IMG/VR virus record: IMGVR_UViG_3300032285_004054
Span: 154,401 to 218,400 of that record
Reading direction: 5' to 3' (one strand)
Length of the DNA: 64,000 nt
Source: a virus
Position numbers and translations under genes: made by a program. This document shows, one piece after another, positions 1-64,000 of the stretch. Under the pieces are notes generated by a model. That model was given only the letters and a program-made list of their open reading frames with translations, was not told the DNA's origin and did no database searches. Numbering within the stretch: position 1 is the stretch's first letter; every line of letters starts with the position of its first letter.

Positions 1-589
1 CTTGACCTACTAAACAGTAGAGAGATTTAGGAAATAACCCACCTTCTATTTTCTCATCAAGAAACTTCCAACCTGTAGGAATAGGGTTATATATGGTGGT
101 TAGCTCTTTAATATGTTCATCAATATCGTCAAAATACCAATGACCTAAATTCTCTGTTAAACTTATATTATAAGCTTTTTCAAATTGTTGTAAGATTTCT
201 GCAGTGTCAGCTTTACCTTGTGCAAACTTATCTGCAGTATCAACAATAGTGTTATACAGACAACGCTCTTTTAAGAAATGCTCTGTATTAGCAAGCAATT
301 CGTCTCGATTAAACTTATTATCGATACGCTTTAACTTATCTGCTACCTCGTTAAACGCTCTCTTCTCTTCATCAGAAGTTAAGCGAGTTTTAATTTCAGT
401 GTGATTAGGTACTGCACCTCTTTCGGTAAAGAAAGAGGTTACTACCTTAAAAATAGTAGCGATATTTTTATCACTAAAATACGTAGGATCTACGTATTCT
501 ATAATAGTAGAGAGATATTCCTGACTTACTAACGAATTATATAGAATGATATTTTCGTAATAGTCAAGGTCGAGTTTGCTATTAGACAT
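1..589 (-). CDS. 41: DnaB-like replicative helicase, N-terminal part (T4 gp41-like), cut by window edge
   Basis: An open frame of 196 codons runs from an ATG at 589 off the left edge. It shows the mostly helical N-terminal domain of a hexameric replicative helicase and stops, near a GGLFPKSLYCLVGQ stretch, just before the expected Walker A loop. The start shares one base with the UvsX stop (TAATG), and the order uvsX then helicase is that of T4. The assignment rests on synteny and overall pattern, because the ATPase motifs lie outside the window. In the family this protein unwinds the fork and recruits the gp61 primase, and a primase gene is present at 27 kb. Confidence 0.75.
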   Translation of the reverse strand, partial: MSNSKLDLDYYENIILYNSLVSQEYLSTIIEYVDPTYFSDKNIATIFKVVTSFFTERGAVPNHTEIKTRLTSDEEKRAFNEVADKLKRIDNKFNRDELLANTEHFLKERCLYNTIVDTADKFAQGKADTAEILQQFEKAYNISLTENLGHWYFDDIDEHIKELTTIYNPIPTGWKFLDEKIEGGLFPKSLYCLVGQ

Positions 590-1695
590 TAGCTATCGAT
601 ATTATCGACTTCCTCTTCGAGATCTACTGTAGAACTCGTACCGTAACAAAGTTTTTCTTGAAGAGCCTTTTCAATGTCTGGCATAATCTTTTCCCAGAAT
701 TTAGCATCCTTTTCAAGATCTTTACGGTAACCAAGGCTTTCACCTTTATACAAAACAGTACGACCTGGCTTCTCAATAACTCCAAAAGCTTCTGCAATCT
801 CAAAAAGACCAGCATGCTTATCAAGACCTGTCTTAAAGTTGAGATACAACTCAGTTTTAAGGTAAGAAGGCACAAAGCGGTTTTTTACTGTTAATGCACC
901 TAGTGTAACACCTGAGATGTTGTGAGCAATAGCTACAGACTCTTCATTTGGATTATCACTCGCTTTTTCATTACGGGTGCTAAGTTGTACAAGCACAGAA
1001 GCAAGATAGATCGGGCCTTTACCACCGCTCTGTGTTTTAACAAGTGTCGGAAACATTTCCATGCCTTCATAGATATGGTTACTAAAGAGAATAGGTACTT
1101 TAGCTTTAGCAGCTTTATACGTAAGAATACGCATCATTGATTTAATAGCTTTTGCTCTTTGTCCTACATCTGCTGCATCCTTACCGGCTGCGGAATCTTT
1201 AATTTCTTTAGCACTAGCTAGATTACCTAGTGAATCAATAGCTACAATAAATTTTAAATCGGGGTTATTAGCCTTGATAACGTTATCAAGGAATGCGCAC
1301 ATTTGATTACGACAATCTTCAATTGTCTCAACAGGGTAATACTTAACTCGGGAAGTATCCATACCAGCGCCTTCAGCACTTTTCTTATCTACGGCAACCT
1401 CAGAGTCCCAAATAACAGGGATATAACCTTTCTTCTGAGCGTTAGCCATAATCTTATTCATAATAAGGGTTTTGCCAGCCATCGAGGGACCAGCAAAACC
1501 CGTAATACGTCCTCCAGGTATACCTTTATACATGGAGCCTGAAATAATAGCATTTAAGGCAAAAGACCCTGTATCGATCCAATCTTCTGCAGTTGATAGA
1601 GTTGCAGCATCGAGTACTGCAGCGTCTGGATTTAAATCATCAACAGATTTAAAAATATCTTTTAAATTCGAGAGGTCGTTTTTGTCTTTTGCCAT
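589..1695 (-). CDS. uvsX: UvsX, RecA-like recombinase
   Basis: 368 aa, the usual length of phage RecA/UvsX proteins. Walker A is GPSMAGKT at residues 69-76, followed by the WDSE segment (RecA catalytic Glu region) and a Walker B strand FIVAIDSLGNLAS. It catalyses strand invasion for recombination-dependent replication, together with UvsY and gp46/47 encoded nearby. The acidic C-terminus (DLEEEVDNIDS) is typical of the family. A sigma70-type promoter lies just upstream (1704-1731), so it is probably an early gene co-transcribed with the helicase. Confidence 0.95.
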   Translation of the reverse strand: MAKDKNDLSNLKDIFKSVDDLNPDAAVLDAATLSTAEDWIDTGSFALNAIISGSMYKGIPGGRITGFAGPSMAGKTLIMNKIMANAQKKGYIPVIWDSEVAVDKKSAEGAGMDTSRVKYYPVETIEDCRNQMCAFLDNVIKANNPDLKFIVAIDSLGNLASAKEIKDSAAGKDAADVGQRAKAIKSMMRILTYKAAKAKVPILFSNHIYEGMEMFPTLVKTQSGGKGPIYLASVLVQLSTRNEKASDNPNEESVAIAHNISGVTLGALTVKNRFVPSYLKTELYLNFKTGLDKHAGLFEIAEAFGVIEKPGRTVLYKGESLGYRKDLEKDAKFWEKIMPDIEKALQEKLCYGTSSTVDLEEEVDNIDS

Positions 1696-1703
1696 AATGC
1701 GAT

Positions 1704-1731
1704 ATAATAGTATATCTTTAGATTAAGTCAA
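1704..1731 (-). promoter_or_regulatory. Early promoter of uvsX
   Basis: TTGACT, 16 bases, TATTAT, then 8 bases to the ATG at 1695. Confidence 0.6.
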
Positions 1732-1736
1732 TACTA

Positions 1737-2105
1737 TTAATCCTCGAATAGCTTTACTACCTGAGGTTCACCCTGAGCAGGCTGAGGTGCTGCAGGAAGA
1801 GCAGCAAAGATCTGCTTATACTGAGCATCAAGCTTAAAGTCAAAGGCAATATCCTCAGACTCCGTAATAAGATTACGCTGATACTTCCAGTATGTAGCTT
1901 CTGTCTTATCAGCCTGAAACTCTCTAAAGAAGAGAGGCAGAATCTGAAGAGCCAGCTGACCGGTTTGCTGATTAGGCATTACCTGTACTACTGCGGGATT
2001 CTTGACTGTAAGAACAGCATCGGTTGTTCTCTCATCAACGCGCTCTGCAATAACAGTGCGGCCAATTGTGTCAAGGAATGTGATTAGTTTTGTTGTTTCG
2101 CTCAT
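1737..2105 (-). CDS. Conserved T4-like phage protein of unknown function
   Basis: 122 aa, no catalytic motif seen. The pattern (MSETTKLITFLDTIGR, a central GQLALQILPLFFREF, then ITESEDIAFDFKLDAQYKQIF and an acidic end) looks like a compact alpha/beta protein with a proline/alanine-rich linker before the C-terminus. It lies between uvsX and queF on the same strand, in the replication block. I recall similar small proteins beside recombination genes in T4-like marine phages but cannot name the family. Confidence 0.75.
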   Translation of the reverse strand: MSETTKLITFLDTIGRTVIAERVDERTTDAVLTVKNPAVVQVMPNQQTGQLALQILPLFFREFQADKTEATYWKYQRNLITESEDIAFDFKLDAQYKQIFAALPAAPQPAQGEPQVVKLFED

Positions 2106-2140
2106 ATCGTTAATATATTATATTGGTTTGTTGTGTAATT

Positions 2141-3070
2141 CTACTGCCCCATTGCTTTATTTGTGTATTTGTTCACGTTGAACAAAGCTTCGGGTAGTAG
2201 ATCGGCTCTAGAAGCTCTTGCAGGATTAATATCCAGTGAACCTCTACGGGAGTAAAGAAGAGTAACACAGCAATCAGTTACTTCAGGATGCTTCATAATA
2301 GTTGTAAATAGTTTCTCAGCACAAAACTCATGAAATTCATTAACTTCACGGAGAGATACAATCTGCTTAAAAAGAGACTCCGGATCAACTGCCATGCCGT
2401 CTTTTGTCTTAATAAGAATATATGCTGCACCTGTATCCTTCTGTTTAGTATGACGGCAACGTGAACGAAGAGCATTAGTAAACCAGCGACTTGTTACGGG
2501 CTGATTGTCTTCTGGATGCAACTTATAAAACTTAAGATGATCTACCTGAGAGGAATAGTCAGTTATTTCAATAGAATCTGCTTTACCGTAGAGTTCCCAA
2601 TAAAGATCGAGATATTCATCTTCGAACGCATTATACGAATTTACATCTGAACCTGACGGAAAGAAGCAAACATGTACAGGTGTCTGTAGAGCAGCTTCAA
2701 GATCTTTCTTAACTTGCTCTTCGTAGTTAACGATAGCTTCCTTAATAGAACTACCCATCTTACACATATCAAAAGAATTGAGATAGAGTTTAGCAGACTT
2801 TGACTCTACCATAAACTTTGACTCAGCAGGGTATGTATACTTTAACGTACCTGCTACAGGGTAGCCGTTATCGAGGAGAAATGTTGCTTCGTGGCAATGC
2901 CATGTATCAAAACCGACAAATTCATTGCCGGTAATACCGTGATCAGCTCTCGCTAATTCTCTTGGCATTGGATTAAGCAATGATGGATCAAATTGCTCGG
3001 TATAAATTGCGTACGAAGCTGAAGATCCAAGTGTCTTCGACGCAATATCAGTTAGGTTTGTTGTACTCAT
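2141..3070 (-). CDS. queF: QueF, NADPH-dependent 7-cyano-7-deazaguanine reductase (preQ0 to preQ1)
   Basis: 309 aa, the long two-domain QueF type (E. coli QueF is 282 aa). The signature ESKSAKLYLNSF is at 89-100. The thioimide-forming Cys205 and general acid Asp212 keep the exact seven-residue spacing of E. coli C190/D197, and NEFHEFC at 244-250 carries the substrate-binding His/Glu. All catalytic residues are therefore present and reduction of preQ0 to preQ1 is expected. It ends an overlapping operon (ATGA overlap at 3067-3070) with a P-loop kinase, DpdN-like and DpdA-like genes, which points to preQ1-based modification of phage DNA rather than tRNA. Confidence 0.93.
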   Translation of the reverse strand: MSTTNLTDIASKTLGSSASYAIYTEQFDPSLLNPMPRELARADHGITGNEFVGFDTWHCHEATFLLDNGYPVAGTLKYTYPAESKFMVESKSAKLYLNSFDMCKMGSSIKEAIVNYEEQVKKDLEAALQTPVHVCFFPSGSDVNSYNAFEDEYLDLYWELYGKADSIEITDYSSQVDHLKFYKLHPEDNQPVTSRWFTNALRSRCRHTKQKDTGAAYILIKTKDGMAVDPESLFKQIVSLREVNEFHEFCAEKLFTTIMKHPEVTDCCVTLLYSRRGSLDINPARASRADLLPEALFNVNKYTNKAMGQ

Positions 3071-3627
3071 AATTCGTAAGGGTTGTTATATTCGTATTTT
3101 TGTGTTTCCCAGCGTTCAATAGAATTAAGCACTTGCATAACTCTATTTTCAACTGAACCTGAAATTCTAATAACAGGAACTTTATACGATTGTATAATAG
3201 CTTGAAACGATTGCACTACACATTCAAAGAAATCTCTATTAACAGTTCGTTGACCGTCTTCTACTAACGGCAATTCCGGTTCAACATAAAAAATAATATC
3301 ATATCTATCAATCATTGCATAAAACAATTCTCTAATAGCACTCAGCACTTTTAAGTCTTTAACCAAAGACATTGAGTATGCATAACCATCTAAAGCACAA
3401 CGATCGTAAATAATATTACCGTCTTCATTAAGACGCTGAAGATGTTTAGTCATAATAGCTAATTGAGTTACCTCATCACCATCCTCATTTATATTATAAC
3501 CTGCCTCCTGCATACCTCTTGTTAAAGAAGTTTTAAAAGAAAAATCATCTAATAAACCGCTATCTTGTAACGCATTTACAAGAGTAGTTTTACCTTGACT
3601 ATGAGCTCCTGAAATAGCTACCTTCAT
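3067..3627 (-). CDS. P-loop kinase-like NTPase (AAA_28/NadR-type)
   Basis: 186 aa. Walker A is GAHSQGKTT at 7-15, and IIYDRCALD resembles the DR(x) lid/substrate motif of small nucleotide kinases. The length and ATP-binding pattern suit a (deoxy)nucleoside or nucleotide kinase. It overlaps queF by 4 nt and the formyltransferase by 4 nt, so it is translated with the 7-deazaguanine genes. A paralogue at 24751-25380 sits directly after queE, so this kinase type accompanies both halves of the pathway. A role in deazaguanine nucleotide or general nucleotide handling is inference. Confidence 0.8.
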   Translation of the reverse strand: MKVAISGAHSQGKTTLVNALQDSGLLDDFSFKTSLTRGMQEAGYNINEDGDEVTQLAIMTKHLQRLNEDGNIIYDRCALDGYAYSMSLVKDLKVLSAIRELFYAMIDRYDIIFYVEPELPLVEDGQRTVNRDFFECVVQSFQAIIQSYKVPVIRISGSVENRVMQVLNSIERWETQKYEYNNPYEL

Positions 3628-4163
3628 GCTGAATATAATAACCTCTTATTCAAAAATGTAAACCATAAATTTGTAGCATCCTTATGAAGTTTTTCTAAAA
3701 CTTCAAACTCAAGTACCCCTTCTATAAGAATTGTACTATACTCTTCTATTTTACCGCCATCAAGTTCGGCAGTACAGCGATGAATTGTATTACCTGACCA
3801 TTTCTGAAGTTCTTGTACAGCTCTTTTTTGAGGGTCCTTGCCTTTAAGATGAGGATGAAGCAAGAGATTAGCAGGATGTAGATTATATATTTCATACTCT
3901 TCACATATTTCACCCGGTATAATCCTCAACCATCCGTGTAACGTAACGAATGCGTTTTTAGGTATATGATGTTTATACTCTTCTATAGAAGGCGATTTAC
4001 TAATTTGAAAAATTCTAGCTCCAAACTCGTTAATAAGTTTTTGATTAACGCCGTTTAAATCCTGTCTATTGGTTATAATAAGATCAGGTGTACGGTTAAG
4101 TTTCTTTGAAAGATTGTAAATCTCACTACCTGTTTGACTAAAAAAAGTTACCCAAGGTCTCAT
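3624..4163 (-). CDS. dpdN: Formyltransferase-fold protein, probable DpdN (dPreQ1 formyltransferase)
   Basis: 179 aa, similar to glycinamide-ribonucleotide formyltransferase (PurN). The catalytic triad is intact: Asn94 and His96 in YNLHPANLL and Asp135 in AELDGGKI. LHGWLRIIP at 75-83 is the usual strand before it. A purine-synthesis role is unlikely, since the gene overlaps by 4 nt the DpdA-like gene on one side and a kinase on the other, next to queF. DpdN was predicted as the enzyme that formylates the aminomethyl group of dPreQ1 in phage DNA, and this gene fits in both fold and neighbourhood. Sugar N-formyltransferase is the main alternative. Confidence 0.78.
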   Translation of the reverse strand: MRPWVTFFSQTGSEIYNLSKKLNRTPDLIITNRQDLNGVNQKLINEFGARIFQISKSPSIEEYKHHIPKNAFVTLHGWLRIIPGEICEEYEIYNLHPANLLLHPHLKGKDPQKRAVQELQKWSGNTIHRCTAELDGGKIEEYSTILIEGVLEFEVLEKLHKDATNLWFTFLNKRLLYSA

Positions 4164-5014
4164 GATACGAACGTACAGAGCTTTTTAAATACGTGTGTGT
4201 TGTACAAAACATCAGTAATTTGTTCAGATGTTAATGTAGAGCTAATAAAATCAACAAGCTTTACTGACCATTTTTCATCTAATCCTCTAAGAAGACCGTA
4301 ACGCTTACCTAAGATAGCTGCAACAATTGGGTTCGATGTGTCAATTGTTTCAATACATTTAAGATTTTGAAATCCAAACTCCCAGGGTACACTACATCCT
4401 AGTAGATGATGAGGTTTATCATGATTAATAATGCCGTCTCTATACAACCTTTCAATAAGACATATACGACCTAAAGCATAATTTGACCATTTATTAAATT
4501 TAAAATCTTTTAAAACGTCAGGTATCATATCTCCCCAGTCAAGTTCCTTTTGAACGCTCGCAAGATCAGGCCATTCGTTAAGATAAAAACTATAATCGAA
4601 TGAAATAGCGATCTTATCTGCTATACTCGACATAAAACGATAACATTTTACAATCTCCTCATATGTCTTACCTTGAACAACACCTATTGTCTTACCTGGT
4701 AGTACAGAATATTTCTCAGTAAATTTTGCGTAGCTTTCGATTGTTTCTTCAGTATTTTCAAGTACATCTGGTACAATGTATTCAGTTGGTTTAAGACGAG
4801 ATACCCAATAAGCGAATTCGTCAGAATCATATGCTGTACCTAACTCAAAAATTGAGTTGTCAAGAAGAACATGTCTGCCTTCTTTAACTGAATCTTCAAA
4901 GAACTTATAATATTCAGGATGCTCTTTAAATAGATGTACAAGCGCATAATCATAATCATTATAAGATTTTGATACATCTAGGAAAGATATAGGTGTCTCG
5001 TGGCTAATTAACAT
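4160..5014 (-). CDS. dpdA: DpdA-like DNA guanine transglycosylase (TGT fold)
   Basis: 284 aa. The order of motifs matches tRNA-guanine transglycosylase: LLDNSIFELG at 50-59 (equivalent of DSGGFQ, Asp52), YIVPDVLEN at 79-87 (second Asp region) and IGVVQG at 110-115 (the G(I/V)VQGG loop). A later HHLLGCSVPWEFG segment corresponds to the C-terminal substrate loop. It is shorter than tRNA TGT (about 375 aa) and lacks an obvious C-terminal zinc site, as in phage DpdA proteins, which exchange guanine in DNA for a 7-deazaguanine. First gene of the four-gene overlapping operon ending in queF. The DpdA subfamily was not assigned. Confidence 0.85.
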   Translation of the reverse strand: MLISHETPISFLDVSKSYNDYDYALVHLFKEHPEYYKFFEDSVKEGRHVLLDNSIFELGTAYDSDEFAYWVSRLKPTEYIVPDVLENTEETIESYAKFTEKYSVLPGKTIGVVQGKTYEEIVKCYRFMSSIADKIAISFDYSFYLNEWPDLASVQKELDWGDMIPDVLKDFKFNKWSNYALGRICLIERLYRDGIINHDKPHHLLGCSVPWEFGFQNLKCIETIDTSNPIVAAILGKRYGLLRGLDEKWSVKLVDFISSTLTSEQITDVLYNTHVFKKLCTFVS

Positions 5015-5032
5015 AAATATTGATCAATAATA

Positions 5033-5272
5033 ATGTCTAACGAAGAAGATATCCAGTATATAATTGTAAAAAAATTAGTCTACGTGATAAAAGTAGGGCC
5101 TATTTATTTTTGGGATACAGCTGCTACAAATAAAGCTGAATGTCTTAGAAAAGGTTTACAGTTTTTTAAAGTAGAAAGTGAACATCTTTTAAAAATTAAA
5201 GGTGCTGAATTAATACGTTTATTTACAAAAGAAATTATAGCTCAAGATAATAAATCAAATAAGTCTGTTTGA
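5033..5272 (+). CDS. Small hypothetical protein
   Basis: 79 aa on the opposite strand between dpdA and the polymerase. Its last 31 bases overlap the 3' end of the polymerase gene. ATAAATA lies upstream, but at 13 bases, not the usual six. The composition (alternating hydrophobic and charged residues, no odd codons) looks like real protein. No motif recognised. Confidence 0.5.
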   Translation: MSNEEDIQYIIVKKLVYVIKVGPIYFWDTAATNKAECLRKGLQFFKVESEHLLKIKGAELIRLFTKEIIAQDNKSNKSV

Positions 5273-7785
5273 ACCTCTTTACCTATTTGTGGTAGTCTCC
5301 AACCGATAGCTTCATAAACACTTTCAATAGGTGGTACTACAATCTTACTAAACATCTTATCGTAATCAATTTTAATTGAATTAAATTCCTCTGGATATTC
5401 ACTTGTAAATGCTATTGCATCTAACCCATACTTATTTTTAGAAGCGTAGAAGTATTTTATCTTTTGTCCTGATTTAATAGTCTCGTATTTGGTTTCGAGC
5501 TCTAACTCATTTAAAAGTAAATTATACGCAATAGATGCTTTTACGTGACAAGGAGTTGCTTTGTTAAATTTTGATAGAGATGCACCTTGTGAATACTTTT
5601 CGTATTCTTTTACAGATTTTCTAAAAGCAGCTTCTGCAACACTGAGTGTCTTAAACGTATCGTAAGCTTCTCTAAAAACTTCATTTGTCTTCTTAACATC
5701 TCTAGACAGGAAGGCTGTATTTACGGTTTTCTTAATTACCTCTTTTACTTTTTGAGGTGTTGTTGAGCGTGCAAGCTCAACACCTACATATTTAAATTTA
5801 CTAACAGGTACCCCTTCATCATCAAGAATATGTAAGATATATCGTTTCTTTTGTAAGAAAGCTCCTACGTCAGCAATGGCTTCTCTCTTGAATACAAATC
5901 TCGGATCTGCTGAATTTAATTCTTCTCTAGCCCAGTCAAGAATTTTTGTACCTAAATGCTTATCAATTGCGTTGATAATTGTATGAGATTGCTCAGTAAC
6001 AATATTATTGTCAGCAAGTTTGATATTAAGTTTATCAAGAATTGGCTGAATTGTAATGTATAACGAGTCAGTATCACCACTTAAGATTAATGAATTATCT
6101 GTTTTAAAAGTTTCTTTTGCAAATTCGTTAATAATATGTCCACCTGCTTTAGCTACAGCTTGACCTGTAAGTGTAATAGAGGATGCATTATCAATATCCA
6201 TGAAAGCAGAATGCTTATTTGCAAACGTACCATAGATAGAATTTAGAAGAATTTTTAACGTATACTGTAGGGTATCGAAGTATTGTATAGAGGATGTTGT
6301 TTCTTTATCTTGCTTCTTTGTTTTCTTAAGCTCAAGCATTCTCTTACGAGCATAAACTCGCTCATCATAAATACTATTAATCAAATTAGGACAAACACCT
6401 TTAAACTTTTGAGAATATAGTACACCAGCTTTTGAAAGTGATACGTTTTCTGCTTTTAAGAATTGCTTGAGTTTATCAACAGTGATAGTAAATGTACCAC
6501 CGTTGACAAGTTTAATTTGAACTTCTTTATCTACTTCAACATCTCCTGTTACTATTTTACCTAATTTAGTTTCAGGTGAAATGTTTAAAGTAATAATAGT
6601 GTTAGGGTATAGGGAGTTAACGTCAAAACTTACAATAGCTTCTTTGAGACCTCGTTCGGGATCTCTTACATAACCTCCTTCAAGAGCCTCTCTTTCAATT
6701 TCGTTTTTAAATGTAGGTATAATGTATCCTTGTTTTTGGGCTTGTAAAGTCATTGCACCTGTAACAATAGATACTTTACCGAGTGCGCGTTCAAAGTTTG
6801 TACATCCTTTGTATGCTAGTAGACGAATGATCTTAAGATAGTTAAGCTTATCTTCCATTTTACGTAGAAGATCGACGTCCTGAATATTGTAATCAACGAA
6901 GTTTTCCCAATCTGTTTCAGCTAATGTTGAAAGGTTTGTAGCGTTAATTGCAAGCTTACCTTCACCTAACTCGTATTCGGCAATATAATTCAACGAAAAC
7001 GACTCTCTATCTCCTTTAGAGTAAGTCTTATAAATTTCCATGTAGTCTAAACAGCTAATACCTGTAATGTACCAGCGACCTACATCTTTACCGAACTTAG
7101 CAAAATTAGAACGGTAATTAAGTTCTCTTACTGGTGATAATTGTTTAATAAACTCTTCACCTAAGAGGTTTTTTGCTCTATTAATAATATACGGCACGTC
7201 AAACTGCTCGGTATTCCATCCTGTTAGAATATCTGGTGGATCCTTTTTCCAAAAATTAACAAACCGTTCAAATAGTTCTTCCTCGTTACTACACTTATAA
7301 TATGTAACGTTATCTAGTTTAGGTGTATAGTCGTTCTTTAACCCCCAAGTGTGTATTTTACCTGTAATTGTATCAAGAATAGTAATGAGGGTAACAGGGT
7401 CTTTTGCTCGTTCGGGTATAGGAAATTCATTCGGTGAATACGTTTCAATATCGATAAAATAAACCTTAAGAGGAAACTTACTGAATTCCTCTTTATGTAC
7501 ATCCTCTTTGAAGGTTTCGATAAGAAACTGCTGATCTACAGGTAAATTACCAAAGAGTCTTGGGTTACCTGTATCTTGAACGAACTTATTACGTTCAAAA
7601 GAATTTCTAAATGAATGTCTTTTTAAAGGGGTTTTAAAAATAGAAACACCATCCTGAGCGCCTTCTTTTTCTGTATATAAGAACGGTATAAACGGTACTT
7701 CAGTATCTATACGCTGACCGTCTTCTGTCCAAGTTCTAAGATATACTAAACCGTCTTTAGGGTTATAAGATGCGTTTCTATACAC
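5242..7785 (-). CDS. 43: DNA polymerase, family B (T4 gp43-like)
   Basis: 847 aa with a GTG start. Exonuclease motif I is DIETY at 112-116. Polymerase motif A is SFDVNSLYP at 386-394, motif B LNSIYGTFANK at 515-525, and motif C SGDTDSLYI at 570-578 with both catalytic Asp. Proofreading and polymerase active sites thus look complete. The C-terminal QTDLFDLLS fits a sliding-clamp-binding peptide (QxxLF). It is the replicative polymerase, working with the gp41-type helicase and the clamp (not in this window). Confidence 0.97.
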   Translation of the reverse strand: MYRNASYNPKDGLVYLRTWTEDGQRIDTEVPFIPFLYTEKEGAQDGVSIFKTPLKRHSFRNSFERNKFVQDTGNPRLFGNLPVDQQFLIETFKEDVHKEEFSKFPLKVYFIDIETYSPNEFPIPERAKDPVTLITILDTITGKIHTWGLKNDYTPKLDNVTYYKCSNEEELFERFVNFWKKDPPDILTGWNTEQFDVPYIINRAKNLLGEEFIKQLSPVRELNYRSNFAKFGKDVGRWYITGISCLDYMEIYKTYSKGDRESFSLNYIAEYELGEGKLAINATNLSTLAETDWENFVDYNIQDVDLLRKMEDKLNYLKIIRLLAYKGCTNFERALGKVSIVTGAMTLQAQKQGYIIPTFKNEIEREALEGGYVRDPERGLKEAIVSFDVNSLYPNTIITLNISPETKLGKIVTGDVEVDKEVQIKLVNGGTFTITVDKLKQFLKAENVSLSKAGVLYSQKFKGVCPNLINSIYDERVYARKRMLELKKTKKQDKETTSSIQYFDTLQYTLKILLNSIYGTFANKHSAFMDIDNASSITLTGQAVAKAGGHIINEFAKETFKTDNSLILSGDTDSLYITIQPILDKLNIKLADNNIVTEQSHTIINAIDKHLGTKILDWAREELNSADPRFVFKREAIADVGAFLQKKRYILHILDDEGVPVSKFKYVGVELARSTTPQKVKEVIKKTVNTAFLSRDVKKTNEVFREAYDTFKTLSVAEAAFRKSVKEYEKYSQGASLSKFNKATPCHVKASIAYNLLLNELELETKYETIKSGQKIKYFYASKNKYGLDAIAFTSEYPEEFNSIKIDYDKMFSKIVVPPIESVYEAIGWRLPQIGKEVQTDLFDLLS

Positions 7786-7815
7786 ACGCTAATAATAGAC
7801 CGGTTTTAATTTGTT

Positions 7816-9069
7816 TCAAGATAATTTTGGATTTGTCTCAAGAAGATATGTTCTTTCATTAGAACCAAACGGCGTAAAATATGCTTCGTGATGTTTTCCG
7901 AGATTCTTTTCATCTTCAAGCCAGTAGTTATCAGTAAACGCACGTGACTTCTTACAAAGATCAGCATAACGAGTTTGATCTTTAAGAGCATATTTAATTT
8001 GATCAATAAACTCATCACCTGTCTTATACTTTAAGAGAGCATCCTTATATGTTACCATATCTGGACAAACACAAGGTAGACCCATTGCTCCTGCTTCTAA
8101 TAATTTAATATTAGATTTAGCACGATTAAAATTATTATCTTGTAGGGCAGCGAATGTTAGCTGTGTACCTGACTCTGCCATAGAAGCCGGGAAGTCTGGT
8201 AACTGTACCCACTCCTTGTAAATAATTTCACCTGAATCAACAAACGGTTTTAACGGTAGGGGGTAGCAACCGTAAAACTGCCATTGATAATCCTTACGGG
8301 TCTTCATTACAGCATTAACTACATGTGCAAAATCGTCTGCTTGATTAACACGGTTAACTACGTCTACGTGTGTACCTGAAGCAAAAATTGAAATAACGGG
8401 TTTCTTTTTATTCTTTTCGTATCCTTTGATAAGCTTATCGAGGTTGTAATAGCGATCAAACCACCATTTCAATAGATAGTTCGGTATTACAGTCGTAGCT
8501 TTATTACCTGTTTTCTCAATAAAATAATCTCTCATGAAATCACATGTAACAGTAACCTCATCACACATGTTCATAATATCGAGAATAGATCCTCGAATCT
8601 CATCGCTCGTAAATGCATCTTTATTACGGTTGTAATCTGGAATATCTTCTCTAAAGACAATATCGTCGATTTCGTAAATAAGCTTAAAGCCGTTTTGCTT
8701 GGAAAGCTCTTTAAGAACTTTAACAAACTCTTTTTGAATTGGTGTTGCCTGGCGTTGAATTTTAACTGCCTGAATGCCCTGATAAAATCTAGGATCCAGA
8801 ACCATCGTTGTTAATTCTAACACAACAGCTTTATTATAGAGATTAAGCATGGAGTTAGGAGCCATACAACGATAAAAACTACAGCCACCGTAATCAGCTA
8901 AATAATTTACAGCTCTTGGTAGATTTGCCCCAGGTATTTCAGGTGGAGGTAATTCAAAAGAACCTCTTGTAGGTACAGCACAAAATGTTGAAGGCATACC
9001 TAAAGGTAGGCCAACAGGTGCACCTATTGTTGTGTCTAAGCTAGTTCGTACGAGATTATAGTTGCTCAT
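7816..9069 (-). CDS. GT-B glycosyltransferase (GT4-like)
   Basis: 417 aa. After a proline/glycine-rich 50-residue N-terminus, ADYGGCSFYRCMAPN looks like a first Rossmann domain. The C-terminal half (ISIFASGTHVDVVN, then SNIKLLEAGAMGLPCVCPD) is the second domain with the E-x7-E-like nucleotide-sugar site of GT4 enzymes. The stop lies inside the gp46 start (14-nt overlap). Acceptor unknown: modified DNA base, virion protein or host surface glycan are all possible. A family of GT-A genes follows gp46. Confidence 0.8.
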   Translation of the reverse strand: MSNYNLVRTSLDTTIGAPVGLPLGMPSTFCAVPTRGSFELPPPEIPGANLPRAVNYLADYGGCSFYRCMAPNSMLNLYNKAVVLELTTMVLDPRFYQGIQAVKIQRQATPIQKEFVKVLKELSKQNGFKLIYEIDDIVFREDIPDYNRNKDAFTSDEIRGSILDIMNMCDEVTVTCDFMRDYFIEKTGNKATTVIPNYLLKWWFDRYYNLDKLIKGYEKNKKKPVISIFASGTHVDVVNRVNQADDFAHVVNAVMKTRKDYQWQFYGCYPLPLKPFVDSGEIIYKEWVQLPDFPASMAESGTQLTFAALQDNNFNRAKSNIKLLEAGAMGLPCVCPDMVTYKDALLKYKTGDEFIDQIKYALKDQTRYADLCKKSRAFTDNYWLEDEKNLGKHHEAYFTPFGSNERTYLLETNPKLS

Positions 9070-10867
9070 TGTTGTTTAATATATATGTAAAACCGTTTCT
9101 TTTTTCAAGCTGAATAATACTATCAACTTTACTGTTAATAGCGTTACTACGATGTGTTATAATATAACATCCTTCATTATATTTTTCAAGACGTTCACGT
9201 AATACTTTCATTACTAATTCAACACCTTTGTCGTCTAAAGAGGAATCGAGTAGTTCATCATAAAAAATAGTACTAAAATTAATATCGCCCTGTAAGCGTC
9301 TAATGTCTAGAAAAGCAAATAAACAGGCGAGGTCAATTCTTTTACGTTCACCACCAGAGAAGTTAAAATAAGATTTAACTTCGTTATTTTCATCGATAAT
9401 TTGCTCATCAAAAAACTCGTTAAACTGACATAAGCAATTTGCATGTAGTGCATTTAAGTAGTGAGCTAATCTAGCATTCAATAGCTTTAATATTTTTTTT
9501 ACAATATAAGCTTTAACTCCTTCCTCTGAAACAACAAATTTAACACTATCCAATACGTTTAAATTTAAATCTAACGCATCTATTTGTTGGATGTAGTTAT
9601 TTTGCTCTATTGTTAAATTTTTAACGTTTTCTTCTAAAGAAGTGTTAGTTTCTTGTTTAACAGATTCGATATCTCTTAGAATCTCGTTATTACTTTCTTC
9701 AATAATATTAAGCTTATTTGTACAGATAATATTTTTATTTTTAAGATCTTTAATCTTATCTTTTTTATCTTGTAGTTCTCTAAATTGCTGTTTAATATAC
9801 TTAATGTTTTCTTTAACATTATCGTATTGCTCTTGCCACTTGCTTACGTTTTTAGTGTACTGTACTTCTTTTTCTTTTAACTTATTAATAGCATCAGTTC
9901 TATGTGTCGTATCTTCTTCAGAGTATGGTCGTTGACACAGCTTACACGATGAACCTACCTTTTCAATCTCTTTAATATTGTTAATATTTGTTTCTAATTC
10001 GAACTTAGCAGTAGTTAACTGCTGTAATGTATTTGTATGCTCAGTATCTGCTGCAACTTGAAGCTCGTTTAGTTCTGTTTCTTTATTTGAAATAAGCTCT
10101 TCAATATTTACTGGTACATCAATTATACTATTTTTAAGTAGGGTATAATTGCTGTTATTGTTTTCAATTTTAACCTCAAGATCTTTTATTTTGTTTTGTT
10201 TATTAACATTGAACTGATTAAGTTGTACTAGATTAAATTCAAGAGTTTTATCAATTGTTGTTTTTTTAGCAAAAACTACATCATACTCTCTCTTCAACTC
10301 ATTGTATTGCTCTCTAGCTTTTAAAAGCATCTCTGAAAACACTTCTAGATTAAGCGTGCTTTCGATAAATTTTCGTTTATCAACTTTAGACTGTGCCATA
10401 AAAGGTACAGTATTATTAATCGTCATTACAACAGTATTTTGAAATATTTTGCTAGTAGAGTTTACTAACTGTTGTATATACTCGTTTGTTTTAGGTAAAG
10501 TTGAACGCGTGACATCAACACCATCTTTTAAGATGGAACATTTTGTAGGTCCTAAGGACCGTGTTACGGTATAATTGTTTGTTATACCGTTTACGCTTAT
10601 TTGTAATTCGAGTTTAACTTCGCAATGTTTTTTATTATAAGAGTTAACAATAAGATCTTTACTTAGTTCTCTAATCGTTGAACCGAATAACGCAAAATGC
10701 AATGCATCGACGACTGTCGATTTACCTACACCGTTTTTAGAATCTTCCTTATCGTAGTTAATGCCTGTAATGACATTAATACCTGATTGAAAGTTAATAA
10801 CTATCGGTTCACTACCTACCGATAGAAAATTACGAACTGTAAGTGTTTTAAAGCTTATTACCCGCAC
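9056..10867 (-). CDS. 46: Recombination endonuclease subunit gp46 (SbcC/Rad50-like ATPase)
   Basis: 603 aa with a GTG start. Walker A is NGVGKST at 45-51, a long coiled coil is interrupted by the zinc hook CKLC at 308-311, then comes the ABC signature FSGGERKRIDLA near 502 and Walker B TIFYDELLDSSLDD. This is the ATPase arm of the gp46/gp47 complex that resects ends for UvsX. Its partner gp47 lies 3.5 kb upstream in the transcript, separated by a methyltransferase and four glycosyltransferase-like genes, whereas in T4 the two are close. Confidence 0.95.
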   Translation of the reverse strand: MRVISFKTLTVRNFLSVGSEPIVINFQSGINVITGINYDKEDSKNGVGKSTVVDALHFALFGSTIRELSKDLIVNSYNKKHCEVKLELQISVNGITNNYTVTRSLGPTKCSILKDGVDVTRSTLPKTNEYIQQLVNSTSKIFQNTVVMTINNTVPFMAQSKVDKRKFIESTLNLEVFSEMLLKAREQYNELKREYDVVFAKKTTIDKTLEFNLVQLNQFNVNKQNKIKDLEVKIENNNSNYTLLKNSIIDVPVNIEELISNKETELNELQVAADTEHTNTLQQLTTAKFELETNINNIKEIEKVGSSCKLCQRPYSEEDTTHRTDAINKLKEKEVQYTKNVSKWQEQYDNVKENIKYIKQQFRELQDKKDKIKDLKNKNIICTNKLNIIEESNNEILRDIESVKQETNTSLEENVKNLTIEQNNYIQQIDALDLNLNVLDSVKFVVSEEGVKAYIVKKILKLLNARLAHYLNALHANCLCQFNEFFDEQIIDENNEVKSYFNFSGGERKRIDLACLFAFLDIRRLQGDINFSTIFYDELLDSSLDDKGVELVMKVLRERLEKYNEGCYIITHRSNAINSKVDSIIQLEKRNGFTYILNNNEQL

Positions 10868-10903
10868 ATGAATATTGTATATGATACATTAATCATTGCT
10901 ACT

Positions 10904-11512
10904 TTATTTTTTTACAATGTATGATGTAATACTTTGTCCGTTGTTTGTTGAATATACTTCACAAAATTCTATTTGGTTTTTTAAATTCAAAATTTGTTCT
11001 TCGGTTACATAAAAATTTTTATAATCTGAACAGTTAATGTTTTTAATATCTTTTAAAAGGCTTAAAGTTGTGCTTTCTGTTTTAGTTTCTAATAGACTTG
11101 TGTGTAAATCTTCTAATATGTAAATTCCTCCGCTTTTAAGTCTGTTAAAAATATTAACTATTGATACTTGCTGCTGAAGCATCGTATGACCTCCATCATC
11201 TATTATAAGGTCAAATTCTACTCCGTTAAAAACACTCTGTAAAAAATTAATATCTGTTTGATCGCCCTGTTCAATTACAATACGATCCTCTTGTAGGTAT
11301 TTTCGATCTTCTATATCGAAACCGTATATTGTTGCTTTTGGAAAGTATTCTTTCCACATACGTAACGATTGGCCTAAGAAAACACCTATTTCTAAAATAG
11401 AAGTGTAAGTATTTCTAAAATTTGAAAGTTTTTCATTATATATTTGTGTAAAGTGATGGTTTACAGCTTTATCTGTACTACATTTTAGTCCTATTTCAGT
11501 TAATATGTCCAT
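10904..11512 (-). CDS. Class I SAM-dependent methyltransferase-like protein
   Basis: 202 aa. ILEIGVFLGQSLRMW is the glycine-rich SAM loop, IYGFDIED the acidic strand 2 end, and FDLIIDDGGHTMLQQ motif post-II/IV. This DDGGH pattern is that of methyltransferases and hydroxylase-like proteins acting on sugars or secondary metabolites. It lies among glycosyltransferase genes, so a sugar O-methyltransferase is more likely than a DNA methylase. Substrate unknown. Confidence 0.75.
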   Translation of the reverse strand: MDILTEIGLKCSTDKAVNHHFTQIYNEKLSNFRNTYTSILEIGVFLGQSLRMWKEYFPKATIYGFDIEDRKYLQEDRIVIEQGDQTDINFLQSVFNGVEFDLIIDDGGHTMLQQQVSIVNIFNRLKSGGIYILEDLHTSLLETKTESTTLSLLKDIKNINCSDYKNFYVTEEQILNLKNQIEFCEVYSTNNGQSITSYIVKK

Positions 11513-11515
11513 AAA

Positions 11516-12223
11516 TTATACTATTTTTGTAAATCCTTCGGTGTTCCATTTTCTATAAAATACTTCTTGAGCATCAAGAAGTTTCTTTCTTACCTGATCT
11601 GATGTCTCTTCAGATTCGGGTTTATTTAGCCCGTGTTCAATTTGGGATGCTGTATTTAAAGCATGCGGTAATTTGTTTGCCTGTAGACAGCGTTCATAAT
11701 CGTTATCTTGAAAATAAAAATCAAAACGCTCATCAAATTTACCAATAATATCAAAAACCTGTTTACGCATAAACAAACAAAAACCTAATAAAAATTTTGT
11801 TGTTTCATAACCAAAATATAAAGTATTATCTTCTGGGAAATCATTATATGTATTTCTATGCCAGGAACGATCTACCGGGCTTGCAGACATGAGAGTGTTA
11901 ATTTTATTAAACGCAAATACCATGTTCTCAAGGCATTTTGGTTTTGTTATAACATCGTTATTTGAAATACAAATAAACTCTGATGTACAGTATGTCAAAG
12001 CTATATTAAGAAATTTGTTGTAATTGAAATCGTAAGGCGGTACAACACTAATAATTTTATTAGAAATATTTTTCCAAATAGAGTTATCAAAGTCTTTATT
12101 ACTCTCAACCAGAATAATATTATTAATATACTGTTCTTCTTTAAGGTAAGACGTAATACATCTTAATACCATTTCATAATACTCACTATTTTTTGTATAT
12201 GTAAGTATAATAATATCGATCAT
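11516..12223 (-). CDS. Family 2-like glycosyltransferase
   Basis: 235 aa, GT-A fold. IDIIILTYTKNSEYYEMVLR is the typical N-terminal strand and helix, FICISNNDVITK gives the nucleotide-sugar Asp motif (NND), and FDFYFQDNDYERCLQ near the end fits the catalytic ED motif with Q-D in place of E-D. Four-nt overlap with the next GT gene. Part of the glycosyltransferase group between gp46 and gp47. Confidence 0.8.
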   Translation of the reverse strand: MIDIIILTYTKNSEYYEMVLRCITSYLKEEQYINNIILVESNKDFDNSIWKNISNKIISVVPPYDFNYNKFLNIALTYCTSEFICISNNDVITKPKCLENMVFAFNKINTLMSASPVDRSWHRNTYNDFPEDNTLYFGYETTKFLLGFCLFMRKQVFDIIGKFDERFDFYFQDNDYERCLQANKLPHALNTASQIEHGLNKPESEETSDQVRKKLLDAQEVFYRKWNTEGFTKIV

Positions 12224-12939
12224 AGAGTTATACCTTCGAGGTGTTTTGTTTCTTGTGCGTATATACGCTGTACGTGCTGACCATGCATTAATATACCGAC
12301 ATTATTATGTGTTGCAGTACTACTTACGTCTATATCTTCATCCTTTTCGCCGTATTTACTAACATGCCAGGACATACCTTCGTAGTGTTTATATAGTACT
12401 CCGCTACCGTTATAGTTACCAATTTTTAATTTATGTTTTCTAATATCTTCGAAAAACGAAGAACCGATATCGTATCTCTTTTCTCCTCTACTCTTTTGTC
12501 TTTCAATATCAAAGAAATTAATATTATGATCTTTTACATGCTTAACGTTTATAAAACAATGCCAAGGATGTACTCTATTATATAGTTTTTTACCTGCACG
12601 GTCTCCTACTATTTCTCCCATTAGTGTTAAATCCATCTCTTTAAATTGTCTAAAGATTTCATCATGATTTGATAGAAAAATAACATCCGTATCTACTAGT
12701 AAAGCATAATCTGTTTTTACGTTTTTAAGTAAAATATCAACCGAAGGTCCGTGTATACCTCCTTTATTTTCAACAAATGGTATATTTGCTCTTTTGAGAA
12801 TATCTTTTGTAAGATTATCTATAGAATTTTCACATATTAATATATTACATTCTGGGTGAAACGCTCTAAATGTTTTTAACATATTAGACGTAACAACAGG
12901 AGTGTTATATGAGCAAGATATAAGAGTTAAATTATCCAT
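12220..12939 (-). CDS. GT-A glycosyltransferase-like protein
   Basis: 239 aa. It starts NLTLISCSYNTPVVTSNML and carries DYALLVDTDVIFL, a DxD metal-binding motif, near residue 80. A His/Trp-containing stretch (HPWHCFINVKHV) follows. No transmembrane segment. It overlaps its neighbours by 4 and 8 nt, so it is produced with them. Confidence 0.72.
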   Translation of the reverse strand: MDNLTLISCSYNTPVVTSNMLKTFRAFHPECNILICENSIDNLTKDILKRANIPFVENKGGIHGPSVDILLKNVKTDYALLVDTDVIFLSNHDEIFRQFKEMDLTLMGEIVGDRAGKKLYNRVHPWHCFINVKHVKDHNINFFDIERQKSRGEKRYDIGSSFFEDIRKHKLKIGNYNGSGVLYKHYEGMSWHVSKYGEKDEDIDVSSTATHNNVGILMHGQHVQRIYAQETKHLEGITL

Positions 12940-13741
12940 TTTGCTTATAAATTTCTTTTAAGGATTTTTTTACTAAATCAAGCGGGGTATCAGGTATGCC
13001 ACCAGGTACGGTGCCATGCTTTTTAACAAAAATTTCATCAGCTGCTCTAACTATAGTTTGATGATCGCTTCTTGAACTAATTGTACTTGTTTGAAGAGTC
13101 CAAGGAATATCCTCTAGGTATTGATTTGAGTTTGCAATATCTGCAAAATACCAGAATGGCGGATGCATTCCTTTTTGTATAATTCTATAAGTGTGTTCTA
13201 CGTGTTCACACGCGTTAAAAAATAACTCATCAATTAACCCTACTTCTTCAAGACACTTACGCGTATAAAAAGAAAACGCACCCACACAATGTGGATATAA
13301 TGCAATTGAAAGATCCTCTGAATAGCTTATAACAGTTCTAGGGTTAGGGGTTTCGGATCTAAACATTTTATTCATAAGTCCGTGCTGACTATAATTAAAA
13401 TGCTGTATACCTGTGCCTTTTGAAGCATCTATATATCTCTGAAAAACACTTTCATCCTTAATAAGGATATCATCTTCTATTAAGAAAATGTAATCGCAAC
13501 CTTTTTCTAATAAAAGCTTTGTAGCATCATTTTTACTAATACCAACACCCTTATTGGTTTTATGCTGTATTAATGTAAAATTATCTTTATTCGGGTATAG
13601 ATCATCACTGTAAGGCGTACCGTCATTTACAACTACAACATGTTGTATCTTATCAACAGGTATAGTTTTAAAACTCTTTTTAAAGTAATTCTCTCTATTG
13701 TATGTTACAATACCTATACCTATTTTATTATTTGTTTCCAT
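12932..13741 (-). CDS. Family 2-like glycosyltransferase
   Basis: 269 aa. IGIGIVTYNRENYFKKSF and HVVVVNDGTP form the GT2 N-terminal Rossmann part, DYIFLIEDDILIKDES holds the EDD metal motif, and CVGAFSFYTRKCLEEVGLIDE is the usual post-DxD region. Translationally coupled to both neighbours by overlaps of 8 and 14 nt. Confidence 0.85.
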   Translation of the reverse strand: METNNKIGIGIVTYNRENYFKKSFKTIPVDKIQHVVVVNDGTPYSDDLYPNKDNFTLIQHKTNKGVGISKNDATKLLLEKGCDYIFLIEDDILIKDESVFQRYIDASKGTGIQHFNYSQHGLMNKMFRSETPNPRTVISYSEDLSIALYPHCVGAFSFYTRKCLEEVGLIDELFFNACEHVEHTYRIIQKGMHPPFWYFADIANSNQYLEDIPWTLQTSTISSRSDHQTIVRAADEIFVKKHGTVPGGIPDTPLDLVKKSLKEIYKQNG

Positions 13742-14387
13742 TTTTAATTTCTTTTAGTTGTGGTTTAAGATCGTCAATACTAGGTATTAGCTGATCCCAG
13801 GGTAGTACATTATATTTGTATTTGTACCAGCCACTAGAGTACATCTCTAGAGTTTGTTTAGCAACTTTATCGTCCTTTTGAACGATATCAAATAACCAGG
13901 GTGTAGTCTTATCAATACTTGAAGGGTATAAGTTTGTACTTCCTAATCTAATTGCATAATCCATTGAGCATAATGAATCGTTAAGTCTTACATCTAAATA
14001 ACCAATTTTATCTATTGCTTGTCTTGTAAAAACCTCTAAAACAACTTTTTGCTCGCTACCGTTGCTTACATTTATCTTAACACTACCATAATCTATAACA
14101 GTACCTGTTTTAAGAGGCCCTGTGAGGTAGTTGATACCAGTTGAAATAATAGTATTTACGTACTGTTCAGCTACAATTCTCAATGAATTAACAGATAAGG
14201 GAGGTAGTTCATTGTTTGTGTTGTATATAACAAAATACTGATACTGTTCGTTATCAATAAAGCGTCGTAGAAAGCTATTTTTAGTAGCGGTAACATTTTT
14301 ACCTATAGAGGAAAAAAATATACCTGGTTCTTCTTCATTTTGAAGAGATGGCTTTGTAATAATACCAATTGCTATTTGATTATTCAT
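13728..14387 (-). CDS. Divergent GT-A-like protein of the glycosyltransferase group
   Basis: 219 aa. The start IAIGIITKPSLQNEEEP and the segment VFTRQAIDKIGYLDVRLND recall the end of GT2 domains, but I see no convincing DxD. It may be an inactive or highly diverged relative, or an accessory protein. It overlaps gp47 by 8 nt. Confidence 0.6.
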   Translation of the reverse strand: MNNQIAIGIITKPSLQNEEEPGIFFSSIGKNVTATKNSFLRRFIDNEQYQYFVIYNTNNELPPLSVNSLRIVAEQYVNTIISTGINYLTGPLKTGTVIDYGSVKINVSNGSEQKVVLEVFTRQAIDKIGYLDVRLNDSLCSMDYAIRLGSTNLYPSSIDKTTPWLFDIVQKDDKVAKQTLEMYSSGWYKYKYNVLPWDQLIPSIDDLKPQLKEIKNGNK

Positions 14388-15435
14388 TTGTTTGTTGTGA
14401 TATTTTATATAGTTCTAAGCATTTATCTAGTATACTTCTTTTATCTACATCAGTTGTTAATAAATTAACAAATTCTTGTAACGCTGTTTCAATGTCGAAA
14501 CTTAAATTTTCTAATTCTTCTCCTTCAACTTGTTTTTCTTCTAAGAGATTAAATTCAGTTCTTAAAGAGAGAGGTTTATACTGCGATATTTTTGTAATAA
14601 TAGAATCAATATGTTGAGCGGTTAATTTGTTATCAACATAAAGACTAACTATATTGTTTCTTACTATCTCCTCAACATTCTTTATAGAACCGTCAAATAT
14701 TTTTGCAGTATTAATTCTCTTATGCTTAGGTGAAAATGTATTTTCAATAAATTCAACATCTAGCGTATCTACATCTAATATCGAAACACCTTTTTGTTGA
14801 TCTCTGTCTCCAAAATCTAACTCATGAGGTGAACCTAGATATAATATACTTTTACCACCAGGGTAGAACCTATGCTCTCTAAAATGAAAATGACCTGATA
14901 TAACTAAATCAGCCTTATCATGTAAAAAGGTATTTTCAAAACCATGCTCACATACTTTATGTTGGTTCATTCTAAAATTAATAATATCAAAATGTCCAAC
15001 TATAACATCACACTTAGGTATACTCTTAGCTTCAGTACCCCAAGGGCAAAATGTAAATGATTTATCTCTAATTTTAAAATTACGTAACTCTTCAAAAACT
15101 GTTACGTTCTTATTATTAAGAATAGAAATCGAATTAACGTCAGATTTATCTTTATAGAAGCAATCATGATTACCAGTTATTGCTACAATATTAAAATCTT
15201 CTAATATATTAAAAAATCTATTCGCAGCATGTATTGTGTTAACACCAATTAAATGTCTATCATGAAAGATATCTCCTGCAATAATAATATCTTTAATATT
15301 GCGTTCAAGTAATGTCGATTTTAACCAATAAGCAAATTTGATAGCTATATCATGCCAGGTCTGCGAGTTTTGATGTACACCTAAGTGTATATCACTTATA
15401 CAGGCTATTTTTGGACCTGTGATATTATTCATCAT
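14380..15435 (-). CDS. 47: Recombination endonuclease subunit gp47 (SbcD/Mre11-like)
   Basis: 351 aa calcineurin-type phosphoesterase. Metal motifs in order: ACISDIHLG (11-19), IIAGDIFHDRH, AITGNHDCFY, and VISGHFHFREHR. All ligands of the two-metal site are present. Nuclease partner of gp46. It overlaps the gp55 gene by 11 nt and is followed by the glycosyltransferase group rather than directly by gp46. Confidence 0.95.
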   Translation of the reverse strand: MMNNITGPKIACISDIHLGVHQNSQTWHDIAIKFAYWLKSTLLERNIKDIIIAGDIFHDRHLIGVNTIHAANRFFNILEDFNIVAITGNHDCFYKDKSDVNSISILNNKNVTVFEELRNFKIRDKSFTFCPWGTEAKSIPKCDVIVGHFDIINFRMNQHKVCEHGFENTFLHDKADLVISGHFHFREHRFYPGGKSILYLGSPHELDFGDRDQQKGVSILDVDTLDVEFIENTFSPKHKRINTAKIFDGSIKNVEEIVRNNIVSLYVDNKLTAQHIDSIITKISQYKPLSLRTEFNLLEEKQVEGEELENLSFDIETALQEFVNLLTTDVDKRSILDKCLELYKISQQTNE

Positions 15436-15985
15436 TTGTTGCTAGTGAATCGTCATAGTGATCACTACCGTCATCTTCTCTGTGAGCATTTTTCTGATAG
15501 GGTATCTGACCACTCTCTGCTAGTAGTTCATAAACTTCATTTTGATATCTATGAATAGTTTCATGTTCTTTCTTTTCTTTTTTAATTCTATTTTGAAATG
15601 CTCTATAAGCTACTTTTGTAAAGTAAGAAAAAGGATTATACCCGCTATCACACTTAAATCTCTTTCTAGTTAAAGCAGTCATCATCTTAATGATCGCGTC
15701 CCCAATCATTTCTTCCTTATATGAATAGTTAATAAAGTTCTGTGCGTACCCTAGACGTGTACCGATCTTTTGAATCATGTCGGCTAGTTCATTCTTAAGA
15801 TCGTTAGTTTTGTAGTACTCCTTTATAAGATTTTCCATCTCAATCGGGTCAACGTAATTTGGCTTAAGCTCTTCTTTAGTACGTCTGACTCTCTTCTTAC
15901 CTTTTGTAATAGCTTTATCGTCTAGTATTTCATCTAGATCTGGCTCTTCGAATCCGACGAACGCATCTTTTTGTTTTTTAATCAT
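15425..15985 (-). CDS. 55: Late-transcription sigma factor (T4 gp55-like)
   Basis: 186 aa, T4 gp55 length. The core YKEEMIGDAIIKMMTALTRK then PFSYFTKVAYRAFQNRIKK EKKE follows gp55 closely, and the protein ends in ATNDE, as T4 gp55 ends in ANDE. gp55 directs host RNA polymerase to TATAAATA promoters when coupled to the clamp. Matching TAAATA sites occur before many genes in this window. The N-terminal 45 residues are a basic/acidic extension (GKKRVRRTKEELK). Confidence 0.92.
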   Translation of the reverse strand: MIKKQKDAFVGFEEPDLDEILDDKAITKGKKRVRRTKEELKPNYVDPIEMENLIKEYYKTNDLKNELADMIQKIGTRLGYAQNFINYSYKEEMIGDAIIKMMTALTRKRFKCDSGYNPFSYFTKVAYRAFQNRIKKEKKEHETIHRYQNEVYELLAESGQIPYQKNAHREDDGSDHYDDSLATNDE

Positions 15986-16021
15986 AAAATTTAATCAATA
16001 ATATACGATTGATATGTTTAA

Positions 16022-17470
16022 TCAACTCTCCAGTAGCTCTTTTACAGTAAAATCTATACTTTCATTTGTGTATAGTTCTATTCTTTCCTGTAAATGAGAA
16101 TTACCGTAACGTAGATTATCTCCTATATCAAAAATTGTAGCACGTTTTTTATTAGCGTGTAGACGAAGACTTCTACCTATGGATTGAATAATTTTTATCC
16201 TAGCTTTTCCAATAGCTGCAAACACAACATAGTGTAAGTTTTTAATATTAATACCGGTACTAAAAATTTTAGATATAGCAATACATACGATATTGTCGCT
16301 TGTCTCCATAAGTTCGCGTATTTTTTCTCTTTCATCTACCTCTACACCTCCATGTACAAAATAAACCATTTTATTAGTATTATTATAAAGTACGTTGTGT
16401 AGTTCTTCACCATGTGCGATACGATCAACCATAATGAGAATATTGTTTGATACACCATTAACGAGTTTAGTTATTACCTCATTACGAAATTTATTAGTTT
16501 GTAAAAATTGTATTTCTTCCTCATACCCTGCGGTAGGGTTAGACATAGACGGTGTTGTGAATGCAGGTAGATTTCTATAGTGTAACTTAAGTACAGCAAC
16601 AGTAACGTCGGTTATATATTTTTGTTCTCTTAAATCTATCGACTTCTTTGTGTATATAATCTTACCTATCTTACCAAAAATATTCCATTGGTCCATTTTA
16701 TTGTCGGGTAATGTACCTGTTAAACCGTAGCGAAACTTAGCAGGTATCTTGTCGATAACTTTATTTACTTTATTACCATGTTTAATCTTATGTACCTCAT
16801 CAACAATAAGAAGGTCTATATCTTTAAGAGCTGATAAATCTTGTTTTTCAGATTGTAATATCTGAGCATTTGAAATAATAATTGAAGCGTTTGGATCTGG
16901 TTCATTACTACCTGTCCATTTTGTTACACTACTTTCTGGTATTCCGTACTCAATAAAATCACTAGATGTCTGAGTAGCTAACTGTAGATCAGGTACTAAA
17001 ATTAATGTTTTACATTTATTAACTTGCTCCTGTATTGTACTAACAAGAGTAGCCATAACAAGAGTTTTACCTGCTGACGTAGGTAGAATTATAACACCAC
17101 CTCTATTTTTTATAGCTGCTTTAATAGTTTCTTCCTGATAATCTCTTAATGGTAGATTAAGTTTTGCAATTTTATCCTCAAATAAAAAAGGCGGTTCGTA
17201 CGCTTTCTTAAAAGCGTCACTTATTGTGATATCAAATTTAATTTCTAAACTTTGTAGATATTCAATTATTGTTGGTGCTAATCTAATCTCAAATCTACCT
17301 TGAGGTGTAATTACGTATTGTCTTGTTGAGGGACGATAACCTACTGCAAAACGTCTCTTAAAAGCTTGGTTTTTATCTTCAACAGAAAAATATTCTCTTA
17401 TGTTAGGTAGATAATCAGTTGTAATTACACCCTTCTTTCTACCAAAATCATAATCAAATAAAACCTTCAT
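16022..17470 (-). CDS. uvsW: UvsW-like SF2 recombination helicase
   Basis: 482 aa. Motif I is PTSAGKTLVMA near residue 130, motif II DEVHK, motif III TGTL, and motif VI IQSIGRSLRLH. The N-terminal 100 residues form the small substrate domain of UvsW. It unwinds D-loops and branched DNA and helps shift from origin-dependent to recombination-dependent replication. It shares one base with the uvsY stop. Confidence 0.93.
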   Translation of the reverse strand: MKVLFDYDFGRKKGVITTDYLPNIREYFSVEDKNQAFKRRFAVGYRPSTRQYVITPQGRFEIRLAPTIIEYLQSLEIKFDITISDAFKKAYEPPFLFEDKIAKLNLPLRDYQEETIKAAIKNRGGVIILPTSAGKTLVMATLVSTIQEQVNKCKTLILVPDLQLATQTSSDFIEYGIPESSVTKWTGSNEPDPNASIIISNAQILQSEKQDLSALKDIDLLIVDEVHKIKHGNKVNKVIDKIPAKFRYGLTGTLPDNKMDQWNIFGKIGKIIYTKKSIDLREQKYITDVTVAVLKLHYRNLPAFTTPSMSNPTAGYEEEIQFLQTNKFRNEVITKLVNGVSNNILIMVDRIAHGEELHNVLYNNTNKMVYFVHGGVEVDEREKIRELMETSDNIVCIAISKIFSTGINIKNLHYVVFAAIGKARIKIIQSIGRSLRLHANKKRATIFDIGDNLRYGNSHLQERIELYTNESIDFTVKELLES

Positions 17471-17919
17471 TATGTTGTTTCAAGCTTAATAATTTCTATT
17501 AAGTTTTTTATATCGTAACTAACACTTCTAAAATTTGTTTCAACTTTACCTAGATACTCGACAAGTAATTCATTTTCTGCTATCTGATGATCTATTTTTG
17601 TAATAATTTCGTGATTGCTAGCTGCAATTTCCGCAGTCTTAGCAGTTATACCGACGGGTGATTCAGCTTTCATTTTTTCGCTAATTTTAGCGAGAGCTTG
17701 TTGGCGTAACTTGTTTAGCTTTATAACTTCCTGTTTATGGAACATAAGCCTACCAACCCAGTAATGTCTCGTAGCAGGTAGGTCTAACTGAACTTGCTTC
17801 ATATTAAATTCATCAAGAGCGATCGATTTTTTAATCGCTTCCTCGTATGTCTGTAAAAGAGAGATAGTACTTTCCTGTTCCATCTCATTAATAATATGTG
17901 CTTTTAACCTTTTTACCAC
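17470..17919 (-). CDS. uvsY: UvsY-like recombination mediator
   Basis: 149 aa with a GTG start, mostly helical. The pattern ATRHYWVGRLMFHKQEVIKL, a basic region (RQQALAKISEKMKAES), then a helix ending in SYDIKNLIEIIKLE follows the domain plan of T4 UvsY, which loads UvsX on ssDNA. Its position directly upstream of uvsW supports this; in T4 the two are also neighbours. The start lies 12 bp from the divergent gene at 17932. Confidence 0.7.
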   Translation of the reverse strand: MVKRLKAHIINEMEQESTISLLQTYEEAIKKSIALDEFNMKQVQLDLPATRHYWVGRLMFHKQEVIKLNKLRQQALAKISEKMKAESPVGITAKTAEIAASNHEIITKIDHQIAENELLVEYLGKVETNFRSVSYDIKNLIEIIKLETT

Positions 17920-17925
17920 TAAATA
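17918..17925 (+). promoter_or_regulatory. Late promoter octamer
   Basis: ACTAAATA followed by 6 bases and the ATG at 17932. Matches the T4 late consensus TATAAATA in the last six bases. Confidence 0.6.
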
Positions 17926-17931
17926 TTATAT

Positions 17932-18198
17932 ATGTCTTTGTTTGACAACATTGTTAATTCTATTTTAAAAGAAAGTGCTAATATATCTGGTGGTATTGGT
18001 AGTGCGTTTGGTCCGGGTGTAGGAGCGGAGGGAGCAACACAATTTTCAGCTGATACCTACGCAAGAGGAGATGCACGTATAGTTAAACCTTTAAGTAAAG
18101 GTGTAATCACTCGTAATGGAGTCGTAAAAACTGTATTTTCAACAGGTAAAAAAAGTAAAAAGAAACATTCCAGGCGCCGTAAACATAAAAGAAAGTAA
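17932..18198 (+). CDS. Small basic protein with capsid-targeting-like N-terminus
   Basis: 88 aa. LFDNIVNSILKE, followed by SAN, matches the recurrent N-terminal motif of this phage, ending in the gp21-type cleavage pattern L-x-E before a small residue. The middle is glycine-rich and the last 20 residues are almost all Lys/Arg/His (GKKSKKKHSRRRKHKRK), so the mature protein would bind DNA or RNA. A late promoter is six bases upstream. Inferred internal (packaged) DNA-binding protein, comparable in type to T4 internal proteins. Confidence 0.78.
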   Translation: MSLFDNIVNSILKESANISGGIGSAFGPGVGAEGATQFSADTYARGDARIVKPLSKGVITRNGVVKTVFSTGKKSKKKHSRRRKHKRK

Positions 18199-18614
18199 TG
18201 GAATACGGACATTGGATTGTAAGAGAAGGTGTTAGTATATCTGAGGGTACTTTTGGGTTTATATATGAAATTACCAATACTGTTTTAAATAAAAAGTATA
18301 TAGGTAAGAAGCAGTGTACAAGTCGTATTAAACGTAAACCTCTTAAGGGTAAAACACGTAATAGAATAGAACATAAGGAATCTGATTGGAAGTTATACAC
18401 AAGCTCCTCAAATGAACTAAATGAAGATATAGCAAAGTACGGAAAAGATAAGTTTTGTTTTGAAATTATAAAAGAATGTAATTCGAAGTGGGAATTAGCA
18501 TATTATGAAATTAAAGAGCAACTCGATAAACAGGTTCTTTTAAGGGAAGACTACTATAACGGTATAATAAATGTAAGAATAGGTAGACCTCCTAAAAGTG
18601 CTAAGATTAAATAA
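18198..18614 (+). CDS. GIY-YIG-type nuclease-like protein
   Basis: 138 aa. GFIYEITNTVLNKKYIGKKQ at about 19-38 is the GIY-YIG core with the following Lys-rich strand. The later SDWKLYTSSSNELNEDIAKYG fits the conserved central part of phage small GIY-YIG proteins. The C-terminus IGRPPKSAK is an AT-hook-like tail. Shares one base with the previous stop. Could be a homing-type or repair endonuclease; a catalytic Glu was not pinned down. Confidence 0.72.
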   Translation: MEYGHWIVREGVSISEGTFGFIYEITNTVLNKKYIGKKQCTSRIKRKPLKGKTRNRIEHKESDWKLYTSSSNELNEDIAKYGKDKFCFEIIKECNSKWELAYYEIKEQLDKQVLLREDYYNGIINVRIGRPPKSAKIK

Positions 18615-18619
18615 AAGAC

Positions 18620-19204
18620 ATGAAGCAGGTTAATAGATGTATGTATTGTCAGAGTACGAGTTACGGTAGAGGTTGTAACTACGGTCCTCACGGTATACAC
18701 TTTCATCCTGATGACACCAAGCTTTGTTCATATTGCGGTTCAACCAACTACGGTAATGGCTGCTTAACAAACCCTTTTGGTAAAGTACATATTCACGGAA
18801 TAATGTATAATAATATGTTAAAAGAATCACTAGTTAACGGGTTTTATATGCACGAAATGTTTAAAGATCTTAAGGAATACCGAGCATACAAGTTAGGTAT
18901 TATTGACGAGAGCGGAAATAAAATTAAAGAACCTATAACGGAAGAGGAGCGTGCTGCTTTCTCCCCTATAACCAAAAACTTTATTAAAATAAAGCGTTAT
19001 TTGGGATCTAAGTTAGATCTTATTAACCGTGCAACAATCCTCGAAAAAGAAACAAAATTAAACTATAATAAGGAAGATCATAAAAAGCTGTTAAAGCATA
19101 CAGATGAGTTTGAAAATGTTTTTGAACAGTTACATAGAGCAGTAGATGCAGCTCTAGAGGATGGTTTAACCCACGAGCAAATTGAAAGCTTGTTGCAGAA
19201 ATAA
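18620..19204 (+). CDS. Double zinc-ribbon protein, conserved in T4-like phages
   Basis: 194 aa. Two N-terminal repeats CMYCQSTSYGRGC...GIHFH and CSYCGSTNYGNGC...VHIHG look like paired C/H zinc sites (residues 7-55). The rest is helical, with the block YKLGIIDESGNKIKEPITEE and a charged C-terminus. I recall this arrangement from T4-like marine phages, function unknown. Possibly a virion component, given its late-type neighbours. Confidence 0.75.
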   Translation: MKQVNRCMYCQSTSYGRGCNYGPHGIHFHPDDTKLCSYCGSTNYGNGCLTNPFGKVHIHGIMYNNMLKESLVNGFYMHEMFKDLKEYRAYKLGIIDESGNKIKEPITEEERAAFSPITKNFIKIKRYLGSKLDLINRATILEKETKLNYNKEDHKKLLKHTDEFENVFEQLHRAVDAALEDGLTHEQIESLLQK

Positions 19205-19218
19205 ATTTACATTATAAT

Positions 19219-19722
19219 ATGGGTATGAAAATAAAAGAATACCCTGATAAGAGGATTTGTACTATAGATTTCTATCCTCTATTAGAACAAGCTACTAAAG
19301 AAGTATTAACGGCTTGTAAGCGTTATAACATACCTCTTAATACTACCGGAAGGGGTTCAACAGATGTGTCCCGCTTTTTTTATCATTTTTGTTTAGAAAA
19401 GTTTCTAGAAGGGTACAAGAGCTGTAATTCAAAGTACCCTAAAGTACTGGTTTTTTACCCTATTACTAATGGTGTATTGAAGAATTTTGTTGACAAGGGA
19501 CTTGATAAGGTCCTTAAGATATTACCCGTGCCTTGGTGTAAGGTAAAGAAGTTTGATTCACCGGATACGTCAACAGCTGCGCTAGGTGCAATTGAAAAGA
19601 ATCGTAACGTAGCACAGAACTTAGACAAGTTTGCTAGATCGAATGAACTGTTTTCCTTCCTGAAGAAAAAATATAAAGTTTTTTTAAATGGTACAGTTGA
19701 TTTAACTGAAGACCCCCAATAA
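19219..19722 (+). CDS. Hypothetical protein
   Basis: 167 aa (the second ATG at 19225 is equally possible). No domain recognised. Alternating strands and helices with conserved-looking VLVFYPITNGVLKNFVDKG suggest a small alpha/beta fold. Same strand and spacing as its neighbours. Confidence 0.7.
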   Translation: MGMKIKEYPDKRICTIDFYPLLEQATKEVLTACKRYNIPLNTTGRGSTDVSRFFYHFCLEKFLEGYKSCNSKYPKVLVFYPITNGVLKNFVDKGLDKVLKILPVPWCKVKKFDSPDTSTAALGAIEKNRNVAQNLDKFARSNELFSFLKKKYKVFLNGTVDLTEDPQ

Positions 19723-19774
19723 GTGAATTAAAGACCCTTTAAGCCCCCTGAACAATTGTTTTTATGGAACTTTC

Positions 19775-19782
19775 AATAAATA
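19775..19782 (+). promoter_or_regulatory. Late promoter octamer
   Basis: AATAAATA followed by TATTAT and the ATG at 19789: six-base spacing again. Confidence 0.6.
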
Positions 19783-19788
19783 TATTAT

Positions 19789-20130
19789 ATGTCTAAATTC
19801 GCATCTGCTCTAAAATCTGTTTTTGAAGATATGGCTCTAGGAACACCTGCTCCTCAGGCCGGAAACTCTGCTGCAACCGCAAGTGCTCCTACTGCTACTG
19901 GTCCTGTTGCTACTTCTAATCCTCCTAATCAAACTTTAACTCCTAGTCCTTCTACTGGAGCACAGCCTAACCCTCTTAAAGCTGCAGCTGCTGTTACTGG
20001 TGCTAAGCCTAATTTACAAGCTAACGATCCTAACCTTTTAGCTTTTGCTAAATCTCAAAATTTAAATCCTCAAGATGTTTATAAAGCTTTAACATCTTCT
20101 GCTACTACCCATCAGCCTAACGTTCCTTAA
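19789..20130 (+). CDS. Ala/Pro/Thr-rich protein with capsid-targeting-like N-terminus
   Basis: 113 aa. FASALKSVFEDMA matches the recurrent N-terminal motif, here with V-F-E before D. Residues 18-75 are low-complexity Pro/Ala/Thr, and the last 35 residues (NDPNLLAFAKSQNLNPQDVYK) look like a small helical domain. Late promoter six bases upstream. Inferred virion-internal protein; function unknown. Confidence 0.72.
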   Translation: MSKFASALKSVFEDMALGTPAPQAGNSAATASAPTATGPVATSNPPNQTLTPSPSTGAQPNPLKAAAAVTGAKPNLQANDPNLLAFAKSQNLNPQDVYKALTSSATTHQPNVP

Positions 20131-20498
20131 TGCACGAGGCTGTAATCAATCTGCTTAAGCTTCAGAACCAATTACGTATTTGTCATTGGCAAACGGATTC
20201 TTTTTCTGAGCACAAAGCTCTTGATAAAGCTTATAACGGCTTAAATGGTGTTATTGATGATCTTGTAGAAGTTTATCAAGGTAAGCACGGAAAGCTAAAG
20301 TTTAACGATACTATTGATTTAACTTTAGTTAACTATGAAGAGATATCTCTTCAGGATATCCTTCAAGATGTTTACGAGTATCTTCAAACAACATTTGTTG
20401 ATGATATGGATCCAGAAATGGATACCGATCTTTTGAATATAAAAGACGAAGGTTTAGCTGTTATCAATCGTTTACGTTATCTTCTTACGCTTAAGTAA
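20130..20498 (+). CDS. Ferritin/Dps-like small helical protein (DUF5856-type)
   Basis: 122 aa, helical. LRICHWQTDSFSEHKALDKAY carries the His-Trp/Glu-His arrangement of Dps-like proteins and of the phage DUF5856 group. One-base overlap with the previous stop. Iron binding or virion structure are both possible; no direct evidence. Confidence 0.7.
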   Translation: MHEAVINLLKLQNQLRICHWQTDSFSEHKALDKAYNGLNGVIDDLVEVYQGKHGKLKFNDTIDLTLVNYEEISLQDILQDVYEYLQTTFVDDMDPEMDTDLLNIKDEGLAVINRLRYLLTLK

Positions 20499-20508
20499 TA
20501 GATAACAT

Positions 20509-21471
20509 ATGCTTTCTGAATCTTTTTTAAGTTTTTATAAAAACGGTTCGTATATTACCGAGGGAGGTAATGTATTCGGTACTACTCATCCTATTAAGAA
20601 AGAATATATTGATTCTACTTTAAAAGAATTTTATAAACAACTTATCGGTATTTTTCCTGAGGCTGATATTCATTTTAAAAGTATTCGTACTTTAGGTTCT
20701 GTTGGCAAGAAGCCTGAATCTGGAGATATTGATCTTGCTTTATCAGAAGATTCATTTAAAAATATTGATGATTGGGGTCTGAATAGATCTGAAGTAAAAC
20801 ATCTTTTTGATTCTTTTAAAAAGAAATCTAGAACCGCAACTGATGAACTTCTTCTAAAGAGAGCAGTTATTGTAGCAATTGCTGAAAAAATAAACGAAAG
20901 CGAATGTGATATAGTTACTGATATTAAGGGTTCCTCTGCAGGATCTCTTTTTTGTCAATTTCCACAATTTGATGATCAAGGTAACAAACTAGAAACATTT
21001 GTTCAAATTGATATTAATGTAGGAAATCTAGATTGGTTATCCTTTGCTTATCATTCTGCTACATATTCTGGTAATGTTAAAGGTTTACATCGTACCCAGC
21101 TTCTTGTTTCCCTCTTTTCACATAAAGGTTATACATTTTCACACAATTACGGTGTAAAAGATAGAGAAACTCAAGAAATTGCAGCCTCTACTCCTCAAGA
21201 AGCCATCGAACTTTTAAATAAACTATACAATATTGAGTTAACTCCTGATATTGCTGGAGATTACTTCAAATTAATGAATTATCTAAAGTATGAACTCTCA
21301 CCTGAAGATCTTCATGCTGTATACGACACTTACTTACGAATTTTAGATAGTACAAGAGCTGATATACCTGAAGATTTACAGGAATATTGGAAAGAACATC
21401 AACAACGCTTAGGTCTTAAGGGTAAATTCTTACCTAATGAATCAAACCTAGCAAAATATAAAACAACATAA
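20509..21471 (+). CDS. Pol-beta-type nucleotidyltransferase with capsid-targeting-like N-terminus
   Basis: 320 aa. TLGSVGKKPESGDIDLAL near 60-78 is the GS...DxD active site of the DNA polymerase beta superfamily, with a third acidic residue probably in FVQIDINVG. The N-terminus MLSESFLSFYKNGSYITE followed by GG ends in an I-x-E site like a gp21 cleavage site. The next gene is a second nucleotidyltransferase. Inference: a virion-packaged enzyme that modifies a host RNA or protein by NMP transfer, acting early like T4 Alt. The substrate is unknown and CCA-adding or poly(A) activity is not excluded. Confidence 0.78.
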   Translation: MLSESFLSFYKNGSYITEGGNVFGTTHPIKKEYIDSTLKEFYKQLIGIFPEADIHFKSIRTLGSVGKKPESGDIDLALSEDSFKNIDDWGLNRSEVKHLFDSFKKKSRTATDELLLKRAVIVAIAEKINESECDIVTDIKGSSAGSLFCQFPQFDDQGNKLETFVQIDINVGNLDWLSFAYHSATYSGNVKGLHRTQLLVSLFSHKGYTFSHNYGVKDRETQEIAASTPQEAIELLNKLYNIELTPDIAGDYFKLMNYLKYELSPEDLHAVYDTYLRILDSTRADIPEDLQEYWKEHQQRLGLKGKFLPNESNLAKYKTT

Positions 21472-21472
21472 T

Positions 21473-22888
21473 ATGTCTGGAGTAGCAGGAGGTAATAGAA
21501 TCAAAAGACAAGACGTATCTGATACGTTCAATGACTATGTTAGAAGGGTTTTGACAAGAATTCCTTCTTTTGTTAATGCTTCCTTATCAGGTAGTGTAAA
21601 AGTAGGTGCAAAAGATGATTACGGTGATCTAGACCTTATTGTTTTGTTTAAAGGTAAGGATAAAAAAGTGGTAAAACAGCAAATTATTGATGTTGTTCAA
21701 TCTTTACCAGATGCCGTTATTGTACCTTTCAAAAATCCTCGCTATCAGGGTAGAAAATACTATAATGCTGGGGAATTAATATCCGTATTATTCCCTATTA
21801 CAGGCCGTCCCGGAGAATTTATACAGGTTGATAATAATGTAGCTTTATCAGTTGAAGAGCACACATTTAAAAACAATTTTTTAGATTTACCTGCTGAAAT
21901 TCAAGGACTTCTTATCGGTCTTACAAAAGTAGTAACACTCGAAGAAAAGCCTTCTGAGATTTTTAAAAAATTAGGTATTACAAATTTACCAAAATTAGCT
22001 AGTAATCAAGAATTTGAGTTTAATTTAAGCTCGGTCAATCTTTCTCTTAGAAAAGTTACTCTAGATGGATACAAAGAGTTATCCAGGGAAGTAGTTTGGA
22101 GTTCATCTGATTGGGAAAAAGTAAAATTACTTCTTAGTAAGTTCAATATCAATCTACCTTTTGAAGAGTTACTGAATAGTATTGCCAGACGCTTAACAAA
22201 TCCAAGATCCAAAGCAAGAATTGCAGGAATCTTTAAGAGTATGGTGAGTGTTAAGTCAGGGGAGGTAGGTACCGCTAAGGGAGCAGGTAAAGAAAAAGCA
22301 CTTCTTGCTGTAGCTCAAAAGCTTGCTGAATCTGTTGAAGAAAGTCAACAGGTTGTATCAATTTATGCCGGGGGGTTTAAACCACCTCATAAAGCACATT
22401 TTAGAAACGCACAAATTCTTGCAAACAAATCAAACAAATTAATAATTTTCATTGGACCGAAAATACGGGAAGGGTTAACAATAACACCTGAGCAATCTAA
22501 ATCTATTTGGGAGGTATACACCAAGTATATTGATGTACCTACCGAGGTAAGTATTAGTAGTATCACACCAATTAGAGATACATACGAATGGATTGACTTA
22601 AATCAGTCAACTGTCAAACAGATCATTACCGGTACAACAAAAGAAGAGATGGGTAAGTTCTCAAGTATAGCTAAAAACGCTGAAAAATACCCTAAAGTTA
22701 CCGTAGTTGAGTTACCGGTAATAACATACGGTGAAGATGAAAAATTCTCTGCAGGAGATATTAGAAAATCAGAAGATTATATCAAATCCGGTAGCTGGAT
22801 ACCTGCTGAGCTTAGTGAAGAGGATAAGAAAAAAGTTATTAATATAGCTCTACCGAAACAAGCGTTTAGAGAATATTTTAAGAAATAA
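21473..22888 (+). CDS. Two-domain protein: pol-beta-type nucleotidyltransferase plus HxxH cytidylyl/adenylyltransferase
   Basis: 471 aa. The N-terminal domain has LSGSVKVGAKDDYGDLDLIV (about 39-58, GS...DxD). The C-terminal domain from about 297 has YAGGFKPPHKAHF, the (G/T)xFxPxHxxH motif of NMP-transferring alpha/beta enzymes. They are joined by a Gly/Ala-rich linker (VGTAKGAGKEKALLAVAQ) followed by KLAESVEES, which holds a possible prohead-protease site LAE before S. Two base pairs after the previous gene. Likely a polyprotein-like fusion, cut during head maturation. Substrates unknown. Confidence 0.78.
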   Translation: MSGVAGGNRIKRQDVSDTFNDYVRRVLTRIPSFVNASLSGSVKVGAKDDYGDLDLIVLFKGKDKKVVKQQIIDVVQSLPDAVIVPFKNPRYQGRKYYNAGELISVLFPITGRPGEFIQVDNNVALSVEEHTFKNNFLDLPAEIQGLLIGLTKVVTLEEKPSEIFKKLGITNLPKLASNQEFEFNLSSVNLSLRKVTLDGYKELSREVVWSSSDWEKVKLLLSKFNINLPFEELLNSIARRLTNPRSKARIAGIFKSMVSVKSGEVGTAKGAGKEKALLAVAQKLAESVEESQQVVSIYAGGFKPPHKAHFRNAQILANKSNKLIIFIGPKIREGLTITPEQSKSIWEVYTKYIDVPTEVSISSITPIRDTYEWIDLNQSTVKQIITGTTKEEMGKFSSIAKNAEKYPKVTVVELPVITYGEDEKFSAGDIRKSEDYIKSGSWIPAELSEEDKKKVINIALPKQAFREYFKK

Positions 22889-22930
22889 CTATAGTTGATA
22901 AAGAAATACGAGGTTATATAATAACCCGTA

Positions 22931-23212
22931 ATGAACACCGCAGAAACGTTTTCTTTTACAAAAGATGAACTAAATCTTATTACTGAATCTCTCTTATTTT
23001 CATCATCTGTTAATATCTGTGCAGATTGGGATGAAAATTCAATTACTAGTATGCTAGAGCTCGCTAAGAAGATTAAGAAGCATACAAAAACTGATACTGA
23101 TCTTAAAAATATTTACTTCTTAGAAGAAGAGAATTACGAAGAAAAGTGGACCGGTGATATTATTAAAAACTTTAAGGGAAAAATTAGAGTACTGGATTTA
23201 AGTAAAGCATAA
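22931..23212 (+). CDS. Small hypothetical protein
   Basis: 93 aa, acidic, helical (SFTKDELNLITESLLFSSSV). No domain recognised. Lies immediately before the queD-like gene, with a 1-bp gap. Confidence 0.65.
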   Translation: MNTAETFSFTKDELNLITESLLFSSSVNICADWDENSITSMLELAKKIKKHTKTDTDLKNIYFLEEENYEEKWTGDIIKNFKGKIRVLDLSKA

Positions 23213-23213
23213 T

Positions 23214-23732
23214 ATGTCTCAATACACATCTACTAAATTAATCGAGCTAGGCTCTTGTGCTTTTCGTCAATGGCGTGCTACCCACAGTCATTGCCAATAT
23301 ATTCACGGATATCGCTTAATGGCTAAGTTTTGGTTTGGTTGTGATTCTCTTGATGAGAAGAACTGGGCAGTTGACTTTGGAGGTCTTAAGGAGCTTAAGA
23401 AGATTCTTAACAATCAGTTTGACCACACCCTTTGTGTTGCTCAGGATGACCCTCTCCTAGAGGAGTTTAAGAAGCTAGATGATATTGGAGGTGTTCAACT
23501 CCGTATTATGGAATCAGTCGGTGTTGAAAAAACAGCCGAATGGTGCTTTAAAACAGCTAATGAGTTTGTAAAAAACCTAACACAGAATCGTTGCTGGGTA
23601 GAGAGTGTTGAAGTGTTCGAACACGAACAGAATTCTGCTATCTATTCTAAAGAAGATTTAACACTTAAAATAACACCTTCAGTAACTTCAACATCAAATA
23701 CATTTTATGCCTCAGACCGACCAGGAGTCTAA
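23214..23732 (+). CDS. QueD/6-pyruvoyl-tetrahydropterin synthase-family protein lacking two zinc ligands
   Basis: 172 aa. Aligning with E. coli QueD, Cys27 (catalytic), His31 and Asp70-His71 (FDHT) are kept, and VDFGGLKELKKIL matches VDFAELK. The zinc ligands His16 and His33 are replaced by Phe and Tyr (SCAFRQW and IHGYRL). Two extra His (THSH, 24 and 26) might substitute. Its neighbour is queE, so a role in 7-deazaguanine synthesis is plausible, but a second, canonical QueD exists at 54563-55129. It overlaps the next gene by 26 nt. Confidence 0.8.
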   Translation: MSQYTSTKLIELGSCAFRQWRATHSHCQYIHGYRLMAKFWFGCDSLDEKNWAVDFGGLKELKKILNNQFDHTLCVAQDDPLLEEFKKLDDIGGVQLRIMESVGVEKTAEWCFKTANEFVKNLTQNRCWVESVEVFEHEQNSAIYSKEDLTLKITPSVTSTSNTFYASDRPGV

Positions 23733-23922
23733 ACCTCTACTACTTAAACCTTACGCACCTGTAACAGGGGATGTATTTACAGAAGGTGAGTTCGGGTTTA
23801 CTAAACTCGTAGCTTTACTTAGTGTACTTGTATATGCACTCATTTATAATATTATTTGTACACCTTTAGGGTGGATTGGTATTGTAATATCTGCAATTGG
23901 GTATAAACTGATATCAAAATAA
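23707..23922 (+). CDS. Small two-helix membrane protein
   Basis: 71 aa. LVALLSVLVYALIYNIICT and LGWIGIVISAIGYKLIS are two transmembrane helices after a 30-residue polar N-terminus. Overlaps the 3' end of the queD-like gene in another frame. No family recognised. Confidence 0.6.
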   Translation: MPQTDQESKPLLLKPYAPVTGDVFTEGEFGFTKLVALLSVLVYALIYNIICTPLGWIGIVISAIGYKLISK

Positions 23923-23923
23923 T

Positions 23924-24754
23924 ATGGAAAATAATACATTAGAAATTTCAGAGCACTTCTACTCCGTACAATGTGAAGGTATCTCCACAGGTGTACCGGC
24001 GTATTTTATTCGTTTGAAAGGTTGTAATCTATCCTGTGGTTTTTCAGGTAAAGCTATTGTAGATCTTAAGCGTAATCTTGAAGAAGTTGAAGGTTATGTA
24101 GTAGGTGGTAATATAACTGGTGATTTACACAGTGAAGGTAAGGCAACATGGACATGTGATTCAGCACCTGTCTGGCTCAGAGGTGCTCATACTACATACG
24201 AGCAGCTAGTACAATCTTGGGTTGATCAAGGTATCCTAGATTGGATTCTAGATGGTACAATTCATCTTATCTGGACAGGAGGTGAACCTACAATACCTAA
24301 GCATCAAAAAGCAATTGTCGGTTTCTTGAAGTGGTTTGCTGACAAATATAAAACAGAAAAAGTTTATAGTGAGATTGAAACTAACGGTTCAATTGTTATT
24401 GAAGATAGTCTTCTTACTTGGCTAGATCAGATTAATTGCTCGGTTAAGCTTCATAATTCAGGCATGGATAAAGATAAGCGTATTAATGAACAGGCACTTC
24501 GCCGTATTAAGCTTCATCGCAATTATTCATTTAAGTTTGTAATCTCTGACGAGGAAGATTTAGTAGAAATTATTAGAGATTTTGTAGTACCTTTTGAAAT
24601 ACCTACTAACAGAATCTGTATGATGCCCGGACTAGATAGTCAAGAACATTACCATGAAAGGACACGTTTTGTTTTAGAGATGGCTAAGAAGTATGGTTTT
24701 AGAGGTTTATCACGTTTACATATTAGTGCTTGGGATCAAGCAACAGGTGTATGA
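23924..24754 (+). CDS. queE: QueE-like 7-carboxy-7-deazaguanine synthase (radical SAM)
   Basis: 276 aa. YSVQCEGISTGVPAYFIRLKG is the QueE N-terminal motif, IWTGGEPTI the SAM-contacting GGEP, YSEIETNGSI the EINTNG-like strand. The cluster cysteines are unusual: Cys34 and Cys38 (CNLSC) are followed by the third only at Cys78 (TWTCD), a 39-residue insertion in place of two. QueE converts carboxy-tetrahydropterin to CDG. It is followed by a P-loop kinase through an ATGA overlap. Confidence 0.88.
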   Translation: MENNTLEISEHFYSVQCEGISTGVPAYFIRLKGCNLSCGFSGKAIVDLKRNLEEVEGYVVGGNITGDLHSEGKATWTCDSAPVWLRGAHTTYEQLVQSWVDQGILDWILDGTIHLIWTGGEPTIPKHQKAIVGFLKWFADKYKTEKVYSEIETNGSIVIEDSLLTWLDQINCSVKLHNSGMDKDKRINEQALRRIKLHRNYSFKFVISDEEDLVEIIRDFVVPFEIPTNRICMMPGLDSQEHYHERTRFVLEMAKKYGFRGLSRLHISAWDQATGV

Positions 24755-25380
24755 AAATTGCTATAATAGGTACACATTGTAACGGTAAGACAACTCTTAT
24801 TGAGGAATTTCTAAAGCGCTGGCCAATGTATAAGAAGCCAGCGAAGACGTATAGAGATTTCTTAAATGATAAGAAAATAAAAATTAATCAAAAAGGCACT
24901 AAAGAGAGCCAGAGAGCGATACTTGATGCACTTATTGATGAAGTACAAACGGCTTGCGGATCAGGAGATGAGTTTCTTATCTTTGATCGTTGTGTATTAG
25001 ACAATCTTGTTTATTCACTTTGGCTTAATGCAAAAGGTAAAGTTGATGATAACTTTATTATGGATTGTAAGTTTCTAGTATCTGAAACAATTAAGCTTTT
25101 TGATATTATCTTTTACATACCTTTAAGAGAAGAAATTAAATTAGAGAAGAGAAAACATAGAGATATTGACCCTGTTTATCGAGAGGAAATTGATAATATA
25201 TTCTCAGCGGTTATTGGTACATATCTTACTGGGTCAGGTATTTTCTTTCCGTTAAGTGATTGCCCGGCTGTTATTGAAATTGAAGGTCCGCCGGATCTAA
25301 GATGCGATCAAATACAGCTCTATATTAAAGATACAGGAAAAACGTATACAGAGGAAGATCCATCGTTAATTTATACATAA
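24751..25380 (+). CDS. P-loop kinase-like NTPase, paralogue of the one at 3067-3627
   Basis: 209 aa from the ATG that overlaps the queE stop. Walker A is GTHCNGKTT at 6-14 and FLIFDRCVLDNLVYS the DRC-x-LD motif shared with the queF-operon kinase. Probable nucleoside or nucleotide kinase; association with both deazaguanine gene groups is the only functional clue. An upstream in-frame start would add seven residues but would lie inside queE. Confidence 0.8.
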   Translation: MKIAIIGTHCNGKTTLIEEFLKRWPMYKKPAKTYRDFLNDKKIKINQKGTKESQRAILDALIDEVQTACGSGDEFLIFDRCVLDNLVYSLWLNAKGKVDDNFIMDCKFLVSETIKLFDIIFYIPLREEIKLEKRKHRDIDPVYREEIDNIFSAVIGTYLTGSGIFFPLSDCPAVIEIEGPPDLRCDQIQLYIKDTGKTYTEEDPSLIYT

Positions 25381-25384
25381 TCAT

Positions 25385-25392
25385 ATTAAATA
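25385..25392 (+). promoter_or_regulatory. Late promoter octamer
   Basis: ATTAAATA followed by TATGAT and the ATG at 25399. Confidence 0.55.
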
Positions 25393-25398
25393 TATGAT

Positions 25399-26400
25399 AT
25401 GTTGGATTTTAGGTCAATAGTACATGAAAAGCTCTTTTTAGAAGAAGAAGAGATAGCTTCGCCTCCTACCAGTACTGCAAGTGATGCTGAGATAACTTTT
25501 TTTAAGAAAATTAACACAGCTAATAGTTCAATTCCTCAAAAACAAGAAGATGTTAGGAAATTTGTACAAACACTTTTAAGTAAACAAAGCGATTATCAGG
25601 CTGTAAAGGATTTTATTCCTTATGAGGATTATCTACCTATAATAGACATTATCTATACCAGTCTAGGTAGTAAAGCAGGTTTTTTAGCAAGTAAAAGCCC
25701 AGATGGTACCTTAGATAAACTTTGGAATAACGTTAATGCTGCGCTAGATGCAAATCCTACTATTTTAAATAAACTTAAAAATAAAAATATTGATACGTAC
25801 GTATATCAGGATACTGTTATAGAAGGAATGGCCAAGAATATTCTAGATTTTAAAAATAAGAGCTTAATAGCAGCAGCAGCTTATCAAACAATAGGTCCAA
25901 TGTTTATTGTACCGGCCTTAGAATCAATTTTCGAAAAAAGACTTAGCGTCGAAACACAGTTAAAAATTTCAGGTAATAAAACAGGCTATGTAACACCGGA
26001 TATTTACAGAAGCTTTATACAGGATATTTTTACACACTACACTGAATACAGTACAGGCGGAAAAAAAGTAGATGATAAAATACTTTCAGGTTTAACAGAA
26101 GCAGGTATAAACTATCAAGCTTTAATTTATATAGCAATTTCTACTATAAAATTTTATAATAACCTATTAGTAGATTTATTAACTAAATCGTTTGCAGAAG
26201 ATGATCCTAAGCAAGATATAATCGGTAAATATCTAGAAAAGGAATTAGTAGATAACACTAATGCAAAAAAATATGCATTTCAGTTAGCGTTAACAGGTAA
26301 ATTTAACTCTGATTTTGGAGTCAAAACCTCTGATATTGAAAAATCACCTGCTGGTAAACAACAATTTCCAGCATCACCAACACCAACACCAACTGCGTAA
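25399..26400 (+). CDS. Helical protein with capsid-targeting-like N-terminus
   Basis: 333 aa. LDFRSIVHEKLFLEEEE resembles the recurrent N-terminal signal (F-L-E within it). The body is helical with no known motif (YQTIGPMFIVPALESIFEKR) and ends in a Pro/Thr tail (SPTPTPTA). Late promoter six bases upstream. Probably virion-associated; function unknown. Confidence 0.7.
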   Translation: MLDFRSIVHEKLFLEEEEIASPPTSTASDAEITFFKKINTANSSIPQKQEDVRKFVQTLLSKQSDYQAVKDFIPYEDYLPIIDIIYTSLGSKAGFLASKSPDGTLDKLWNNVNAALDANPTILNKLKNKNIDTYVYQDTVIEGMAKNILDFKNKSLIAAAAYQTIGPMFIVPALESIFEKRLSVETQLKISGNKTGYVTPDIYRSFIQDIFTHYTEYSTGGKKVDDKILSGLTEAGINYQALIYIAISTIKFYNNLLVDLLTKSFAEDDPKQDIIGKYLEKELVDNTNAKKYAFQLALTGKFNSDFGVKTSDIEKSPAGKQQFPASPTPTPTA

Positions 26401-26408
26401 ACATATAT

Positions 26409-26747
26409 ATGAGTAATTTATTTGATAAAATTATAAGCGAAATTTTGTTAGAAGGTAACGGTTATAATCGCGCCGCGCGAGGTGCCGGAGGCGGTAATCG
26501 CTCTAAGCAAAAAAGATACGGTGTAAAAAAATTCACACCGCCTGCTCCTGAGACTCCAACAGCACCTGTACAGGAAATTATCGATTATTCTAAAAATTTA
26601 TACACACTTAACTTTATTGAAAGCTTAAAAGATACTGATGGTAATGTAATTATTACTAAGTTTAAAGAAATATGTTCTGGTGTTCAAGCTAAACCTGAAA
26701 CACCAGGATTTGATTTTGGCATTTTCGGTAAAGGTTTAAACTTCTAA
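26409..26747 (+). CDS. Small protein with capsid-targeting-like N-terminus
   Basis: 112 aa. LFDKIISEILLE followed by GNG is one of the clearest copies of the signal (L-L-E before G). Next comes a basic Gly/Arg-rich stretch (RAARGAGGGNRSKQKRYG) and a helical C-terminal half. Inferred packaged nucleic-acid-binding protein. Confidence 0.72.
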   Translation: MSNLFDKIISEILLEGNGYNRAARGAGGGNRSKQKRYGVKKFTPPAPETPTAPVQEIIDYSKNLYTLNFIESLKDTDGNVIITKFKEICSGVQAKPETPGFDFGIFGKGLNF

Positions 26748-26748
26748 T

Positions 26749-26988
26749 ATGAGCAAAAAATTTAATACATTAGTAGAAAGCTTTTTCCCTACAACACTTA
26801 AGTTGGTAACAAGGGTTCGCTACCCGAAACAAATACAATTTAGTCAGGAGTTTCATGAAGCTTTAAAGAAAGAGTATCAGAGACTTCAAACAATTGAAGA
26901 AAAAGAAACCGAGCAGCAAATCGCTCCTATTAGAAATTACAGAGATAAATTTCTTAAAGCAGTAAATTTTTGTATTAGAGCTCTTTAA
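26749..26988 (+). CDS. Small protein with capsid-targeting-like N-terminus
   Basis: 79 aa. KFNTLVE followed by SFF fits the signal (L-V-E before S). The remainder is a charged helix (YQRLQTIEEKETEQQI). Converges on the primase gene with a 4-nt overlap. Confidence 0.65.
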   Translation: MSKKFNTLVESFFPTTLKLVTRVRYPKQIQFSQEFHEALKKEYQRLQTIEEKETEQQIAPIRNYRDKFLKAVNFCIRAL

Positions 26989-27986
26989 CGTTTAAGCTTT
27001 AACTTAGCCTCGATACCTGAGTAAGCGTTATCAACGATATATTTGTACGGAAATTCGTTAAGTTGTAAACTCGTACATACTTCATTTATATCTTTAAATT
27101 TACTAAACTCTTTCGGCCAAATAAAGATCTTCTTACCAGAGTCAACAACTGATAATATCTTCTTATCTACTTCTTTATTATCTTTATCGTTATCGTAGAC
27201 GTATATAAGCTCATGACCAAAGCAAGTATTGAGAAATTGTTCCTGCTTTTCTGTCGTTGATGTACCACCCATTGCTACTGCATTTCTAACAAACATAGCA
27301 TCAATAGGTCCCTCAAAAATAAAGATATACGGTATATCTGAATCAATATTATTTTCGCCGTACAAACATTTTTCACCATACTTAGTTAGGTATTTTGGAA
27401 ATGCATCACCGCACAATACTCTACTCTGATAGCTTTCTATTTTATTATTTTTAGAGTAAAAAGGTATAATAAGTCTATTCTTATGTACCTTGTCATCAAA
27501 TGACATATAAAGAGCCTTAGGTCTATTTACTGCAGTTGTTAATCTTCTCTCTTGACAGTACGTTAACGCACTTTCAATTAACGGCCACTGACTCGTATCT
27601 TTAAAGAAATTACATTGATAGTCTTCAAACAAATTTATACTATCCTCCGGTATTGAAGGAACAGATTTAGTATATGTATTACTATTTTTTGAACTTACCG
27701 GGTCGGTAATTGTGTCATATGTTTTAGATTCTCTTAGAATCTCACTATAGCTTTTTTTACTTACCTCTTGAATCCAAGAAGACTCTTGCCAAGATCTACT
27801 ACAGTTAAAGCAGTAAAAATACCTATCATTAGTAAAATAAAACAAACGCCGCTTACTGCCAGCCGAAGAGCCTTCATTACATATACAACATTCTGCATTG
27901 TAGCACCCCTGGTGTTTTTTGTAAGTAGGTCGCTTGCAGTAGGTATAGATGTTTTGTACAACATAACTTTGAGGTAGTAACTCCAC
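26985..27986 (-). CDS. 61: DNA primase, TOPRIM type (T4 gp61-like)
   Basis: 333 aa. The N-terminal zinc ribbon has Cys33-x2-Cys36 and Cys59-x2-Cys62. The TOPRIM domain starts at FIFEGPIDA (222-230) with the catalytic Glu, and ELIYVYDNDKDN supplies the DxD. It makes RNA primers for lagging-strand synthesis together with the gp41-type helicase, whose gene is about 26 kb away rather than adjacent. Confidence 0.9.
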   Translation of the reverse strand: MELLPQSYVVQNIYTYCKRPTYKKHQGCYNAECCICNEGSSAGSKRRLFYFTNDRYFYCFNCSRSWQESSWIQEVSKKSYSEILRESKTYDTITDPVSSKNSNTYTKSVPSIPEDSINLFEDYQCNFFKDTSQWPLIESALTYCQERRLTTAVNRPKALYMSFDDKVHKNRLIIPFYSKNNKIESYQSRVLCGDAFPKYLTKYGEKCLYGENNIDSDIPYIFIFEGPIDAMFVRNAVAMGGTSTTEKQEQFLNTCFGHELIYVYDNDKDNKEVDKKILSVVDSGKKIFIWPKEFSKFKDINEVCTSLQLNEFPYKYIVDNAYSGIEAKLKLKR

Positions 27987-28013
27987 CTCAATAGTATACT
28001 ATATTTTTATAAC

Positions 28014-28487
28014 TTATCTACGGGGAGCAGGCTGATTACCAGCTCCAGAAGCTAGATCACGAGAGCGCTTTGAGGAATTAATAAGATAACCATTTAAAAC
28101 CTCTATAAGACTACGAACTTGTTCTGCAATCTTGATAATATCTGTGGATGTGTCTCTAGAGATACCAGCAAAAAGGCTACCAGCAACATCAATATCATTT
28201 ACAAATTTCTGTAATGAATCACCTTTAGGGTTGTTTAAAGCATCAGCAAATTGTTCGAGCTTCTCAATCTGGGAGGAAAGATTACCAGCGTGCTCACCTG
28301 TACCGGTAGCAACAGGAGCAGGTTCTACACCATAGTTATCAGGAACAGGTTCATTTGTTGTTGAATCGTCTCCCTCTGAAGGTACCTGACCGTCGGTAGG
28401 AGGAGGTACATCTGTAGGAGCTGGAGCAGGAGGAGCAACTGTTTCATCTGCTTCAATTAATAGTGTATAAAGCTTCTTAAAGTCCAT
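28014..28487 (-). CDS. Pro-rich protein with capsid-targeting-like N-terminus
   Basis: 157 aa. FKKLYTLLIE followed by ADE is the signal (L-I-E before A). Residues 15-65 are Pro/Thr/Val low complexity and the C-terminal 90 residues are helical (LEQFADALNNPKGDSLQKF). Divergent from 28504 with 16 bp of A/T between, containing ATAAATA. Inferred virion-internal protein. Confidence 0.7.
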   Translation of the reverse strand: MDFKKLYTLLIEADETVAPPAPAPTDVPPPTDGQVPSEGDDSTTNEPVPDNYGVEPAPVATGTGEHAGNLSSQIEKLEQFADALNNPKGDSLQKFVNDIDVAGSLFAGISRDTSTDIIKIAEQVRSLIEVLNGYLINSSKRSRDLASGAGNQPAPRR

Positions 28488-28503
28488 AAATTATATAATA
28501 TTT

Positions 28504-28854
28504 ATGTTATTATTTATTAATCTTGTTTGTATTGTAGTGAGTATTTTGTTTATTTGGAACAAGACAGATGCTTTTATAAGTTATTGTGAGTTATTAGGAT
28601 GGTTTAAAACTACCATAAACAACTATAATTTAACATCTAATTTAAGTTTTCCACAGTTTTTATACGTTACCTATAAGCATAGTATGAAAAACAAATTGAC
28701 GCTGTTCTCCCTAAAGCTAATAACTTGTCCTATATGTCTAGGTCTGTGGTTAAGCAGTATACTATGCTTACTTACAGGTGTATTTGCATACACGTTAATA
28801 GTTTTTATATTATCCGTAATACTATATTCTATTTTAGAACGCCTGTACTCTTAA
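28504..28854 (+). CDS. Membrane protein with CPICLGLWL motif
   Basis: 116 aa. An N-terminal transmembrane helix (INLVCIVVSILFIW), a middle polar part, then TCPICLGLWLSSILCLLTG and a last helix VFILSVILYSILERLY. The CPxCxGxWL motif is typical of small phage and bacterial inner-membrane proteins of unknown role. Converges on the nuclease gene. Confidence 0.7.
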   Translation: MLLFINLVCIVVSILFIWNKTDAFISYCELLGWFKTTINNYNLTSNLSFPQFLYVTYKHSMKNKLTLFSLKLITCPICLGLWLSSILCLLTGVFAYTLIVFILSVILYSILERLYS

Positions 28855-29629
28855 TATGTGTTAAAATATTCTCGATACGTTCCTGCATCGGGTTTAACTT
28901 AATGAGCTTATATTCAGTATTAATTACGTTAAACCAAATTACATAGGTATTTTTAATTTCTATTTTAGAATACTTTTCTATGAAATTTTTATACGCTGCA
29001 AGCTGCAAACTATAGGTATTAAATTCACAAACTTGTAGATCCGAAATAGGGTCATGATAAATTTCGTCAAATTTATTTGTAAAACGAATATCTTTATTTG
29101 TTTTATAGTCGTATATTTCAAAACCATTTACCTTTGGATTATACACTAATAAATCCATCATACCGCAAATACCTGTATCGTTAATATCACCGACAACTAA
29201 TTCGTTTTTAATTGGCAGTAGATAGTTGTAGTCGTCGTAAAATTTATGAAACTGTTTAACCAGCTCTAATACTTCTTTGTTAAGATTTTCATGAACCTCT
29301 TCACCAATTTCTTTTATTACAGCGTCTCTATTATAAGGTATAACCTTATTATTGTAATAATTTTCAATATAGTTATGAAGAATTGTACCTTTCCATGTGG
29401 AGTACAAATTATTAATTCTCCACGTTTCTAAAATCTCTTCAGGTGTAACGCCGAGCTGTTGCGCTTTAATATTTGACCATTTTACTTTATCGAACTTAGG
29501 CTTATACTTTTCTAGTAATCCTGTTACAGATAAAGAAGGCGCAGGTCTTCCTTTAATTAGATATCTATGATTGTGATGTAAAAATGTAATTGCATCAAAT
29601 ACACGCAAGCTTTGTAGTTCTTCAAACAT
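28829..29629 (-). CDS. PD-(D/E)XK nuclease (RecB/Cas4-like)
   Basis: 266 aa. GICGMMDLLVYN gives the motif II Asp and FEIYDYKTNKDI the E-x-Y-D-Y-K-T-N-K motif III with catalytic Lys. No iron-sulphur cysteines, so RecB-like rather than Cas4. Predicted exonuclease in recombination or end processing; host-DNA degradation is another possibility. It shares one base with the upstream gene. Confidence 0.85.
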   Translation of the reverse strand: MFEELQSLRVFDAITFLHHNHRYLIKGRPAPSLSVTGLLEKYKPKFDKVKWSNIKAQQLGVTPEEILETWRINNLYSTWKGTILHNYIENYYNNKVIPYNRDAVIKEIGEEVHENLNKEVLELVKQFHKFYDDYNYLLPIKNELVVGDINDTGICGMMDLLVYNPKVNGFEIYDYKTNKDIRFTNKFDEIYHDPISDLQVCEFNTYSLQLAAYKNFIEKYSKIEIKNTYVIWFNVINTEYKLIKLNPMQERIENILTHIKSTGVLK

Positions 29630-30240
29630 TATTTTAATCTCTTAATAGGGCAGCAACAATGCTTGTATATATTACAACCACCGCAATGACGACCGTTATC
29701 AAGGTAGATATGAGGTCTTGCGCATGCAAAATGAGTAATTGACTTTACATCATCCGGGTTTGTCATATCCAAAAACTTAGGATCACCTTTAGGTTTTAGG
29801 ATATATTTCGAGGGATTAGGATCATTAATAAAATCGTTCAAAGCTTTTCTTTGAGCTCTCCTCTTAGCTCGCTCTCTATTTTTAATCTTAGGAGCATAAC
29901 ATTTCAAATACTTAAGAGGTAGCTCGGTATTATCCCTGTATTTGTATTTGTTACGAATTTCAATATCTGTGAATCCGTCTTTAAGCATCTTTCTTGCATC
30001 CTTACAAACGTAGTATTGTACATACTCAGACGAAGAAGGAAACTTAAGCTTAATAGCCTGCTTCTCAAGCATTGCTTTACTAATTTTAAATTCCTGACCA
30101 GTAAGAATACAAATAACAACTGGCTTACGAGGACGCTTGAGCACTCTCTCTTTTTTAACCTTAACTGGTTTTGTTTTAACAGGCTTAGGCTTAACAGTCT
30201 TAACCTTCGTAGGTTTAACTTTCTTTTTCTTTTTAATCAT
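29629..30240 (-). CDS. Basic protein with C-terminal Cys/His cluster
   Basis: 203 aa. The first 38 residues are nearly all Lys, Val, Pro and Thr, followed by VICILTGQEFKISKAMLEKQ. The C-terminus GRHCGGCNIYKHCCC is a probable zinc site. Nucleic-acid binding is likely; family not recognised. Co-transcribed with the nuclease. Confidence 0.7.
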   Translation of the reverse strand: MIKKKKKVKPTKVKTVKPKPVKTKPVKVKKERVLKRPRKPVVICILTGQEFKISKAMLEKQAIKLKFPSSSEYVQYYVCKDARKMLKDGFTDIEIRNKYKYRDNTELPLKYLKCYAPKIKNRERAKRRAQRKALNDFINDPNPSKYILKPKGDPKFLDMTNPDDVKSITHFACARPHIYLDNGRHCGGCNIYKHCCCPIKRLK

Positions 30241-30245
30241 AAATA
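30238..30245 (+). promoter_or_regulatory. Late promoter octamer
   Basis: CATAAATA followed by AAATAT and the ATG at 30252. Confidence 0.55.
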
Positions 30246-30251
30246 AAATAT

Positions 30252-30437
30252 ATGCCCATCATTAAAGGAAATAAAGCAAAAAGTAAAAAATCAATTGCTA
30301 AAAATATTAAAACCGAGCTAAAAGCAGGTAAGCCTAAAAAACAAGCAGTAGCCATTGCTTTAAGTTTAGCGGGTAAAAAGAAGAAAACTGTCAAGGAATC
30401 TTTTGACAGTGTAGTTGCTTCTATACTTGGTGAATAA
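30252..30437 (+). CDS. Small basic phage protein with the signal-like motif at its C-terminus
   Basis: 61 aa. The first part (KAKSKKSIAKNIKTELKAGK, then KQAVAIALSLAGKKKK) is a widespread small phage protein type. It ends with SFDSVVASILGE, nearly the same as the N-terminal LFDNIVNSILKE of 17932-18198. So the motif is at the end of the protein here. Late promoter upstream, rho-independent terminator just downstream. Confidence 0.75.
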   Translation: MPIIKGNKAKSKKSIAKNIKTELKAGKPKKQAVAIALSLAGKKKKTVKESFDSVVASILGE

Positions 30438-30440
30438 AAG

Positions 30441-30470
30441 AAAAACGGCCGGATTTCTCCGGCCGTTTCT
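30441..30470. terminator. Bidirectional rho-independent terminator
   Basis: Stem ACGGCCGG/CCGGCCGT with a six-base loop, flanked by A5 and T3-rich runs. It lies between convergent genes 30252-30437 and 30485-30715. Confidence 0.85.
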
Positions 30471-30484
30471 TAAGTTAAGAACAA

Positions 30485-30715
30485 TTAGCGATTACCCTTA
30501 ACGCGTGCCCAACGACCCTTGTTGTCACGTACGTTGTAGTAGCGTGCACGGAGGAGGGCAGTATTGGTACGATCAACGAAACCAAGGAACTCGTACTTGG
30601 AAGGGTTGATGTAGTTCTCCACGATGCTCTCCCTCATGGTACGAGGCATTGCGGAATCGACGTCAAAGTTAGCAATCTCGCTAACATTCTTTGTTGTGAT
30701 GGTGTTGTTTGTCAT
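30485..30715 (-). CDS. Small hypothetical protein, higher GC than neighbours
   Basis: 76 aa. ENYINPSKYEFLGFVDRTNT and a basic end (RARYYNVRDNKGRWARVKGNR). Codon use is noticeably more GC-rich than the surrounding genes, as in highly expressed or recently acquired genes. Monocistronic, with its own terminator. Confidence 0.75.
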   Translation of the reverse strand: MTNNTITTKNVSEIANFDVDSAMPRTMRESIVENYINPSKYEFLGFVDRTNTALLRARYYNVRDNKGRWARVKGNR

Positions 30716-30745
30716 AACGATTTTTATAATAGAAGCTGCTTTCTA

Positions 30746-31912
30746 TTATTCAACTGAAAAACCAATAATTCTTTTTTCACTCTTAACGTCACCATGTACG
30801 TTTTCTACTTCGGCATTGTAAATTTCAGCCAAAGACATAGGCTCTGTAACTTTAACTTTAAGCTTCATCTTCTTAACAAGCTTTTGTGCTGTTTTTACAG
30901 AAAGTTTATCAAATTGATATTCTTTCTTAAGTCTTCCCTTACGTAAGAGAGCTTGATCGAGTTCATGTCTCGGGTTATTGTAAGTTGCAATAATTGAGAT
31001 ATTAAAAATATCCCCCATCATACCGTCTGTAAGGTTTAGAATAGTAGAAACTAGGGACGATTGATCACCACCCTCTCTTTGAAGAAGTGCTTTCTCAGCA
31101 TCTTCAATAATTAGAATACTAGATTTTTTATCAAGAAGTGCAGGTAGAAAGGACGGATCAACAATTGCATCAATAAAGTTTGTCGGTACGTAAATCATAT
31201 TACGCTTAACAACTGATGAAAGGTATTTGATATAAGTTGTCTTACCTGTACCAGGGTCGCCATGAAACAAATACAAACCGCTTTTGTTCTTGTTTAACTC
31301 TTCAACGATCTCATCATGCACTTTTTCTAATTCTGGCTCATAATGAGTTGTAATATCATATGTTTCAGGTAAAACAACTTCAAAAGGTTCAAAATTAAAA
31401 CCACTAGCTGTTTTTATAATTGTATGAATTACAGCTTTATAATTTGGTTTATAGATAAATTCTTCAAAGTCTTCTAAAGGCGGACGAACACCTGGAGGAT
31501 GATAAAAACGTAGAACATAATACTGTTCTTTAGTGTTATTAACACTTCTTTGTTCAGCCATTTCAATTTCAATAACAATATTTTCTTTGTATAGATATGT
31601 ACCTCTGTATTGTGCATCCCCATCTTCTTCCCACGTTAAACCTCCGTCATCTACATAACCTGAAGCTCCTTTACTAAGTTCATTAGGTACAAAAATCCAA
31701 TCAGAAATTAGCTTACCTTTTTCTTTAATTATTTCTACTGCATTAAAACTATATTGAAATGAAGAGTTGTACACACAAGGACAGCATTTAAATCTTTCCA
31801 TAAAGAAAGATCCAACAGGCAATATATGGGTTGTGTGACTTTTTGTAAAAAAATCATGAGACTTATCAAAGATTAAAGGATCGCCGTCTCCTGAGATGGT
31901 AATTTTTTTCAT
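30746..31912 (-). CDS. AAA+ ATPase (BCS1-like)
   Basis: 388 aa. LYLFHGDPGTGKTTYIKYLS is Walker A (about residue 215), SILIIEDAEKALL Walker B, SIIATYNN sensor 1 and ALLRKGRLKKEY the arginine-finger region of the BCS1/spastin clade. The N-terminal 190 residues are a separate beta-rich domain with no known match. Four-nt overlap with the GMP reductase-like gene upstream. Possible chaperone or remodelling enzyme. Confidence 0.85.
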   Translation of the reverse strand: MKKITISGDGDPLIFDKSHDFFTKSHTTHILPVGSFFMERFKCCPCVYNSSFQYSFNAVEIIKEKGKLISDWIFVPNELSKGASGYVDDGGLTWEEDGDAQYRGTYLYKENIVIEIEMAEQRSVNNTKEQYYVLRFYHPPGVRPPLEDFEEFIYKPNYKAVIHTIIKTASGFNFEPFEVVLPETYDITTHYEPELEKVHDEIVEELNKNKSGLYLFHGDPGTGKTTYIKYLSSVVKRNMIYVPTNFIDAIVDPSFLPALLDKKSSILIIEDAEKALLQREGGDQSSLVSTILNLTDGMMGDIFNISIIATYNNPRHELDQALLRKGRLKKEYQFDKLSVKTAQKLVKKMKLKVKVTEPMSLAEIYNAEVENVHGDVKSEKRIIGFSVE

Positions 31913-32850
31913 TTTAATGTAACGTAGTTGATATACTTTAAGGACGATAAATCATTACCGCCAGCGTAACTTATAGAAGACTGTAGTGACTGTTTAATTT
32001 CTGCTAAACGTTGCTCAAGGGTAACTCCCTGCTCAAGCTCTAACAGCGTACCTTCAATATGTTTATTTTCTTTCTTTGCTGAAAAACTTGCAGAACCAAA
32101 ATACACTTTACGTCCATTTACAGTAGGAGCAGGAGAATCAGCACATGATGCAAATAATGAACCTGCCATGGTTATTGTAGCACCAGCGGAAATAGCTTTA
32201 GCAATATCACCGTAATATCTAATACCTCCATCTGCAATAATAGGAATACATGCTTCCTTGGCACAATTTTGTACAGCCGTGAACATCGGTATATGAAAAC
32301 CGGTTTGCAGTCTTGTGGTACATGCTCTACCAGGCCCGATCCCTACTTTCAAGGCATTAGCTCCCCAATTAGTTAAATCAGTTACTGCTTCAGGAGTAGT
32401 AATATTACCTGCTATAATAAAAGTATTCGGAAAAAATAGTTTGATATAATCAATCATCCTACGAACTTTTTCGTGATGACCGTGAGCTACATCAATAGTA
32501 ATATAATCGACCCTTAATCTATCATCGTAAATTCTATTTAACTCATCGTAACTATCCTGATTAACACCAGTACTGATACTAATAATATGATGACCTAAAT
32601 CATTAAATTTTAAAACAAACGGGTAGGTAATCTTGTTAAAACGATGCATTACATAAAAGTAATTGTTTAAACTCATCCATCCTGCCCAGTCCTCACTTAT
32701 TACCGTTTCCATATTTGACGGTACAATAGGAAGTTTGAAATTGTAGTTTCCTAATCTTACAGATGTATCAGCTAGAGATCTACTCTCAAGTTGAGAGTAT
32801 TGAGGTACGAGGTAAACATCGTCGTAACAGAGAGCTGGCTTAACATTCAT
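31909..32850 (-). CDS. guaC: GMP reductase/IMP dehydrogenase-family enzyme
   Basis: 313 aa TIM barrel without CBS domains. LCYDDVYLVPQ, IDVAHGH (119-125), the active-site loop KVGIGPGRACTTR with Cys177, and IIADGGIRYYGDIAKA are all intact. The single-domain size and YFGSASFSAKKEN favour GMP reductase (GMP to IMP) over IMP dehydrogenase. Removing GMP or feeding purine conversion would fit a phage that replaces guanine in its DNA, but this is inference. Confidence 0.85.
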   Translation of the reverse strand: MNVKPALCYDDVYLVPQYSQLESRSLADTSVRLGNYNFKLPIVPSNMETVISEDWAGWMSLNNYFYVMHRFNKITYPFVLKFNDLGHHIISISTGVNQDSYDELNRIYDDRLRVDYITIDVAHGHHEKVRRMIDYIKLFFPNTFIIAGNITTPEAVTDLTNWGANALKVGIGPGRACTTRLQTGFHIPMFTAVQNCAKEACIPIIADGGIRYYGDIAKAISAGATITMAGSLFASCADSPAPTVNGRKVYFGSASFSAKKENKHIEGTLLELEQGVTLEQRLAEIKQSLQSSISYAGGNDLSSLKYINYVTLK

Positions 32851-32870
32851 AAGTGTGTAAAATTACACCT

Positions 32871-33065
32871 ATGATTTTACGTACAATAATCATATTATCA
32901 ACCTGTTTATTAACAGGCTGTCTTTCACTACAAAAAGATGATTACGGTAACACTTGCTTAGGAAATAAAATACTTACACTTAAGGGAGTAGTCAATACAG
33001 AAGATTACAGAATAACCCCTCAAAAACCTCCAGGTCTAGATAACACAGTTACAATATTTTTTTAA
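32871..33065 (+). CDS. Small lipoprotein
   Basis: 64 aa from the ATG at 32871 (an upstream ATG at 32853 would spoil the signal). ILRTIIILSTCLLTGC is a lipoprotein signal peptide with lipobox LTGC. The mature part is 48 residues without a known domain. Outer or inner membrane lipoprotein; a spanin-like role is conceivable but there is no adjacent i-spanin. Confidence 0.65.
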   Translation: MILRTIIILSTCLLTGCLSLQKDDYGNTCLGNKILTLKGVVNTEDYRITPQKPPGLDNTVTIFF

Positions 33066-33066
33066 G

Positions 33067-33100
33067 AAAAAAAAAAAGGGCCCGTAAGGGCCCTTTTTTA
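33067..33100. terminator. Bidirectional rho-independent terminator
   Basis: AAAGGGCCC/GGGCCCTTT hairpin with a four-base loop, A11 on one side and T6 on the other, between convergent genes. Confidence 0.9.
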
Positions 33101-33112
33101 GGTTATATGTTC

Positions 33113-34195
33113 TTAGGCTCCTACGGGAGTAAGAAACGGGTTAGGCGCCATTGAAGCAAGATCCGGTCCAGAGAAGAACAGATCGGATGCAAGACGGTTG
33201 ATCTCCATACGTGTAGCAATCTCCTCATCCGTAAGCTTATGAGTAGCCGTATGGGTGAGCTGATTGAACAGATCGTAACTGTTAATGTTTGAGTTAGCAG
33301 ATGCCAACCAGCGATTGTTTTGCTTCTTAACATCCACCCCGATTGAAGCATAACGAGTCTTGATAACTTCGTCGTTAAAGACTTCTGCAGCGAGTTCCTT
33401 ATCGTAGTTTGCAACAACAGCCTTAGCAGCATAAAACTCCCTCAAAGAGGCGTTATTGCTACGAAGACGGTTACAACCCTGTTGAATCTCTTCCTTGTAC
33501 CCTTCACCGCCTAGGTAACGTCCAATCTGACGATCGAAAGTCTTCTGTGTGAGTTCAGTGCTTGAAACAAAACGCTGAGCCATACGATGAACAGCTTGCA
33601 TGCCGTTCGAGCAAACAAGTCGCAGAAAGTAAGGATAGGATTGAAGTTTATTGAGTGACATACTCAAGCCAAATCCGCCTTTCCAGAGATCTTGACCGTC
33701 ACCGAAGACGTCGATATCAGCGTTAGGGTTCTTAAAGTCAATATTAATTGAAATATTAACAGGGTCAAAGTTCATACTACGAAGTTCTAGATCTACGTTT
33801 GTACCTCGAAGATACTCCTCAGTAAAGCGAAGACCGTTAGTAAGATCTACCGGTTTCTCTTCGGTAGACTCATGATTTAGGATGCGAGTAATATATTGAT
33901 CTTTATGATTTACTACTGCAGTTACAACTTTATTCTCTTTAATATTTGAGAGAGCGTCATGCAAAGGAGCCCACTGAGAGGCATCATCTTTAATTTCATT
34001 AACCAAATCGTCCTTAATTCCAAGGACACCAAGAAGGTTACTTAGAGAAGTCTCTCCGAGCCTGTTTCCATTAGCGGAAAAAGAGTTTCCACTCTTTTCG
34101 ATGTCTTTGACGGCGAGAGGCACCAACGAATAACCGTTCAATGTCTCTTGAATGCTGCTACGATGAGCTACGTATTTTTCTAGTGTTGTTGTCAT
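33113..34195 (-). CDS. DUF932-like phage protein
   Basis: 360 aa. LRLVCSNGMQAVHRM matches the LVCxNGM signature of DUF932/YfjQ-type proteins found in phages and plasmids. GC-rich codons compared with neighbours suggest strong expression. Function unknown; a terminator follows it. Confidence 0.8.
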   Translation of the reverse strand: MTTTLEKYVAHRSSIQETLNGYSLVPLAVKDIEKSGNSFSANGNRLGETSLSNLLGVLGIKDDLVNEIKDDASQWAPLHDALSNIKENKVVTAVVNHKDQYITRILNHESTEEKPVDLTNGLRFTEEYLRGTNVDLELRSMNFDPVNISINIDFKNPNADIDVFGDGQDLWKGGFGLSMSLNKLQSYPYFLRLVCSNGMQAVHRMAQRFVSSTELTQKTFDRQIGRYLGGEGYKEEIQQGCNRLRSNNASLREFYAAKAVVANYDKELAAEVFNDEVIKTRYASIGVDVKKQNNRWLASANSNINSYDLFNQLTHTATHKLTDEEIATRMEINRLASDLFFSGPDLASMAPNPFLTPVGA

Positions 34196-34240
34196 ACCCC
34201 TACATTATACGGGATATAATTTTGAACTCCAGCAATTTTT

Positions 34241-34522
34241 TTAATCTTCCGGAAATTCTTTTTGCTTCCTAAAAACTTCTACAGTTTTAAGTAATTCTGC
34301 TTTATCGTTTGTGTTGAGAAGTCGATGTAGCATATCACTCTCTTCAATTAGTGTTTTTATTTTACCGGCAAGTAAGTCAGGAGCTTGAACACCTGCAATA
34401 TGTTGACAGGAACGTAAAGATGTATAAGCCTGTCTGTATTTTTCGTTTTCTTCAACGAGTTTTTGTATGTCACTATTAAACTGTATCGTAACGCCCTGTT
34501 TAAGTCTAGTGTGCGGTGTCAT
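34241..34522 (-). CDS. Small coiled-coil protein
   Basis: 93 aa, helical with heptad-like stretches (IQKLVEENEKYRQAYTSL). No family recognised. Divergent from the Hc1-like gene, with about 55 bp between. Confidence 0.6.
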   Translation of the reverse strand: MTPHTRLKQGVTIQFNSDIQKLVEENEKYRQAYTSLRSCQHIAGVQAPDLLAGKIKTLIEESDMLHRLLNTNDKAELLKTVEVFRKQKEFPED

Positions 34523-34576
34523 AGCTAAAATATTTATACTTGATAAGGTACTTTTACAAAAATAAATAAACCGATT

Positions 34577-34765
34577 ATGCCAAATACATCAAACACAATA
34601 ATTGAACTTGTAAATACTTTTGCTGCTGAAGCAGGTAAATTTTACGAGGGTAACAATGCCGCCGGCGCAAGAGCCCGGAAAGCTCTTCAGGAAATAATCA
34701 AGTACGGTCGTGACGAACGCAAGAGAATTCAGGAAGAGAAAAACGCACGTAAAGCTGCAAAGTAA
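34577..34765 (+). CDS. Histone H1-like (Hc1-type) DNA-binding protein
   Basis: 62 aa. FAAEAGKFYEGNNAAGARAR KALQEI, with Lys/Arg/Glu-rich helical tail, follows the short Hc1-like proteins known from Chlamydiae, Bacteroidota and Verrucomicrobia (pattern AEKFYxKGNxAAGxRxRKxLQ). It would condense DNA, either host or phage. AATAAATA lies eight bases before the start. A useful hint to the host lineage. Confidence 0.72.
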   Translation: MPNTSNTIIELVNTFAAEAGKFYEGNNAAGARARKALQEIIKYGRDERKRIQEEKNARKAAK

Positions 34766-34767
34766 AA

Positions 34768-35406
34768 GTGTCAGTTAAACTCGTATCGGTTACAAAACCG
34801 GTTATTGAGGGAATCACGAGCGCAGAGGATTTAATTTCTTACTGCGCTCGTGTCAGTAACCCTACTAATCAGTTTAATACAGAAACAGCTCCTAAGCTTC
34901 TTGCTTATCTTATAAAGCATAAGCATTGGTCACCATTTGAAATGGTATCTATGACCGTGGAGATTAAAACTTCTAGAGCTATTGCTGCTCAAATTCTTCG
35001 TCATCGTAGTTTTTCTTTTCAAGAGTTTTCTCAAAGATACTCTACAGCGACAGAACTCGAAGATATTGAATGGAGACTACAAGGTAAGACTAACCGTCAA
35101 GTAGGAGATGAAAAAGTCGATCTTAGTATAGGTGCATTAACAAAATTACATTTTTTACAAACAAAGTCTAAAGAATTGTATGATGAACTAATTAATTCAG
35201 GTATTGCAAAAGAATGCGCTAGAATGGTATTACCACTCAATACATCAACTACTTTATATATGAGCGGTACAATTCGTTCATGGATACATTATCTACAAAT
35301 ACGTAGCGACGAAACAACTCAAAAAGAGCATAGAGTTATTGCTATTAAAATTAGAGAGCTGTTTAACCAACAATTCCCAGTTGTTTCAGAAGCATTAAAT
35401 TGGTAA
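34768..35406 (+). CDS. thyX: ThyX, flavin-dependent thymidylate synthase
   Basis: 212 aa with a GTG start. The ThyX motif RHRSFSFQEFSQRYS is at 78-92 and RSWIHYLQIRSDETTQKEHR is the conserved C-terminal FAD/dUMP region. It makes dTMP from dUMP using methylene-tetrahydrofolate and NADPH. Two bases after the Hc1-like gene. Confidence 0.95.
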   Translation: MSVKLVSVTKPVIEGITSAEDLISYCARVSNPTNQFNTETAPKLLAYLIKHKHWSPFEMVSMTVEIKTSRAIAAQILRHRSFSFQEFSQRYSTATELEDIEWRLQGKTNRQVGDEKVDLSIGALTKLHFLQTKSKELYDELINSGIAKECARMVLPLNTSTTLYMSGTIRSWIHYLQIRSDETTQKEHRVIAIKIRELFNQQFPVVSEALNW

Positions 35407-35407
35407 G

Positions 35408-35479
35408 TGGAATCGATGGGACTCGAACCCATAACCAATAGATTAAAAGTCTACTGCTCTACCATTGAGCTACGATTCC
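35408..35479 (-). tRNA. tRNA-Lys (anticodon TTT)
   Basis: Cloverleaf with acceptor GGAATCG/CGATTCC, anticodon loop CTTTTAA, A73. CCA not encoded. First-listed of a seven-tRNA cluster. Confidence 0.9.
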
Positions 35480-35483
35480 AAAA

Positions 35484-35558
35484 TGGTGCACGATGAGGGG
35501 ATCGAACCCCCGACCTTGTCCGTGTAAAGGACCTGCTCTACCGCTAAGCTAATCGTGC
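35484..35558 (-). tRNA. tRNA-Val (anticodon TAC)
   Basis: Acceptor GCACGAT/ATCGTGC, loop TTTACAC, A73, CCA encoded. Confidence 0.88.
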
Positions 35559-35564
35559 TAAAAG

Positions 35565-35644
35565 TGCTCATGGAGGGACTTGAACCCCCACCCTTACGGA
35601 CTAGATCCTAAGTCTAGCGCGGCTGCCAATTACGCCACATGAGC
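35565..35644 (-). tRNA. tRNA-Leu (anticodon TAG)
   Basis: Acceptor GCTCATG/CATGAGC, loop CTTAGGA, A73. Variable arm of about 11 bases, short for type II but paired. Confidence 0.88.
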
Positions 35645-35651
35645 TTTAAAA

Positions 35652-35727
35652 TGGTACATCGGGCAGGGATCGAACCTGCGACCAAGGGTTTAGAAAACCC
35701 CTGCTCTATCCACTGAGCTACCGATGC
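35652..35727 (-). tRNA. tRNA-Arg (anticodon TCT)
   Basis: Acceptor GCATCGG with a G-U closing pair, loop TTTCTAA, CCA encoded. Reads AGA/AGG. Confidence 0.9.
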
Positions 35728-35731
35728 ATAT

Positions 35732-35902
35732 TTAAGGAAGTTCCTCCTTTGGAGGGTCAATAATATCTTTAATCTCTGCCTGAATACGTTTGATTTCTTC
35801 GTTAAAAGCTTTTGCAGACTGCTTCTTACGATTTTTCATATCGTCAAGATCCTGTACTAGTTGAAATACTCTTGCTTCTTTTGTTGTGTTTGTTTCTTCC
35901 AT
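35732..35902 (-). CDS. Small helical protein inside the tRNA cluster
   Basis: 56 aa. VFQLVQDLDDMKNRKKQSAK then FNEEIKRIQAEIKDII, a coiled coil typical of small T4-like phage proteins. It separates tRNA-Arg and tRNA-Met on the same strand. Confidence 0.7.
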   Translation of the reverse strand: MEETNTTKEARVFQLVQDLDDMKNRKKQSAKAFNEEIKRIQAEIKDIIDPPKEELP

Positions 35903-35912
35903 AATTTTAAAG

Positions 35913-35988
35913 TGGTGCGCCCGGAGGGATTTGAACCCCCAACCAATCAGTTATGAGCCGACTGCTCTGACCATTGAGCTACAAGCGC
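35913..35988 (-). tRNA. tRNA-Met or tRNA-Ile2 (anticodon CAT)
   Basis: Acceptor GCGCTTG, loop CTCATAA, CCA encoded. A paired first base argues against initiator tRNA. Lysidine-modified Ile2 is possible. Confidence 0.88.
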
Positions 35989-35998
35989 GTTGTTAAAA

Positions 35999-36074
35999 TG
36001 GTACTCCAGGTCGGATTCGAACCGACACTTGAGGGATTTTAAGTCCCTTGTCTCTGCCGTTGGACTACTGGAGC
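35999..36074 (-). tRNA. tRNA with anticodon TAA (Leu by codon) but short variable loop
   Basis: 76 nt with CCA. Acceptor GCTCCAG/CTGGAGT, anticodon stem AGGGA/TCCCT, loop CTTAAAA. The variable loop is only five bases (CAAGT), whereas bacterial tRNA-Leu has a long arm. Confidence 0.8.
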
Positions 36075-36088
36075 GCATAAAAGACATA

Positions 36089-36211
36089 TTAATTACAAAG
36101 CCAAAGGCATTCAAGAAGAAAAATAATAAAACTCAAAATAACTACAATAGTAATAGTCTTTTCGTGATTCCAAAAATTTTGAAACGCAATATAGAGCTGA
36201 TTATTTTTCAT
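36089..36211 (-). CDS. 40-aa membrane micropeptide inside the tRNA cluster
   Basis: MKNNQLYIAFQNFWNHEK then one transmembrane helix TITIVVILSFIIFLLECLW. Lies between two tRNAs on the same strand. Confidence 0.5.
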   Translation of the reverse strand: MKNNQLYIAFQNFWNHEKTITIVVILSFIIFLLECLWLCN

Positions 36212-36219
36212 ATCAAAAA

Positions 36220-36314
36220 TGGTACTGGGTGTGGGAATCGAACCCACGCTCGGCCCTCATCTAGGGCGCCACGATTATAAGTCGTGCGGTGCTCTCCAAT
36301 TACACTAACCCAGT
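36220..36314 (-). tRNA. tRNA with anticodon TAT (Ile by codon) but long variable arm
   Basis: 95 nt with CCA. Acceptor ACTGGGT/ACCCAGT, anticodon stem CACGA/TCGTG, loop CTTATAA. A 22-base variable region with stem GCCCT/AGGGC makes it a type II tRNA, a class normally limited to Leu, Ser and Tyr. Confidence 0.82.
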
Positions 36315-36320
36315 ATAGAA

Positions 36321-36536
36321 TTATTTGTTCTTGTTATACTCGTTTTGAGCTTTGATTTGCTTACTCTTACGAACTTTGATTTTTTCTTTAGCTTTCTTTT
36401 TTTGGTTAGGTGTGAGAAAATTACGGTGTAACCTTACTTCATCAAGAATACCTTCTCGGTCAATCTTTGTCTTAAGCTTCTTAAGTGCGCGTTCTAGGCC
36501 ATTCGGCTCTCTGTTGTTTACGTATACTTGTACCAT
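36321..36536 (-). CDS. rpsU: Ribosomal protein bS21 homologue
   Basis: 71 aa, the size of bacterial bS21. VYVNNREPNGLERALKKLK, GILDEVRLHRNFLTP and a Lys-rich helical tail match the three parts of bS21 (R-E-x2, ALRRFKR, EVRRRxFYEKP). bS21 sits at the 30S platform next to the anti-Shine-Dalgarno end of 16S rRNA. A phage copy could replace the host protein on ribosomes and favour phage mRNAs. It lies 6 bp from the tRNA cluster, forming a translation-related module. Confidence 0.9.
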   Translation of the reverse strand: MVQVYVNNREPNGLERALKKLKTKIDREGILDEVRLHRNFLTPNQKKKAKEKIKVRKSKQIKAQNEYNKNK

Positions 36537-36578
36537 ATTTAGAATTATACCTTTTTAAGTTAAAATAGCAAATGAAAA

Positions 36579-36586
36579 AATAAATA
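36579..36586 (+). promoter_or_regulatory. Late promoter octamer
   Basis: AATAAATA followed by five bases and the ATG at 36592. Confidence 0.5.
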
Positions 36587-36591
36587 TTATT

Positions 36592-36903
36592 ATGAAAGAC
36601 TTTAAGAGATTTAATAGAGAAGAACCTTGGTATACAAAAGTATATGTAAAGTTAATAATATATATTGTTATATCTTGTATTACTTCTCTTATAGCAGATC
36701 TTTCACACTATACATGTCACGATTCAGGGTTTGGAGATATAACCCCTGTGCATTGGATTGTAATAGGTTTAAATTTTATATTACAAGGGGTAATAGCTTG
36801 GAGAGCATTTATTGACGAATCTTCTGCTAAATACAGAGAGTATTTAGAAAATTACGAAGATAAAGAAGAAGAAAAAATTGAGAAAGTAGCAGCTATTAGG
36901 TAA
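36592..36903 (+). CDS. Two-helix membrane protein of phage type
   Basis: 103 aa. Transmembrane helices KLIIYIVISCITSLIADL and HWIVIGLNFILQGVIAWRAF with a short loop between, and an acidic coiled C-terminus. The HWIVIGLNFxLQGxIAWRAFID segment is common in small phage proteins. A holin-like role is possible by topology only. Converges with the next gene. Confidence 0.7.
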   Translation: MKDFKRFNREEPWYTKVYVKLIIYIVISCITSLIADLSHYTCHDSGFGDITPVHWIVIGLNFILQGVIAWRAFIDESSAKYREYLENYEDKEEEKIEKVAAIR

Positions 36904-37210
36904 TTTCCCATTCGTCATCCCAATTGTCTAATGTAACATCATTGGATTTATTTTGCTGCCATTGATCATCAGATACAACTTTCTTATCAAGAATATATTC
37001 AATTGTACTCTGTAGCTCTTTCTGATTAAAGACTTCGTAACTAAAAGTGTTACCTCTGGTATCGTTATGAATAACTTCAGCAGATTCATCATCAATGCTA
37101 AGCTCAACGAGTACTTCACCTTTATTCTTATCTACGGTTGAGTAGGTATAAAACCTTTCGTCAATAACTCCGTCGAACTTAAAGAATGTATTATCTAGGT
37201 ATTTTTTCAT
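36896..37210 (-). CDS. Small acidic hypothetical protein
   Basis: 104 aa, beta-rich start (FKFDGVIDERFYTYSTVDKN) and acidic C-terminus (NWDDEWEIT). No motif recognised. Head of a run of small minus-strand genes. Confidence 0.65.
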   Translation of the reverse strand: MKKYLDNTFFKFDGVIDERFYTYSTVDKNKGEVLVELSIDDESAEVIHNDTRGNTFSYEVFNQKELQSTIEYILDKKVVSDDQWQQNKSNDVTLDNWDDEWEIT

Positions 37211-37211
37211 A

Positions 37212-37421
37212 TTATGGATGGATGTATGTTAGTAGTGTAATGTATATAAAAAGGAGCATTAGAGCATCTAGATTAATAAAACCTAAACAATTAAGCACGC
37301 AAGCAGTAAATAGAGCTGCTACACCGGTAAACCCTGTTTCAGACTTAGTCTTATTAAACCAAATATAGGTAAAAATAAACAAAAACAATAACGCTATCAT
37401 ACTAGTATACAGGATCACCAA
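37212..37421 (-). CDS. Small two-helix membrane protein
   Basis: 69 aa. Helices MIALLFLFIFTYIWF and LGFINLDALMLLFIYITLLTY. Overlaps its upstream neighbour by 20 nt. Confidence 0.55.
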   Translation of the reverse strand: MVILYTSMIALLFLFIFTYIWFNKTKSETGFTGVAALFTACVLNCLGFINLDALMLLFIYITLLTYIHP

Positions 37422-37584
37422 GACCGTACTCTTCTTTTTCTAGAGCAATAATAATCTGCCCGTAATTGTAAAACTTACCATCTATCTCTACATCATTTGA
37501 TGTAACTTTTTCCGCTGTAAAATGTACGTTTTCTTTTATAAACTCCCTTGTTACAGGGTTATTAATATCGAAGCTGAATTTCAT
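37402..37584 (-). CDS. Small hypothetical protein
   Basis: 60 aa, starts MKFSFDINNPVTREFIKENV. No family recognised; fits the gene-after-gene layout. Confidence 0.55.
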   Translation of the reverse strand: MKFSFDINNPVTREFIKENVHFTAEKVTSNDVEIDGKFYNYGQIIIALEKEEYGLGDPVY

Positions 37585-37589
37585 AACTA

Positions 37590-37739
37590 CTACACAGAAG
37601 CCTCTGTCTGTTCAGTACTGTCAATAATATCTACTACAGTAGCGCTCTTTTCAGTATGCTGACCTCCGGGTAGACCAATATCATTATTGGTAGAGGTAGG
37701 ATCAATATAGGCGTTTACTGGTAGTTCCGTATTTGTCAT
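37590..37739 (-). CDS. 49-aa acidic hypothetical protein
   Basis: MTNTELPVNAYIDPTSTNND followed by IGLPGGQHTEKSATVVDIID. Short and disordered-looking; fills the gap between its neighbours with normal spacing. Confidence 0.5.
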   Translation of the reverse strand: MTNTELPVNAYIDPTSTNNDIGLPGGQHTEKSATVVDIIDSTEQTEASV

Positions 37740-37778
37740 ACCTGAATATTATAATATTAGAAATTATAATCCAGCTTT

Positions 37779-38174
37779 TTATATACCTTTTGCAGCAGCG
37801 TGGTAACGAGCTCTCTTAGCAACGTCACAAATAGCACTAGAAGCTACAGCAATCTTTTGTAACATCCAGGGCTCAATACTCTCACCAGAAGAGAGAATAT
37901 CATGAAGCTCTTTAGCGTTTGTAAAGAGATCAAAAAGGTTTGTCTTGGCCATTTCTAATTCCTCGCTTTCATGCTCTTCCGGAGACTCTTCACATTCACA
38001 ACCTTCTTCTTCAGGTTCTTCACCTAAATCCATAACAATTACACCAGCATCCTTGCCTTCATCATCCGTTACTTCAACAGGTGTTGTATCATGCTCAATA
38101 TCTGTAGGTTCATTATGATCTTTTTGTCTTGAGGAAATATAAGCCTCAGCAATTAAGCGAAATTCCTTGTCCAT
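37779..38174 (-). CDS. Acidic protein with capsid-targeting-like N-terminus
   Basis: 131 aa. EFRLIAE followed by AYIS contains I-A-E before A, the same cleavage residues as T4 internal proteins (FIAE before A). Residues 20-70 are strongly acidic with CECEES. C-terminal 60 residues helical. First of five adjacent genes with this signal type. Inferred virion-packaged. Confidence 0.72.
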   Translation of the reverse strand: MDKEFRLIAEAYISSRQKDHNEPTDIEHDTTPVEVTDDEGKDAGVIVMDLGEEPEEEGCECEESPEEHESEELEMAKTNLFDLFTNAKELHDILSSGESIEPWMLQKIAVASSAICDVAKRARYHAAAKGI

Positions 38175-38175
38175 A

Positions 38176-38541
38176 TTAAGCTACGCTTCCGTCCTCTGGA
38201 CAATTTCCTGTCTCGTGATCTCCGCCACAAGTCGTACAGACCTTAGCGGTTACTTTATCATCTTCGCCGGCTGTACCAGCAACTTCTTCTTTTTCTTTCT
38301 TTGTAAGAAGAGCGTCAAGATCAGCGATGGTCTTACCGTGGTCGTTAACAATCTTAACAATATCTTCTTTTTCGTCCTTAAGCTTTAGATAGTCCTTAGA
38401 ACCGTGCTCAGCTTTAAGTAAGGAACGAACTACTTTGTAGTAACGTCTTGCAAGCTTTTTGTTAACAACTTTATCAGTAGCTGTACCTTCGAGGATGCGC
38501 TGATAAGCTTCCGCTAATAATACTTCATCTTTATTGATCAT
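38176..38541 (-). CDS. Protein with capsid-targeting-like N-terminus and zinc-knuckle-like end
   Basis: 121 aa. DEVLLAE followed by AYQ is the signal (L-A-E before A), with a second L-E before G at RILEG. The middle is a Lys-rich coiled coil. The end CTTCGGDHETGNC resembles a CCHC knuckle. Late promoter six bases upstream. Confidence 0.72.
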   Translation of the reverse strand: MINKDEVLLAEAYQRILEGTATDKVVNKKLARRYYKVVRSLLKAEHGSKDYLKLKDEKEDIVKIVNDHGKTIADLDALLTKKEKEEVAGTAGEDDKVTAKVCTTCGGDHETGNCPEDGSVA

Positions 38542-38547
38542 ATATTA

Positions 38548-38555
38548 TATTTAAT
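38548..38555 (-). promoter_or_regulatory. Late promoter octamer
   Basis: ATTAAATA followed by TAATAT and the ATG at 38541. It overlaps the end of the upstream gene. Confidence 0.55.
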
Positions 38556-38772
38556 CTTTCCTATGGGACTTCTTCCACCATTTGCACCAGGCACTAGGCT
38601 TAATGTCCCCGCTAACAGCAGAACATTTATTTGGTGATCTCCACATTGTACATTGATCACATCGCTGTCCCTTAACAGTGTGAGCTACATAACCCGCTTC
38701 TGCTTTAGAGTGTTTTGCTTTAGCTTCACTTAACATCTCTAAAGCTAATTTTATAACTTTATCGAAGCTCAT
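38551..38772 (-). CDS. HiPIP-like small Cys protein with capsid-targeting-like N-terminus
   Basis: 73 aa. SFDKVIKLALEMLSE followed by AKA is the signal (L-S-E before A). The rest, RCDQCTMWRSPNKCSAVSG then AWCKWW, is the CxxC...C...WCxxW pattern of small high-potential-iron-like proteins found in many phages. Metal or cluster binding expected. Overlaps the upstream gene by 4 nt. Confidence 0.75.
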   Translation of the reverse strand: MSFDKVIKLALEMLSEAKAKHSKAEAGYVAHTVKGQRCDQCTMWRSPNKCSAVSGDIKPSAWCKWWKKSHRKD

Positions 38773-39203
38773 CCGCCTTGCTGTGCTGCCTTCATATATG
38801 AATGAAGTTGTTCGATATCCTTAGGTATAGCTTTTTTAATAACTTCAGGAATTGGTTTACTTAATAACAATAATGATTGTGCGTAATCTTTAGCTGTATC
38901 TCTATCTTTTGAAATAGCTATAATTTCGTGTGTAGTAAGTTGAGCACCATTTATATATTTACGATACGCTCTTTCAGCGTCATAACGTGTATTATCTTCT
39001 TTTGGTGTGTGAGGTTTGGCAACTTCTTCTGTTTCACCTGGACCTCTAGGGTTAGGCTCTTCAGGGTTTCCAGCAGGTCTAGCTTTAGCAGGATGTGCTA
39101 AACCTAATGAAGCAGCCATGGCTGCAGTTGCCATAGCTTTTGAAAAAGGTCCTTCTTGAACCAATTCATATGCTTCTGTTATTTTTTGTATATCTTTACT
39201 CAT
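38769..39203 (-). CDS. Protein with capsid-targeting-like N-terminus
   Basis: 144 aa. DIQKITE followed by AYE gives I-T-E before A. A hydrophobic AMATAAMAASLGLAHPAKA stretch looks like a signal peptide or second processing region, then a Pro/Glu linker and a helical C-terminal domain. Function unknown. Confidence 0.68.
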   Translation of the reverse strand: MSKDIQKITEAYELVQEGPFSKAMATAAMAASLGLAHPAKARPAGNPEEPNPRGPGETEEVAKPHTPKEDNTRYDAERAYRKYINGAQLTTHEIIAISKDRDTAKDYAQSLLLLSKPIPEVIKKAIPKDIEQLHSYMKAAQQGG

Positions 39204-39204
39204 A

Positions 39205-39459
39205 TTAATCTTTATTTACTACGCTGTCAAAACCTGCACTCCAGAGATCAGCAGCTTTTTTATTACCGCCTTTATGAGGATTTTCAGGCATAACACCATC
39301 TCTGAGATATCTTCTTCCAGCTAAAGCGCCATGGGCAAAATGATCAGATGCATCTGAGGCTGCGTGATAATCAGTAGGAGTTCTTGACATAAGTTTTTCG
39401 TATTCTTGTCTACTAATAGTATCGTATGCTTCGTTTAAAGCGGTTTCGAATTTCGACAT
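39205..39459 (-). CDS. Protein with capsid-targeting-like N-terminus
   Basis: 84 aa. KFETALNE followed by AYD gives L-N-E before A. The rest (DASDHFAHGALAGRRYLRDG) is a small helical domain with conserved-looking Trp/Gly. Late promoter six bases upstream; head of the five-gene group 37779-39459. Confidence 0.72.
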   Translation of the reverse strand: MSKFETALNEAYDTISRQEYEKLMSRTPTDYHAASDASDHFAHGALAGRRYLRDGVMPENPHKGGNKKAADLWSAGFDSVVNKD

Positions 39460-39465
39460 ATAATA

Positions 39466-39473
39466 TATTTAAG
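39466..39473 (-). promoter_or_regulatory. Late promoter octamer
   Basis: CTTAAATA followed by TATTAT and the ATG at 39459. Confidence 0.6.
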
Positions 39474-39483
39474 GTTTAATATA

Positions 39484-39533
39484 AAAAAAGAGACGGTAGA
39501 TCAAGAGGCGACCAAGCCCTCAACCTACCGTCA
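39484..39533 (-). terminator. Rho-independent terminator
   Basis: GACGGTAG/CTACCGTC stem with a loop of about 25 bases, followed on the minus strand by TCTTTTTTT. It separates the paralogue array from the group below. Confidence 0.7.
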
Positions 39534-39578
39534 TTTTGCTCTTGTTTAACGTCGTAGCGCTAGCCAACTCAGACGGGT

Positions 39579-39800
39579 CTAAGTACGCTCTATGTTTTTG
39601 TAACGTACCCCTCTGCGTTTCCTTAGTAAAGGCTCCGGACTTGAGACCGGCTTAGTAGCATTAATACGATGTTTTAATCTACACATGAATCTATATACAG
39701 TATCCGGATCAGGCAAGCAAAGAAATAAAAATATTATTAATGGAAACCCCATAAAAACCGCTATACCTTCCAGATACTGTAAAATAGCACTCACTAGCAA
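39579..39800 (-). CDS. Small membrane protein
   Basis: 73 aa. One transmembrane helix GIAVFMGFPLIIFLFLCL followed by a basic cytoplasmic-type tail (PLLRKRRGVRYKNIERT). Lies downstream of the array, 10 bp after its last member. Confidence 0.55.
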   Translation of the reverse strand: MLVSAILQYLEGIAVFMGFPLIIFLFLCLPDPDTVYRFMCRLKHRINATKPVSSPEPLLRKRRGVRYKNIERT

Positions 39801-39809
39801 ATAACGATT

Positions 39810-40775
39810 TTACGTTATAGCATCAATTAATCCACCGAAATTTTCTTCGGTCTCCGGATCAATTATACCTTTTAGTAAATCAGATTCTATTGGATAAAGA
39901 TCATTATACTCGACTACATATTTTTCACTTTTATCTTTAGCAAAATCAGGCTCAACAAGAGCTTGTCGTACGCGATGTCTTGCCCAAGGACTCATTTCCA
40001 CAGCTGGTTTAATGTATGTAGCAAGTTCACCTTTCCATAAATTATCTCTATCACTTCTTAAACAAACTCTATCTCCCTCTTTAAGGTTGTTTCTCCATGT
40101 TTCTAAATCAAAATCCTTACTCTCTGTAACACTTAGTAAATCACTAAATGAATCTTTAGTATCTTTTGTTAATGACTTTCTTAATTCCCAATCAATAGGA
40201 AATAATTTACTTAGATTGTATCTAGTATAGCCTTGAGAGCCATCTATATTGTGACCTTCTTTAACAAGTAAAGCAATATCTCTAAAACTATCAACTACTT
40301 CTAAATATGTAGCTTTAAATCCACGGACAGTAAAAGGTCTAACTTCTACCTTATCGCCTTTCTTTAAGTTACTTCGCCAAGTTCTAAGATATTCGTAATC
40401 CTCTTGAGTCTCTTCTGATACTATATCGATTAAATCGCTAAATGAATTTTCTGTATCCTTAGATAGAGAGTTCTTTAATTCATATTTTTTTAAAGCTTTT
40501 TGTACTTTATCGGTTACAACCTTTCTAACTGTATAGTAACTATCAGGTACATGTAAGCTTCTATACCATTCATCAAAATCTTTCATATGAACAAACCAAC
40601 CATTACCTGATTTAGCATCTCTAGTCCATATAGCAGGTTTTCCGTCTATAATAATATCCCAACAAGGATTCCACATCTGACCTCCCATTAAGGTTTCAAA
40701 AGGACCCTTAACAATCTCTACTTTAAGATCATTAGCTCTTCTTAATTCCTCTAATATAAGATCATTAAATCTCAC
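39810..40775 (-). CDS. Triple-module member of the SFGGLLDVL paralogue array
   Basis: 321 aa with a GTG start. RFNDLILE followed by EL is the N-terminal signal (I-L-E). Three copies of the array's C-terminal motif occur in one chain: LSKDTENSFSDLIDIV near 105, LTKDTKDSFSDLLSV near 215, and IDPETEENFGGLIDAI at the end. The first module has the 'GP' core (EIVKGPFETLMGG). The second and third share NLKKGDKVEVR and NLKEGDRVCLR cores. It looks like three cassettes fused. Late promoter seven bases upstream. Confidence 0.8.
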   Translation of the reverse strand: MRFNDLILEELRRANDLKVEIVKGPFETLMGGQMWNPCWDIIIDGKPAIWTRDAKSGNGWFVHMKDFDEWYRSLHVPDSYYTVRKVVTDKVQKALKKYELKNSLSKDTENSFSDLIDIVSEETQEDYEYLRTWRSNLKKGDKVEVRPFTVRGFKATYLEVVDSFRDIALLVKEGHNIDGSQGYTRYNLSKLFPIDWELRKSLTKDTKDSFSDLLSVTESKDFDLETWRNNLKEGDRVCLRSDRDNLWKGELATYIKPAVEMSPWARHRVRQALVEPDFAKDKSEKYVVEYNDLYPIESDLLKGIIDPETEENFGGLIDAIT

Positions 40776-40782
40776 GGTTTAT

Positions 40783-40790
40783 TATTTATC
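40783..40790 (-). promoter_or_regulatory. Late promoter octamer
   Basis: GATAAATA followed by seven bases and the GTG start at 40775. Confidence 0.5.
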
Positions 40791-40914
40791 AATATCTGCT
40801 CTAGCGCGGCGAGGTTTCTCCTAATTTCCCCGCTTAGTGCATCCGTCTCGGCCCCAAAGTTTTTGAAAATATTTTATACTCTAAATTGAATTCCGATTAT
40901 TAATTCTAGGGAAA

Positions 40915-41199
40915 TTAAAGAATATCTAATAGATCTCCGAACGTCTCGCCTGTCTCCTTGGACAGATGCCGCTTTATATTATGATCTTCTATAGCTTTGG
41001 CAATAGCGTTCTTTACTCCTTGCTTCTTATAGAGTTCAAGTCCCCAAACAGTGAGGTATTGGTTAGTCTCCAAATATCTAAAACCATCTGGCTCCTCGCC
41101 TATTGTTAACTTCTGGCCATCTACCTCCACGTCATAGCCTATATAGCCTTCGTCCTTAAGGTCGTAAGGACCTCTTAAGAATTTTACTTTATAAGACAT
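40915..41199 (-). CDS. Paralogue array member ('GP' core, no targeting signal)
   Basis: 94 aa. Starts MSYKVKFLRGPYDLKDEG, that is, the core begins at once without the L-x-E segment. Ends LSKETGETFGDLLDIL. Start overlaps the upstream stop by 11 nt (ATGTCTTATAA). Function unknown. Confidence 0.75.
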   Translation of the reverse strand: MSYKVKFLRGPYDLKDEGYIGYDVEVDGQKLTIGEEPDGFRYLETNQYLTVWGLELYKKQGVKNAIAKAIEDHNIKRHLSKETGETFGDLLDIL

Positions 41200-41542
41200 C
41201 TAAGAACCCTCCGAATGAATCTCTTGTTTCTGGAGACATAGCTTGAAGTGTCTCCCAATTCTTAATAGCTTTAGCTACCGGACCGTTTTCAGTATCTTTT
41301 CCATCCCAAAGGTAAATCTCTGGCATATAAAGAACATAAGGGTATTCACCACGTTCTGGAGTATAAATGACAAAACTATTTCGATCTTCCGTATCCTCTT
41401 TAATATGCATTAACCAGGCACCTTCTATATCTTCGGGAAGTGTATAGCCTCGCTTTAGATACTCATTGATCTCTTCATCGGTAGCCCTTCTTAGGACTTT
41501 ATAGAAGTTACCAGACTCTAGAAAGAACTTGTTAAAGGACAT
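41189..41542 (-). CDS. Paralogue array member ('YKVLRR' core)
   Basis: 117 aa. SFNKFFLE followed by SG is the signal. Core YKVLRRATDEEINEYLKRG then IEGAWLMHI, shared with three other members. C-terminal helix AKAIKNWETLQ and motif MSPETRDSFGGFLDVL. Eleven-nt overlaps with both neighbours. Confidence 0.8.
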   Translation of the reverse strand: MSFNKFFLESGNFYKVLRRATDEEINEYLKRGYTLPEDIEGAWLMHIKEDTEDRNSFVIYTPERGEYPYVLYMPEIYLWDGKDTENGPVAKAIKNWETLQAMSPETRDSFGGFLDVL

Positions 41543-41906
41543 CTAATAAACCTCCAAATGAATCTTTAGTTTCTTTGTCTACACTATTTAAAAGATTATA
41601 ATCTTCTATAGCCTTGTCTATTTGTTCTCTAAACGGATCATCATAGACGTCGGTATGATTGGGGATAATCTTAGGATAGGGAGGTAGCCAATGCCCTCTA
41701 TAATGACCTGGTGGCCAGCAGTAATAGCATATGCACTCCTTGTCCTTATACTTCATTTGTAGCTTATAGACATTCTCTTCCCAATCTTTTATATCCAGCT
41801 CATTACGAAAGAGATGGGTCATTGGTCCCTCAAGTATCTTTACTTCAATTCCTCTATTATCACCGTAATTGATAAGAGCTTCTTTTATTAATCGATCAAA
41901 GTACAT
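41532..41906 (-). CDS. Paralogue array member ('GP' core)
   Basis: 124 aa. YFDRLIKE followed by AL is the signal (I-K-E before A). Core VKILEGPMTHLFRNELD and a Cys/Trp-rich ECICYYCWPPGHYRGHW. Ends VDKETKDSFGGLLDVL. Eleven-nt overlaps on both sides. Confidence 0.8.
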   Translation of the reverse strand: MYFDRLIKEALINYGDNRGIEVKILEGPMTHLFRNELDIKDWEENVYKLQMKYKDKECICYYCWPPGHYRGHWLPPYPKIIPNHTDVYDDPFREQIDKAIEDYNLLNSVDKETKDSFGGLLDVL

Positions 41907-42312
41907 CTAATAATCCTCCAAATGAATCTCTTGTATCTTTACTTAATCCTTGCTTAAAATTCCATTGATCTATAAGAGCTGGAACTGTTTCACGTAACAT
42001 CTTATTAAGGAATTGAGCTCTCGGGGCTGACTTGTGTTGTCTACCGACCATACGTTTAAACCAAGTAGGTGTTTGAATAACAGTATAATAAGCTGTTGTC
42101 TTCTGAAGCTCTCTATCTTTATCCTCTATCTTCTTAACCCACCAAGTACCTCCTTTACTATCCTTTAAACAAAAGACCTCTTTATAGTCTTTATGTGGAG
42201 GTTGTTCAAGATGAAGCTCACCAGTAAGACTATCCATAAAGCCGGTACCTACAACCTTAAATGTTGTATTCATCCAGTCCAGTTCTTCTAATACTAATTG
42301 ATTAAAGTACAT
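41896..42312 (-). CDS. Paralogue array member ('GP-like' core)
   Basis: 138 aa. YFNQLVLE followed by EL is the signal. Core FKVVGTGFMDSLTGELH and GGTWWVKKI. Ends LSKDTRDSFGGLLDVL. Eleven-nt overlaps on both sides (ATGTACTTTGA downstream). Confidence 0.8.
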   Translation of the reverse strand: MYFNQLVLEELDWMNTTFKVVGTGFMDSLTGELHLEQPPHKDYKEVFCLKDSKGGTWWVKKIEDKDRELQKTTAYYTVIQTPTWFKRMVGRQHKSAPRAQFLNKMLRETVPALIDQWNFKQGLSKDTRDSFGGLLDVL

Positions 42313-42664
42313 CTAATAATCCTCCGAATGTTTTCTTTGTATCATTACTTAATAGCTTTCTAAACTCCCAATCATTAATAGCATCAGGAACTAACCCGGA
42401 GAACCCCATAAAGGTTACATCTCCGCTATCATGAATGTTGTAGCTAGTATATCCTTCCTTCTCGTTATCTTTAAACCGTACAACAAGACGCGGCCAATAC
42501 CCAGGTCTATTACCATCATCGTCTACCACCCAGGCACCTTTTATATACTCTTCCCTTACCCAGCGATAGCCATAACCGTATATCCTCTGAAGATCTTCTT
42601 CTGTAGCGTCCCGAACGACGTGATACTTCTCTAAAGCTTCTAATACTATTTGATTAAAGTACAT
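42302..42664 (-). CDS. Paralogue array member ('YKVLRR'-type core)
   Basis: 120 aa. YFNQIVLE followed by AL is the signal. Core YHVVRDATEEDLQRIYGYG then IKGAWVV. Ends LSNDTKKTFGGLLDVL. Eleven-nt overlaps on both sides. Confidence 0.8.
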   Translation of the reverse strand: MYFNQIVLEALEKYHVVRDATEEDLQRIYGYGYRWVREEYIKGAWVVDDDGNRPGYWPRLVVRFKDNEKEGYTSYNIHDSGDVTFMGFSGLVPDAINDWEFRKLLSNDTKKTFGGLLDVL

Positions 42665-42995
42665 CTAATAATCCTCCGAAAGTTTCTCTTGTATCCTTTG
42701 ATAAGGATTGTTTTAATTCCCAATCTTTCATAGCTTTAATAATAAGGCTATCAAGTGTATCAATATCAATACCGAATAGCTTTTTACATTGATCTCGTTC
42801 ATATACAGCATTATCCGGATCAATTCCTGAAGTATTTAAACCATCGAGATAAAGCATACATTGATCATCTTTGACATAACGAAAGAAACACTTCTTACCA
42901 TTTACAGTTATATTATAATGAAGGTCTCCGATAGCCCAATCTGGAAGATCTTTGTCTTCTATAACATTAATAATCTTAATAGAAGGTTGTTTCAT
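42654..42995 (-). CDS. Paralogue array member (no targeting signal)
   Basis: 113 aa. Starts MKQPSIKIINVIEDKDLPDW, directly in the core, and ends LSKDTRETFGGLLDVL. Starts 8 bp after the upstream stop, the only seam in the run that is not an 11-nt overlap. The downstream seam is ATGTACTTTAA. Confidence 0.75.
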   Translation of the reverse strand: MKQPSIKIINVIEDKDLPDWAIGDLHYNITVNGKKCFFRYVKDDQCMLYLDGLNTSGIDPDNAVYERDQCKKLFGIDIDTLDSLIIKAMKDWELKQSLSKDTRETFGGLLDVL

Positions 42996-43003
42996 ATAGG
43001 CTA

Positions 43004-43540
43004 TTAGAGGGCGTCTAGGAAGTCCTTAAATGATCCTTGAGTCTTAGTATCGGTTTGTCCTAGAGCTAAGAAGTTCTTTTCTTTATGTTTTATCCACCAG
43101 TTTACTAGCTTATCTAGCTTCTCGGCAAATGCGTAATGATAACCTTTCTGCCTCCATACTGGATCCTCTGTATTATTATCATAATGAACGAAGTAACTTA
43201 TATATGGATATAAAACATTCGGTACCCAAGAGGCAGCTGCAGCAATATGGGTAGGTCCTGTTTCATCTTCAAGTCTTCTAGTATCATCAATACAAGTCAT
43301 ATAATATGTCTTTGTATCTGTCCATGTAGCAAGCTCCCTAGTCTTATGTAATATACCATTAGGTTCAGCCTCCTTCGGTAGTCCTTCTTTAATGTCATAT
43401 ATCTCAAAGTTATGAAAGGGCATTGAATCAACCTCATCCGTTGACCAGACCGATCGTTCAAAGCCTTGCTTTCTATCGGGGTTTCTTGATCGAGGTACAT
43501 TAGCTACTAGAGCCTCTTTGAAGTAATCTTTAAATGACAT
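43004..43540 (-). CDS. Paralogue array member with a longer, distinct core
   Basis: 178 aa, the longest single-module member. SFKDYFKE followed by AL is the signal. The core (WSTDEVDSMPFHNFEIYDIK, then THIAAAASWVPNVLYPYISY) is unlike the others. The ending TKTQGSFKDFLDAL is a diverged form of the shared motif. Eleven-nt overlap with the upstream gene. Confidence 0.75.
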   Translation of the reverse strand: MSFKDYFKEALVANVPRSRNPDRKQGFERSVWSTDEVDSMPFHNFEIYDIKEGLPKEAEPNGILHKTRELATWTDTKTYYMTCIDDTRRLEDETGPTHIAAAASWVPNVLYPYISYFVHYDNNTEDPVWRQKGYHYAFAEKLDKLVNWWIKHKEKNFLALGQTDTKTQGSFKDFLDAL

Positions 43541-43877
43541 CGATTAAACCTCCAAATGATTGTTCAGTATCCTTTGATAGATTGTTTTTTAATTCCCAAG
43601 ATATAAGCTGTTTGTATATAGGAAAGTCCGGATAGATATACCCTTCAAAGCCATAATTAGGTAAGCTATACACCATTAAGTTTTCATTGTTAAGATCTTC
43701 AAATAAGTCCTTACAACGTATGACTAGAACATCAGATACATCGGTATAGTTTCTAATTACCCATCCTCTAGTTAATTTTAAATCCTCATCATATTGAGAA
43801 GATAAACCATCGAGTATTTTCTGAGGAGCTAATTCTATCTTCTCCTTCTTTGATTCGTAGAATAACTTAAATGACAT
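43530..43877 (-). CDS. Paralogue array member
   Basis: 115 aa. SFKLFYE followed by SKKE is the signal (F-Y-E before S), almost identical in DNA to that of the upstream gene. Core KILDGLSSQYDEDLKLTRGW. Ends LSKDTEQSFGGLIDVI. Eleven-nt overlaps on both sides. Confidence 0.78.
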   Translation of the reverse strand: MSFKLFYESKKEKIELAPQKILDGLSSQYDEDLKLTRGWVIRNYTDVSDVLVIRCKDLFEDLNNENLMVYSLPNYGFEGYIYPDFPIYKQLISWELKNNLSKDTEQSFGGLIDVI

Positions 43878-44265
43878 CTAGTAGCCCTCCGAAAGTATCT
43901 CTTGTCTTATCTGGTAGATGCCTCCTTTGTTCAAAGTCATCTATAGCCTTAACTACTCTCCTACCTTCTTCTCTATAGGCTGGTATATCCCGCTCGGTAA
44001 AGGCACCACATCTATCCATACCTTCTAAAGTATAAACATCATAACCTTTTACATACGTAATAGATCTTATAGCAATATATCTAGCAATATATCTATCAGT
44101 TCCTGATTCCTTCTTTATAGTAAGAAGATAGAGAGGGTCATCTTTTCTCCAAGGATACTTCCTACGAAAGACCCCCTCATACCCCTCAGGCACTGCTTCT
44201 ACAGTTATATTATCTCTTTGAAGCTTATAAGGCTCTTTAGATTCGTAGAATAACTTAAATGACAT
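43867..44265 (-). CDS. Paralogue array member
   Basis: 132 aa. SFKLFYE followed by SKEP is the signal. Core VEAVPEGYEGVFRRKYPW and a Tyr/Ile-rich middle. Ends LPDKTRDTFGGLLDVI. Eleven-nt overlaps on both sides (ATGTCATTTAA). Confidence 0.78.
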   Translation of the reverse strand: MSFKLFYESKEPYKLQRDNITVEAVPEGYEGVFRRKYPWRKDDPLYLLTIKKESGTDRYIARYIAIRSITYVKGYDVYTLEGMDRCGAFTERDIPAYREEGRRVVKAIDDFEQRRHLPDKTRDTFGGLLDVI

Positions 44266-44608
44266 CTAATAGACCTCCAAATGAATCTTTAGTATCGTCT
44301 GATAGATTATTTTTAAACTCCCATTTCTTAATAGCTTTAGCAAGAGGTGAGTTTATATCCTCATGACTAATAAGGTCAATAGTGTTAGGGTCTAATGTGT
44401 AAATTGAATATGTCTTCCAGTCAGGAATATATGCTACAATAACCTGTCCTTCATCATAGTCATCGTTCATATAAACGATCCATGCCTGTTCAATATCTCC
44501 CTTCTCCGTATCAAGATCTCTTGTAAGATCTTTAAGTTCTTTCTTTGTAAATCTTCTAAGAACTTTGTATGAGTCGTTTGACTCTGTAAAAAATTGTTTA
44601 AATGACAT
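44255..44608 (-). CDS. First gene of the paralogue array ('YKVLRR' core)
   Basis: 117 aa. SFKQFFTE followed by SND is the signal. Core YKVLRRFTKKELKDLTRD then IEQAWIVYM, close to 41189-41542. Ends LSDDTKDSFGGLLDVI. Unlike most genes here it has a Shine-Dalgarno sequence, AAGGAGA, nine bases before the ATG, inside a small CTATC/GATAG hairpin. CTTAAATA lies about 21 bases before the start. Confidence 0.8.
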   Translation of the reverse strand: MSFKQFFTESNDSYKVLRRFTKKELKDLTRDLDTEKGDIEQAWIVYMNDDYDEGQVIVAYIPDWKTYSIYTLDPNTIDLISHEDINSPLAKAIKKWEFKNNLSDDTKDSFGGLLDVI

Positions 44609-44628
44609 CTATCTATCTCCTTGATAGA
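44609..44628 (-). promoter_or_regulatory. Ribosome-binding site of the array's first gene
   Basis: AAGGAGA preceding ATG 44608 by about nine bases, flanked by CTATC/GATAG which could form a hairpin over it. One of the very few clear SD sites in the window. Confidence 0.55.
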
Positions 44629-44823
44629 TTATTTAAGAGTCTTTATTTCATTCCCTATCTCTACTATATACTCACCTATCTTAGACATGCCGAGCTCCTT
44701 GGTTAGGCTCTGCTTCTCCCTTAGTATTCTAACGATAGTCTCTAGCTTACCTAGATAGTCTTCTAATGTAAGCCCGGATAGATCTTCCTTTAGATAGCCT
44801 GATACAATTTCATTAAACTTCAT
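44629..44823 (-). CDS. Small protein with capsid-targeting-like N-terminus, upstream of the array
   Basis: 64 aa. KFNEIVSGYLKE followed by DLSG is the signal (L-K-E). The rest is a charged coiled coil (LEDYLGKLETIVRILREK). No SFGGLLDVL ending. Late promoter seven bases upstream; probably the leading gene of the array transcript. Confidence 0.7.
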   Translation of the reverse strand: MKFNEIVSGYLKEDLSGLTLEDYLGKLETIVRILREKQSLTKELGMSKIGEYIVEIGNEIKTLK

Positions 44824-44830
44824 AGTCTAT

Positions 44831-44838
44831 TATTTAGT
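44831..44838 (-). promoter_or_regulatory. Late promoter octamer
   Basis: ACTAAATA followed by seven bases and the ATG at 44823. Confidence 0.55.
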
Positions 44839-44859
44839 CTATGAACAGGTTTAATAGTA

Positions 44860-45411
44860 TTAGGATTCCCTCTTTATAATAGTTAATCCGTTGTTGTTAG
44901 TGTAGGTACAAACCTCTTTCCATTCCTTATGATTAGAAAGGAAGAGCTTAATAGCTGGTACCAAACCAATCCTTCCCTCTACAGTTGATCCATCCTCATT
45001 AACCGTTCCGAAAGTAATAGTATCATGGAACAGTATATACTTCTTAACCTTACTATGATGTCTCTCAAGTTCTCCTAATACCTGATCGTATGTATGCAGA
45101 GTATCTATAAAGAGCATATCTACTTCCTCTAGATCATACTCCAAGGTACTAGCTTGATCAAAGCGCATATTAACATTCTCTCTCTTACATTCTTCCTTAA
45201 AGATATCGATATTGTAATTCGTATTAATATCTACGCATATAAGCTTCTTAGGATTAGCCTTAGCTAGGGCATAAGAGCTAACTACATTACGTACACCAAA
45301 CTCAGCTATTGTTTCACACTCCCTAGCGTATGTGTAAAGGGTCTCCAGATGTTCATTAATATCTGAAGGTGTATATCTTCTTTCGTTGTACCTTGAATCT
45401 ATAATACTCAT
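44860..45411 (-). CDS. Class I methyltransferase-like protein (Methyltransf_24 type)
   Basis: 183 aa. TIAEFGVRNVVSSYALAK is the SAM loop, LICVDINTNY strand 2, MLFIDTLHTYDQVLGELERH and KKYILFHDTITFG the D...H motif of the group that often acts on sugars. Related in plan to the methyltransferase at 10904-11512. TATAAAT lies upstream. Substrate unknown. Confidence 0.75.
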   Translation of the reverse strand: MSIIDSRYNERRYTPSDINEHLETLYTYARECETIAEFGVRNVVSSYALAKANPKKLICVDINTNYNIDIFKEECKRENVNMRFDQASTLEYDLEEVDMLFIDTLHTYDQVLGELERHHSKVKKYILFHDTITFGTVNEDGSTVEGRIGLVPAIKLFLSNHKEWKEVCTYTNNNGLTIIKRES

Positions 45412-45467
45412 TTAATAGAATTTATACTAGTCTTTTATATAGTGCTAGTATCTATTAAATGTTTATA

Positions 45468-45656
45468 TTACTTTTCTTTATCTTGCTTTACAGTTACTAC
45501 TAAGTTAACCGGCTGGCTATTCTCTTTATCAAATACTATACCACCATGGGTATGATTAAGTCCTGCTACAATTGCTCCTGTTATATCAAAGAATGTATAA
45601 GCTATACAGAAGTAAATTAGGAAGTTCTTTAGCGTTAATTCTCTTAGAAAGTTCAT
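45468..45656 (-). CDS. Small membrane protein
   Basis: 62 aa. MNFLRELTLKNFLIYFCIAY then FFDITGAIVAGL, one or two membrane-associated helices, and a polar tail. CTTAAATA seven bases upstream suggests late expression. Confidence 0.62.
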   Translation of the reverse strand: MNFLRELTLKNFLIYFCIAYTFFDITGAIVAGLNHTHGGIVFDKENSQPVNLVVTVKQDKEK

Positions 45657-45663
45657 ATAGAAC

Positions 45664-45671
45664 TATTTAAG
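45664..45671 (-). promoter_or_regulatory. Late promoter octamer
   Basis: CTTAAATA followed by seven bases and the ATG at 45656. Confidence 0.5.
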
Positions 45672-45709
45672 GTATTTGAAAGGATTTTATTCCGGATTTT
45701 GTTCCTTCC

Positions 45710-45841
45710 TCATCGATAGTCAGGCATGGAGCCTCTTCTACCGACCAGCTCGTGCTTAATCAATACATCAGGATCAAAGCTTACCATAGGTCTTTGGCTC
45801 CCCTGAACTAGATAGAGTCTATAAGCATCACCAACGAGCAA
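45710..45841 (-). CDS. Possible 43-aa ORF with TTG start
   Basis: Open frame reading LLVGDAYRLYLVQGSQRPMV then SFDPDVLIKHELVGRRGSM. The codon pattern is protein-like, but there is no ATG. GGAGG lies ten bases before the TTG and TATAAT precedes that, within a CCCTCTAG/CTAGAGGG hairpin. Could be a real gene or a degraded remnant. Confidence 0.35.
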   Translation of the reverse strand: MLVGDAYRLYLVQGSQRPMVSFDPDVLIKHELVGRRGSMPDYR

Positions 45842-45935
45842 TTCGACTCTACCTCCCTCTAGGATTATACCTACAACTAGAGGGTATTAATTTGTTTGAC
45901 CGGGGTGGTTAATCCATCCTGATGCACCGGTTGAT

Positions 45936-46022
45936 AAAGGCCTTTTAGAGCAACCTAGTCACGCGCACGTACGGTAGCTCTTTCGATCGAGCCTGCGAAC
46001 GGTCAAAATGTTTTAAAGGCCT
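45936..46022. ncRNA. Candidate structured RNA in a gene-poor stretch
   Basis: In the roughly 390-bp stretch 45657-46043 this part folds on paper: an outer AGGCCTTT/AAAGGCCT stem, an inner AGAGCTACC/GGTTGCTCT stem (one T-T mismatch) and a small TTCG/CGAA stem, giving a three-way-junction shape. GC is higher than the flanks and no long frame is open. Strand and role unknown. Confidence 0.3.
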
Positions 46023-46043
46023 AAGCCATCATAGTCCTCCATA

Positions 46044-46247
46044 TTAATATCGTCCATGTCTCTTATCATAGGTAGCAAAAGGATCAGAGTCTACAATGGT
46101 TACCAGGACCCAGGCCGCTATACAATTCCAAAAGGTATAATGAATATTGGTATGGAATAGATAATTGATTGCCCAGATACCGAGCCAGATGTCTAGAACT
46201 CGATAGATGATATAGTAGATGCCTCGTACTAGTTCGTTCCGTTCCAT
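46044..46247 (-). CDS. Small membrane protein
   Basis: 67 aa from the ATG at 46247 (a longer frame to 46286 would overlap the upstream gene). Starts MERNELVRGIYYIIYRVLD, with hydrophobic stretches WLGIWAINYLF and CIAAWVLVTIV. Family unknown. Confidence 0.62.
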   Translation of the reverse strand: MERNELVRGIYYIIYRVLDIWLGIWAINYLFHTNIHYTFWNCIAAWVLVTIVDSDPFATYDKRHGRY

Positions 46248-46248
46248 A

Positions 46249-46407
46249 TTACTTCCTCTTCTTACCTGCGTCCGATCGTTGGGCACGATAGGCTCCTACC
46301 TTAGATCCCTTTGGTACTCCGGCCGATAGTTGAGTACGAAGATACTTGGCCGTATTATAACGAACCAATGATCCACCTTTACAGATTTTGTTCTTTGTTG
46401 TTGCCAT
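46249..46407 (-). CDS. 52-aa basic protein
   Basis: MATTKNKICKGGSLVRYNTA then KYLRTQLSAGVPKGSKVG. Strongly basic with KKRK end. Two bases before the next ATG. Probably nucleic-acid binding; unknown family. Confidence 0.6.
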   Translation of the reverse strand: MATTKNKICKGGSLVRYNTAKYLRTQLSAGVPKGSKVGAYRAQRSDAGKKRK

Positions 46408-46412
46408 ACAGA

Positions 46413-46610
46413 TTAGATATTATAGGCGTTATCGATAACGGCAAGGTAATAACCATCTAGATCTACCTCCCACCTATCTACCTTTGTATTCTTTACTAGG
46501 TTATGAACCTTATACCTATCATCATTAGAGTAGATATTGACAATGACCTCCTTGTCTAGCTCCTCCTCTGGTACCTCTGAGAGCTTATTCTTTAGATCCC
46601 TATAGGTCAT
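46413..46610 (-). CDS. Small protein of the MTYRDLxxxL family
   Basis: 65 aa. MTYRDLKNKLSEVPEEELDK then EVIVNIYSNDDRY. Shares its plan (M-T/K-x-K/R-D/E-L-x3-L, then V-x-V-Y-D) with 48012-48203, 57166-57399 and 57978-58160. Unknown function, acidic and DNA-mimic-sized. Confidence 0.65.
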   Translation of the reverse strand: MTYRDLKNKLSEVPEEELDKEVIVNIYSNDDRYKVHNLVKNTKVDRWEVDLDGYYLAVIDNAYNI

Positions 46611-46814
46611 TTAATTAGTAAAGTAGGTAGGGTTGGCTCGGAAGGCTGGAGTAGGTTTAGTAAGCTGGGAATGCTTTACTGAATCCTTTCCGAGATAATA
46701 GACACCAATGATGGCGTAGAGGACAATGTTACAGGTAACATAAGTTATACAGAATAGCTTATAGGTATCCCAGATAGCTTCCTTGAGACGATTAGAGGTT
46801 ATAGTAGAGCTCAT
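46611..46814 (-). CDS. Small membrane protein
   Basis: 67 aa. One transmembrane helix FCITYVTCNIVLYAIIGVYYL. Abuts 46413-46610 and overlaps the upstream gene by 23 nt. Confidence 0.6.
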   Translation of the reverse strand: MSSTITSNRLKEAIWDTYKLFCITYVTCNIVLYAIIGVYYLGKDSVKHSQLTKPTPAFRANPTYFTN

Positions 46815-46986
46815 ACTTGTAGTTATTAATGTTGTTGTTGTTTGACATACGCCTCAGCCATCCATCCTGGGTAGTTGATTGTATGTGGTTTAGAAGAAGA
46901 GAAGGCTTCCTCTCTACGGAGTACCCGAAGATATTAAAGAAAGCTTCTAGAGGGTTCTTAATGAATGTCTTGATCTTATTCTTCAT
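46792..46986 (-). CDS. Small early protein
   Basis: 64 aa. The start was moved to the ATG at 46986 because a perfect early promoter ends six bases upstream of it. MKNKIKTFIKNPLEAFFNIF followed by a polar, Asn-rich end. Function unknown. Confidence 0.65.
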   Translation of the reverse strand: MKNKIKTFIKNPLEAFFNIFGYSVERKPSLLLNHIQSTTQDGWLRRMSNNNNINNYKYELYYNL

Positions 46987-46992
46987 ACGAGT

Positions 46993-47021
46993 ATTATGAA
47001 TGCTTTGGTTGGAACCGGCAA
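46993..47021 (-). promoter_or_regulatory. Early promoter
   Basis: TTGCCG, 17 bases, CATAAT, then six bases to the ATG at 46986. Confidence 0.65.
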
Positions 47022-47026
47022 CTACT

Positions 47027-47155
47027 TTATCGATCAAACGATTTAAATGATTGGCGGTTATAGTTCTTCTTATTCTTAAAGGCCTTCTGACCCGGGGCCC
47101 AATGCCGCCGGGTCTTAATCTCCTTTAGAGAGATGGTAAATGCTTTCGTCTTCAT
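47027..47155 (-). CDS. 42-aa basic peptide
   Basis: MKTKAFTISLKEIKTRRHWA then PGQKAFKNKKNYNRQSFKSF. Very basic, RNA/DNA-binding-like. Fits the spacing of the small-gene run. Confidence 0.5.
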   Translation of the reverse strand: MKTKAFTISLKEIKTRRHWAPGQKAFKNKKNYNRQSFKSFDR

Positions 47156-47196
47156 ACTACTAATAGTAGAAGCTTATAGAGGCACCTGCAAGTATC

Positions 47197-47361
47197 TTAT
47201 AGAGCCTCTACCGCTCTCTTCATACTATCTATCTCCATGACGACGTCGGAGTAGGCTACTACTAGCTCTTGGATCTGCATATCCTTCTGATAGATTTGAT
47301 CCTTGAGGACGGCTATGAGCTTCTCCATCTCTTCGATCTTGTTTTGTAGGTCTGTTGTCAT
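47197..47361 (-). CDS. 54-aa coiled-coil protein
   Basis: LQNKIEEMEKLIAVLKDQIY then QKDMQIQELVVAYSDVVMEI, a continuous heptad coiled coil. Overlaps the upstream membrane-protein gene by 4 nt. Confidence 0.6.
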   Translation of the reverse strand: MTTDLQNKIEEMEKLIAVLKDQIYQKDMQIQELVVAYSDVVMEIDSMKRAVEAL

Positions 47362-47648
47362 TTTGTTGTAGGTGGTTCTTGGCCGGGATTACCATCCGTC
47401 CTCCAGGTACTATAGATGCCTTCATTGAGGGCGTCGATATTGGCGTAGTTGTGGATCAGATCGTAGTCATGCTTGAACTGTAGCGTACCCCAAACCAGAA
47501 CCAGAGCTACCCAGAGGGCTAGGATCAATGGCCAGATACGAAGGTAGAGCCTATCTACAAACCTTCTTAGACGCCTCAGTTGTACTTCGATCTCAACTGA
47601 GATAGGATACCAATATGTCCATTTGAGCTGTTGGGTCTTGGAGAACAT
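47358..47648 (-). CDS. Membrane protein
   Basis: 96 aa. A basic amphipathic N-terminal half (EVQLRRLRRFVDRLYLRI), then one transmembrane helix WPLILALWVALVLVWGTL and a polar C-terminus with Pro-rich end. Typical topology of a small phage inner-membrane protein. Confidence 0.65.
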   Translation of the reverse strand: MFSKTQQLKWTYWYPISVEIEVQLRRLRRFVDRLYLRIWPLILALWVALVLVWGTLQFKHDYDLIHNYANIDALNEGIYSTWRTDGNPGQEPPTTK

Positions 47649-47655
47649 AATCCTT

Positions 47656-47805
47656 TTAATTCATCATTGTGTTCTGGGTAATGCATACCCTATAAAGCTT
47701 CTCCATGGCGGCCAGGTACTCCTCATCGACTCCCATGAGCCTGGCCGCCATTTGTCGCATGCTATTCATCTCTTCTTCAGAGATGGAGTCTAAAGCGTTC
47801 TCCAT
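47656..47805 (-). CDS. 49-aa helical protein
   Basis: MENALDSISEEEMNSMRQMA then ARLMGVDEEYLAAMEKLYRV. Helical and acidic. Four bp before the next start. Confidence 0.55.
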   Translation of the reverse strand: MENALDSISEEEMNSMRQMAARLMGVDEEYLAAMEKLYRVCITQNTMMN

Positions 47806-47809
47806 TATC

Positions 47810-48007
47810 TTATTCGGTTACAATCTCGTAGGTAAGGGACTGGATAGCAAACCCATAGGCGTCGGCGATGGCGTCGGCCAGATCCTCTTCGAGGTTGCAG
47901 CTATCAGGGAACTCAAACTCCAGATCGACTGGAAGGTCACAAAGGTCCTCTTCATTATCGACGACCCAATAGATGTCGGTTACTTTGATCTTGTTCAGTA
48001 GTTCCAT
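47810..48007 (-). CDS. Small strongly acidic protein
   Basis: 65 aa with about 18 Asp/Glu (DNEEDLCDLPVDLEFEFPDS). Size and charge are those of DNA-mimic inhibitors, but no family match is seen. Confidence 0.62.
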   Translation of the reverse strand: MELLNKIKVTDIYWVVDNEEDLCDLPVDLEFEFPDSCNLEEDLADAIADAYGFAIQSLTYEIVTE

Positions 48008-48011
48008 AGTC

Positions 48012-48203
48012 TTAGATTCCGTAGGAGGTTAATACGAGGTAGAAATGATCGGGGTCGAGAACGTCATTGGCGTCATCGGTAGATACTTCGGCGTGATTGA
48101 TTGAGCAGAAGTCATCACGATCAGGATCATAGACGGTGACTGTGTCTTCAAGACGCTCTTTAGGAAGCTTCTTAAGCTCGTTGAGGAGTTGTTTGTAGGT
48201 CAT
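48012..48203 (-). CDS. Small acidic protein of the MTYRDLxxxL family
   Basis: 63 aa. MTYKQLLNELKKLPKERLED then TVTVYDPDRDDF. Same plan as 46413-46610. Unknown function. Confidence 0.65.
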   Translation of the reverse strand: MTYKQLLNELKKLPKERLEDTVTVYDPDRDDFCSINHAEVSTDDANDVLDPDHFYLVLTSYGI

Positions 48204-48208
48204 AAGGG

Positions 48209-48457
48209 TTAGGCGGTTACTTGTTTGTTCTTTAGTTGTTCGATCTCGGCTTTAGAGCTGCTATACCCATCATTGATAGCCTCCTGAAGGGTACGTCCGT
48301 AGTTGAAGTATCCGCTGCGATCCATCTCCAGGTATGTTTGAATGGATCCGAGGGTGAAGGCGTATCTGTATTCCTTATTACCTCTGAGTGTCTCAAGCTC
48401 CAGAATCAGATCTACGAGCTCCTTGACGGTTCTATCTACTGTGTTCTTATTTTTCAT
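48209..48457 (-). CDS. Small early protein
   Basis: 82 aa. MKNKNTVDRTVKELVDLILE, helical, followed by YAFTLGSIQTYLEMDRSGYF. Perfect early promoter six bases upstream of the ATG, so probably leaderless. Function unknown. Confidence 0.68.
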   Translation of the reverse strand: MKNKNTVDRTVKELVDLILELETLRGNKEYRYAFTLGSIQTYLEMDRSGYFNYGRTLQEAINDGYSSSKAEIEQLKNKQVTA

Positions 48458-48463
48458 ACGATC

Positions 48464-48492
48464 AGTATAAGGGCTAGAGGTCGGAACTACAA
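48464..48492 (-). promoter_or_regulatory. Early promoter
   Basis: TTGTAG, 17 bases, TATACT, then GATCGT and the ATG at 48457. Confidence 0.7.
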
Positions 48493-48674
48493 GCTTCTTC
48501 TGCTGGCAACCCTAGAACAATCTCGTTATACTTGCTATGGAATACCTCCTGGATCTGATCTACTAGATTGAACATAATATAGGCCTTATCATTAGCCCCG
48601 CTACTATATTCATTCTCAAGATCTTTGAGGTAGTCGGAGATGAATGCGATGAATTCTTCGTTCTTATCTTTCAT
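48474..48674 (-). CDS. Small early protein
   Basis: 66 aa, acidic and helical (EEFIAFISDYLKDLENEYSS). Own early promoter; its 3' end contains the promoter of the next gene. Confidence 0.65.
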   Translation of the reverse strand: MKDKNEEFIAFISDYLKDLENEYSSGANDKAYIMFNLVDQIQEVFHSKYNEIVLGLPAEEACSSDL

Positions 48675-48680
48675 ATAATG

Positions 48681-48709
48681 ATTATGATCGGGTTGGAAGG
48701 AAACCTCAA
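48681..48709 (-). promoter_or_regulatory. Early promoter
   Basis: TTGAGG, 17 bases, CATAAT, then CATTAT and the ATG at 48674. Confidence 0.7.
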
Positions 48710-48903
48710 GCCAAGAATTTGCCGAATGTCTCCATGCTCAGGTAGTATCGCCTCTGAACGGCCTCAGGCACCCTCCAGAAGTCAGAATCAGGTCCATCGC
48801 ACTTATCATACTCTTTCATCGCTTTCTTGGCTTCATTCATAGCTTCGAAGAAGTCTCGAGCCTTTAAGACGGCTTCCATGTCGTACTTGATCTTATTTTT
48901 CAT
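48706..48903 (-). CDS. Small early protein
   Basis: 65 aa, helical (MEAVLKARDFFEAMNEAKKA, then a Trp-Arg-containing end). Own early promoter. No family recognised. Confidence 0.65.
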   Translation of the reverse strand: MKNKIKYDMEAVLKARDFFEAMNEAKKAMKEYDKCDGPDSDFWRVPEAVQRRYYLSMETFGKFLA

Positions 48904-48909
48904 ACGATC

Positions 48910-48938
48910 AGTATATAGGGTTCAGTCCTGAAGGTCAA
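48910..48938 (-). promoter_or_regulatory. Early promoter
   Basis: TTGACC, 17 bases, TATACT, then GATCGT and the ATG at 48903. Confidence 0.72.
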
Positions 48939-49113
48939 TGATAGAATCTGTAATTCCTTCCATACGTTCCTGTTGGGAATCCTCGACAGCTCCATAGAAG
49001 TACTCCTCATAATGGGCTTCTACTTCGGCTTTGGTAATATCAATGCCTTGATCCTTTAAAGCATCAATAACGTCTTGAATTTCAGAGTCAGCGATTTCAA
49101 TCTCAATCTTCAT
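48922..49113 (-). CDS. Small acidic early protein
   Basis: 63 aa, alternating strand/helix (MKIEIEIADSEIQDVIDALK) and net strongly negative. Located 4 bp after the gene at 49118-49267. Unknown. Confidence 0.62.
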   Translation of the reverse strand: MKIEIEIADSEIQDVIDALKDQGIDITKAEVEAHYEEYFYGAVEDSQQERMEGITDSIIDLQD

Positions 49114-49117
49114 ATGT

Positions 49118-49267
49118 TTATTCAGCGGTTAGGAATTTGATGTTGATATAACGGCGTAGACCTCTTGGTTTATTCTTCTCTGACATCATCGCCAGTCCTC
49201 CGACGATTGAACGAATGATCCAGATCTTACCCTGGTCCTCTATGTGCATTCCTTTTCTTATTTTCAT
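49118..49267 (-). CDS. 49-aa basic early protein
   Basis: MKIRKGMHIEDQGKIWIIRS, then a basic KNKPRGLRRYINIKF end. A perfect early promoter lies six bases upstream. Confidence 0.6.
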   Translation of the reverse strand: MKIRKGMHIEDQGKIWIIRSIVGGLAMMSEKNKPRGLRRYINIKFLTAE

Positions 49268-49273
49268 ACATTC

Positions 49274-49302
49274 AGTATAAGGGAATTGAAAAGGAACTGC
49301 AA
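49274..49302 (-). promoter_or_regulatory. Early promoter
   Basis: TTGCAG, 17 bases, TATACT, then GAATGT and the ATG at 49267. Confidence 0.72.
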
Positions 49303-49367
49303 GCCTGGAAGAGTTGAAAAATAAGAAACGTCTCTATCCAGGCCTGCAGCAACCCTTCCCAAAAGTC

Positions 49368-49745
49368 TCAGTACCTAGGCACCACGATGGTGGGCTGTGG
49401 GGCGGTAAAATACGCTGGGGAATAATAAGCAGGGTTAGCATACGTCGGTACGTATCCTCCACATCCATAGGCTGGTACCGGGACGGGGGCAGCATATGCT
49501 GGGGCGGCCAGAGCTCCGGCGACGCCTAAACCGAAGAGCGTCCAACCTAGGCCATTAGGGATGCCAGTTCCACACCAGCCACCTCCTCCCCCATAGCCAC
49601 ATCCCCCGCGGTAGTATCCTCCATTACCGCAACCCCCGCCCCATCCTCCACCACCGCGATAGCATCCCCCATTGCCGTTATAATAGGCTTGGGATGTACT
49701 AACGAGAGCTGTAATAAGGAGTAGGGATAGAATGATCTTTTTCAT
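49368..49745 (-). CDS. Secreted Gly/Tyr/Cys-rich protein
   Basis: 125 aa from the ATG at 49745, chosen because it gives a clean signal peptide (MKKIILSLLLITALVSTSQA, cleavage before YYNG) and an early promoter seven bases upstream. The next 50 residues are GG-rich with seven Cys (CYRGGGGWGGGC pattern), then a hydrophobic GLGWTLFGLGVAGALAAPAY stretch and a Pro/Tyr tail. An exported glycine-rich protein is unusual among early phage genes. Possible envelope or surface role; host-derived origin likely. Confidence 0.72.
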   Translation of the reverse strand: MKKIILSLLLITALVSTSQAYYNGNGGCYRGGGGWGGGCGNGGYYRGGCGYGGGGGWCGTGIPNGLGWTLFGLGVAGALAAPAYAAPVPVPAYGCGGYVPTYANPAYYSPAYFTAPQPTIVVPRY

Positions 49746-49746
49746 A

Positions 49747-49938
49747 TTATTGATTGTAGTTAGAATTGGCTGATTGTGCAAGCTCCTCATAGTGTTCAAT
49801 TACAAAGAGGTATTCATCTTTGGTTAGACCGGCGACGATTCGGGCCTGGGGATCGAGCATATTGTATCGACCGCCAGCTCGGACCTTCTCATAGGCGAGC
49901 CAGTCGTTGATTTGATCTTTGGTAAAGTCCATTGTCAT
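49747..49938 (-). CDS. Small hypothetical protein
   Basis: 63 aa from the ATG at 49938 (a longer frame would overlap the upstream gene). MTMDFTKDQINDWLAYEKVR, helical, no family recognised. Confidence 0.6.
   Translation of the reverse strand: MTMDFTKDQINDWLAYEKVRAGGRYNMLDPQARIVAGLTKDEYLFVIEHYEELAQSANSNYNQ
49753..49781 (-). promoter_or_regulatory. Early promoter of the secreted Gly-rich protein
   Basis: TTGCAC, 17 bases, TACAAT, then seven bases to the ATG at 49745. Confidence 0.55.
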
Positions 49939-49942
49939 AGTC

Positions 49943-50170
49943 TTAGGCAATGCGTAACATAATGGTACCTTCTTCATCGAGGATCGAGCGCCATTCAAAG
50001 CCCTCGGCCTTCAACTTAGCAATCATCCGGCCGGCTGGTGGGTGGCTATTGTTCAGACGGAAGATCGTTCCGATTGCTGACGAACGCCAGGGATAGGTGG
50101 TCGTATTAAAAGGACGACCTGGCTTACGCTTACCTCGAACATTGATGGACTTGATTTTATTGTGCTTCAT
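49943..50170 (-). CDS. Basic AT-hook-like protein
   Basis: 75 aa. INVRGKRKPGRPFNTTTYPW contains the AT-hook core KPGRP; the rest (GRMIAKLKAEGFEWRSILDE) could be a small DNA-binding helix pair. Candidate transcription or DNA-structure modulator in the early region. Confidence 0.68.
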   Translation of the reverse strand: MKHNKIKSINVRGKRKPGRPFNTTTYPWRSSAIGTIFRLNNSHPPAGRMIAKLKAEGFEWRSILDEEGTIMLRIA

Positions 50171-50238
50171 TGTATTGGATTGTATTTGGGTTTAAAAAGT
50201 GGGAGACCCCAGGGCTCGCTGGGATCTCCCTATGATTC

Positions 50239-50571
50239 TTACTTAGCCTTCCCCTCAACCGGCATAGGAGCCTTAGCCTTAGGAGCGGCCTTCTTCTTAG
50301 CCGTCTGGATCTCCTCCTTCAGAGCCTCGACAACGGTCTCTACCGTCTTCTGAGCAGTCTTCTTAACAGCGCCCTTCCCGGTAAAGGTACGCAGGAGGTT
50401 CTCCAAGGAGCCGTACTTCTCGATCTTCTTCTTGAGGTTGGATCCGAAGCAGGTGAACGCGTTACCGGTTACCGTGCACTCGATGTAGTTCGTCGGAAGA
50501 ACTCCGAACTGGTCGAAGTAACCGAGCTGATAGGCGATGACGTCGTCGTTGATGATGTTGTTGTTTTTCAT
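50239..50571 (-). CDS. Early protein with Lys/Ala-rich tail
   Basis: 110 aa from the ATG at 50571; an upstream ATG would add a low-complexity Asn/Gln segment and is less likely. A compact N-terminal domain (DDVIAYQLGYFDQFGVLPTN, then YGSLENLLRTFTG) and a KKKAAPKAKAP tail. Possible nucleic-acid binding. Relatively GC-rich codons. Confidence 0.65.
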   Translation of the reverse strand: MKNNNIINDDVIAYQLGYFDQFGVLPTNYIECTVTGNAFTCFGSNLKKKIEKYGSLENLLRTFTGKGAVKKTAQKTVETVVEALKEEIQTAKKKAAPKAKAPMPVEGKAK

Positions 50572-50651
50572 TGTTGGGTTTGTTTTTGGGTTTTGGTTGT
50601 TACTGCTGTACTGATTGTACTTCTTCATTGTGGCTCCGATCCTTCGGAACC

Positions 50652-50861
50652 TCAAGCTTTTTCATCCAGGAATTCCTGAACCTGTTCTTCCAGGATAGGA
50701 TCCTGAATAGGATTCCCGTCTGTATCCCGGATCTCAAAATCAATGATCTTTCCCTTGGCGTTGGAATACTCATTGACAACGATGGATCCGTAGCGTGGGA
50801 CCTCATCGATAAAATAGGTGTCGAGAATAGTCTCGGTGTGTTCGTGGGTTGTAATTGTCAT
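50652..50861 (-). CDS. Small acidic early protein
   Basis: 69 aa, beta-rich (ILDTYFIDEVPRYGSIVVNE) with acidic helical end. Own early promoter with six-base spacing. Confidence 0.65.
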   Translation of the reverse strand: MTITTHEHTETILDTYFIDEVPRYGSIVVNEYSNAKGKIIDFEIRDTDGNPIQDPILEEQVQEFLDEKA

Positions 50862-50867
50862 ACGAGC

Positions 50868-50896
50868 ATTATGGATGGATTGGAAGGAAACCTCAA
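50868..50896 (-). promoter_or_regulatory. Early promoter
   Basis: TTGAGG, 17 bases, CATAAT, then GCTCGT and the ATG at 50861. Confidence 0.7.
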
Positions 50897-50898
50897 GC

Positions 50899-51174
50899 TT
50901 AAACCAATCCTACAAGAGCCTTAAAGGTCTGATCGGATGGACGCTCGGTAGCAAACCAGGTATGGGTAGTATAATTGCCAATATCTACACCGAGATCTTG
51001 AAGGTCTTCACCAATAATAACATCCATAAGCTTCCATCCTTTAACGGCCTGATCTTTAAAAGCCTCTCGGATGATTACTTGCTTGTAAGGATTAATCTGA
51101 TACATCTCATAATCATCAATGAAAAGGATGTATTTAGCTGTCGATGAGTTTAGGGCGATGTTCTTATTTTTCAT
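50899..51174 (-). CDS. Small early protein
   Basis: 91 aa. MKNKNIALNSSTAKYILFID then YKQVIIREAFKDQAVKGWKL. Shares the MKNKN start with other promoter-proximal early genes. Unknown function. Confidence 0.65.
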   Translation of the reverse strand: MKNKNIALNSSTAKYILFIDDYEMYQINPYKQVIIREAFKDQAVKGWKLMDVIIGEDLQDLGVDIGNYTTHTWFATERPSDQTFKALVGLV

Positions 51175-51180
51175 AGATTC

Positions 51181-51209
51181 AGTATGTAGGGATCAGAGAA
51201 GGAACTCAA
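51181..51209 (-). promoter_or_regulatory. Early promoter
   Basis: TTGAGT, 17 bases, CATACT, then GAATCT and the ATG at 51174. Confidence 0.7.
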
Positions 51210-51384
51210 GCTGTTTCTTCAGCTCCTGTGCCGTCTCTATATCAATGACGATGATTTGATTGCAGGAAAACCCCTTGAGGGTCAGCTCCAGGACCTCCTT
51301 ATGGCCTTCGTATGGGTTCTGGCCATGACGTACGGCTACGCCTTGGTAGATAGATCCGGTGATTGGTTCTTCTGTATTTTTCAT
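51193..51384 (-). CDS. Small early protein
   Basis: 63 aa. The ATG at 51384 was chosen over 51420 because the promoter covers the longer N-terminus. MKNTEEPITGSIYQGVAVRH then LKGFSCNQIIVIDIETA. Unknown. Confidence 0.62.
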   Translation of the reverse strand: MKNTEEPITGSIYQGVAVRHGQNPYEGHKEVLELTLKGFSCNQIIVIDIETAQELKKQLEFLL

Positions 51385-51391
51385 AGATTGG

Positions 51392-51420
51392 ATTATGGAT
51401 TGGAAGGAAAGAACAGGCAA
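51392..51420 (-). promoter_or_regulatory. Early promoter
   Basis: TTGCCT, 17 bases, CATAAT, then seven bases to the ATG at 51384. Confidence 0.62.
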
Positions 51421-51421
51421 G

Positions 51422-51691
51422 CTATTCCTTCTCCCAAAGATAAGCCCTTTCAGTCAGATCTTGGATGAAGCAGCTGAATTCGCCATTCATACAAGCATTC
51501 TCAACGGCCAAAGCAGCCTCTTCCAACGCTGGATCCTCAGTATAAAGGACATCGATGGCTTCTGTATACTCTGGCTTATCCATAAAACCTTTCAGTTCTT
51601 GGAGGGCCTTATAGACGCCAGAGGTAAGCTCTTCGTAGCGTCCGGCGATAGCGATGATGGCTTCAGGGTTCAGGGTGTTTTTATTTTTCAT
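51422..51691 (-). CDS. Small acidic early protein
   Basis: 89 aa, helical (LTSGVYKALQELKGFMDKPE). Own early promoter. First gene of the GC-richer early block when read on the minus strand. Confidence 0.65.
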   Translation of the reverse strand: MKNKNTLNPEAIIAIAGRYEELTSGVYKALQELKGFMDKPEYTEAIDVLYTEDPALEEAALAVENACMNGEFSCFIQDLTERAYLWEKE

Positions 51692-51697
51692 GCATTC

Positions 51698-51726
51698 ATT
51701 ATGGCAGCAGAGGGAAGGAAAGACAA
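51698..51726 (-). promoter_or_regulatory. Early promoter
   Basis: TTGTCT, 17 bases, CATAAT, then GAATGC and the ATG at 51691. Confidence 0.7.
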
Positions 51727-52053
51727 GGGAATCTTTTTTTATTTCCGGCTTGATGGTTCCAATAGGAGCCTATAGAATGAAAGGATAATAAAGAAGAGGT
51801 CGTTGAGCAGGGACCTAGGAGAAGAAAACAGCTCGAAGAGGGAGTAACATCCTGCCACGTTTGTTAGCACACCCTGCCCCTATATACTAACATCGTTGTT
51901 AAATCTTCCTAGAATAGGGTAACTAACTTCTCTGTTAGATGTTAGTAGAATTTCCTGCTTGCAACAATCAGTAAGTACCGGATAATGGAAATATAGTTCA
52001 GGAAATCTCGGATAGTTCAGTTGAACATTCCTAGAAGTAAGCACGGAAAGTAC
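51727..52053. other. Gene-free stretch
   Basis: No frame above about 30 codons looks like protein on either strand. It holds imperfect GTTAG/CTAAC repeats around 51860-51950 (TTAGCACACC, ACTAACATCG, GTAACTAACT, GTTAGATGTT), which may form hairpins. Function unknown. Confidence 0.4.
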
Positions 52054-52117
52054 TAGAAAAAAACTGTTCTAAAAAAACCGTGAAAAAAACAGGGTAGAAA
52101 AAAACTGTGAAAAAAAA
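52054..52117 (-). terminator. Ladder of five A/T tracts downstream of the tRNA genes
   Basis: Five runs of 7-8 A (T on the minus strand) at 52057, 52071, 52083, 52098 and 52110, with ACAG/CTGT pairs between them. Placed directly 3' of tRNA-Gln, it may act as serial terminators or processing region of the tRNA transcript; bent DNA is the alternative. Confidence 0.45.
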
Positions 52118-52121
52118 CGTG

Positions 52122-52195
52122 TGGCTACCCCTCATGGATTCGAACCATGACAAAGAGAGCCAAAATCTCTTGTGCTACCGTTACACTAAAGGGTA
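52122..52195 (-). tRNA. tRNA-Gln (anticodon TTG)
   Basis: Acceptor TACCCTT/AGGGGTA, loop TTTTGGC, G73 and CCA encoded. Confidence 0.92.
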
Positions 52196-52199
52196 AGAA

Positions 52200-52274
52200 T
52201 GGCTCCCGAGGCTGGATTCGAACCAACAACATGCGAGTTAACAGCTCGCTGCTCTACCGTTGAGCTACTCGGGA
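52200..52274 (-). tRNA. tRNA-Asn (anticodon GTT)
   Basis: Acceptor TCCCGAG/CTCGGGA, loop CTGTTAA, G73, CCA encoded. Confidence 0.93.
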
Positions 52275-52280
52275 ACAATT

Positions 52281-52363
52281 TGGGCAGAGAAGGACTCGAA
52301 CCTTCGAAGGCGAATGCCAAAGGATTTACAGTCCTCCCCGTTTGACCGCTTCGGTATCTACCC
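52281..52363 (-). tRNA. tRNA-Tyr (anticodon GTA)
   Basis: Type II tRNA, loop CTGTAAA, long variable arm, A73, CCA not encoded. Confidence 0.92.
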
Positions 52364-52414
52364 GTATTGCTTATACAATTTATAATAGACATAGATATAG
52401 TCAAGAGAATAAAA

Positions 52415-52489
52415 TGGCATCCTCAAGGGGATTTGAACCCCTGCTAGGTCCGTGAAAGGGACCGGTGCTAACCGCTACACTATGAGGAC
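52415..52489 (-). tRNA. tRNA-Glu (anticodon TTC)
   Basis: Acceptor GTCCTCA, anticodon stem GGTCC/GGACC, loop CTTTCAC, G73, CCA encoded. Confidence 0.93.
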
Positions 52490-52704
52490 ATAGATAGAGT
52501 ATTATATAGGCTCTATAAGAATAGGCAAGAGCTATTAAAGGAATCTAAGAGAAATTCCCCTTATTAGGAGGCTATAAGGACTGTTTATATGAGAAAAAAA
52601 TTAAAAAAATTCTTGAAAAATTGTAAGGACACACTAAGTGTTTTCTAAGTATTCGCAATTATTCTTCCATTCCCTAATCAATCTTTAATAATCTTTAATA
52701 CTCT

Positions 52705-52944
52705 CTATATAAGCTCTACCTTTGTTCTATGATTAAAAGTGACACATTGTCCTACTACAATTGGCCAGACACCTTCTGGAAGTACCGGAGGAACATCTAC
52801 TACGATCCTGGCAGCTTTATAGGCTGGGTTACGAGCTTCTGGCCAATAAGGACTGGCACATCTATAGACACCTCCATCATTGTTATGTTTGAACTGTTGG
52901 CCTTTCTTTAGCTCTCCAATTCTTACAATGTTCTTATTGTTCAT
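52705..52944 (-). CDS. Small early protein
   Basis: 79 aa. MNNKNIVRIGELKKGQQFKH then GVYRCASPYWPEARN, a small beta-type protein. Own early promoter with six-base spacing. Unknown family. Confidence 0.68.
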   Translation of the reverse strand: MNNKNIVRIGELKKGQQFKHNNDGGVYRCASPYWPEARNPAYKAARIVVDVPPVLPEGVWPIVVGQCVTFNHRTKVELI

Positions 52945-52950
52945 AGATTC

Positions 52951-52979
52951 ATTTTAAAATCTATCGGAGGAACATTCAA
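52951..52979 (-). promoter_or_regulatory. Early promoter
   Basis: TTGAAT, 17 bases, TAAAAT, then GAATCT and the ATG at 52944. Confidence 0.65.
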
Positions 52980-52982
52980 GCT

Positions 52983-53288
52983 TTAAATGATACCCAAGAG
53001 ACCTTCAAATGAGTCTTTTGTTTCCGGTGATAGATTCTTCATTATATTATATCTCTCTATCGCCTTTAATCCTTCTTCTTCTATATCTTTGAATATATTA
53101 ACCGATGTTGCCAGCCCCAGTAATGGCTTATATTTTGTTGGTACCTTTAAGAACGCTAGATATGATCTCTTTTTACCTTTTTCTAAAACAAATTGCCAGG
53201 TATTACCTTCATTATCTTTCATCTCATACCCTGGTTCCCTTCTCTTTCCTACTATCTTATACTCTACATCTGTAAATGTTAATGACAT
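52983..53288 (-). CDS. Dispersed member of the paralogue family (no targeting signal)
   Basis: 101 aa. Starts MSLTFTDVEYKIVGKRREPG, directly in the core; ends NLSPETKDSFEGLLGII, the family motif. Lies 3 bp after the 43-aa signal-bearing gene. Confidence 0.72.
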   Translation of the reverse strand: MSLTFTDVEYKIVGKRREPGYEMKDNEGNTWQFVLEKGKKRSYLAFLKVPTKYKPLLGLATSVNIFKDIEEEGLKAIERYNIMKNLSPETKDSFEGLLGII

Positions 53289-53291
53289 AAC

Positions 53292-53423
53292 CTATTCCTT
53301 TACGCAATTATTAACTACCCTCCCGGATGGTAGCTTCTTTGTTCCTTTCTTCTTATATCCCTTCCAACAATGCATTTGCTTCTTTTCGGTTAATATAGCT
53401 TTTACAATTTTATCAAAATTCAT
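53292..53423 (-). CDS. 43-aa protein: capsid-targeting-like signal plus CWKGYKKKGTKK peptide
   Basis: NFDKIVKAILTE followed by KKQ is one of the best copies of the signal (L-T-E). The mature part would be 30 residues, CWKGYKKKGTKKLPSGRVVN then NCVKE, a basic peptide whose CWxGYxxxGxKxxxGxxVxNCV pattern I recall in many T4-like phages. Exact TATAAATA sits six bases before the ATG. Inferred packaged peptide. Confidence 0.72.
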   Translation of the reverse strand: MNFDKIVKAILTEKKQMHCWKGYKKKGTKKLPSGRVVNNCVKE

Positions 53424-53429
53424 ATACTC

Positions 53430-53437
53430 TATTTATA
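53430..53437 (-). promoter_or_regulatory. Late promoter octamer, perfect consensus
   Basis: TATAAATA, identical to the T4 late consensus, then GAGTAT and the ATG at 53423. Confidence 0.75.
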
Positions 53438-53786
53438 CAACATCAATAAAGCTACCGAACGTTTCTTTTGTATCATCGGACATATGCTTTTCTAATTCAA
53501 ATCTATTATATTCCTTTTTTACTAGATCTCTAATATACTTTTCTAGTTCCTTACGATCTGGAGATAATGTATCTTTTGATATCCCAGGGATCTTACTACT
53601 CAATGAATAGCCTATATCCTTATCAAATCCATCATTTGTCCCATAGATACCCATCTTCTCACCATTTATATAAACATCGGCTAGTACCGTCCATATCTTA
53701 GAACTAGTACTGGGACGAATCTTTACAGCAATATCCAATCCTGCAAAGCCTTCATTGAGTATACTCTCTACTAGATCCTGGAACAT
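53433..53786 (-). CDS. Dispersed member of the paralogue family with targeting-like signal
   Basis: 117 aa. FQDLVESILNE followed by GFAG is the signal (L-N-E before G). Core IAVKIRPSTSSKIWTVLADV. Ends MSDDTKETFGSFIDVV. Carries the late promoter of the 43-aa gene in its 3' end. Confidence 0.75.
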   Translation of the reverse strand: MFQDLVESILNEGFAGLDIAVKIRPSTSSKIWTVLADVYINGEKMGIYGTNDGFDKDIGYSLSSKIPGISKDTLSPDRKELEKYIRDLVKKEYNRFELEKHMSDDTKETFGSFIDVV

Positions 53787-53797
53787 ATATTATACTT

Positions 53798-53805
53798 ATT
53801 AAATA
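53798..53805 (+). promoter_or_regulatory. Late promoter octamer
   Basis: ATTAAATA followed by ATACAC and the ATG at 53812. Confidence 0.58.
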
Positions 53806-53811
53806 ATACAC

Positions 53812-54222
53812 ATGTCATTTAGTCAATTAGTTCTGGAAACCCTAGATGAATACCGAGTCATCGGGGATGCCTCCCATCATGCTATCAATATGGCTATGCG
53901 GTACTTTACCGCCGGGATCAAGGATACTGATAAGATCTTCACCCAACCTATTGAACATGGATGGCTTTTGAATGTACGAGGGGATAAGATTTATGTATTC
54001 CCTAATTACTTTATAGGTATGATGGATCCAGGTGATTCAGATTACGTCGTCTTTAATGATCAATATAACTTCATTAACCGTTCAACCAATCGTGTTAATA
54101 ATCCAAAGGGAGTTATTGATAATAGAAAGATAAAGAAAGCGATTGAGAATTGGGAGATGCTTAAGTCAGTATCCCCAGATACTAAATCCTCATTCGAAGA
54201 CTTATTAGGTACTATATCCTAA
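53812..54222 (+). CDS. Dispersed paralogue family member on the plus strand ('YKVLRR'-type core)
   Basis: 136 aa. SFSQLVLE followed by TL is the signal. Core YRVIGDASHHAINMAMRYF then IEHGWLLNV parallels the YKVLRR...GAW members of the tandem array. Helix KKAIENWEMLK and motif VSPDTKSSFEDLLGTI end it. Late promoter six bases upstream. Its opposite strand shows that the family has moved, not just duplicated in tandem. Confidence 0.78.
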   Translation: MSFSQLVLETLDEYRVIGDASHHAINMAMRYFTAGIKDTDKIFTQPIEHGWLLNVRGDKIYVFPNYFIGMMDPGDSDYVVFNDQYNFINRSTNRVNNPKGVIDNRKIKKAIENWEMLKSVSPDTKSSFEDLLGTIS

Positions 54223-54566
54223 CCGATCAGCTTCTCCAGTAGCATTCTACTGTTAACCTTAATATCACACTCCAAGGCGTCTCTAGATTCAATAGCCTTA
54301 AAGTACTCTTCGTCATTATCAATCAGTTCCTGACCTAACGTCTTCTTAACATCTGGATTGAGCTTTGATTTGATCAGTTCCAGGATTGGCTCCACATCTT
54401 TATCTGATAGATGGAGGGTAACTTCGGAGCCATCATATACGGAACCATAATTGAATTCCAGCTTTAGAGTAACCGGAGGACATGGACTATAACCAAATGG
54501 TTGACCAGTAAAGTCGGAGAAGTAACTTGCCTCCTCTATCTGTTCAGGAACGATTATCTTTTTCAT
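54219..54566 (-). CDS. Hypothetical protein
   Basis: 115 aa. SYFSDFTGQPFGYSPCPPVT, then a beta-rich middle (VTLHLSDKDVEPILELIKSK) and helical end. Overlaps queD start by 4 nt, so co-translated with it. Possibly connected with the pterin step, no direct evidence. Confidence 0.65.
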   Translation of the reverse strand: MKKIIVPEQIEEASYFSDFTGQPFGYSPCPPVTLKLEFNYGSVYDGSEVTLHLSDKDVEPILELIKSKLNPDVKKTLGQELIDNDEEYFKAIESRDALECDIKVNSRMLLEKLIG

Positions 54567-55129
54567 AGTTTTCGATCATCATATTCAACAACACCCTTTT
54601 CGTCTCTATAAAGCTCAATTAGGTATTTGTTTCCAATATAGAAGTTAGAACGTTCATCTTGAGAAATAGAATCTCTATTACAATCGGTATAACAATTAGG
54701 CGTCTCATATAGACGAACATTCTCAATCCAAAGATTAGGATACTTGTTAAAGAGAATATCCATAGCCAGGAATACTTCTTTAGCAATATTCTCTACCGAT
54801 GGATTGCAGTAATTACCTGGACCATTCAATGTCATAATCCAGAGCTTGGTACCTAAATCATTAACAGCCTTGATGAGTGTCCTATCATGACAATTGAGAA
54901 TAGCTCCATGATCGAGCTTATCATCAATCCATTGACATCCTACTCTCTTAATCTCCTTGAAGTCTACAGCATATCCGATCTCTTCAATTGTATCAAAGCC
55001 AAAGGTTAGTTCATAAAGATATGTATGCCCATGAACATGAAAGCATTTCATCCGCTCATTCATTACCCGATGCATTACATCGAACGATCCCTTTCTAGTA
55101 ATAGTCTGTTTAGTACTCATACTCTTCAT
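54563..55129 (-). CDS. queD: QueD, 6-carboxy-tetrahydropterin synthase (canonical)
   Basis: 188 aa. FDVMHRVMNERMKCFHVHGH carries the first zinc His, the catalytic Cys and the His-Gly-His pair. VDFKEIKR, KLDHGAILN (Asp-His of the catalytic triad) and NPSVENIAKEVF, then VRLYETPNC with the terminal Glu. All metal and catalytic residues are present, in contrast to the paralogue at 23214. Converts dihydroneopterin triphosphate to carboxy-tetrahydropterin, the step before QueE. Confidence 0.92.
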   Translation of the reverse strand: MKSMSTKQTITRKGSFDVMHRVMNERMKCFHVHGHTYLYELTFGFDTIEEIGYAVDFKEIKRVGCQWIDDKLDHGAILNCHDRTLIKAVNDLGTKLWIMTLNGPGNYCNPSVENIAKEVFLAMDILFNKYPNLWIENVRLYETPNCYTDCNRDSISQDERSNFYIGNKYLIELYRDEKGVVEYDDRKL

Positions 55130-55336
55130 CTATTATAGATTCAACCCTTTTGAAATCAATAATAATAGGTATTTGCAGGGAGATCCTACTATTCCTTCAA
55201 ATAAACCCTGAATTCCCCATTATTCAACACTTATTTCGACGTTGAATATCAACGACTTACGACAGCAAAAGCACGTATATTATTTATTGAAAAATCCTTT
55301 GTTTTTTACAGATTTCCCCTAAAAATCACTACTTTT

Positions 55337-55612
55337 TCACAGAATTCCCACAAAATCCTGGAAATTCTCCTGTGTTTTCTCTGATAATTCCTTAATAATA
55401 CTATAGTTTTTCGGGAACATTTTACAGATTTCCGCTACTTGATCCCTGTCTGTTGAACCATCCTGGTAACGAACATCTATCTTACACATTAAACTACTAG
55501 GGAATATAGTTTGCATTTCCGTTACTTGTACGGTCATAATTCTTCCGTCATAGTAATAATCAAACCAGTCCCCAGGCTTGAGATTACTAACAAATGATAG
55601 GTTATCGAACAT
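55337..55612 (-). CDS. Dispersed member of the paralogue family
   Basis: 91 aa. FDNLSFVSNLKPGDWFDYYY lacks a clear L-x-E site; NLKPGDWFDYY resembles the NLKKGDKVEVR cores of the triple-module protein. Ends LSEKTQENFQDFVGIL. The 207 bp upstream (55130-55336 on the other side) hold no gene I can see. Confidence 0.7.
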   Translation of the reverse strand: MFDNLSFVSNLKPGDWFDYYYDGRIMTVQVTEMQTIFPSSLMCKIDVRYQDGSTDRDQVAEICKMFPKNYSIIKELSEKTQENFQDFVGIL

Positions 55613-55653
55613 GAATATATACTAGAGGAATTTGATTTATAGTTCAACTATAA

Positions 55654-55661
55654 AATAAATA
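55654..55661 (+). promoter_or_regulatory. Late promoter octamer
   Basis: AATAAATA followed by TAACCG and the ATG at 55668. Confidence 0.6.
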
Positions 55662-55667
55662 TAACCG

Positions 55668-55991
55668 ATGAACTTCGAGGATCTTGTTGTAGAGGCTATA
55701 CATAACAAATATGTTAAGTTTGATATAGAGATTCTTAGTGGTCCTTACCCTGGTGAACATTACGGGTGGTTGGAAGAGTGTCAAGTATACAAAGCAAGAA
55801 TTTTTGATAATACAAACGTTCAATTAATCTATCAACCGAGTAGGGATTATGTTGGTGCGAAGAATTTTGACGTCTGGTGGTTTGGTCGGGAGGCTGGATT
55901 TGACGAACAGGCCAAAGCAGCTATAATAAAATACAATATGTCAAAGGAAGCTAAGGGATCATTTGGTGACTTCTTAGACGCCATATCATGA
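55668..55991 (+). CDS. Dispersed paralogue family member ('GP' core)
   Basis: 107 aa. NFEDLVVE followed by AIH is the signal. Core IEILSGPYPGEHYGWLEECQ, parallel to the 'GP' members. Ends KEAKGSFGDFLDAI. Late promoter upstream; ATGA overlap with the next member. Confidence 0.75.
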   Translation: MNFEDLVVEAIHNKYVKFDIEILSGPYPGEHYGWLEECQVYKARIFDNTNVQLIYQPSRDYVGAKNFDVWWFGREAGFDEQAKAAIIKYNMSKEAKGSFGDFLDAIS

Positions 55992-56314
55992 GCTTAAACG
56001 TAGAAATAATTCCCAGAAGAACGTACGATACAAGTTACGGATTCAAGCGTTACAGTTGTAAGATATCCGGATCTGTAGACGGAATTGATATCAATAATGC
56101 ACTACCTTGGCAGAAAGGTGTCTTCCAAGTAGAAATATGGCATAATGGCTCCTGTCGACTACCTGCTTTAGATCAAGTTCCAGAGATTCCCTACCCTAAA
56201 ACCTATCACAAGTTTTGTGCTGAAGTTAAGAAAGCTATTGAAGACCAGGAGCTAATATCCTCACTATCGCCGGAAACAGGCGATGCTTTCAAAGACCTTA
56301 TTAGTATAACTTAG
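55988..56314 (+). CDS. Dispersed paralogue family member (no targeting signal)
   Basis: 108 aa. Starts MSLNVEIIPRRTYDTSYGF in the core; ends LSSLSPETGDAFKDLISIT. Translationally coupled to the upstream, signal-bearing member. Confidence 0.72.
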   Translation: MSLNVEIIPRRTYDTSYGFKRYSCKISGSVDGIDINNALPWQKGVFQVEIWHNGSCRLPALDQVPEIPYPKTYHKFCAEVKKAIEDQELISSLSPETGDAFKDLISIT

Positions 56315-56475
56315 AAACCGGCCTGATCTAGAAAAGCAACAGCACCTTGAATAAGACCGATAGCAATATCAGGTTTATTGTTTTGATTGAGGCTTCTAAC
56401 ATCATTAAGGAGATTCTTAAGTCTCTCAATTAGAGCAATAAGCTGCTCTTTAGAATATTCGTTTGATTTAGGCAT
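56311..56475 (-). CDS. 54-aa helical protein
   Basis: MPKSNEYSKEQLIALIERLK then NLLNDVRSLNQNNKPDIAIG. Late promoter six bases upstream (GTTAAATA). Typical small T4-like helical protein. Confidence 0.6.
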   Translation of the reverse strand: MPKSNEYSKEQLIALIERLKNLLNDVRSLNQNNKPDIAIGLIQGAVAFLDQAGF

Positions 56476-56480
56476 ATAAG

Positions 56481-56597
56481 TTATTTAACTATAGGTTTTT
56501 CCTTTTCAACCTTTTTATTGTGTTCTCTATCAATAGTTAGGAACAGTCTTTTAATTTTCTCCCTCTTAAGTTTCTTCTTTTTAGAGGGAGAACTCAT
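56481..56597 (-). CDS. Possible 38-aa basic peptide
   Basis: MSSPSKKKKLKREKIKRLFL, Lys-rich. Its last codons are the late promoter of the next gene. Weak case: length and composition only. Confidence 0.4.
   Translation of the reverse strand: MSSPSKKKKLKREKIKRLFLTIDREHNKKVEKEKPIVK
56482..56489 (-). promoter_or_regulatory. Late promoter octamer
   Basis: GTTAAATA followed by ACTTAT and the ATG at 56475. Confidence 0.55.
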
Positions 56598-56603
56598 TCA
56601 ATA

Positions 56604-56828
56604 TTATTTAGGCAAATATGTCTTAGTTATCATTGATATAATCATATCATGGTCATGATGATAACTAGAATCGTCTTCATAATCAAAACGATCAAACGAA
56701 CCATTACTAAACGTAATATAAATTGCCTTTACATCTTCACCTTCAGGACTATCAATAAACATAATCCTTTGAGCAAAAGCTAAATTAACGTATTGATTTT
56801 GAAGTTTTACAAAGTTTGGAGATTGCAT
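56604..56828 (-). CDS. Small hypothetical protein
   Basis: 74 aa. NFVKLQNQYVNLAFAQRIMF then AIYITFSNGSFDRFDYED. A small beta protein with His/Asp-rich loop (SSYHHDHDMI). Overlaps the upstream membrane-protein gene. Confidence 0.65.
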   Translation of the reverse strand: MQSPNFVKLQNQYVNLAFAQRIMFIDSPEGEDVKAIYITFSNGSFDRFDYEDDSSYHHDHDMIISMITKTYLPK

Positions 56829-56964
56829 AATACAAAAATATAATAGCTCTTTTTATTTCTTTAGCAAGTGATATAATGAAATAAGGTATAACTGTTACAT
56901 AGATAGCCCATATGATTATTAGCATTAGGTTCCTTACAGCGTTTTCAGACCAATCAGGGTACAT
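56785..56964 (-). CDS. 59-aa membrane protein
   Basis: MYPDWSENAVRNLMLIIIWA then IYVTVIPYFIISLAKEI: one long or two short transmembrane helices. Overlaps genes on both sides (11 nt upstream, 44 nt downstream). Confidence 0.55.
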   Translation of the reverse strand: MYPDWSENAVRNLMLIIIWAIYVTVIPYFIISLAKEIKRAIIFLYYAISKLCKTSKSIR

Positions 56965-57169
56965 AATCTACCTCCTCGACACGTCTTACCTCAAGTCCAA
57001 AATCAACTCTAATAGGCTTCCCTACTACATGATTGCTTTCATCTATTGCTCTTACAATAATACAACAAGGATCCTTTAGGTCCATCTGAACCATTCCAGC
57101 ATCCATAATATAAACAGATTCGTTTTCTAAACCACAATCAGGAGCATGATCTACTCTTACTGCTTTCAT
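56954..57169 (-). CDS. Small hypothetical protein
   Basis: 71 aa, beta-rich (MKAVRVDHAPDCGLENESVY, IRVDFGLEVRRVEEVDYV). Four-nt overlap with the upstream gene. Confidence 0.65.
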   Translation of the reverse strand: MKAVRVDHAPDCGLENESVYIMDAGMVQMDLKDPCCIIVRAIDESNHVVGKPIRVDFGLEVRRVEEVDYVP

Positions 57170-57399
57170 GATGATCTAGGAAGGTATACTGCACTAATGT
57201 TATCAGACTCTATACCAAGAGATCTTACTTCCTGGTACTCTCCATCGTACCAATGTTTGTCTTGTTTTGGATAAAAGCTAAGGCCAGTAACAATTTCAAT
57301 TTTCTTTACTTCGTCATATCCAGTTTCATATCCATCCACGAGAACAATTTGCTCAGGATCATACTTTTGTAGTTGCTCTAATAGTTCTTTAACTTTCAT
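57166..57399 (-). CDS. Small protein of the M-x-V-K-E-L-L family
   Basis: 77 aa. MKVKELLEQLQKYDPEQIVL VDGYE: the 'KELLxxLxxxDPxxxVxV' pattern of a widespread small phage protein type, shared with 57978-58160. Function unknown. Four-nt overlaps on both sides. Confidence 0.7.
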   Translation of the reverse strand: MKVKELLEQLQKYDPEQIVLVDGYETGYDEVKKIEIVTGLSFYPKQDKHWYDGEYQEVRSLGIESDNISAVYLPRSS

Positions 57400-57674
57400 A
57401 TTTTCCAGGTTGTTTTGCCTCCAAAGTGACCACAGGTTTCACAAGAGCCTTTATCAGACTCGTAATCATCATATTGAAGACAATAGAGAAGATCATCTAC
57501 AGATGTTTGGTTCTTCTTAATAGCTTCCTTTAGTTGACCAAGTAAATAATCTATCAGTTCTTCGTTCTGTTCAAGATACTCTCCTTCTTTTAGCCACTCT
57601 CCATTTACACACCATGCTGGACCAAAGCAGGACTTTTCATCTTTAATGATTATATATTTGTGTTCGTCAGACAT
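57396..57674 (-). CDS. Small protein with CxxC motif
   Basis: 92 aa. A helical middle (EELIDYLLGQLKEAIKKNQT) and C-terminal SCETCGHFGG, a possible zinc or redox site. Coupled to both neighbours by overlaps. Confidence 0.65.
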   Translation of the reverse strand: MSDEHKYIIIKDEKSCFGPAWCVNGEWLKEGEYLEQNEELIDYLLGQLKEAIKKNQTSVDDLLYCLQYDDYESDKGSCETCGHFGGKTTWKI

Positions 57675-57976
57675 TAGAGTGATGGCTTATTTGTTCCAAT
57701 ATCTTCAGCTACATAAGGACATTGCATCTTAATCCATTTGCTAGAAGGATATTCTTTAAAAGATACATAACCATCTGTACCCCAGGGATAACCTTTTGAA
57801 TAGTAGGTCTGCTGAACCTCTCCATTAATGTTTAGTCTTTGAATCTTATAGTAATGTACCTGAGGTCGATCGAAATAAGCACATCCTGTAAAAAACAAAA
57901 TAGGTACAAGTGGTATAGCTATTATAAAAGCTATTACTTTTACCTCAAACCAGAATGTTTTAGATTTGTTAGTCAT
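57674..57976 (-). CDS. Small lipoprotein
   Basis: 100 aa. The ATG at 57976 is just after the upstream stop. VKVIAFIIAIPLVPILFFTGC is a signal with lipobox FTGC. The mature part (YKIQRLNINGEVQQTYYSKG) is beta-rich. Second lipoprotein of the window; location membrane, role unknown. Confidence 0.7.
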   Translation of the reverse strand: MTNKSKTFWFEVKVIAFIIAIPLVPILFFTGCAYFDRPQVHYYKIQRLNINGEVQQTYYSKGYPWGTDGYVSFKEYPSSKWIKMQCPYVAEDIGTNKPSL

Positions 57977-57977
57977 A

Positions 57978-58160
57978 CTACTCAACCTTCTCACCAGGAA
58001 TCTTTCCAATGTCTAAGAAGACAGAATGAGGATGAGTATCTTTGTAGGTGACTAGATCAATACCAAACACATTAAAGACATTATTGGACTTACTAGCACA
58101 ATAAACATCTGCATCAGGATCTTGAAGCTCGAGAGCATGAATGAGTTCTTTTACTGTCAT
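57978..58160 (-). CDS. Small early protein of the M-T-V-K-E-L family
   Basis: 60 aa. MTVKELIHALELQDPDADVY, same plan as 57166-57399. Early promoter with six-base spacing. Confidence 0.7.
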   Translation of the reverse strand: MTVKELIHALELQDPDADVYCASKSNNVFNVFGIDLVTYKDTHPHSVFLDIGKIPGEKVE

Positions 58161-58166
58161 ATGATA

Positions 58167-58194
58167 ATTCTATATGATTATCTTTTTGAGTCAA
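58167..58194 (-). promoter_or_regulatory. Early promoter
   Basis: TTGACT, 16 bases, TAGAAT, then TATCAT and the ATG at 58160. Confidence 0.65.
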
Positions 58195-58197
58195 GCA

Positions 58198-58620
58198 CTA
58201 AATCTTATTCAGTAAAGAAGCTGATGAGTTTAGGTCCTGTTGACCCCAATCAACTAAAAGAGCATTGACACCAGCTTGTTCAGCACAGATGCACACCTCA
58301 ACACTATCATCAATATGAAGGGTACTCTTAAGGTTCAAAAGAGTCTGAGTCTTTGATCTGCCTTCTGTACTAATAACAGACTTGATAGGGAGGTTGTAGA
58401 GCTTAATCAGATCATGACACTCTGGAATATGTTCAGGCATTCTAAATGTTACAACATGAATCTCAAAACCCTCTTCATGCTTTTCTCTAACAAAGTCATG
58501 GACTCTCTTTACAGGTTCTGGATCGAAGCCAGATGATATCCAAAGAGCTCCAGAACCATATTGATATGCTGGATCCTCAAACAGAGTGTCGTCAAAGTCG
58601 ACTGTGATTACTGGCTTCAT
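58198..58620 (-). CDS. HAD-superfamily phosphatase, possible deoxynucleotidase
   Basis: 140 aa. VITVDFDDTLFEDP at 4-17 is the DxD nucleophile motif. FEIHVVTFRMPEHIPE holds motif II (Thr) and LHIDDSVEVCICAEQAG the motif IV DD. The size fits 5'(3')-deoxyribonucleotidase-like or NIF-type phage HAD proteins. It might adjust dNTP pools. Its ATG overlaps the stop of the micropeptide upstream. Confidence 0.8.
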   Translation of the reverse strand: MKPVITVDFDDTLFEDPAYQYGSGALWISSGFDPEPVKRVHDFVREKHEEGFEIHVVTFRMPEHIPECHDLIKLYNLPIKSVISTEGRSKTQTLLNLKSTLHIDDSVEVCICAEQAGVNALLVDWGQQDLNSSASLLNKI

Positions 58621-58715
58621 TTTGTAAAAAGGTTTCTAATCAATTTATAGCTCACATAGGATGTAATTACAATAAAAAAGATAAACAGAAATATATCTGG
58701 TTCAGTTATATACAT
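58617..58715 (-). CDS. 32-aa membrane micropeptide
   Basis: MYITEPDIFLFIFFIVITSY then VSYKLIRNLF: a single transmembrane helix. ATGA overlap with the HAD gene and TTGACT-N17-TAGGAT immediately upstream support expression. Confidence 0.45.
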   Translation of the reverse strand: MYITEPDIFLFIFFIVITSYVSYKLIRNLFTK

Positions 58716-58736
58716 ATCCTATATGCTCTAGAAGGA

Positions 58737-58961
58737 CTAGTCAAGAGAATCTTCAGCAACTTCTGGTTTAAAGTCTTTAGGAATGTTATCATCTAACCAC
58801 TCTTTTGGTCTCTCTGTAAACTTTCCTTCTTCTCCTAACAGACTAAAATAAGCACATTCCAATCCAATAAGCATACCATACATATACTCATTGCAGTTGT
58901 AGTTGCCATTCTGCTTTTGGATGTCAATAAGACCTTTAATCTTTTCAGCTGCTTCTTTCAT
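58737..58961 (-). CDS. Small hypothetical protein
   Basis: 74 aa. AAEKIKGLIDIQKQNGNYNC, helical, then acidic C-terminus. Four-nt overlap with the upstream gene. Similar plan to small T4-like proteins of unknown role. Confidence 0.65.
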   Translation of the reverse strand: MKEAAEKIKGLIDIQKQNGNYNCNEYMYGMLIGLECAYFSLLGEEGKFTERPKEWLDDNIPKDFKPEVAEDSLD

Positions 58962-59254
58962 AATGTTATAGGTAAAGTAGTCTTTGTACCATCATAAGCT
59001 ACATGGTATACTGGAGTTGCTTCTCTAATAACTCTAACACCACCACAGACATTATCTTCATCTCTAATTGGAACAACTTCACAGTCTGGTCCTTTATATG
59101 GAACATAAGCAATGTCTTTTCCAAAATGAGGATCAATGTTTGGAGGTACTGGAACAGTTGGAAGAGTTCTCCAAATGTTTTGATTCTTTATGATCTCTTC
59201 ATTCTGCTTAACAATCATTTCAAGCAGTTCAATAATCTTTTCTTCTTTCTTCAT
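58958..59254 (-). CDS. Small hypothetical protein
   Basis: 98 aa. A helical start (EEKIIELLEMIVKQNEEIIK) followed by a Pro-rich, beta-type part (YVPYKGPDCEVVPIRDEDN). No family recognised. Confidence 0.62.
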   Translation of the reverse strand: MKKEEKIIELLEMIVKQNEEIIKNQNIWRTLPTVPVPPNIDPHFGKDIAYVPYKGPDCEVVPIRDEDNVCGGVRVIREATPVYHVAYDGTKTTLPITL

Positions 59255-59255
59255 A

Positions 59256-59570
59256 TTAATTTCTAGGATCAGTCCAACTCTGAATAGGATAAGGTGTATT
59301 GAGAATCATTTCAACAAAAGCTTTTCCTTTTTCAGTAAGTGTAAGTTGATCAGCATCAGAATCATGTTCAGCAAATCTCACTAGGATATGATCTTTTAGT
59401 AATTGACTAGCAGCATCATATTCTGCCTTATTCCATCTGTTGATCATATACCTTGGCATATAGTGAGCTTTGAGTAGAATTTCAATCTTTAATGGACTGT
59501 GTAGGTTTCTGCTAATCATATTTTTACCAGGCTGGAAGGTTTTTACTAATGTTCCATCCTTTTGCTTCAT
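59256..59570 (-). CDS. Small winged-helix-like protein
   Basis: 104 aa from the ATG at 59570. AEYDAASQLLKDHILVR then LTLTEKGKAFVEMILN has the helix-wing pattern (a replaceable 'L..dgLi...Y.LT.KG' motif) seen in small phage DNA-binding proteins. Possible early regulator. Overlaps the upstream gene. Confidence 0.68.
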   Translation of the reverse strand: MKQKDGTLVKTFQPGKNMISRNLHSPLKIEILLKAHYMPRYMINRWNKAEYDAASQLLKDHILVRFAEHDSDADQLTLTEKGKAFVEMILNTPYPIQSWTDPRN

Positions 59571-59766
59571 ATTTCTTTTCAAGTCTTTCTAGGATAGGCT
59601 TTAGAAAGTCATTGAGTTCTTTGCTTGTACAATTCTCTTCACAGCTCAGATAATAGAACATACCCTTATAATATGTCTCCCAATGATATGCTTTACTTCT
59701 ACTCAGTTGACCAATCATTGTAGATGGTAGACCTGTAGCTGTATAGAAAATTTCTTTCTTCTTCAT
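59524..59766 (-). CDS. Small hypothetical protein
   Basis: 80 aa. IFYTATGLPSTMIGQLSRSK then SCEENCTSKELNDFLKPILE. No family recognised. Follows 59768-60118 by 1 bp. Confidence 0.6.
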   Translation of the reverse strand: MKKKEIFYTATGLPSTMIGQLSRSKAYHWETYYKGMFYYLSCEENCTSKELNDFLKPILERLEKKYEAKGWNISKNLPAW

Positions 59767-59767
59767 A

Positions 59768-60118
59768 CTATGATGCTAATCTATTTCCTGGTTTGTATCC
59801 AGCTGCTTTTAGAACTTCATCTCTAGCTTCCAATAACTTCTCAGATGGTAAAAAATAAGGCTCAACACAGCTTAGAAGCTTATCAATAGCTCTGCCCAAA
59901 GATTCTTTCCTTTCTCCATAAATGTGTCTGTGGAGTTCTTTAGCCATTCTATCTTTAATAAGGTCTTCATACATTCCTATGCTAGACTCTGACCATTGGC
60001 TATCTATATCTTGGTAATACTCTGTAAAGAATTCAAGTTTAGCTCTATGTCTAATCCTGCCACTATTGGATATCTCCTTAGTGTATTGGATCATATCTGT
60101 AAAGTCTTTGTCATTCAT
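59768..60118 (-). CDS. Small helical hypothetical protein
   Basis: 116 aa, charged and helical (MIQYTKEISNSGRIRHRAKL, DKLLSCVEPYFLPSEKLLEA). No family recognised. Confidence 0.65.
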   Translation of the reverse strand: MNDKDFTDMIQYTKEISNSGRIRHRAKLEFFTEYYQDIDSQWSESSIGMYEDLIKDRMAKELHRHIYGERKESLGRAIDKLLSCVEPYFLPSEKLLEARDEVLKAAGYKPGNRLAS

Positions 60119-60136
60119 ATTATTGATCTTTATATC

Positions 60137-60424
60137 TTAAACCTTATCATCATAAGCTTCATCATATCCATTTCTCCAAGCCTCTTCTTTAATCTCTTCA
60201 ATCCTTTCATTAAAGACATTCAAAAGATAATCAATAAAAAGCTTTGCTGACTCTTCTACATCTCCTTCAAACTTTAATTTGTCTTCATTAAAGTCAAACT
60301 TACCAACTTCTTTATGTTCTTTGTTAAAGAATGTTACAATGTGATTAGGTTCAAAAAGAGATAGAGCATTATCAGTACAAATAACTTTATCCCAATTAGA
60401 TGTATCAATCTCTAGTTCTTTCAT
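60137..60424 (-). CDS. Small acidic hypothetical protein
   Basis: 95 aa. MKELEIDTSNWDKVICTDNA, then a helical charged end. No family recognised. Confidence 0.65.
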   Translation of the reverse strand: MKELEIDTSNWDKVICTDNALSLFEPNHIVTFFNKEHKEVGKFDFNEDKLKFEGDVEESAKLFIDYLLNVFNERIEEIKEEAWRNGYDEAYDDKV

Positions 60425-60425
60425 A

Positions 60426-60638
60426 TTAGTTTACTGTTACCTTTTGATACCCTATCTCCTCTATAACAACTCCACCCTTTAAGAGTCTGTGTTTATATCT
60501 TTGATTAGAGAATGATTTTAGCATAGCCCAAGCCCCTTCTGCAAAGGACTTCTGCATATCACAGAATCCCATCACTCTACTCCACTTATCAACAGGAGGT
60601 TCCATATAGAACTGAATATCATAGTATGATTTTTTCAT
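60426..60638 (-). CDS. Small hypothetical protein
   Basis: 70 aa from the ATG at 60638; the longer frame overlaps a membrane-protein gene. MKKSYYDIQFYMEPPVDKWS suggests a small beta domain. Confidence 0.62.
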   Translation of the reverse strand: MKKSYYDIQFYMEPPVDKWSRVMGFCDMQKSFAEGAWAMLKSFSNQRYKHRLLKGGVVIEEIGYQKVTVN

Positions 60639-60847
60639 TTCAAGAAGTATAGCACAGTAAAGTAAAGTGTCCAGACAAAAAAAGCACAGATGAAGCAAAA
60701 GATTCCAAGTAATGCTAAACCAAAGTCTCCAAAAAGAGAACCATCACTTGCATCATTTAGGTTTTTACCACCAAAGATAGCAAGAGCAATGGATAGGATA
60801 ATAGGAATCCAAATAGATGAGAAAGAGATTGTGAGTGCTAAAATCAT
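60635..60847 (-). CDS. Small membrane protein
   Basis: 70 aa. Two transmembrane helices, ISFSSIWIPIILSIALAIFG and FGLALLGIFCFICAFFVW. Four-nt overlaps at both ends. Confidence 0.65.
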   Translation of the reverse strand: MILALTISFSSIWIPIILSIALAIFGGKNLNDASDGSLFGDFGLALLGIFCFICAFFVWTLYFTVLYFLK

Positions 60848-61065
60848 AAATTAAATGCCTCATTAACTCTCTCTTCAAACTTCTTAACAGCTGGGAGGAT
60901 TACTTCTTGTACAACTTGTGATTCTGGATGAACATCTTTAGCTAACATACTCCCAAATTCCATTGCAGCAAATACTACTTTATTTCTAATAACAGAAAGC
61001 TCATCATGTTCTTCTAGTCCAGTTAGAACCTCTTTTAGGAAATTTTTAATCTCTTCTCTTTTCAT
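60844..61065 (-). CDS. Small helical protein
   Basis: 73 aa from the ATG at 61065. MKREEIKNFLKEVLTGLEEH, helical throughout. Two bases after the membrane-protein stop. Confidence 0.6.
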   Translation of the reverse strand: MKREEIKNFLKEVLTGLEEHDELSVIRNKVVFAAMEFGSMLAKDVHPESQVVQEVILPAVKKFEERVNEAFNL

Positions 61066-61066
61066 A

Positions 61067-61243
61067 TTAATTAAAATAATTCTGTGCTCCAAACAAACTA
61101 TATACCCAATGATAATATGGTGTAAAAAACTTTACAAGCCAAAAACATATACCAAAGATAAATGGAACAACTAAAGCAATTATTACAAAGATTGCAATTG
61201 CATGTATTGCTACTAATAGATTTTCAATTGTCTTTGTGCTCAT
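61067..61243 (-). CDS. 58-aa membrane protein
   Basis: MSTKTIENLLVAIHAIAIFV then IIALVVPFIFGICFWLVKFF: two membrane helices and an aromatic tail. Fits precisely between neighbours. Confidence 0.6.
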   Translation of the reverse strand: MSTKTIENLLVAIHAIAIFVIIALVVPFIFGICFWLVKFFTPYYHWVYSLFGAQNYFN

Positions 61244-61244
61244 A

Positions 61245-61427
61245 TTAATGTTTAAAGAAAGTATATGTCAAATAGCCCCAAGTTACAAGCATAAAAAATA
61301 CAAATACTGAAAAGCCTATAATCAGAGTCTTATGAATCTCTCTAACAAGCTGAAGAACTGATATATTAAAATCAGATTGTTTTGTATTAAATTCAGCTTG
61401 TGATGATTTGAATGTATCTAGTTTAAT
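61245..61427 (-). CDS. Membrane protein with no ATG start (ATT start or frameshift product)
   Basis: 60 aa if ATT at 61427 is used: IKLDTFKSSQAEFNTKQSDF, a coiled stretch, then IIGFSVFVFFMLVTWGYLTY, a transmembrane helix. The frame is clearly coding-like but has no ATG, GTG or TTG before it, and it overlaps the end of 61418-61603. A frameshift from that gene near GAAAAAATT is the alternative. Confidence 0.45.
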   Translation of the reverse strand: MKLDTFKSSQAEFNTKQSDFNISVLQLVREIHKTLIIGFSVFVFFMLVTWGYLTYTFFKH

Positions 61428-61603
61428 TTTGCAATTTTTTCACAAATATTGTTGTATTTGTTACAAAGCTTACTTTCTGCCCTATCAAGCTTATTCAACT
61501 CTCTCTTTATAAGAGTATATTCTTTTTTAACACCCTTGAGCTGTTTATCAATACAACCAAGAGTAAATTTTAGCTTTTTGATTTGTTCTTTCTTATTTTT
61601 CAT
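61418..61603 (-). CDS. Small coiled-coil early protein
   Basis: 61 aa. MKNKKEQIKKLKFTLGCIDK, Lys-rich coiled coil to the end. Perfect early promoter with six-base spacing. Confidence 0.65.
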   Translation of the reverse strand: MKNKKEQIKKLKFTLGCIDKQLKGVKKEYTLIKRELNKLDRAESKLCNKYNNICEKIAKLN

Positions 61604-61609
61604 ACATTC

Positions 61610-61638
61610 AGTATATAGGCTTCTTTAGGGCACTTCAA
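61610..61638 (-). promoter_or_regulatory. Early promoter
   Basis: TTGAAG, 17 bases, TATACT, then GAATGT and the ATG at 61603. Confidence 0.72.
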
Positions 61639-61810
61639 GCCTTTTCTTCTTCTCAATAGTTGTGTAAATGAACATCTCTTTTGGTATCCAAAATTGATAC
61701 CATCTCTTAGTTACTGGTGCTCTTTGTATAGCTTGAAAATCATATACATTATAAGTTGAAACCCTAGGCATCAACCATTCATCTTTCTTTAGTCCTATAG
61801 AGTCATTCAT
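61625..61810 (-). CDS. Small hypothetical protein
   Basis: 61 aa from the ATG at 61810, two bases after the upstream stop. MNDSIGLKKDEWLMPRVSTY, aromatic middle (WYQFWIPKEMFIYT). The next gene's -35 box lies in its last codons. Confidence 0.6.
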   Translation of the reverse strand: MNDSIGLKKDEWLMPRVSTYNVYDFQAIQRAPVTKRWYQFWIPKEMFIYTTIEKKKRLEVP

Positions 61811-61811
61811 A

Positions 61812-62498
61812 TTAAATCTCCTCAAGTTCTTTAGGTTTAATAGGTGCTGTAACCTTTATACTATATCCATCACTAATGAAGTTACTGCAAATAATCTCTG
61901 ACTTCTCTCCTCTTGGCAAATTAGGCATAGCTTTATCAATGCTCTTCCAAATATCACTCCAATCAGCTGTGTCCTTATTCTCAATAGCATTAGCAATCTT
62001 CTTCCAAAGTTTCTTAGGAACTTTAAAGAGCTTATACTCAATTGCTCCTTGAACTACAGGCAATGGAACACCAGTGTGACTAAAAGGCTTATCAAACCTT
62101 CTAGTGTAATCAGCCCATCCATCATTGTCCTTAAAAGCTTTGTACCTTCCTAGAACCTTATAAATCTCATAGGCCATTGTAGCATCTCCTACCTTCTCCT
62201 GGTTATAGATGCCATAGGATACATTAGGATTGTTCTCTAAATCTGTACCCTTGAACAGATACTTCCTAGCACAATTATGAATCTCTTGTTTATCTTCATA
62301 GGCTAATGAATATCCAAATGCTTCATCAAGGGCATAATCAATCTGACCAAGTTTTAATCTCTGAAAAACTTCTAAAGACTTCAACAGAGTTGGAATGTGT
62401 CTCTCATCAAACTCAATAGTAACAGGCTGTCGAACTTTCTCTTTATAGTTCTTAGCAGCCTTCTTAAGATTCTTTTTAGCTTGTACTTTAGTGGTCAT
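61812..62498 (-). CDS. Conserved-looking phage protein of unknown function
   Basis: 228 aa, the largest early protein here. Basic N-terminus (QAKKNLKKAAKNYKEKVRQP), then helical domain (YALDEAFGYSLAYEDKQEIH, VLGRYKAFKDNDGWADYTRR). No catalytic motif recognised. Early promoter upstream. Confidence 0.72.
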   Translation of the reverse strand: MTTKVQAKKNLKKAAKNYKEKVRQPVTIEFDERHIPTLLKSLEVFQRLKLGQIDYALDEAFGYSLAYEDKQEIHNCARKYLFKGTDLENNPNVSYGIYNQEKVGDATMAYEIYKVLGRYKAFKDNDGWADYTRRFDKPFSHTGVPLPVVQGAIEYKLFKVPKKLWKKIANAIENKDTADWSDIWKSIDKAMPNLPRGEKSEIICSNFISDGYSIKVTAPIKPKELEEI

Positions 62499-62507
62499 TG
62501 TGTCTTT

Positions 62508-62536
62508 ATAATATATGGATCTTTAGGACACCTCAA
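62508..62536 (-). promoter_or_regulatory. Early promoter
   Basis: TTGAGG, 17 bases, TATTAT, then nine bases to the ATG at 62498. The TGA of the upstream stop lies inside the -35 box. Confidence 0.6.
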
Positions 62537-62763
62537 GCTTCTTCTTTTGTATAATCCTCTTCAATGTTCTCATTGGTTTCCATATCCCACATCTCATCAA
62601 TGTTAATATCAAACCCATCACTTTGAAAAGCTCTATCTCTTGCAATGTCTTTAATGAGCTTATTAGCTTCATCAGTAATCTCTCCATCACTGAGACTATC
62701 ATCAACCTCCATCTCAGTCTCTACCCAGATCTTTACTTCAGCTGATACATAGATTGTTCTCAT
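62533..62763 (-). CDS. Small acidic protein
   Basis: 76 aa. MRTIYVSAEVKIWVETEMEV then many Asp/Glu (GDITDEA-like stretches). A beta start and acidic helical end. Abuts the upstream gene. Confidence 0.65.
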   Translation of the reverse strand: MRTIYVSAEVKIWVETEMEVDDSLSDGEITDEANKLIKDIARDRAFQSDGFDINIDEMWDMETNENIEEDYTKEEA

Positions 62764-63156
62764 TTATTTCTCCTTTTTAACAGGTGTAATTTCACTCTGA
62801 ACAATATCTGGAAACTTTTTACCAAGCATTGGCTTTAGAATGTTTGGTATTCTGTCGAGCTTCTTCATCTCATCTCTCTCCTTAAGATACTTCAAACAGA
62901 TTTGAGGTACAAACCTACCAAGATCCTCTACTTCAGCATTCAAGTTAATATAATCAGAGACTTCATTCCACTGATTCATAATCTTTAGAGCTTCTTCTTT
63001 CCATTGTCTCAACTCATTATTTACATCTCTCAGTTCATTTATAATCCTCTCATCCTCTTGAGTTTTGACCCACAGAGCATCTCTTTCTAGCTGAACATCC
63101 TTTAGAGTCTTTGTCAATACAGACACAGACAACTCCAAATCAATATCATCATTCAT
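62764..63156 (-). CDS. Coiled-coil protein
   Basis: 130 aa. KTLKDVQLERDALWVKTQED then IINELRDVNNELRQWKEEAL: coiled coil, related in style to 63481-63732 and 63742-63942 (ERDxLxxK...). Possibly paralogous. Unknown function. Confidence 0.68.
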   Translation of the reverse strand: MNDDIDLELSVSVLTKTLKDVQLERDALWVKTQEDERIINELRDVNNELRQWKEEALKIMNQWNEVSDYINLNAEVEDLGRFVPQICLKYLKERDEMKKLDRIPNILKPMLGKKFPDIVQSEITPVKKEK

Positions 63157-63160
63157 AATC

Positions 63161-63376
63161 TTATTCTAAAATATGATTCTTAATCATCTCAAAAAGAGAA
63201 TCAATACTCTCTTTAACTGAGCCTTCAATCTTAATTGCTGTCTTTAAAACATTACCTTCAAAGCCTTTCATTGGATCATTAGGATCTTTAGGAACTGGCA
63301 AAGCACTATCTCCATCCCAATAAATGAGACTGATGAGATTGTTATTCCTATCAATTGATATTTTATAATTGTTCAT
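63161..63376 (-). CDS. Small early protein
   Basis: 71 aa. MNNYKISIDRNNNLISLIYW, beta-rich start and helical end. Early promoter with six-base spacing. Confidence 0.65.
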   Translation of the reverse strand: MNNYKISIDRNNNLISLIYWDGDSALPVPKDPNDPMKGFEGNVLKTAIKIEGSVKESIDSLFEMIKNHILE

Positions 63377-63382
63377 TATTAC

Positions 63383-63411
63383 AGTCTATATGCTTTAGGA
63401 GAAGGTGTCAA
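63383..63411 (-). promoter_or_regulatory. Early promoter
   Basis: TTGACA, 17 bases, TAGACT, then GTAATA and the ATG at 63376. Confidence 0.72.
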
Positions 63412-63480
63412 GAAAAGAATTTTTACTAGAATCTATTGTTTTTACTGATGAGTAAAAATTCATGTTTTCAGCAAAAACAA

Positions 63481-63732
63481 TCAATAGCAGCAATCACACT
63501 TCTCAACAGTTGGATCAATATCTGCAATGACATTTCTAGCCTTTCTCAATGCTTGATCCAAATGATCCTTATTGATCTCATCCTTCTGTGCTACAATGAC
63601 TAGGTGCTTTAGAGCTTTCATGAGATCATCTCTTTCTAGTTTCAAAGCATCAAACTGTTCAACAAAACTCTTCATCTCTTGGACATCTTCTTTGATTTGT
63701 TTATGATCTTCTTTAATAAAATTGTGAATCAT
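63481..63732 (-). CDS. Small coiled-coil early protein with Cys-rich end
   Basis: 83 aa. DHKQIKEDVQEMKSFVEQFD then LKLERDDLMKALKHLVIVAQ, ending KCDCCY. Early promoter upstream. Confidence 0.65.
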   Translation of the reverse strand: MIHNFIKEDHKQIKEDVQEMKSFVEQFDALKLERDDLMKALKHLVIVAQKDEINKDHLDQALRKARNVIADIDPTVEKCDCCY

Positions 63733-63738
63733 TTTTAC

Positions 63739-63767
63739 AGTCTATAGAGATTCTAAGGACAATTCAA
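63739..63767 (-). promoter_or_regulatory. Early promoter
   Basis: TTGAAT, 17 bases, TAGACT, then GTAAAA and the ATG at 63732. It lies within the end of the upstream gene. Confidence 0.7.
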
Positions 63768-63942
63768 GCTTTTTAATTTTATCCCTTAACTCTTTATTGA
63801 CATCTTCTTGTTCATTAAGCATCCTCTCTAGTTCCCAGACTTTAGCTTCTAATGAATCTCTTTCTAGTTCTACTTTTTCTAGTCTGTCTTCAAACCACTC
63901 GAGTCTAAACTCTGGGTCATCATAGTCATAAGGGCAATTCAT
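63742..63942 (-). CDS. Small coiled-coil early protein
   Basis: 66 aa. FRLEWFEDRLEKVELERDSL then EAKVWELERMLNEQEDVNKE. Resembles 62764-63156 in the ERDxLxxK...NKELRDK pattern. Early promoter upstream. Confidence 0.65.
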   Translation of the reverse strand: MNCPYDYDDPEFRLEWFEDRLEKVELERDSLEAKVWELERMLNEQEDVNKELRDKIKKLELSLESL

Positions 63943-63948
63943 TTTTAC

Positions 63949-63977
63949 ATTCTATATGCTTTAGGAGGAGGTGTCAA
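63949..63977 (-). promoter_or_regulatory. Early promoter
   Basis: TTGACA, 17 bases, TAGAAT, then GTAAAA and the ATG at 63942. The -35 box is in the last codons of the upst­ream gene. Confidence 0.72.
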
Positions 63978-64000
63978 TAAGATTCTTCACCACAGCATCA
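63961..64000 (-). CDS. C-terminal end of a gene cut by the right edge
   Basis: The last 12 codons read DAVVKNLIDTSS then TAA. Too short to identify. Confidence 0.4.
   Translation of the reverse strand, partial: DAVVKNLIDTSS

Follow-up and report, generated by a model that had tools for sequence, protein, structure and literature searches.

Eleven small phage genes with shared ends and variable cores look like a large set of T4-like internal-head proteins

What could hold both ends of a run of small phage proteins constant while their middles diverge? The question is raised by eleven consecutive minus-strand ORFs at positions 39810-44608 of the window, i.e., of the whole 64-kb stretch analysed here, which is the final part (positions 154401-218400) of the 218.4-kb record IMGVR_UViG_3300032285_004054 (G000 below) of a T4-like freshwater phage. 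G000 is a T4-like myovirus, with a DNA polymerase about 34% identical to those of T4-like phages and at most 89% identical to those of relatives among IMG/VR contigs, and with a gp21 protease, a gp22-like scaffold and the major capsid protein all at G000:106935-110297. Taken together, the array proteins, mostly unrelated in their cores, have the appearance of a large protein set carried and delivered by the virion. With moderate confidence, we read the array as a late-expressed operon of small cargo proteins of the T4 internal-head kind, each a cassette of N-terminal signal, variable core and C-terminal tag, for which an anti-defence role is plausible. The coordinates are collected in Table 1.

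Table 1. Array genes, neighbouring features and the third tag cluster, in window coordinates (the arrow marks the putative cut; CTS, capsid-targeting sequence).
Feature	Position	Strand
Adjoining untagged genes with ..L/IxE↓A(Y) starts (LNEAY, ITEAY, LSEAK, LLAEAY, LIAEAY)	37779..39459	-
Fused tagged ORF of three modules, each closed by a tag; 321 aa, GTG start MRFNDLILEE; modules 2 and 3 related (NLKxGDxV)	39810..40775	-
Late-promoter element GATAAATA upstream of ORF 39810-40775	40783..40790	-
Tagged gene, GP-type core, no CTS-like start; tag without GGAGG and without overlapping downstream gene	40915..41199	-
Tagged gene, YKVLRR-type core; AlphaFold2 model pLDDT 73, pTM 0.68	41189..41542	-
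Tagged gene, GP-type core, CTS-like start MYFDRLIKE↓A	41532..41906	-
Tagged gene, CTS-like start MYFNQLVLE↓E	41896..42312	-
Tagged gene, YKVLRR-related core, CTS-like start MYFNQIVLE↓A	42302..42664	-
Tagged gene, no CTS-like start	42654..42995	-
Tagged gene, degenerate tag GSFKDFLDAL, CTS-like start MSFKDYFKE↓A	43004..43540	-
Tagged gene, start MSFKLFYE↓S (T4 spacing minus one residue)	43530..43877	-
Tagged gene, start MSFKLFYE↓S	43867..44265	-
First tagged gene of the array, YKVLRR-type core, start MSFKQFFTE↓S	44255..44608	-
Example of embedded Shine-Dalgarno GGAGG within the F-G-G codons of a tag; next start 44265	44274..44278	-
Untagged leader gene of the operon (MKFNEIVSGYLKED)	44629..44823	-
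TAAATA late-promoter element upstream of the leader gene	44831..44836	-
Third-cluster tagged gene	52983..53288	-
Third-cluster tagged gene	53433..53786	-
Tagged gene, YKVLRR-related, CTS-like start MSFSQLVLE↓T, late-promoter element upstream	53812..54222	+
Weakly tagged gene (ELSEKTQENFQDFVGIL), NLKxGD-like core	55337..55612	-
Tagged gene, CTS-like start MNFEDLVVE↓A, late-promoter element upstream	55668..55991	+
Tagged gene, end of its operon	55988..56314	+

All eleven genes end in L-S-x-[DE]-T-x-x-[ST]-F-G-G-[LF]-[LI]-D-V-[LI] or a degenerate form of it, which bears out the common C-terminus described in the earlier note, and in most of them a helix with AI..WE lies upstream of the motif, the whole being predicted to form a helix pair (AI..WE....LSxDTxxSFGGLLDVL). 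Because ORF 39810-40775 contains three copies, the 11 genes hold 13 tags, in agreement with the 12 to 13 modules counted before. A profile of the tag scores the full-length array copies at 54-66 bits and the copies of G000 overall at about 14-66 bits, whilst no member of a null set, 1264 ORF C-termini of relatives together with shuffled C-termini of G000 itself, exceeds 8.5 bits, a score that comes from a homologous array in the relative G019. The tag had been pictured as a feature of the array and is present across it, but is not confined there: G000 has 24 copies by profile, plus one weaker copy, falling in three clusters (the array, G000:7368-9572 and window 52983-56314) and at the ends of two long proteins outside the clusters. 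One of these is a 322-aa protein with an NT5C 5′-nucleotidase domain (PF06941), the other a 662-aa repeat protein (G000:37945-39933) that starts MSFKEYIEE↓A. We found no precedent for this genome-wide C-terminal tag. An origin of the tag from a segment of the scaffold gp22 was considered, but the matches are too weak for it to be adopted: the segment NISPEAKETFG of T4 gp22 scores 2-3 bits with the profile, and G000's own gp22 gives no meaningful match.

The constant ends are real, yet part of their constancy is that of DNA shared at gene overlaps and of the next gene's Shine-Dalgarno. In ten gene pairs the stop of one gene overlaps the start of the next by 11 nt, the D-V-L/I-stop codons doubling as the M-S/Y-F codons of the following gene, and the stops of three further tagged genes abut the next gene or overlap it by a few bases. 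GGAGG lies within the F-G-G codons at 12 of these 13 overlapping or abutting junctions and at none of the 13 other tags, two of which are inside ORF 39810-40775 (Fisher p 3e-6), and this is why the 'GG' of the tag is taken as the Shine-Dalgarno of the next gene. Such a distribution, together with a single 11-nt overlap that codes for both a C-end and an N-start, would be expected if the ends were mainly a DNA junction for translational coupling and recombination, used for joining cassettes, and had no sorting role as protein. We consider this quite unlikely, given that the tag is kept at partnerless gene ends and inside ORF 39810-40775, that genes standing first in their operons retain the N-motif, and that the AI..WE part is upstream of any ribosome-binding site. 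What persists at gene ends with no gene downstream is the LSx[DE]TxxSF..L[LI][DG] part of the motif, and therefore the tag is best read as a protein-level signal that doubles as a translational-coupling element.

The N-terminus said to be common to the array is shared by nine of the eleven genes, which start M-[SYR]-F with a glutamate at position 8 or 9, but not by 42654-42995 (MKQPSIK) and 40915-41199 (MSYKVKF). In the T4 record IPII and IPIII start MKTYQEFIAE↓A; targeting of IPIII depends mainly on residues 4 and 7 and its processing on residues 8 and 10, and gp21 cuts after L/I-x-E (PMC9026906). The spacing from the glutamate seen in the T4 internal proteins (IPs) recurs in array starts, for instance in MSFNKFFLE↓S, MYFNQIVLE↓A and MSFKDYFKE↓A. 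The capsid-targeting sequence (CTS) pattern with T4 spacing is found in 10 of the 24 tagged proteins and in none of the 292 untagged ones (shuffled expectation 0.07), where the Fisher p-value of 8e-13 overstates the evidence, since the pattern was fixed after inspection and the array genes are paralogues. The strict form is present in seven array genes and a form one residue shorter in two more, the remaining two having neither, and about half of all tagged proteins show no clear CTS-like start. CTS-like motifs are also found at operon heads (39810-40775, 53812, 55668 and G000:37945), where no tag lies upstream and hence no tag overlap could have imposed them. Position P3 of the putative cleavage site is often F, V or I in tagged proteins, and a predicted cut in the capsid protein, WCFE↓S, is similar in form to the array starts; a looser [LIVFM]xE[ASG] near N-termini was only about twofold above background and was discarded as insufficient alone. 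A protease of the right type is encoded by the same phage (gp21-type prohead protease, PF03420, G000:109779-110228, E 6e-30).

The time of expression is suggested by TAAATA, by its sequence the T4 late-promoter element, which lies 10-19 nt upstream of 73 G000 starts, the count elsewhere being about 2 per 10-nt bin, and precedes gp21, gp22 and many tail genes. It is also found before six of the nine tagged operon heads (the leader gene 44629-44823, ORF 39810-40775, G000:9132, 53812, 55668 and G000:37945), and is absent before those at 52983, 53433 and 55337.

Could the array simply have arisen by recent tandem duplication of a single gene, for an enzyme or a structural protein, with subsequent drift? 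Some members do look that way: 41189 and 44255 share 39% identity over their full length and remain clearly homologous (35% identical) when their ends are stripped, and so do modules 2 and 3 of ORF 39810-40775, a few other pairs being weakly linked. Most core pairs, however, show no significant similarity once the ends are removed, the conservation of the ends far exceeds that of any core, and tags are present on unrelated domains too; such an origin is very unlikely, and in its simple form is rejected on the core-only comparison. Most cores do not align as the ordinary recent duplicates that the earlier note had named as a point against its own reading. Their divergence holds, and to the two subtypes traced before, YKVLRR and GP, a third, NLKxGDxV, can probably be added (modules 2 and 3 of 39810-40775, and 55337-55612), several singletons being left by eye and by weak scores. 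As the earlier note had it by eye, no core matches a known family: there was no credible match in Pfam, PHROGs, NCBIfam or PADLOC (weak ones above E 0.001 were taken as chance) and none in PDB or BFVD. In an AlphaFold2 model of 41189, built from five sequences and of low confidence over its first ten residues and its last six, a helix at the N-terminus leads into a beta-alpha-beta4 core that is followed by two helices at the C-terminus; Foldseek gave this model no significant match (best E 0.97 in PDB and 0.28 in BFVD) and hence no fold was assigned, whilst the model of the 321-aa fusion was set aside (pLDDT 47). Hhalign of A4 against T4 IPI detected no homology, which is not disqualifying, since the T4 IPs share only their leader among themselves (PMC12373910).

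How far the array extends beyond this phage was addressed with several searches. Blastn and tblastn against 50,697 phage genomes found nothing, and the profile search with the C-terminal motif that had been proposed as a check, productive within G000 itself, recovered no copy from about 24 other related contigs (23 contigs; the L195 and L196 records), an absence that is soft because many of these are fragments. In IMG/VR the tag scans returned only the phage's own second record (3300037189_026208) and matches rejected as chance (L015, a structural protein, L016, L017 and L203). An all-against-all comparison of C-termini in 14 records, on the other hand, revealed large families of small genes sharing their ends in G000 (22 genes) and in G019 (5 genes). 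The G019 tag resembles L-x-x-[DE]-T-K-x-x-[WF]-x-x-[IV]-V-[DN]-E-L, a divergence that explains why the first tag model missed it. The G019 array (L159:1036-3364) has 11-nt overlaps too, adjoins the same LLAEAYQ gene as the array of the window, and stands in identical order relative to the other shared genes. The array neighbourhood of two other relatives (L195, L196) holds no array and several proteins starting MNKDxxLLAEAY; a scan for junctions of the G019 type found them in G019 only, and in scans of close relatives a G019 array protein and ORF 39810-40775, used as queries, matched nothing but themselves.

The nucleotidase gives some insight into how cargo might be acquired. Its domain is closely similar in L196 and G000 and is followed in both by a CTS-like segment (MQESFKMFFEKS and MKESFNSIVGSILVENS, respectively), which in the tagged protein is internal rather than N-terminal, and then by unrelated C-terminal parts. 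That of L196 resembles a stand-alone protein of G002/G003 starting MSFKQYFEEKKS, and that of G000 ends in the C-tag. With unrelated parts behind a shared domain and segment, the sequence following the CTS-like motif appears to be exchanged between relatives as a module.

From all this we infer a sequence of packaging, cleavage, tag docking, ejection and anti-defence action. In each cassette an N-signal of the kind used for capsid targeting and cut by a prohead protease, M-x-F-x-x-[FLY]-[FIV]-x-E↓[AS], is followed by the variable core, and the helix-pair tag closes the C-terminus. Late promoters would cause the proteins to be made during head assembly, their translation being coupled through overlapping stop and start codons and a ribosome-binding site hidden within the tag of the preceding gene. 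Each protein would be brought into the prohead core by its N-terminal signal, which would be cut by the gp21 homologue, whilst the C-tag would stay on the mature protein and dock to a common head or core partner. The cores, ejected along with the DNA, would then work in the host, plausibly to counter its defences. By analogy, such a role is reasonable, since T4 injects Ip1-3, which inhibit distinct GmrSD nucleases and have only a leader in common (PMC12373910).

The internal-head reading is supported by the CTS spacing, gp21, TAAATA, the neighbours with LxE↓A starts, the tag on unrelated domains, the exchange of cargo and the G019 array. It is weakened by the two array genes, and about half of the tagged proteins, that have no clear CTS-like start, by the three tagged operon heads without TAAATA, by the internal CTS-like segment of the nucleotidase, by the acidity of many cores, T4 IPs being described as basic (PMC9026906), and by the fact that no core has an identifiable anti-defence relative. 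The several tagged proteins without a CTS-like start, and the tag's presence on a nucleotidase and a repeat protein, would also suit late accessory proteins that stay unpackaged in the cell for lysis control, superinfection exclusion or host takeover, the tag binding one cellular or phage partner; this is unlikely, as T4-like CTS spacing is specific to tagged proteins and proteins with LxE↓A starts are their neighbours.

The analogy with T4 IPs drawn in the earlier note gains support from the CTS spacing, the late promoters, gp21 and the LxE↓A-start neighbours, but does not extend to the C-terminus, which has no T4 IP counterpart and is partly a coupling element. IPI, IPII and IPIII are likewise small, diverse proteins with an equally spaced N-motif (aromatic, hydrophobic pair, E↓A; MKTYQEFIAE↓A), encoded at clustered accessory loci in a phage with a gp21 protease, whereas the genes described here, known from sequence alone, number more than 20 genome-wide, mostly overlap and have a conserved C-tag. 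The ejection proteins of the giant phages phiKZ and SPN3US are also many diverse head proteins cut after E by a gp21-type protease, but they have long propeptides and A/S-x-E sites, and no tandem array with a shared C-tag is described for them (PMC5694885).

The tag might be a second virion-sorting signal of a kind not described before: a helical docking peptide at the C-terminus, which any protein, be it a nucleotidase, a repeat protein or a small inhibitor, could acquire for head loading; this would turn the T4 IP scheme into an expandable two-signal cargo system of more than 20 members, with tag and receptor diverging together between phages. We put this forward tentatively, as a possibility. 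Encapsulins load unrelated proteins into their HK97-fold shell by a short C-terminal peptide, and by analogy the tag could do the same, although it is longer and predicted as a helix pair, the comparison being one of general design. If true, the C-tag would be a new route by which phage heads take up cargo. The three internal proteins packaged by T4 have each been shown to block a separate type IV restriction enzyme. Were some twenty to be packaged by this phage, their common ends would serve as a search key for large sets of uncharacterised counter-defence or takeover proteins. The embedded ribosome-binding sites, in turn, suggest how a cassette array could gain and lose members with expression intact.

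As a separate observation on the same genome, neither a FolE nor a TGT domain was found when looked for in G000, so that the QueC, QueD-like and QueF genes present there are only a hint that its DNA might bear 7-deazaguanines.

A start of the form MNKDxxLLAEAYxxIL, used repeatedly inside each phage, is common to a family of proteins otherwise unlike each other, and is probably a second class of prohead-protease-type N-terminus. The small cysteine-rich protein, whose match to HiPIP (high-potential iron-sulfur) proteins is sub-threshold, is also present at L196:1458-1676 (L195 and L196 being records of two relatives). The cargo of the two nucleotidase fusions differs between L196 and the phage's full record (G000), and in both sits behind a segment like the T4 capsid-targeting sequence.

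Location of the features discussed
Feature	Position	Strand	Remarks
MNKDxxLLAEAYxxIL family	window 37779-39459	-	also L159:5687-6439 (relative G019), L195, L196
Small cysteine-rich protein	window 38551-38772	-	LSE|A-type start, then cysteine-rich part
Nucleotidase domain, C-terminal cargo	L196:7463-8194		orthologous domains
Nucleotidase domain, C-terminal cargo	G000:49178-50146		orthologous domains
Tagged 662-aa protein	G000:37945-39933	-	leucine-rich-repeat-like 'LKSLEGLP' repeats
QueF	window 2141-3070	-	
QueD/PTPS-like 1	window 23214-23732	+	
QueD/PTPS-like 2	window 54563-55129	-	
QueC	G000:30265-30909	+	

Throughout G000, a very sharp (T)ATAAATA late-promoter element lies 10-21 nt upstream of starts, and can serve for sorting out late genes. 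QueF, QueC and both QueD/PTPS-like paralogues constitute, by sequence, a partial 7-deazaguanine pathway, possibly serving DNA modification; neither a FolE nor a TGT domain was detected alongside them in this phage.

The 74-kb IMG/VR record 3300037189_026208 (L014 is listed with it) is 100% identical to the window across 9378 bases, and is apparently the same phage. The 'LKSLEGLP' repeats resemble those in Lak megaphages and Vibrio phages, and another record holds a piece of the protein (L007:18445-19830).
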